Assembly (NCBI GenBank): GCA_005791855.1
Contig: SXUH01000335.1
Location: 1 to 11,497 of the forward strand
Source: Bdellovibrionales bacterium
GTDB taxonomy: Bacteria; Bdellovibrionota; Bacteriovoracia; Bacteriovoracales; Bacteriovoracaceae
Length of the DNA stretch: 11,497 nucleotides
Direction of reading: 5' to 3'
Below the pieces are notes generated by a model, which worked only from the letters and a program-made list of their open reading frames with translations, made no database searches and was not told the DNA's origin. Positions 1-11,497 of the stretch are shown one piece after another; the first letter of the stretch is position 1; every line of letters begins with the position of its first letter. The position numbers and the translations under genes are program-made.

Positions 1-431
1 TCATCAGAAGACGGAGGAAGTGCGAGAGCTGCCAGAAGCGCTTCACCACCTTCGAATCGGTGGAGCTCTCCATGCCCATGGTGATCAAGCGCGACGGGCG
101 GAGAGAGTCCTACCAGCAGGACAAGATCCGGCACGGGATCGAGAAGGCCTGCGAGAAAAGGCCCATCTCCTCCGTGCAGATTGACCGGATCATCAACAAC
201 ATCGAGAAGGCGATCCTCGACATCTCCGATAAGGAAGTCCAGACCAGCGACGTCGGCAACCTCGTGATGATGTACCTCCGGCACCTCGACCCCGTCGCCT
301 ACGTTCGCTTCGCCGCCGTCTACCGGAAGTTCCAGGACGTCGAGGAGTTCGTGAACGAACTCAAGCACGACGAGCACAACCAGTTCAAGATCAATCCTCC
401 GGTCCAAAAGGACGAATCCCGTGAGTACTAA
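1..431 (+). CDS. nrdR: Transcriptional repressor NrdR, 5'-truncated by the window edge
   Basis: NrdR is the zinc-ribbon/ATP-cone repressor that senses ATP/dATP and shuts down ribonucleotide reductase operons by binding NrdR boxes. The open frame runs in from base 3. Its first visible residues include an arginine-rich stretch and the pair CESC, which is the second half of the N-terminal zinc ribbon. They are followed by RFTTFE, typical of the family. The ATP cone follows, from MVIKRDGRRESY through the YVRFAAVYRKF region. Roughly the first 20-25 residues, with the first CxxC, lie outside the window, so the internal ATG at 60 is not the true start. The TAA stop at 429-431 overlaps the nusB start by 11 bp, so the two genes are probably co-translated. 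In many proteobacteria riboflavin genes sit between nrdR and nusB; here there are none. Identification is strong; the missing 5' end is a window artefact. Confidence 0.95.
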   Translation, partial: IRRRRKCESCQKRFTTFESVELSMPMVIKRDGRRESYQQDKIRHGIEKACEKRPISSVQIDRIINNIEKAILDISDKEVQTSDVGNLVMMYLRHLDPVAYVRFAAVYRKFQDVEEFVNELKHDEHNQFKINPPVQKDESREY

Positions 432-873
432 GAGAGAAGCGAGGGAGTTCGCGCTCCAGTTCCTGTACCACTTCCAGCTCCCGGCCTTCACCGACCAGCG
501 GAAGACCCACGACTCGGTGGAGCTTTTCGAACGGATCCACGAGTTCAAGCAGACCCTCGGGACCAACCTGGCCCAGGACTCCCAGGCCTACGTGGTCCAG
601 CTCGTGACCGGTGTCCTGAAGAACCAGCCGGAGCTCGACGAGATCCTCACCCGGTACCTCAAGAACTGGAAGCTCTCCCGGATCTCGAAGATCGAGCACA
701 CCATCTTCATGATCGCCATCTTCGAGCTCAAGCACCTCCCGCAGGTCCCGGGCAAGGTCGTGATCAACGAAGCCATCGAACTCGGGAAGAAGTACTCCAC
801 CAAGGAGTCGGCGGGCTTCCTCAACGGGATCCTCGACAACGTCTTCAAGCAAGAACTTGGCCGCGATGACTGA
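421..873 (+). CDS. nusB: Transcription antitermination factor NusB
   Basis: NusB is an all-helical RNA-binding protein that pairs with ribosomal protein S10 (NusE) on boxA RNA and supports rRNA antitermination. The 150-residue product has the usual family length. It shows the expected opening KREAREFALQFLYHF (the family's R..A...L.. .Y pattern) and the C-terminal INEAIELGKKYSTKESAGFLNGILDNV block, which matches the conserved N-E-A-[IV]-E-[LI]-[AG]-K-x-[FY] and F-[VLI]-N-G-[IV]-L-D core. The start is GTG at 421, supported by an AAAAGGA Shine-Dalgarno at 406-412 with 8-nt spacing. It overlaps the nrdR 3' end by 11 bp. The TGA stop at 871-873 overlaps the next gene. All three genes appear to form one transcription unit whose promoter lies before the window. 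Confidence 0.95.
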   Translation: MSTKREAREFALQFLYHFQLPAFTDQRKTHDSVELFERIHEFKQTLGTNLAQDSQAYVVQLVTGVLKNQPELDEILTRYLKNWKLSRISKIEHTIFMIAIFELKHLPQVPGKVVINEAIELGKKYSTKESAGFLNGILDNVFKQELGRDD

Positions 874-1234
874 CCTGCTCTCCCGCGTGACTCCCCGGAC
901 CTGTGGCCTCATCTGGTTCCCGAAGGATGAGATCGACACGGTCAACCCGTTCTACCAGGCGGTGGACTACCTCCTCGACGGCATGCTGACCTCGCACCTC
1001 GCGAGCCACCCGGAGCTCTCGAGCCGGATCATCGTCGGCGAGAACTTCGGCCGCCCCTTCTACGTCATGATCGTGCGGAAGCTCGTGGCCGCGGAGGTGG
1101 AGGGCCTCCAGACGCTCCTCAAGGGAGAGCTCAAGGACGACAGCGACATCCTGGTGATCGACGAGACCGACCAGTCCGCGAAGCTCGAGAAGGCCGCGAC
1201 GAAGCTCCGGTCCCACCTGCGGCTCCTCAGGTAG
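866..1234 (+). CDS. Conserved-looking small protein of unknown function downstream of nusB
   Basis: I do not recognise this family. The ATG at 866 lies inside the nusB stop region (8-bp overlap), giving 122 residues. A TTG at 857 would add three residues, but neither start has a strong Shine-Dalgarno, so translational coupling to nusB is likely. There is no signal peptide and no clear membrane segment, so it is probably cytoplasmic. The visible pattern is a mixed alpha/beta fold. It has hydrophobic strand-like pieces (CGLIWFP, SRIIVGE, PFYVMIVRKL, DILVIDE), a central amphipathic helix (NPFYQAVDYLLDGMLTSHL) and a basic C-terminal helix ending LRSHLRLLR. No catalytic motif stands out. Position in an nrdR-nusB unit hints at an information-processing or growth-linked role, but that is inference only. 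It is the last gene of the unit. The hairpin immediately downstream is oriented for the opposite strand. Confidence 0.75.
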   Translation: MTDLLSRVTPRTCGLIWFPKDEIDTVNPFYQAVDYLLDGMLTSHLASHPELSSRIIVGENFGRPFYVMIVRKLVAAEVEGLQTLLKGELKDDSDILVIDETDQSAKLEKAATKLRSHLRLLR

Positions 1235-1236
1235 GC

Positions 1237-1260
1237 AAAAAAAAGGGGCCCGAAGGCCCC
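1237..1260 (-). terminator. Rho-independent terminator with C(UUCG)G tetraloop
   Basis: Read on the minus strand this is GGGGCC-UUCG-GGCCCC followed by eight U. The stem is 6 bp (1245-1250 paired with 1255-1260), the loop is the unusually stable C(UUCG)G tetraloop, and the U-tract comes from A8 at 1237-1244. It sits 14 bp beyond the stop of the minus-strand repeat-protein gene, exactly where its terminator should be. On the plus strand the hairpin has no U-tract after it, so it is not a canonical terminator for the nrdR-nusB unit. Confidence 0.9.
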
Positions 1261-1274
1261 CGTGAGGTTCTCGC

Positions 1275-2108
1275 TCAGAGAGAGATGATCCGCGCGTTCC
1301 GGAAGTCGTGGTCTCGCATGGACCGCTCGAAGACGTTCCCCTCCTTGTCCACGACGTAGAGCCGGCCGGAGAGGTCGAGGAAGTAGTTCGACCCGGTCTT
1401 GTAGATGCTGGTGACCCGGAGGTTGATCGGGAGCGCCGGCATCTTCAGAGACCCGTCCTGGGCGACGGTGTAGAAGAGGTTCGACGAATCGGTGAAGTAG
1501 TTCCCGCCGCGCTTGCCGAAGAGGCCGACGCGAGAGGGCTGCGGGGCGACGGTTCCGTTGGCCGCGATGGTGTAGAGCACTCCCCGGTTGGTCATGAAGT
1601 ACGATCCGCCGTAGGAGACCACTTCCTTCATGGTGAAGCCGGTGAGGACGGCCTTGGTGGCCTTCCCGTCGAGGCCCACGACGAAGAGGTCGACGACGGT
1701 TCGCTCCGGGTCCTGGGCGACGGTGAAGTAGTTCCCGCCGAAGTTCAGGGCCTTGGTGTAGACCTCGTCCTTCGTGATCGCGACGGCTCCCTTGGAGTCG
1801 ATGGTGAAGAGTGTCCCGTCTTCGGCGATGAAGTAGTTCATCCCCTTCCCCTTGATGGCGGTCGGGAGGACTTCGTACTTGCGGTAGAGGAGACCCTTGT
1901 CGTCGATGGTGGCGAGGATCCCGCCTTCTTCACCGAAGTACTGGCCGCCCTTCAGAAGGATCTTCTGCGGGTACGCGAAGTGGCCGAAGTCGTAGGCGTA
2001 GCCGGCGGTGTCCGTGGTGATGGTGATTCCGTTATCTAGGACGAGAAAGGACTGAGCGAAGGCACTCATGGAAAGTGATGCCACAGCAGCTAGTATCAAG
2101 TTTTTCAT
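1275..2108 (-). CDS. Secreted seven-repeat protein of unknown function (possible beta-propeller)
   Basis: The 277-residue product opens with a clear Sec signal peptide (lysine, hydrophobic core, SAFA|QS, cleavage after about residue 18). The mature part is built of short repeats of about 35-43 residues. Each carries [GM]-x-Y-F followed by a strand ending in L-[FY]-x-[IV]-x-x-x-G. The Y-F pairs lie at residues 57-58, 92-93, 127-128, 170-171, 204-205 and 242-243. A seventh, degenerate unit starts at residues 20-21 (SFLVLDNG). Seven beta-rich units are consistent with a propeller exported to the periplasm or outside, but no known domain (WG repeat, RCC1, NHL) fits convincingly. There are no cysteines in the mature protein and no catalytic motif. 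The ATG at 2106-2108 is preceded on the minus strand by a GGGGGA Shine-Dalgarno. The first 25 or so codons are AT-rich and the rest GC-rich. The gene is monocistronic, bounded by terminators on both sides. Confidence 0.85.
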   Translation of the reverse strand: MKNLILAAVASLSMSAFAQSFLVLDNGITITTDTAGYAYDFGHFAYPQKILLKGGQYFGEEGGILATIDDKGLLYRKYEVLPTAIKGKGMNYFIAEDGTLFTIDSKGAVAITKDEVYTKALNFGGNYFTVAQDPERTVVDLFVVGLDGKATKAVLTGFTMKEVVSYGGSYFMTNRGVLYTIAANGTVAPQPSRVGLFGKRGGNYFTDSSNLFYTVAQDGSLKMPALPINLRVTSIYKTGSNYFLDLSGRLYVVDKEGNVFERSMRDHDFRNARIISL

Positions 2109-2147
2109 TCTTAGTTTCCCCCTGAAGAATATGAATTAAGCGGCTGC

Positions 2148-2176
2148 AATATACTTAATAATTACGCGCTTTTCTA
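2148..2176 (-). promoter_or_regulatory. Possible sigma70 promoter for the seven-repeat protein
   Basis: Reading the minus strand, a TATATT -10 (2148-2153) lies 17 bp from a weak TAGAAA -35 (2171-2176), about 40 bp before the start codon, in AT-rich DNA after the upstream gene's terminator. The -10 is good and the -35 poor, so this is only a candidate. The independent terminator upstream does mean a promoter must exist somewhere in 2109-2238. Confidence 0.3.
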
Positions 2177-2238
2177 TTGCTTCACGATAAATTGAGAATG
2201 GAAATTCAAGTGTTTGTTTGGGACTGTGCACCCTTAAG

Positions 2239-2264
2239 ATAAAGGGGGATTTCTCCCCCTTTAT
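2239..2264 (-). terminator. Intrinsic terminator after the fused E1 gene
   Basis: A perfect 11-bp inverted repeat, ATAAAGGGGGA at 2239-2249 and TCCCCCTTTAT at 2254-2264, surrounds a 4-nt loop. On the minus strand the right arm ends CCCCCUUUAUCUU, giving a modest U-rich tail. It begins only 5 bp beyond the TAA of the E1 gene (2270-2272), so it is its terminator. The plus-strand reading has a similar short U-tract (CCCCCTTTATG), but no plus-strand gene ends here. Confidence 0.8.
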
Positions 2265-2269
2265 GATAA

Positions 2270-4312
2270 TTAATAGCTAAGAATATTTCGCGCTGCGGTC
2301 AGAATTTTTGTCATATCTGGAAGAGTAGCTCTTTCCAGAATTCTGTTGAAGCCAACCGGAGTGAAGGTCGATCCCACACGTCTCACGGGAGCGTCCAGGT
2401 GTTCGAAGGCGTGCTCGTTGATCACGCCGACGAGCTCTCCGCCGAAGCCGCCGAAGACCTTGTCTTCGTGGACGACGAGGGCCCGGTGAGTCTTCTTCAC
2501 GGTGGCGACGATCGCGTCGACGTCGAGCGGGTTCAGGGAGCGCAGATCGAGGACCTCGACCTCAGCACCTTCCTTGGCCAGCGCTTCCGCGGCCTCGAGG
2601 GAGAAGTGGACGGTGTTGCCGTAGGTGATGATCGAGAGGTCCCTCCCTTCTCTCCGGATGCGGGCCTTCCCGAACGGCACTTCGAAGTCCTCCGGGATCG
2701 GAGTCATGGCGTACTTCGCGTTGTAGAGGGCCTTGGGCTCGAGGTAGACGGTGCAGCCGCGGGACCGCATCGAGGTCCGCAGTAAGCCGGCGGCGTCGTC
2801 GGCGAAGGCCGGGACGACCACGCGGATCCCCGGGAGCGTGCAGAGAGTCCCTTCGATGTTCTGCGAGTGGTAGAGGCCGCCGCCGATGTACCCGCCGGAG
2901 GCGATCCGCACGGTGATGTTCGGCGAGAAGGCGCCGTTGCTCCGCCAGTAGTCGTGGGAGGTTTCCACCATCTGCTCCATGGCGGGCCAGAAGTAGTCGG
3001 CGAACTCCGCGCCCTCGACGACGAGGCGGATCTTCTCCTGGTCGAAGCGGGACATGCCGTTGGCGGTGCCGAGGATGTAGTCTTCGGCGATCGGGCCGTT
3101 GAACACCCGGTGCTTCCCGAACTCCTGCTGCATCCCCTTGGTGACGTTGAAGATCCCGCCCTTCTCCTTGTTGGCGACGTCCTGGCCCCAGATGTAGGTG
3201 TGCGGGTTGTGCCGGAACTCCGCCTTGAGGGTTCCGTTGATGGCGTCGATGAACTTCTTCGGCTCGGAGGTCTCCGAGTGGGTACCGTCGGTGTACTTGG
3301 CCGGGACGTGCGGCTCCGGGACGACGAAGTCCCAGATGGACTCCGGGGTCGGGTTCGGGGCCTTCACGGCCTTGGCGTGGGCGGCGAGGAGCTCGGCCTT
3401 GGCGTCGGCTTCGATCTTCTCGATGTCTTTCTCCGTGAAGATCTTCGCCTTCAGGAGGTCTTCCTTGAACTTCGGCAGCGGGTCCTGCGCCTTGGCGTCG
3501 GCCCGTTCCTTCTCGTCCCGGTACCACTCGTGGTTATCCGAGTTGGAGTGGTTCCCGATGCGCACGCAGAGGGCGTGGACGATGACCGGCTCGGAGTTCT
3601 TCAGCGCGTGCTCTCTCGCGGTGAGCATGGCGTTCATGGAGTCGAAGACGTCCTTCCCGTCGCACTTGATGATCTGGAGGTTGGCGAAGCCCGTGAAGTT
3701 GTCGCAGACGTGCTCGTTGGCGGTCTGGTCCCGCTTCGGAACGGAGATCCCGTAGCCGTTGTCCTGGAACACGAAGATCACCGGGAGCTTCTCGTTGGAA
3801 GCGCCGTTGATGGCCTCGTAGCAGTACCCTTCGGAGACGGAGGACTCACCCTGGGAGGAGATGGCCACGCCCTTGTGCTTGTAGACCTTCATGCCGCGGC
3901 CAACGCCCACGGCGTGGAGGGTGTGGTTCCCGGTGCAGGAGGAGACGTTGTGGATGTTCCACTCGGGCTTGGCGAAGTGGTTGGACATGTGCCGGCCGCC
4001 GCTCGCGAGGTCGGTCGCCTTGGAGATCCCGTTGAGGAGGAGTTCTTCCGTGGTGAGGCCCGCGGAGAGGGCCGTGAGCATGTCCCGGTAGTACGGGAAG
4101 AGGTGGTCGGTTTTCTTGTCGAAGACCTGGCCGATGGCGAGCTGGATGGCGTCGTGGCCCGCGTACGGAGCGTGGTACGACCAACCCAGGGCCTGCTTGA
4201 GGTAGTTCGGGGCCCGCTCGTCGATCATCCGTCCCAGGATCATCAGGTGGAGCCACTTCTTTAGAGTGCTCTTCTCGGTTTTTTTAATATCATGGTGTTT
4301 CACGACCTTCAT
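2270..4312 (-). CDS. Fused alpha/beta E1 subunit of a branched-chain-type 2-oxoacid dehydrogenase
   Basis: This 680-residue protein joins both E1 subunits of a thiamine-diphosphate 2-oxoacid dehydrogenase. E1 decarboxylates the substrate and passes the acyl group to lipoyl-E2. The alpha half (about residues 10-290) has the GGRHMSNHF region (105-113) and the ThDP/Mg motif starting at G155-E156-S157 and ending D184-N185-GYGIS. The first motif is GES rather than the textbook GDG. The beta half (about 340-680) has GQDVANKEKGGIF, FNGPIAED with the ThDP-contacting glutamate, EFADYFWPAMEQ, GGYIGGGLYHSQNIE and a transketolase C-terminal domain (VEVLDLRSLNPLDVDAI, VHEDKVFGGFGGEL). Fused E1s of this size are known, often annotated 2-oxoisovalerate dehydrogenase. 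A pyruvate or other branched 2-oxoacid substrate cannot be excluded. The ATG at 4312 is preferred over the upstream in-frame start at 4387 because GGAG lies 5 nt before it. The first 15 or so and last 35 or so codons are AT-rich, unlike the interior. No E2/E3 genes are in view. Confidence 0.9.
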   Translation of the reverse strand: MKVVKHHDIKKTEKSTLKKWLHLMILGRMIDERAPNYLKQALGWSYHAPYAGHDAIQLAIGQVFDKKTDHLFPYYRDMLTALSAGLTTEELLLNGISKATDLASGGRHMSNHFAKPEWNIHNVSSCTGNHTLHAVGVGRGMKVYKHKGVAISSQGESSVSEGYCYEAINGASNEKLPVIFVFQDNGYGISVPKRDQTANEHVCDNFTGFANLQIIKCDGKDVFDSMNAMLTAREHALKNSEPVIVHALCVRIGNHSNSDNHEWYRDEKERADAKAQDPLPKFKEDLLKAKIFTEKDIEKIEADAKAELLAAHAKAVKAPNPTPESIWDFVVPEPHVPAKYTDGTHSETSEPKKFIDAINGTLKAEFRHNPHTYIWGQDVANKEKGGIFNVTKGMQQEFGKHRVFNGPIAEDYILGTANGMSRFDQEKIRLVVEGAEFADYFWPAMEQMVETSHDYWRSNGAFSPNITVRIASGGYIGGGLYHSQNIEGTLCTLPGIRVVVPAFADDAAGLLRTSMRSRGCTVYLEPKALYNAKYAMTPIPEDFEVPFGKARIRREGRDLSIITYGNTVHFSLEAAEALAKEGAEVEVLDLRSLNPLDVDAIVATVKKTHRALVVHEDKVFGGFGGELVGVINEHAFEHLDAPVRRVGSTFTPVGFNRILERATLPDMTKILTAARNILSY

Positions 4313-4321
4313 AAGATCTCC
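4313..4321 (-). promoter_or_regulatory. Ribosome binding site fixing the E1 start at 4312
   Basis: On the minus strand GGAG (4318-4321) followed by ATCTT leads directly into ATG (4310-4312). This favours the shorter 680-residue product. The extra 25 codons up to 4387 read as basic, low-conservation residues and overlap the candidate promoter. Confidence 0.7.
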
Positions 4322-4360
4322 AGTACGACGTTTAGGCTTAGTGGTTGAAATGAAAAGATG

Positions 4361-4387
4361 ATTATCATAACCCGGTTTCACCGACAA
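4361..4387 (-). promoter_or_regulatory. Possible sigma70 promoter for the fused E1 gene
   Basis: Minus strand: GATAAT (4361-4366, 5 of 6 to the -10 consensus) with TTGTCG (4382-4387) as a -35, separated by 15 bp, slightly short of optimal. Transcription would begin near 4353, leaving a leader of about 40 nt with the GGAG site. The call is weak because of the spacing, but the position is right. Confidence 0.35.
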
Positions 4388-4493
4388 TAAAAAGGTCTTT
4401 GTTAACGCACAGGCGCTGTTCCCGGCTTACCGATGTTCAATGATCAATTACTCTGGTTAAATGGTCCGCATGCAAAATAATCTCAGGTAAATA

Positions 4494-4522
4494 TTGTGAA
4501 TTTTCGGGCCTGGCCTTAAACT
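4494..4522 (+). promoter_or_regulatory. Possible sigma70 promoter for the aminotransferase-astA pair
   Basis: TTGTGA (4494-4499) and TAAACT (4517-4522) are 17 bp apart, each 4 of 6 to consensus. Start of transcription would fall near 4529, leaving a leader of about 33 nt. An alternative -10, TATATT at 4535-4540, has no recognisable -35. The whole 4313-4561 divergent region is AT-rich, and I see no other gene, tRNA or strong hairpin in it. Confidence 0.3.
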
Positions 4523-4551
4523 TTTGAAATCACATATATTACTCTCAGTTT

Positions 4552-4555
4552 GGAG
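4552..4555 (+). promoter_or_regulatory. Ribosome binding site fixing the aminotransferase start at 4562
   Basis: GGAG at 4552-4555 lies 6 nt before ATG 4562. The alternative TTG at 4550 overlaps this Shine-Dalgarno sequence and is therefore rejected as the start. Confidence 0.75.
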
Positions 4556-4561
4556 ATCTCT

Positions 4562-5950
4562 ATGGCAAAGACCGTTGCCGAAGGCTTTTTTAACGACGCT
4601 CGCTTGACCCAAGCGAAGAAACTCATCCAAGAAGCTCTCGCTGATCATCAGAAGCAGATCACGGGAATCAGGCCCGCGAACCCGGCCCTCGCCGACTCCT
4701 ACACCGAGATCCTGAAGAAGGTCGCCGAGTACCGCGGCGGAGCTCTTTTCTACAACTACCTCGGGACCGGCATCGGCCACGGGCCCTTCGTCGAGCTCGC
4801 CGACGGATCGGTGAAGTACGACTTCATCACCGGCATCGGCGTCCACTACATGGGCCACTCGCACCCGGGCGTGATCGAGGCCCAGATCAACGGCGCCATC
4901 TCCAACACCGTGATGAACGGCCACCTCCAGCAGAACGTCGACACGGGCCGCCTCCTCGAGCTCTTCTCGAAGGAAGCGTGCAAGAACGGAGCGGAGGTGA
5001 AGAACGTCTTCCTCTCCACCTCCGGCGCCATGGCCAACGAGAACGCCTTCAAGATCATCTTCCAGAAGCGCGCCCCCGCCTCCCGCTTCTTCGCCTTCGA
5101 GAAGTGCTTCGCGGGCCGGACCCTCGGCATGGCCTGGGTCACGGACAAGGCCGCCTACCGCCAGGGCCTCCCGAAGACCATCGACGTGGACTACATCCCC
5201 TTCTACTGCTCCTCGGACCACAAGGGCTCGATCGAGCTCGCCGTGAAGACCATGAAGAAGTTCATCACCCGCTACCCGGGCCAGCACGCCGGGTTCATCA
5301 TGGAGCTCATCCAGGGGGAGAACGGCTCGTGGGTCGGGCACCAGGAGTACTTCGAAGCGCTGATCACCGTCTGCAAGGAACACAACATCTCCACCCTGGT
5401 GGACGAGGTCCAGACCTTCGCCCGGACCCGGGACCTCTTCGCGTTCCAGTACTTCAAGCTCGACAAGCTCGTCGACGTGGTTTCCGTCGGGAAGAACTCC
5501 CAGGTGTGCGCCACCCTCTTCCGGGACGACCACAAGCCCAAGCCGGGCCTCATGTCCCAGACCTTCACCGGTTCGTCGTCGCAGATCGCGGCGGCCCACT
5601 ACGTGATCAGCGAGATGGTGAACGGCGGGTACCTCGGAGAGAACGGCAAGATCGAGAAGCTCCACGCGCGCTTCAAGGGGAACCTCGAGAAGATCTCGAA
5701 GAAGCACCCGGACAAGCTCACGGGCCCGTACGGCGTGGGCGCGATGGTCGGGATGTCGATCTTCGGGGGCGACGAGCCGAAGTCCAAGGCCTTCACCATG
5801 AAGCTCTTCGAGAACGGCGTCCTCTCCTTCATCGCCAGTGGCCACCCCACCACGCGGGTGCGCTTCCTCATGCCCGTGATGGTCACCGAGGAGCGGCACA
5901 TCGACGAGGTCTGCGCCATCATCGAAAAAACTCTCACCGAGATCACCTAG
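4562..5950 (+). CDS. Class III PLP aminotransferase, lysine 6-aminotransferase-like
   Basis: The 462-residue protein is a fold-type I, class III (omega) aminotransferase. Visible elements are GTGIGHGPFVELADGSVKYDF early on, VFLSTSGAMANENAFK (phosphate/PLP region), ELIQGENGSWVG, LVDEVQT with the PLP-pyridine aspartate D281, and the Schiff-base lysine K311 in VGKNSQVC. The G-K-x-x-Q-V-C around the lysine and the G-A-x-A-x-E-N-A-x-K block resemble L-lysine 6-transaminase (LAT) more than acetylornithine or succinylornithine transaminases, which usually carry a glycine-rich stretch after the lysine. LAT converts lysine plus 2-oxoglutarate to 2-aminoadipate semialdehyde and glutamate. Position against astA would instead suggest succinylornithine transaminase (AstC). 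I favour a LAT-like assignment but leave the substrate open. It uses ATG at 4562 and ends with TAG immediately before the GTG of the next gene. The first 25 or so codons are less GC-rich than the rest. Confidence 0.85.
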   Translation: MAKTVAEGFFNDARLTQAKKLIQEALADHQKQITGIRPANPALADSYTEILKKVAEYRGGALFYNYLGTGIGHGPFVELADGSVKYDFITGIGVHYMGHSHPGVIEAQINGAISNTVMNGHLQQNVDTGRLLELFSKEACKNGAEVKNVFLSTSGAMANENAFKIIFQKRAPASRFFAFEKCFAGRTLGMAWVTDKAAYRQGLPKTIDVDYIPFYCSSDHKGSIELAVKTMKKFITRYPGQHAGFIMELIQGENGSWVGHQEYFEALITVCKEHNISTLVDEVQTFARTRDLFAFQYFKLDKLVDVVSVGKNSQVCATLFRDDHKPKPGLMSQTFTGSSSQIAAAHYVISEMVNGGYLGENGKIEKLHARFKGNLEKISKKHPDKLTGPYGVGAMVGMSIFGGDEPKSKAFTMKLFENGVLSFIASGHPTTRVRFLMPVMVTEERHIDEVCAIIEKTLTEIT

Positions 5951-7006
5951 GTGTTCATCATCAGGCCCATCGACCAGAAGGACCTCGACGGGCTGATGCA
6001 GCTCCTGGAGAAGTCTGGCCACGGCCTCACCTCCCTCCCGAAGGATCCGGAGGTCCTGAAGAAGCGGATCCGGATCTCCGAGCGGAGCTTCCTCCACCGC
6101 GGCGACGGCCCCGGGGGAGAGGACTACCTCTTCGTGATGGAGGAGCTCTTCACCGGGAAGATCGTCGGCGTCTGCGCCATCATCTCCAAGATCGGCGGCT
6201 TCGAGCCCTACTACTTCTACCGGCTGGAGAAGACCCACCACGAGTCCAAGTCCATCCACGTGAAGAACGACGTCACCTCCCTGCACTTCCACTTCATCCA
6301 CAACGGCCCCGCGGAGATCTGCTCGCTCTACCTGCACCCGGACTTCCGGAACTCGCAGAACGGCCGGTTCCTCTCCCTCTCGCGCTTCCTCTTCATCGCC
6401 GAGAACCGGAAGCACTTCGAGGACCAGGTGATCGCCGAGCTCCGGGGGATGGTGAACGACTCGGGCCACTCCCCGTTCTGGGACGCGGTCGGGAAGTACT
6501 TCTTCAAGATCGACTTCCCGACGGCCGACTACCTCTACGTGAAGAACAAGAAGTTCATCGAGGAGCTCATGCCGAAGTACCCGATCATCGCCAACCTCCT
6601 GCCGGAGGACGCGCAGTTCGTGATCGGGAAGGTCCACCTCAACACGGAGCCGGCCAAGCGGATCCTCGAGCAGGAGGGCTTCCGCTTCTCGGGCCTCGTC
6701 GGGATCTTCGAACCGGGCCCGGTGCTCATCGCCGAGGTGGACAACATCCGCGCCATCCGGGAGAGCATCGTCGGGGAGATCGAGGAGATCTCCGAGAAGC
6801 CGTTCAAGACCGAGATGTATATCATATCGACGACCTCGGGTACCTTCCGCTCCGCCCTCGGCGGGGTCACCCGGCTCAAGTCCGGGAACTACAAGATCTC
6901 CGGCGTCACCGCCGCCGCCCTGAAGCTGCGCCTGGGGGATAAGATCCGCTTCGTCTCCTTCAAGCCCAAGGCCCCGGCCAAGAAGAAAGCCTCCGCGAAG
7001 AAGTAG
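5951..7006 (+). CDS. astA: Arginine N-succinyltransferase (AstA family)
   Basis: AstA uses succinyl-CoA to succinylate arginine (or ornithine), the first step of the arginine succinyltransferase pathway, in the cytoplasm. The 351-residue protein matches the family along its length. It has MFIIRPIDQKDLDGLMQL and GHGLTSLPKDP at the N-terminus, YLFVMEELFTGKIVGVCAI, GFEPYYFYRLE, the EICSLYLHPDFR and GRFLSLSRFLFIAENR acyltransferase core, VIAELRG...GHSPFWDAVGKYFF, KFIEELMPKYPII and PAKRILEQEGFRF. The start is GTG 5951, directly after the upstream TAG with no gap and only a weak Shine-Dalgarno, which implies translational coupling. It is slightly longer than typical because of a basic tail, about 15 residues rich in lysine, alanine and proline (PAKKKASAKK). 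No astB, astD or astE is in the window, so the rest of the pathway must be elsewhere or the enzyme has another substrate. Confidence 0.9.
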   Translation: MFIIRPIDQKDLDGLMQLLEKSGHGLTSLPKDPEVLKKRIRISERSFLHRGDGPGGEDYLFVMEELFTGKIVGVCAIISKIGGFEPYYFYRLEKTHHESKSIHVKNDVTSLHFHFIHNGPAEICSLYLHPDFRNSQNGRFLSLSRFLFIAENRKHFEDQVIAELRGMVNDSGHSPFWDAVGKYFFKIDFPTADYLYVKNKKFIEELMPKYPIIANLLPEDAQFVIGKVHLNTEPAKRILEQEGFRFSGLVGIFEPGPVLIAEVDNIRAIRESIVGEIEEISEKPFKTEMYIISTTSGTFRSALGGVTRLKSGNYKISGVTAAALKLRLGDKIRFVSFKPKAPAKKKASAKK

Positions 7007-7030
7007 CACTAGGCAAATTTCCCCCAGCCC

Positions 7031-7058
7031 TTGAAACCTCTGAATATTATTGGAGAAT
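7031..7058 (+). promoter_or_regulatory. Probable sigma70 promoter for the YceI-cytochrome operon
   Basis: TTGAAA (7031-7036, 5 of 6) and GAGAAT (7053-7058, 4 of 6) are 16 bp apart in the 85-bp AT-rich gap after astA. Transcription would begin near 7065, about 27 nt before the yceI ATG. There is no hairpin terminator between astA and this point, so read-through from astA is also possible. Confidence 0.45.
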
Positions 7059-7091
7059 AAAACATCTTCCATTCTTTCAAAAGGCTCATCG

Positions 7092-7577
7092 ATGAAGCTC
7101 TTCCTCGCCCTCGCCGTCCTCGTCTCCACCACCGCGGCCTTCGCGGACCCGAAGCTCACCCTGCTGGTGAACCTCAGTCCGGCCGGGTCGTTCCAGGCCG
7201 TGAGTAACAAGGTGAAGGGGAACCTCATCAAGACCGGAGACGCCTTCACCGCGGACAAGATCTCCGTCACCGTCGAGTCGTTCAAGACGGGCATCGAGCT
7301 GCGGGACGAGCACCTCTGGAAGCACATGCAGGCGTCGAAGCATCCGAAGGCGACCCTCACCGCGGTGAAGGGCCAGGGCGGGAAGGCCACCGGGACCCTC
7401 GAGGTGAACGGGATCAAGAAGCCGGTCACCATGAGCTACAAGGTCGCGGGCCAGGAAGTCCTCGCGAAGTTCTCCGTCAAGGCCTCGGACTTCGCGCTCC
7501 CGAAGGCGGAGTACCTCGGGGTCGGCGTGGACGACGTGGTGAACGTCGAAGCCACCTTCCCGTTTAAGGCAAAATGA
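7092..7577 (+). CDS. YceI-family periplasmic lipid-binding-like protein
   Basis: YceI proteins are small periplasmic lipocalin-like beta-barrels that bind isoprenoid or other amphiphilic ligands; many lie next to cytochrome genes. This 161-residue product has a Sec signal peptide (MKLFLALAVLVSTTAAFA|DPKL). It then shows the family signature: a segment rich in strands (FQAVSNKVKGNLIKTG), TVESFKTGIELRDEHLWKHM with the conserved T-G-x-x-x-R-D-x-H-L, KHPKATLTA, and GTLEVNGIKKPVTMSYKV. The start is ATG 7092 with AAAAGG at 7079-7084 (7-nt spacing). An upstream in-frame start at 7050 is rejected because it would bury the signal peptide. The TGA stop overlaps the next ATG in an ATGA junction, so it is coupled to the cytochrome lipoprotein. 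It is GC-rich from its first codon, unlike other transcription-leading genes here. Confidence 0.9.
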   Translation: MKLFLALAVLVSTTAAFADPKLTLLVNLSPAGSFQAVSNKVKGNLIKTGDAFTADKISVTVESFKTGIELRDEHLWKHMQASKHPKATLTAVKGQGGKATGTLEVNGIKKPVTMSYKVAGQEVLAKFSVKASDFALPKAEYLGVGVDDVVNVEATFPFKAK

Positions 7578-7939
7578 AAATCCTCTTCCTCGTCCTCGCG
7601 CTGGCCAGCTGCCAGACGTACAACTCGAACACCGACGACGAGGCCAAGTACGGCCCCACGGACCTCGTCGGGGGCGCCGAGTTCGTCGTCGCCTTTCCGA
7701 TCATCCAGAGCCGCTGCATCAACTGCCACACCGGGTACCACAATGCCTGGTCGAACTACAAGGACAGCCGGGACTGGGTGACGAACAACCTCATCGTCGG
7801 CGGCGATCCGGACAACTCCGACTTCATCGTGCGGATCTTCAACCACGGGAGCGCGACCTCGAACATGCCCATGGGCGGCTCGCCCCTCCCGGCCTCCGAG
7901 TACAACGCCCTCGTGGACTGGGTGACCAATGAACCCTAG
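7574..7939 (+). CDS. Monohaem c-type cytochrome lipoprotein
   Basis: The 121-residue product has a short lipoprotein signal peptide with a lipobox LASC, acylated cysteine C13, and Q14 at the +2 position, which predicts outer-membrane sorting. The mature part has one c-haem site, C48-I-N-C51-H52. A later pattern, GDPDNSDFIVRIFNHG then NMPMGGSPLPASEYNALVDWV, resembles the planctomycete-type small cytochrome (PSCyt1) arrangement: GDP..S.. .R, MP.g..PL...E...L..W[IV]. M98 or M100 may be the sixth haem ligand. It is predicted to be a membrane-anchored periplasmic electron carrier. The start ATG overlaps the yceI stop (ATGA), and AAGG at 7566-7569 is the ribosome binding site. The 3' end overlaps the next gene by 11 bp. 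No redox partner enzyme is encoded nearby except the neighbouring haem-barrel protein. Confidence 0.85.
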   Translation: MKILFLVLALASCQTYNSNTDDEAKYGPTDLVGGAEFVVAFPIIQSRCINCHTGYHNAWSNYKDSRDWVTNNLIVGGDPDNSDFIVRIFNHGSATSNMPMGGSPLPASEYNALVDWVTNEP

Positions 7940-9089
7940 GTTCCCGCGCTCGCTCCTCCTCTGGGCCCTCCTCCTCGCGACGAGCCTCTCCTCTTACGCG
8001 TACACGAACTTCATCGGCCACAGCTACACCTCGTGCCTGAACTGCCACTACAACCCGACGGGCGGCGGCCCCCTCACCGACTACGGCCGCGCGGTCTCGG
8101 CGACGGCCATCTCCTCGAAGATGTTCTACCCCGACGCCTGGTCGGAGGAGAAGGTCGCCTACACCTCCGGCTTCCTCTTCCGCAAGCCGAAGCAGGAGTG
8201 GCTCCGGACCCAGGTGAACTACCGGGGCTTCCAGGTCGTCCGCAACCCCGGCTCCGAGAAGAACGAACAGAAAGAGTGGATCAACATGCAGCTCGACGGC
8301 CGGCTCATCCTGAAGTTCGGCCAGAACGATAAGTTCGTCGCCGTCGGGAACTACGGCTACGCTCCCCTCCCCGAAGGCGTGGAAGACCAGCCGGAGTGGC
8401 GGAGCCGGGAGTACTACCTCGGCTACCGCTTCTCACCGAAGTTCGGGATGTACGCGGGCCTCATGGACAAGGCCTACGGGGTCAAGGTCATCGAACACAT
8501 CGCCTTCAGCCGGACCGCTCCCCAGGTCGCCCAGAACGACCAGGTCCACGGAGTCCTGGGCCACTACCTCGGAGAGAAGTGGGAGATCACCGGGCAGGGC
8601 TTCGCCGGGAACCTGGGCCAGGACGCGGACCTCCAGATGAAGGGCGGGAGCATCCTCGCCGAGCGGACCACCTTCGACCTGCACCGGATCGGGTTCTCGG
8701 CGCTCCAGAGTAAGAACGAATTCCTCACCCTCCAGTCCTACGCCCTTCATGGCCGCTTCAACCTCAAGGAAGGCTCGGCCATCCTCACGGAAGTGGGCCA
8801 GACCAACCGGAAGACCTTCAACGGCCTCGACGACCGGACCATGCGCTACGGTCTCCTCCAGACCTACCTGCGGCCCTTCCGGGGAGTCTACTTCCTAAGC
8901 AACATCGAATACTTCAACCGGGACATCCGGGAGAGCGACTACACCGTGCGCTGGGGGCCAGGCCTGCAGTTCTTCCCGGTCCAGAGAGTCGAGCTCCGGC
9001 TCGACGCCTACAACACCAGAAGCTTCTCCACCAACGCCTCGACCCGGGACTCGTGGATGTACCTCTTCCAGGCGCACCTATGGTTATGA
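7929..9089 (+). CDS. Outer-membrane beta-barrel protein with N-terminal c-type haem site
   Basis: The 386-residue protein starts with a signal peptide (RFPR then a leucine-rich core, cleavage after about A24). A haem-attachment motif C36-L-N-C39-H40 follows, then NPTGGGPLTDYGRA. H31 just upstream could serve as a distal haem ligand. From about residue 75 to the end the sequence is a succession of amphipathic beta-strands with many aromatic residues and alternating charge (EYYLGYRFSPKFGMYAGL, GVYFLSNIEYFNRDI, VELRLDAYNTR). It closes with SWMYLFQAHLWL, which looks like an outer-membrane beta-signal. The barrel would be roughly 14-16 strands, by length only. I read it as a barrel with its own periplasmic haem, but I do not recognise a named family. 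The ATG at 7929 overlaps the cytochrome lipoprotein by 11 bp. Its end overlaps the next gene. It may be a small porin-cytochrome-like conduit or a haem-linked porin; this is inference. Confidence 0.75.
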   Translation: MNPRFPRSLLLWALLLATSLSSYAYTNFIGHSYTSCLNCHYNPTGGGPLTDYGRAVSATAISSKMFYPDAWSEEKVAYTSGFLFRKPKQEWLRTQVNYRGFQVVRNPGSEKNEQKEWINMQLDGRLILKFGQNDKFVAVGNYGYAPLPEGVEDQPEWRSREYYLGYRFSPKFGMYAGLMDKAYGVKVIEHIAFSRTAPQVAQNDQVHGVLGHYLGEKWEITGQGFAGNLGQDADLQMKGGSILAERTTFDLHRIGFSALQSKNEFLTLQSYALHGRFNLKEGSAILTEVGQTNRKTFNGLDDRTMRYGLLQTYLRPFRGVYFLSNIEYFNRDIRESDYTVRWGPGLQFFPVQRVELRLDAYNTRSFSTNASTRDSWMYLFQAHLWL

Positions 9090-10108
9090 AGACGCTCCTG
9101 GCGCTCCTCCTCCTCGTCCCGTCCCTCACCGCGCTCGCCAACGAGATCGAGCGGGCCTACCGGGCGAAGGACTTCAAGCGGGTCGCCGAGATCTACCAGG
9201 CGAACCCCAAGCGGGCCTACACCACCCGGGAGCTCATGATGCTCTCCCTCGGGCTCCGGAAGAACCAGCTGTACCGCCAGGACATCATGCTCAACGTGCG
9301 GATCATCAAGAAGGAGTACGGGAAGCTCCACAAGGCCATCCTCTCGGACATGAAGCAGGGGAACACCATCGACGCCGACGCCTACCCGAAGTCCCTGAAG
9401 ATCATCTACTGGAACCTCATGAACGACTACGGCCGGATCATGCAGGGGTACAAGGACGTCCAGGAGGTCAACGCCAAGGACCGGCAGCACTACGCGAGCT
9501 TCAGCAAGCTCCTGAGCGAACTCGAGTTCCGGGAGAAGGAAGTCGACAAGCTCAACGACGAGATCACCGCCCACATCCAGTACCTCGAGAACAAGGTCTA
9601 CAAGTTCACCTTCGGCTTCAACCTCCAGTACCTCAGCTGGCAGCAGGTCTCGACCCTCGAGGGCCCGACCACCAGCACCTCCCTCATCGTGACGAACCGG
9701 GGGTACTGCGCGGGGGTGGAGGCCGGGGTCGAGAACTACCGCTACCACTACTACGTCGATGCGTGCCTCATGCTGGGGTCCGGGGGGGTCTCCTCCACCG
9801 GCTCGGCCATCAACTACCAGCAGTCCAACATCCCCGCCTACGGCGTCAAGGGGGGCCCGGGGATCTCCATGATCGTCTCCTCCTCGAGGTCCCGGATCGG
9901 GATCAAGCTTCCCGTGATCTACAACATCCAGGAACTCTCCCAGCCTCGGAACGCCGGGTACTCGGTGAAGGAAGAGTCCCCCGTCTCCTTCGTCGCCACC
10001 CTCTACTCCCGCTGGCAGTTCGAGAAGTTCTTTCTCCAGACCGAATTCGGCCAGTATGTCCAGAAGGACCAGACCCTCTGGAGCCTCGGGATCGGGAAAA
10101 GTTTCTGA
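9080..10108 (+). CDS. Exported protein with helical/coiled-coil N-domain and small C-terminal outer-membrane barrel
   Basis: No family recognised. The 342-residue product has a signal peptide (MKTLLALLLLVPSLTALA|NE). Next comes a helical region of about 115 residues, beginning AYRAKDFKRVAEIYQANPKR, that looks TPR-like. A charged coiled-coil follows at about residues 140-173 (LLSELEFREKEVDKLNDEI and on), then about 170 residues of alternating strands rich in Tyr, Gly and Ser. The end is LWSLGIGKSF, with the terminal phenylalanine typical of outer-membrane proteins. The barrel portion is the size of an eight-stranded one. Two starts compete. ATG 9080 has AGG at 9070-9072 (7-nt spacing). ATG 9086 forms an ATGA overlap with the upstream stop and removes two residues. 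Either keeps the signal peptide. It is the fourth and last gene of the envelope operon. A possible role is as an outer-membrane anchor or partner of the haem barrel. Confidence 0.75.
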   Translation: MVMKTLLALLLLVPSLTALANEIERAYRAKDFKRVAEIYQANPKRAYTTRELMMLSLGLRKNQLYRQDIMLNVRIIKKEYGKLHKAILSDMKQGNTIDADAYPKSLKIIYWNLMNDYGRIMQGYKDVQEVNAKDRQHYASFSKLLSELEFREKEVDKLNDEITAHIQYLENKVYKFTFGFNLQYLSWQQVSTLEGPTTSTSLIVTNRGYCAGVEAGVENYRYHYYVDACLMLGSGGVSSTGSAINYQQSNIPAYGVKGGPGISMIVSSSRSRIGIKLPVIYNIQELSQPRNAGYSVKEESPVSFVATLYSRWQFEKFFLQTEFGQYVQKDQTLWSLGIGKSF

Positions 10109-10141
10109 TCCGACTAGGATTTCTGTAATAATTCTTTTTTT
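10109..10141 (+). terminator. Weak possible terminator after the envelope operon
   Basis: ATCC-GACTA-GGAT forms a four-base-pair hairpin at 10109-10121. A run of eight T (10134-10141) follows, but about 12 nt further on. Stem strength and spacing are poor for an intrinsic terminator, so this is a low-confidence call. No better hairpin is visible before the next gene. Confidence 0.25.
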
Positions 10142-10174
10142 TCCTGACAGTGCGTCCCGAAGCACCGAAATGCC

Positions 10175-10188
10175 CCTATACTTATAGG
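10175..10188 (+). promoter_or_regulatory. -10-like element within a perfect inverted repeat upstream of the receiver gene
   Basis: CCTATA-CT-TATAGG is a perfect 6-bp inverted repeat with a 2-bp centre. It contains TATACT (10177-10182, 5 of 6 to a -10), 20 bp upstream of the start codon. No convincing -35 lies 16-18 bp upstream. The best TTGACA-like word, CTGACA at 10144-10149, is 27 bp away. It could be a promoter with an overlapping operator, or a chance palindrome. Confidence 0.35.
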
Positions 10189-10201
10189 AAACAGGGATCT
10201 T

Positions 10202-10585
10202 ATGGAAAAAAATCTATTAATCGTAGATGATGAGATCGAACTGCGTGAAGGACTCGCGGAACTTCTCAGCGACGCCAAGGCCCGGATCTACACCGCCGCC
10301 AATGGCCTCGCCGCACTTCGGATCATGGAAGACGTGCACATCGACTGCGTGGTGACCGACGTCAAGATGCCGGTGATGGACGGGATCAAGCTCATCCAGG
10401 CCGCGCGGTCCAAGGGGCTCGAGTCCGAGTTCATCTTCTTCACGGGCCACGGATCGGACGAGCTCCGGGCCCTGGTGAAGAGCTACGGGGCCCACGACCT
10501 CTTCACCAAGCCCGAGTTCAGTTCCCTCGAGAAGGCGGTCCACGCCCTCCTCGCGAAGGTTCCGGTGCTCGCTACTGCCCTCTAG
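10202..10585 (+). CDS. Stand-alone response-regulator receiver domain (CheY-like)
   Basis: At 127 residues this is a lone receiver domain with no output domain. All key residues are present: acidic pair D9-D10, phospho-acceptor D53 in VVTDVKMPVMDG, T81 in FFTGHG and K103 in FTKPEF. The switch position near 101 is F. Such proteins relay phosphate or act by protein contact; the partner kinase is not in the window. AGGG at 10193-10196 gives 5-nt spacing to the ATG. The first 15 or so codons are AT-rich, then the usual GC-rich codons take over, as in other transcription-leading genes here. The 3' end overlaps the convergent DUF1338 gene by 14 bp with no terminator between them. It lies 93 bp after the envelope operon, so the two might be co-expressed, but the AT-rich gap suggests its own promoter. 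Confidence 0.92.
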   Translation: MEKNLLIVDDEIELREGLAELLSDAKARIYTAANGLAALRIMEDVHIDCVVTDVKMPVMDGIKLIQAARSKGLESEFIFFTGHGSDELRALVKSYGAHDLFTKPEFSSLEKAVHALLAKVPVLATAL

Positions 10586-11375
10586 AGGTGCTCTCGAAGA
10601 TCTTGTCGGCGGAGTTTGCCACGAAGCCCTGGTAGAGCTTCCCGTTTTGCAGCGGGTACCGCTTGGCGAATTCGTAGTAGCAGGCCGGGACGGTGAGTTC
10701 CCCGTCTTCGAACTGGACCGTGATGTTATTGGCCAGGGTCGACGACTGCTCGAGGTAGACGTCCTTCGACCCCTTGACCTCGCCGCCGCTCGAGTTGAGC
10801 TTGAAGCCGTTTTCCTTTAAGTACTCGTTGAGAACTTTGATGTCGGAGAACCCTTTGAGCTCGTTGATGAAGACGGTGAAGTGGTTTGGTCGGTACCCGA
10901 AGGCGGCCACCCAGGCGGCGTAGTCGCTCTCCTTCAAGAGGGCCTGGTAGGTGTCCTTGGTCACCTTCCACGGTCTCCCGATGGAGACGAAGTCGAACTG
11001 CCGTTCCATCCCCGGCGGGATCTGGTCGATGAGGCCCTTCACGGTTTTCTGCAACGCAGGCGAGAAGTCCTCCAGCTTCAGTTCGGAGATAAATATTTTA
11101 GGTAGGGAGTCGTCCGCGTGCTCGTAGTGTTTTGCGTAAAGCTTCTTCTCAGGAAAGTGATAGTCGCCGCAGTACTTGTAGCCGGAGGCGGTGAAGGGGG
11201 CCGCCATGACGTCGATCCCGACCCTCGGGTGGTTGAAGGTCCGGAGGGCGATGTGGTCGTTCTGGATCCTGTCGCCGGTACCGGTGAGGAGGTCGTAGAT
11301 CTTCTTCGCCATGGGATTGATCGCGATGTAGTCGATCCACATCTTATCCAACAAAGCTGGTAGAGTTTTAGCCAT
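10572..11375 (-). CDS. DUF1338 family protein, 2-oxoadipate dioxygenase/decarboxylase-like
   Basis: The 267-residue protein matches the DUF1338 family, whose characterised member HglS turns 2-oxoadipate into 2-hydroxyglutarate with Fe(II) and O2 in lysine breakdown. Candidate 2-His-1-Glu metal ligands are H41 in NDHIALRTFN, H165 in RPNHFTVFIN and E235 in ACYYEFAKRYP. R45, four residues after H41, fits the conserved H-x-x-x-R pattern of the family. The protein is of the short type, without the extra length of the 450-residue bacterial enzymes. The start ATG (11373-11375) has AGGAGA upstream with about 5-nt spacing. The gene is read from the strong promoter at 11398-11427. The first 13 or so codons and a patch at about 11085-11160 are AT-rich relative to the rest. 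Family membership is fairly sure; the substrate is inferred from HglS, and short members may differ. Confidence 0.85.
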   Translation of the reverse strand: MAKTLPALLDKMWIDYIAINPMAKKIYDLLTGTGDRIQNDHIALRTFNHPRVGIDVMAAPFTASGYKYCGDYHFPEKKLYAKHYEHADDSLPKIFISELKLEDFSPALQKTVKGLIDQIPPGMERQFDFVSIGRPWKVTKDTYQALLKESDYAAWVAAFGYRPNHFTVFINELKGFSDIKVLNEYLKENGFKLNSSGGEVKGSKDVYLEQSSTLANNITVQFEDGELTVPACYYEFAKRYPLQNGKLYQGFVANSADKIFESTSRGQ

Positions 11376-11397
11376 AGGTCTCTCCTGGTGTAGGGAG

Positions 11398-11427
11398 ATC
11401 TTAGCAGAACTCCGGATTAAGTGTCAT
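11398..11427 (-). promoter_or_regulatory. Sigma70 promoter for the DUF1338 gene
   Basis: On the minus strand ATGACA (11422-11427, 5 of 6 to the -35) and TAAGAT (11398-11403) are 18 bp apart. The -10 is preceded by TGC, giving an extended -10. The predicted start near 11391 leaves a short leader of about 15 nt holding the AGGAGA ribosome site. Confidence 0.65.
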
Positions 11428-11435
11428 CTTGATAT

Positions 11436-11463
11436 GGGATAATCCCGGCAAAAAGGCTATAAT
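11436..11463 (+). promoter_or_regulatory. Promoter with operator-like palindrome before the last, partial gene
   Basis: A perfect TATAAT -10 lies at 11458-11463. The region where its -35 should be is occupied by the palindrome GGGAT-A-ATCCC (11436-11446) and matches TTGACA poorly. This arrangement suits a regulated promoter in which a dimeric regulator binds over the -35. TTGATA at 11429-11434 is a better -35 word but sits 23 bp from the -10. Confidence 0.5.
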
Positions 11464-11492
11464 CTTCCTACTCCCCGCTTAAAGGAATTCAT

Positions 11493-11497
11493 ATGCA
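11493..11497 (+). CDS. Start of a further plus-strand gene, cut by the window end
   Basis: ATG at 11493-11495 is preceded by AAAGGA (11481-11486) with 6-nt spacing, and by the TATAAT promoter element about 30 nt upstream. Only the start codon and two bases of the second codon are visible, so nothing can be said about the product. Confidence 0.55.

Follow-up and report, generated by a model that had tools for sequence, protein, structure and literature searches.

A conserved gene cluster in Bdellovibrionota encoding a putative outer-membrane redox module with a single-haem cytochrome-porin

Four overlapping plus-strand genes for envelope proteins lie at positions 7092-10108 of the window (the whole stretch of Bdellovibrionales DNA that was analysed, 11,497 nucleotides), raising the question of whether a YceI protein, a cytochrome lipoprotein, a haem barrel and a second barrel protein (gene 4) act together, and in what process. 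On balance, and with modest confidence, we read the cluster as an outer-membrane redox module comprising a cytochrome-porin, a lipoprotein cytochrome, a YceI carrier and the accessory gene 4 (Table 1). The overlapping four-gene arrangement claimed by the initial annotation was confirmed: the cytochrome start overlaps the YceI end by 4 bp (ATGA), the barrel gene overlaps the cytochrome gene by 11 bp, and gene 4 (stop 10108) begins at ATG 9086, with a 4 bp ATGA overlap, or at the in-frame ATG 9080, with a 10 bp overlap. Its placement of the cluster start at 7031 was not borne out, as the best YceI start is ATG 7092, which yields the signal peptide MKLFLALAVLVSTTAAFA (judged by eye; stop 7577), and both 7031 and TTG 7050 lie upstream. 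The sigma-70-like promoter match upstream of YceI is weak (1 found versus 0.6 expected by chance), no terminator-like site was found in 6900-10300, and an Rfam scan of the window gave no match.

Table 1 Features of the four-gene cluster, in window coordinates
Feature	Position	Strand	Evidence or remark
Sigma-70-like promoter match, weak	7031..7058	+	Upstream of YceI
YceI-family periplasmic lipocalin, 161 aa, signal peptide	7092..7577	+	PF04264; structure-profile match
Lipid-anchored class I-like monohaem cytochrome c, 121 aa	7574..7939	+	Lipobox, CINCH, conserved residues
Lipobox Cys13 codon of cytochrome (LASC-Q)	7610..7612	+	+2 residue not Asp
Haem motif CINCH of cytochrome, aa 48-52	7715..7729	+	Sequence motif
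Monohaem cytochrome-porin: signal peptide, N-terminal haem plug, 16-stranded barrel, 386 aa	7929..9089	+	Motif, structure model
Haem motif CLNCH of barrel, aa 36-40	8034..8048	+	About 11 residues past likely mature N terminus
H190 codon, L3-position loop of barrel, proposed distal haem ligand	8496..8498	+	Conservation; putative ligand
Gene 4: TPR-like helical domain and 8-stranded OmpA/OprF-type barrel, no haem, 340 aa	9086..10108	+	Structure model

Linkage was counted at 73 orthologue loci: the window, the barrel-found loci L002-L013, and L043-L102, selected by barrel position, mostly one per genus, with L063-L065 picked for long reading frames; L001 and L014-L042, short loci with many repeats, were left out of the count. 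YceI lies within 5 kb of the barrel in 51 of the 73 loci and a small cytochrome in 53; their absence from this interval in 22 and 20 loci, respectively, counts against the redox-module reading. YceI genes occur at approximately 1 per Mb (19 genomes, with listed sizes summing to about 52 Mb, gave 55 matches), so that about 1% of random 11-kb stretches would hold one and the association with the barrel is beyond chance. The orientation of YceI relative to the barrel has changed at least 6 times among orthologue loci, and overlap lengths across the 73 loci hinge on a mechanical choice of start codon. A diverged paralogue group was surveyed at 20 further loci, two of which (L114 and L115) were known beforehand to adjoin YceI and 18 of which were chosen regardless of context. 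The gene listing extended 2.6 kb from the barrel, and in 20/20 it has a YceI and a cytochrome together with the haem barrel. The initial annotation had set the persistence of these genes together in related genomes as a test that could refute it, and the genes do stay together, with all four present in 40/73 orthologue loci and the three-gene core at every paralogue locus. Lysine-catabolism genes flank the window cluster; they are seen at just 5 or 6 of the 73 loci and are therefore treated as unrelated to it.

Gene 4 lies directly behind the barrel, on the same strand and at most 60 bp away, in 67/73 orthologue loci; of the 6 loci without a recognised copy, L097 ends 143 bp past the barrel, and L050 and L055 hold an unrecognised frame there. 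At the 20 paralogue loci no copy was recognised in the 2.6 kb around the barrel, gene 4 has no CxxCH motif, and some genomes have a version too short for the helical part, which together argue for a three-gene core with an add-on. Thus, of the proposal that all four genes form one apparatus, the core stands and the place of gene 4 does not. Pfam gave a single match to gene 4, weak and below its cut-off, and a PDB sequence search nothing better than E 1.9. Its modelled architecture joins in one protein, behind a haem barrel, two folds known from the 8-stranded OprF/OmpA barrels and from TPR proteins.

The YceI protein belongs to PF04264 (61.3 bits, cut-off 23.7, 1.8e-16), and a profile search with 16 relatives recovers solved YceI/polyisoprenoid-binding structures. 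The second gene encodes the lipid-anchored monohaem cytochrome that had been anticipated, with a lipid anchor whose +2 residue is not Asp and the class I combination of CxxCH and a C-terminal Met ligand; C13, C48, C51, H52 and M98 (in M98-P99) are invariant in 15/15 relatives. Its profile gives weak matches to c6/c551. Two observations on this cytochrome count against the redox-module reading: its PF13442 score of 26.2 falls just under the cut-off of 27 (a di-haem cytochrome at one paralogue locus scores 34.8), and the cytochrome tree has no single tandem clade, with 3 changes.

The haem barrel carries exactly one CxxCH in 73/73 orthologues and in 17/17 paralogues, the latter from alignment A6 (17 of the 20 loci, without L105, which is cut by a contig end, L108 and L113). 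The haem motif is followed by NPxGxGPLxDYGR, and signal cleavage is likely directly before a conserved aromatic residue (judged by eye). The modelled barrel is 16-stranded and its structural matches are OprO and OprP, to which identity is about 8%; the haem motif is an addition relative to these Porin_O_P (PF07396) proteins, and 0/24 barrel orthologues matched that family. Pfam assigned no family to the window barrel and none to more than one of the 24 orthologues (best E 0.013), and a PDB sequence search with the barrel found nothing better than E 0.7. H190, between strands 5 and 6 of the model, is invariant in 23/23 rows across both barrel subfamilies. M120 was set aside as a haem ligand, as the alternation of residues along its strand turns it towards the lipid. 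In the model, pLDDT is below 50 for the plug (aa 19-40) and AlphaFold models no haem, which counts against the redox-module reading. Both the haem barrel and gene 4 model as outer-membrane folds, in keeping with the predicted location; of the two barrels, only the first bears a haem motif.

The literature search supported the initial annotation's statement that no named system has this gene set: none was found in the papers searched, and queries combining Bdellovibrio with YceI and cytochrome-porin with Bdellovibrionota returned no paper. The nearest likeness is to Cyc2, whose 16-stranded barrel is likened to OprO/OprP in excerpts of PMC8406198 and which shares the signal peptide and single N-terminal CxxCH. 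AxPxF, the first half of the Cyc2 motif, lies 12 residues before the haem Cys in 39/73 orthologues (the window barrel, with T for P, is not among them). The full motif AxPxFAR[QK][TY] before the haem and the PxL motif about 4 residues after CxxCH were each found in 0/73 orthologues and 0/17 paralogues, so the barrel shares the layout of a cytochrome-porin without being Cyc2; unlike Cyc2 by its published features, it is encoded with YceI and a lipoprotein cytochrome. MtrAB, MtoAB and PioAB likewise combine haem in an outer-membrane barrel with a periplasmic cytochrome partner, but place a separate decahaem protein in a 26-stranded barrel (excerpts of PMC8406198), whereas here one haem is fused to a 16-stranded barrel; membership of this type was rejected on the single haem motif and the strand number.

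From the gene linkage, haem motifs, folds, lipid anchor and conserved residues, which are established by computation, we infer how such a redox module may work. The c-type haem of the barrel would be attached near the mature N terminus, in a stretch that would plug the 16-stranded pore. H40 would ligate this haem on the proximal side, and the likeliest candidate for the distal ligand is H190, in the L3 loop that folds inwards. The lipid anchor would hold the small cytochrome at the inner face of the outer membrane, where it could trade electrons with the barrel haem. YceI is the probable quinone carrier, and would take a quinone or other isoprenoid through the periplasm, coupling the cytochrome-barrel pair to the inner-membrane quinone pool. 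Gene 4 would be accessory, its OmpA-type barrel and TPR domain perhaps (a guess) holding or assembling the complex. One haem is too few to take electrons from one side of the outer membrane to the other, which counts against this reading and means that a substrate must enter the pore; candidate outer partners would be a small oxidant or metal, a reductant, or a peroxide. No gene for such an outer donor or acceptor was found, which also counts against the reading. Tentatively, and with more doubt than for the module itself, the cluster may represent a new class of electron conduit across Bdellovibrionota, in which a soluble, quinone-carrying YceI would shuttle electrons through the periplasm between the inner-membrane quinone pool and the pair formed by the cytochrome lipoprotein and a single-haem, bis-His-ligated cytochrome-porin.

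A c-type counterpart of BcnA/LcoA, acting as an envelope antioxidant, is an unlikely but serious alternative: YceI-bound quinone and the cytochrome would scavenge lipid peroxyl radicals in the outer membrane, and the haem barrel would form the terminus, acting much like a peroxidase. YceI and a cytochrome are the element common to the loci of both barrel subfamilies, and excerpts of PMC9113575 report that BcnA, a YceI protein, is genetically linked to cytochrome b561 in many bacteria and that Burkholderia mutants of either show more lipid peroxidation. However, LcoA is a membrane cytochrome b561, whereas the cytochromes here are c-type, one a lipoprotein and one fused to a porin; cytochrome b561 matched none of the 10 window proteins scanned with Pfam (neighbours elsewhere were scanned in part). 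Of the neighbours scanned, none was recognised as an oxidative-stress gene, a weak argument given that most recurrent neighbour clusters are without a family match. It is improbable that the haem instead gates, or senses oxygen, NO or CO in, a substrate-specific porin without electron transfer: the haem lies in the part that would plug the pore and the modelled fold is that of classical diffusion porins, but the barrel is recurrently paired with a c cytochrome of redox type whose ligands include a Met, and two- and three-haem cytochromes accompany it in some loci. A slightly smaller chance is given to the barrel being a haem enzyme acting, with electrons from the cytochrome, on an isoprenoid or lipid delivered or removed by YceI; YceI proteins bind isoprenoids (excerpts of PMC9113575, and the structure-profile match) and accompany both barrel subfamilies, but in the first two strands the residues conserved on the lumen side are polar, and no lipid-metabolism gene was recognised among the part of the neighbours that was scanned. 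The least probable reading of all, despite the Cyc2-like layout and the AxPxF half-motif, is a Cyc2-type oxidase whose haem would be reduced by Fe(II) entering the pore, with electrons passing on to a terminal oxidase. The full Cyc2 motif and PxL are absent, and these bacteria have a predatory, organotrophic way of life, which, like the proposed His/His ligation, does not suggest iron oxidation.

The redox module, as preferred here, is not universal in its phylum. Counting either barrel subfamily, 228 of 368 Bdellovibrionota genomes hold the barrel or its paralogue, and the 140 genomes in which neither matched count against the redox-module reading; in its own genus, 9 of 26 genomes have no barrel (four of these more than 90% complete) and a further one carries the paralogue alone, indicating that the cluster is accessory. 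The closest named relatives are Bacteriovoracaceae, and the organism names legible among the best 120 of 1112, 200 and 615 protein matches, most of which carry no such name, are all Bdellovibrionota. A search of plasmid records yielded no homologue of either barrel subfamily. DUF1501 was looked for because Tat-type neighbours at other loci resembled it; none was found in the window's own genome (60% complete), and 10 Tat-type neighbours gave nothing over the Pfam cut-off except cytochrome domains.

A phylum whose best-known members prey on other bacteria, with cultured genera such as Peredibacter and Bacteriovorax among the matches listed, harbours a second family of single-haem cytochrome-porins with its own signature and recurrent partners, beside the Cyc2 and Cyc572 described from iron oxidisers in excerpts of PMC8406198, PMC10654088, PMC13200544 and PMC11495043. 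The genes that this mostly predatory group keeps together, for a porin apparently bearing its own haem, a cytochrome lipoprotein and YceI, look like an undescribed outer-membrane electron route; if the reading is true, these cells would have an outer-membrane redox link of which the literature search found no description. Were the conduit reading also true, oxidation or reduction of small molecules at the cell surface could proceed with no need of multihaem cytochromes. The YceI lipocalins, whose role is debated, are now tied to a concrete set of redox partners, making YceI function directly testable by genetics.

The four genes lie consecutively on the plus strand of the window and each overlaps the next, confirming the overlap at every junction that was claimed in the initial annotation. 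The window derives from contig 292 of a genome that is 60% complete in 462 contigs. Its nearest named relatives are mostly Bacteriovoracaceae, and among the protein matches listed the Peredibacter starrii barrel shares 67% identity with the window barrel. The surrounding likely lysine-catabolism genes are retained around the cluster in about five close relatives. A Y-N-S-N-[ST]-x-D-like stretch directly behind the lipid anchor is common to most lipoprotein cytochromes in the window and its relatives.

Features of the window, including the four-gene cluster (7092-10108)
Feature	Position	Strand	Assignment
YceI	7092-7577	+	Clear PF04264 member
Cytochrome lipoprotein	7574-7939	+	PF13442 score just below cut-off
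Haem barrel	7929-9089	+	No Pfam family match
Gene 4	9086-10108	+	Sole Pfam match weak, below cut-off
Likely lysine-catabolism neighbourhood	2270-7006, 10572-11375		E1 alpha/beta fused dehydrogenase (705 aa), class III aminotransferase, AstA-type succinyltransferase, PF07063 2-oxoadipate dioxygenase/decarboxylase

At class level 81 of 129 genomes, and at phylum level 228 of 368, gave a match to the barrel or its distant paralogue; beyond Bdellovibrionota, the plasmid records searched gave none for either subfamily. In 67 of the 73 orthologue loci, gene 4 stands no more than 60 bp behind the barrel and in the same orientation; a YceI is present no further than 5 kb away at 51 loci, and a small cytochrome at 53 (68 for any cytochrome of that kind). 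As YceI genes occur at about one per Mb (55 in 19 genomes totalling ~52 Mb), approximately 1% of loci would have one by chance, compared with the 51 of 73 observed. Joint retention of the four genes in related genomes, which the initial annotation had named as a check, holds for 40 of the 73 loci (47 if larger cytochromes are admitted); order and YceI orientation vary. Arrangements include the window-type tandem, barrel-gene 4-YceI-cytochrome, convergent and divergent forms, and YceI orientation changed at least six times on the barrel tree across the 51 loci. Genes that stay close despite rearrangement point more strongly to a common function than an unchanging operon could. Counting against such a function, 22 loci have no YceI within 5 kb, and within the genus 9 of 26 genomes lack a barrel match and a tenth carries only the paralogue.

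The second barrel subfamily is ~20-25% identical to the first. All 20 of the loci read for it have a YceI, the barrel and a cytochrome side by side in one orientation (19 of these cytochromes carry two haem motifs), and gene 4 was not recognised within 2.6 kb of the barrel, indicating that these three genes are the old unit and gene 4 belongs to one branch; the single four-gene apparatus of the initial annotation is better read as a three-gene core with an add-on. In one orthologue genus (g52, genome G132) gene 4 encodes only ~200-260 aa, which leaves no room for the helical part. A YHS-domain-like protein gene precedes six paralogue operons (L109, L111, L112, L116, L118, L119; PF04945 confirmed only in L111), several of which have LysR-like regulator and nitroreductase genes nearby (nitroreductase confirmed in L112).

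Fifteen loci from three families (f1, f22, f3), of which 13 carry the full tandem cassette, L008 has YceI reversed and L010 lacks the cytochrome, cluster in the barrel (SH-aLRT 100), gene 4 (98) and YceI (81) trees, away from other genera in the family to which the window belongs; the trees are quick searches with some long branches. The simplest reading of these trees is that the cassette was probably transferred between families. The cytochrome tree is less clear on the grouping (three changes), and one tandem locus (L083) falls outside the group of fifteen; old paralogy followed by losses may instead account for the grouping.

Tat-signal-like proteins (~490-570 aa) recur near 27 of the 73 loci (e.g. 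L003, L013, L047, L060, L061) with a ~230 aa lipoprotein and one- to two-haem cytochromes, and a second version of this set occurs at 13 (e.g. L007, L011, L054). By eye the set resembles planctomycete-type DUF1501/PSD sets; the scanned members had no Pfam match above cut-off except cytochrome domains. L079 and L080 have no separate small cytochrome nearby, and the gene immediately preceding their barrel encodes a three-haem protein whose domains resemble the small cytochrome. A small membrane protein follows gene 4 in L002 (10154-10585), L004, L005 and L044, where the window has a response regulator; its HAMP-like tail, judged by eye, resembles that of a second LspA (lipoprotein signal peptidase, PF01252; membrane/HAMP-like tail by eye) found directly upstream of the barrel. 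LspA-associated loci are L063-L065, L060, L066, L067, L071, L073, L074, L076, L077 and L086, and in nine loci the gene is co-oriented with the barrel and no more than 100 bp from it. Three genomes of a single genus have an LspA frame that continues without a stop into the barrel signal peptide; it would be unusual for the module to have its own LspA or to be made as a cleaved polyprotein.

Neither the full Cyc2 motif nor PxL was found in any of the 73 orthologues or 17 aligned paralogues, and the barrel was therefore not named Cyc2, a judgement made on motifs rather than by comparison with a Cyc2 sequence or model. MtrAB-type conduits differ from this barrel, which has one haem and 16 strands. 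Literature searches returned nothing pairing Bdellovibrio with YceI, or a cytochrome-porin with Bdellovibrionota, and the name Bdellovibrio was not found in the main text of the Cyc2 papers searched for it.

Gene linkage, folds (in structure models that contain no haem), motifs and the lipid anchor were established computationally; electron steps, cargo and direction are inferences. The main rival would be an envelope antioxidant, similar to BcnA/LcoA but with c-type cytochromes. The most likely working scheme combines a YceI quinone carrier, an anchored cytochrome and a barrel with haem in its pore: YceI would carry quinone between the inner and outer membranes, the lipid-anchored cytochrome would exchange electrons with YceI and with the haem in the barrel mouth, and a small outer partner may reach that haem by way of the pore.
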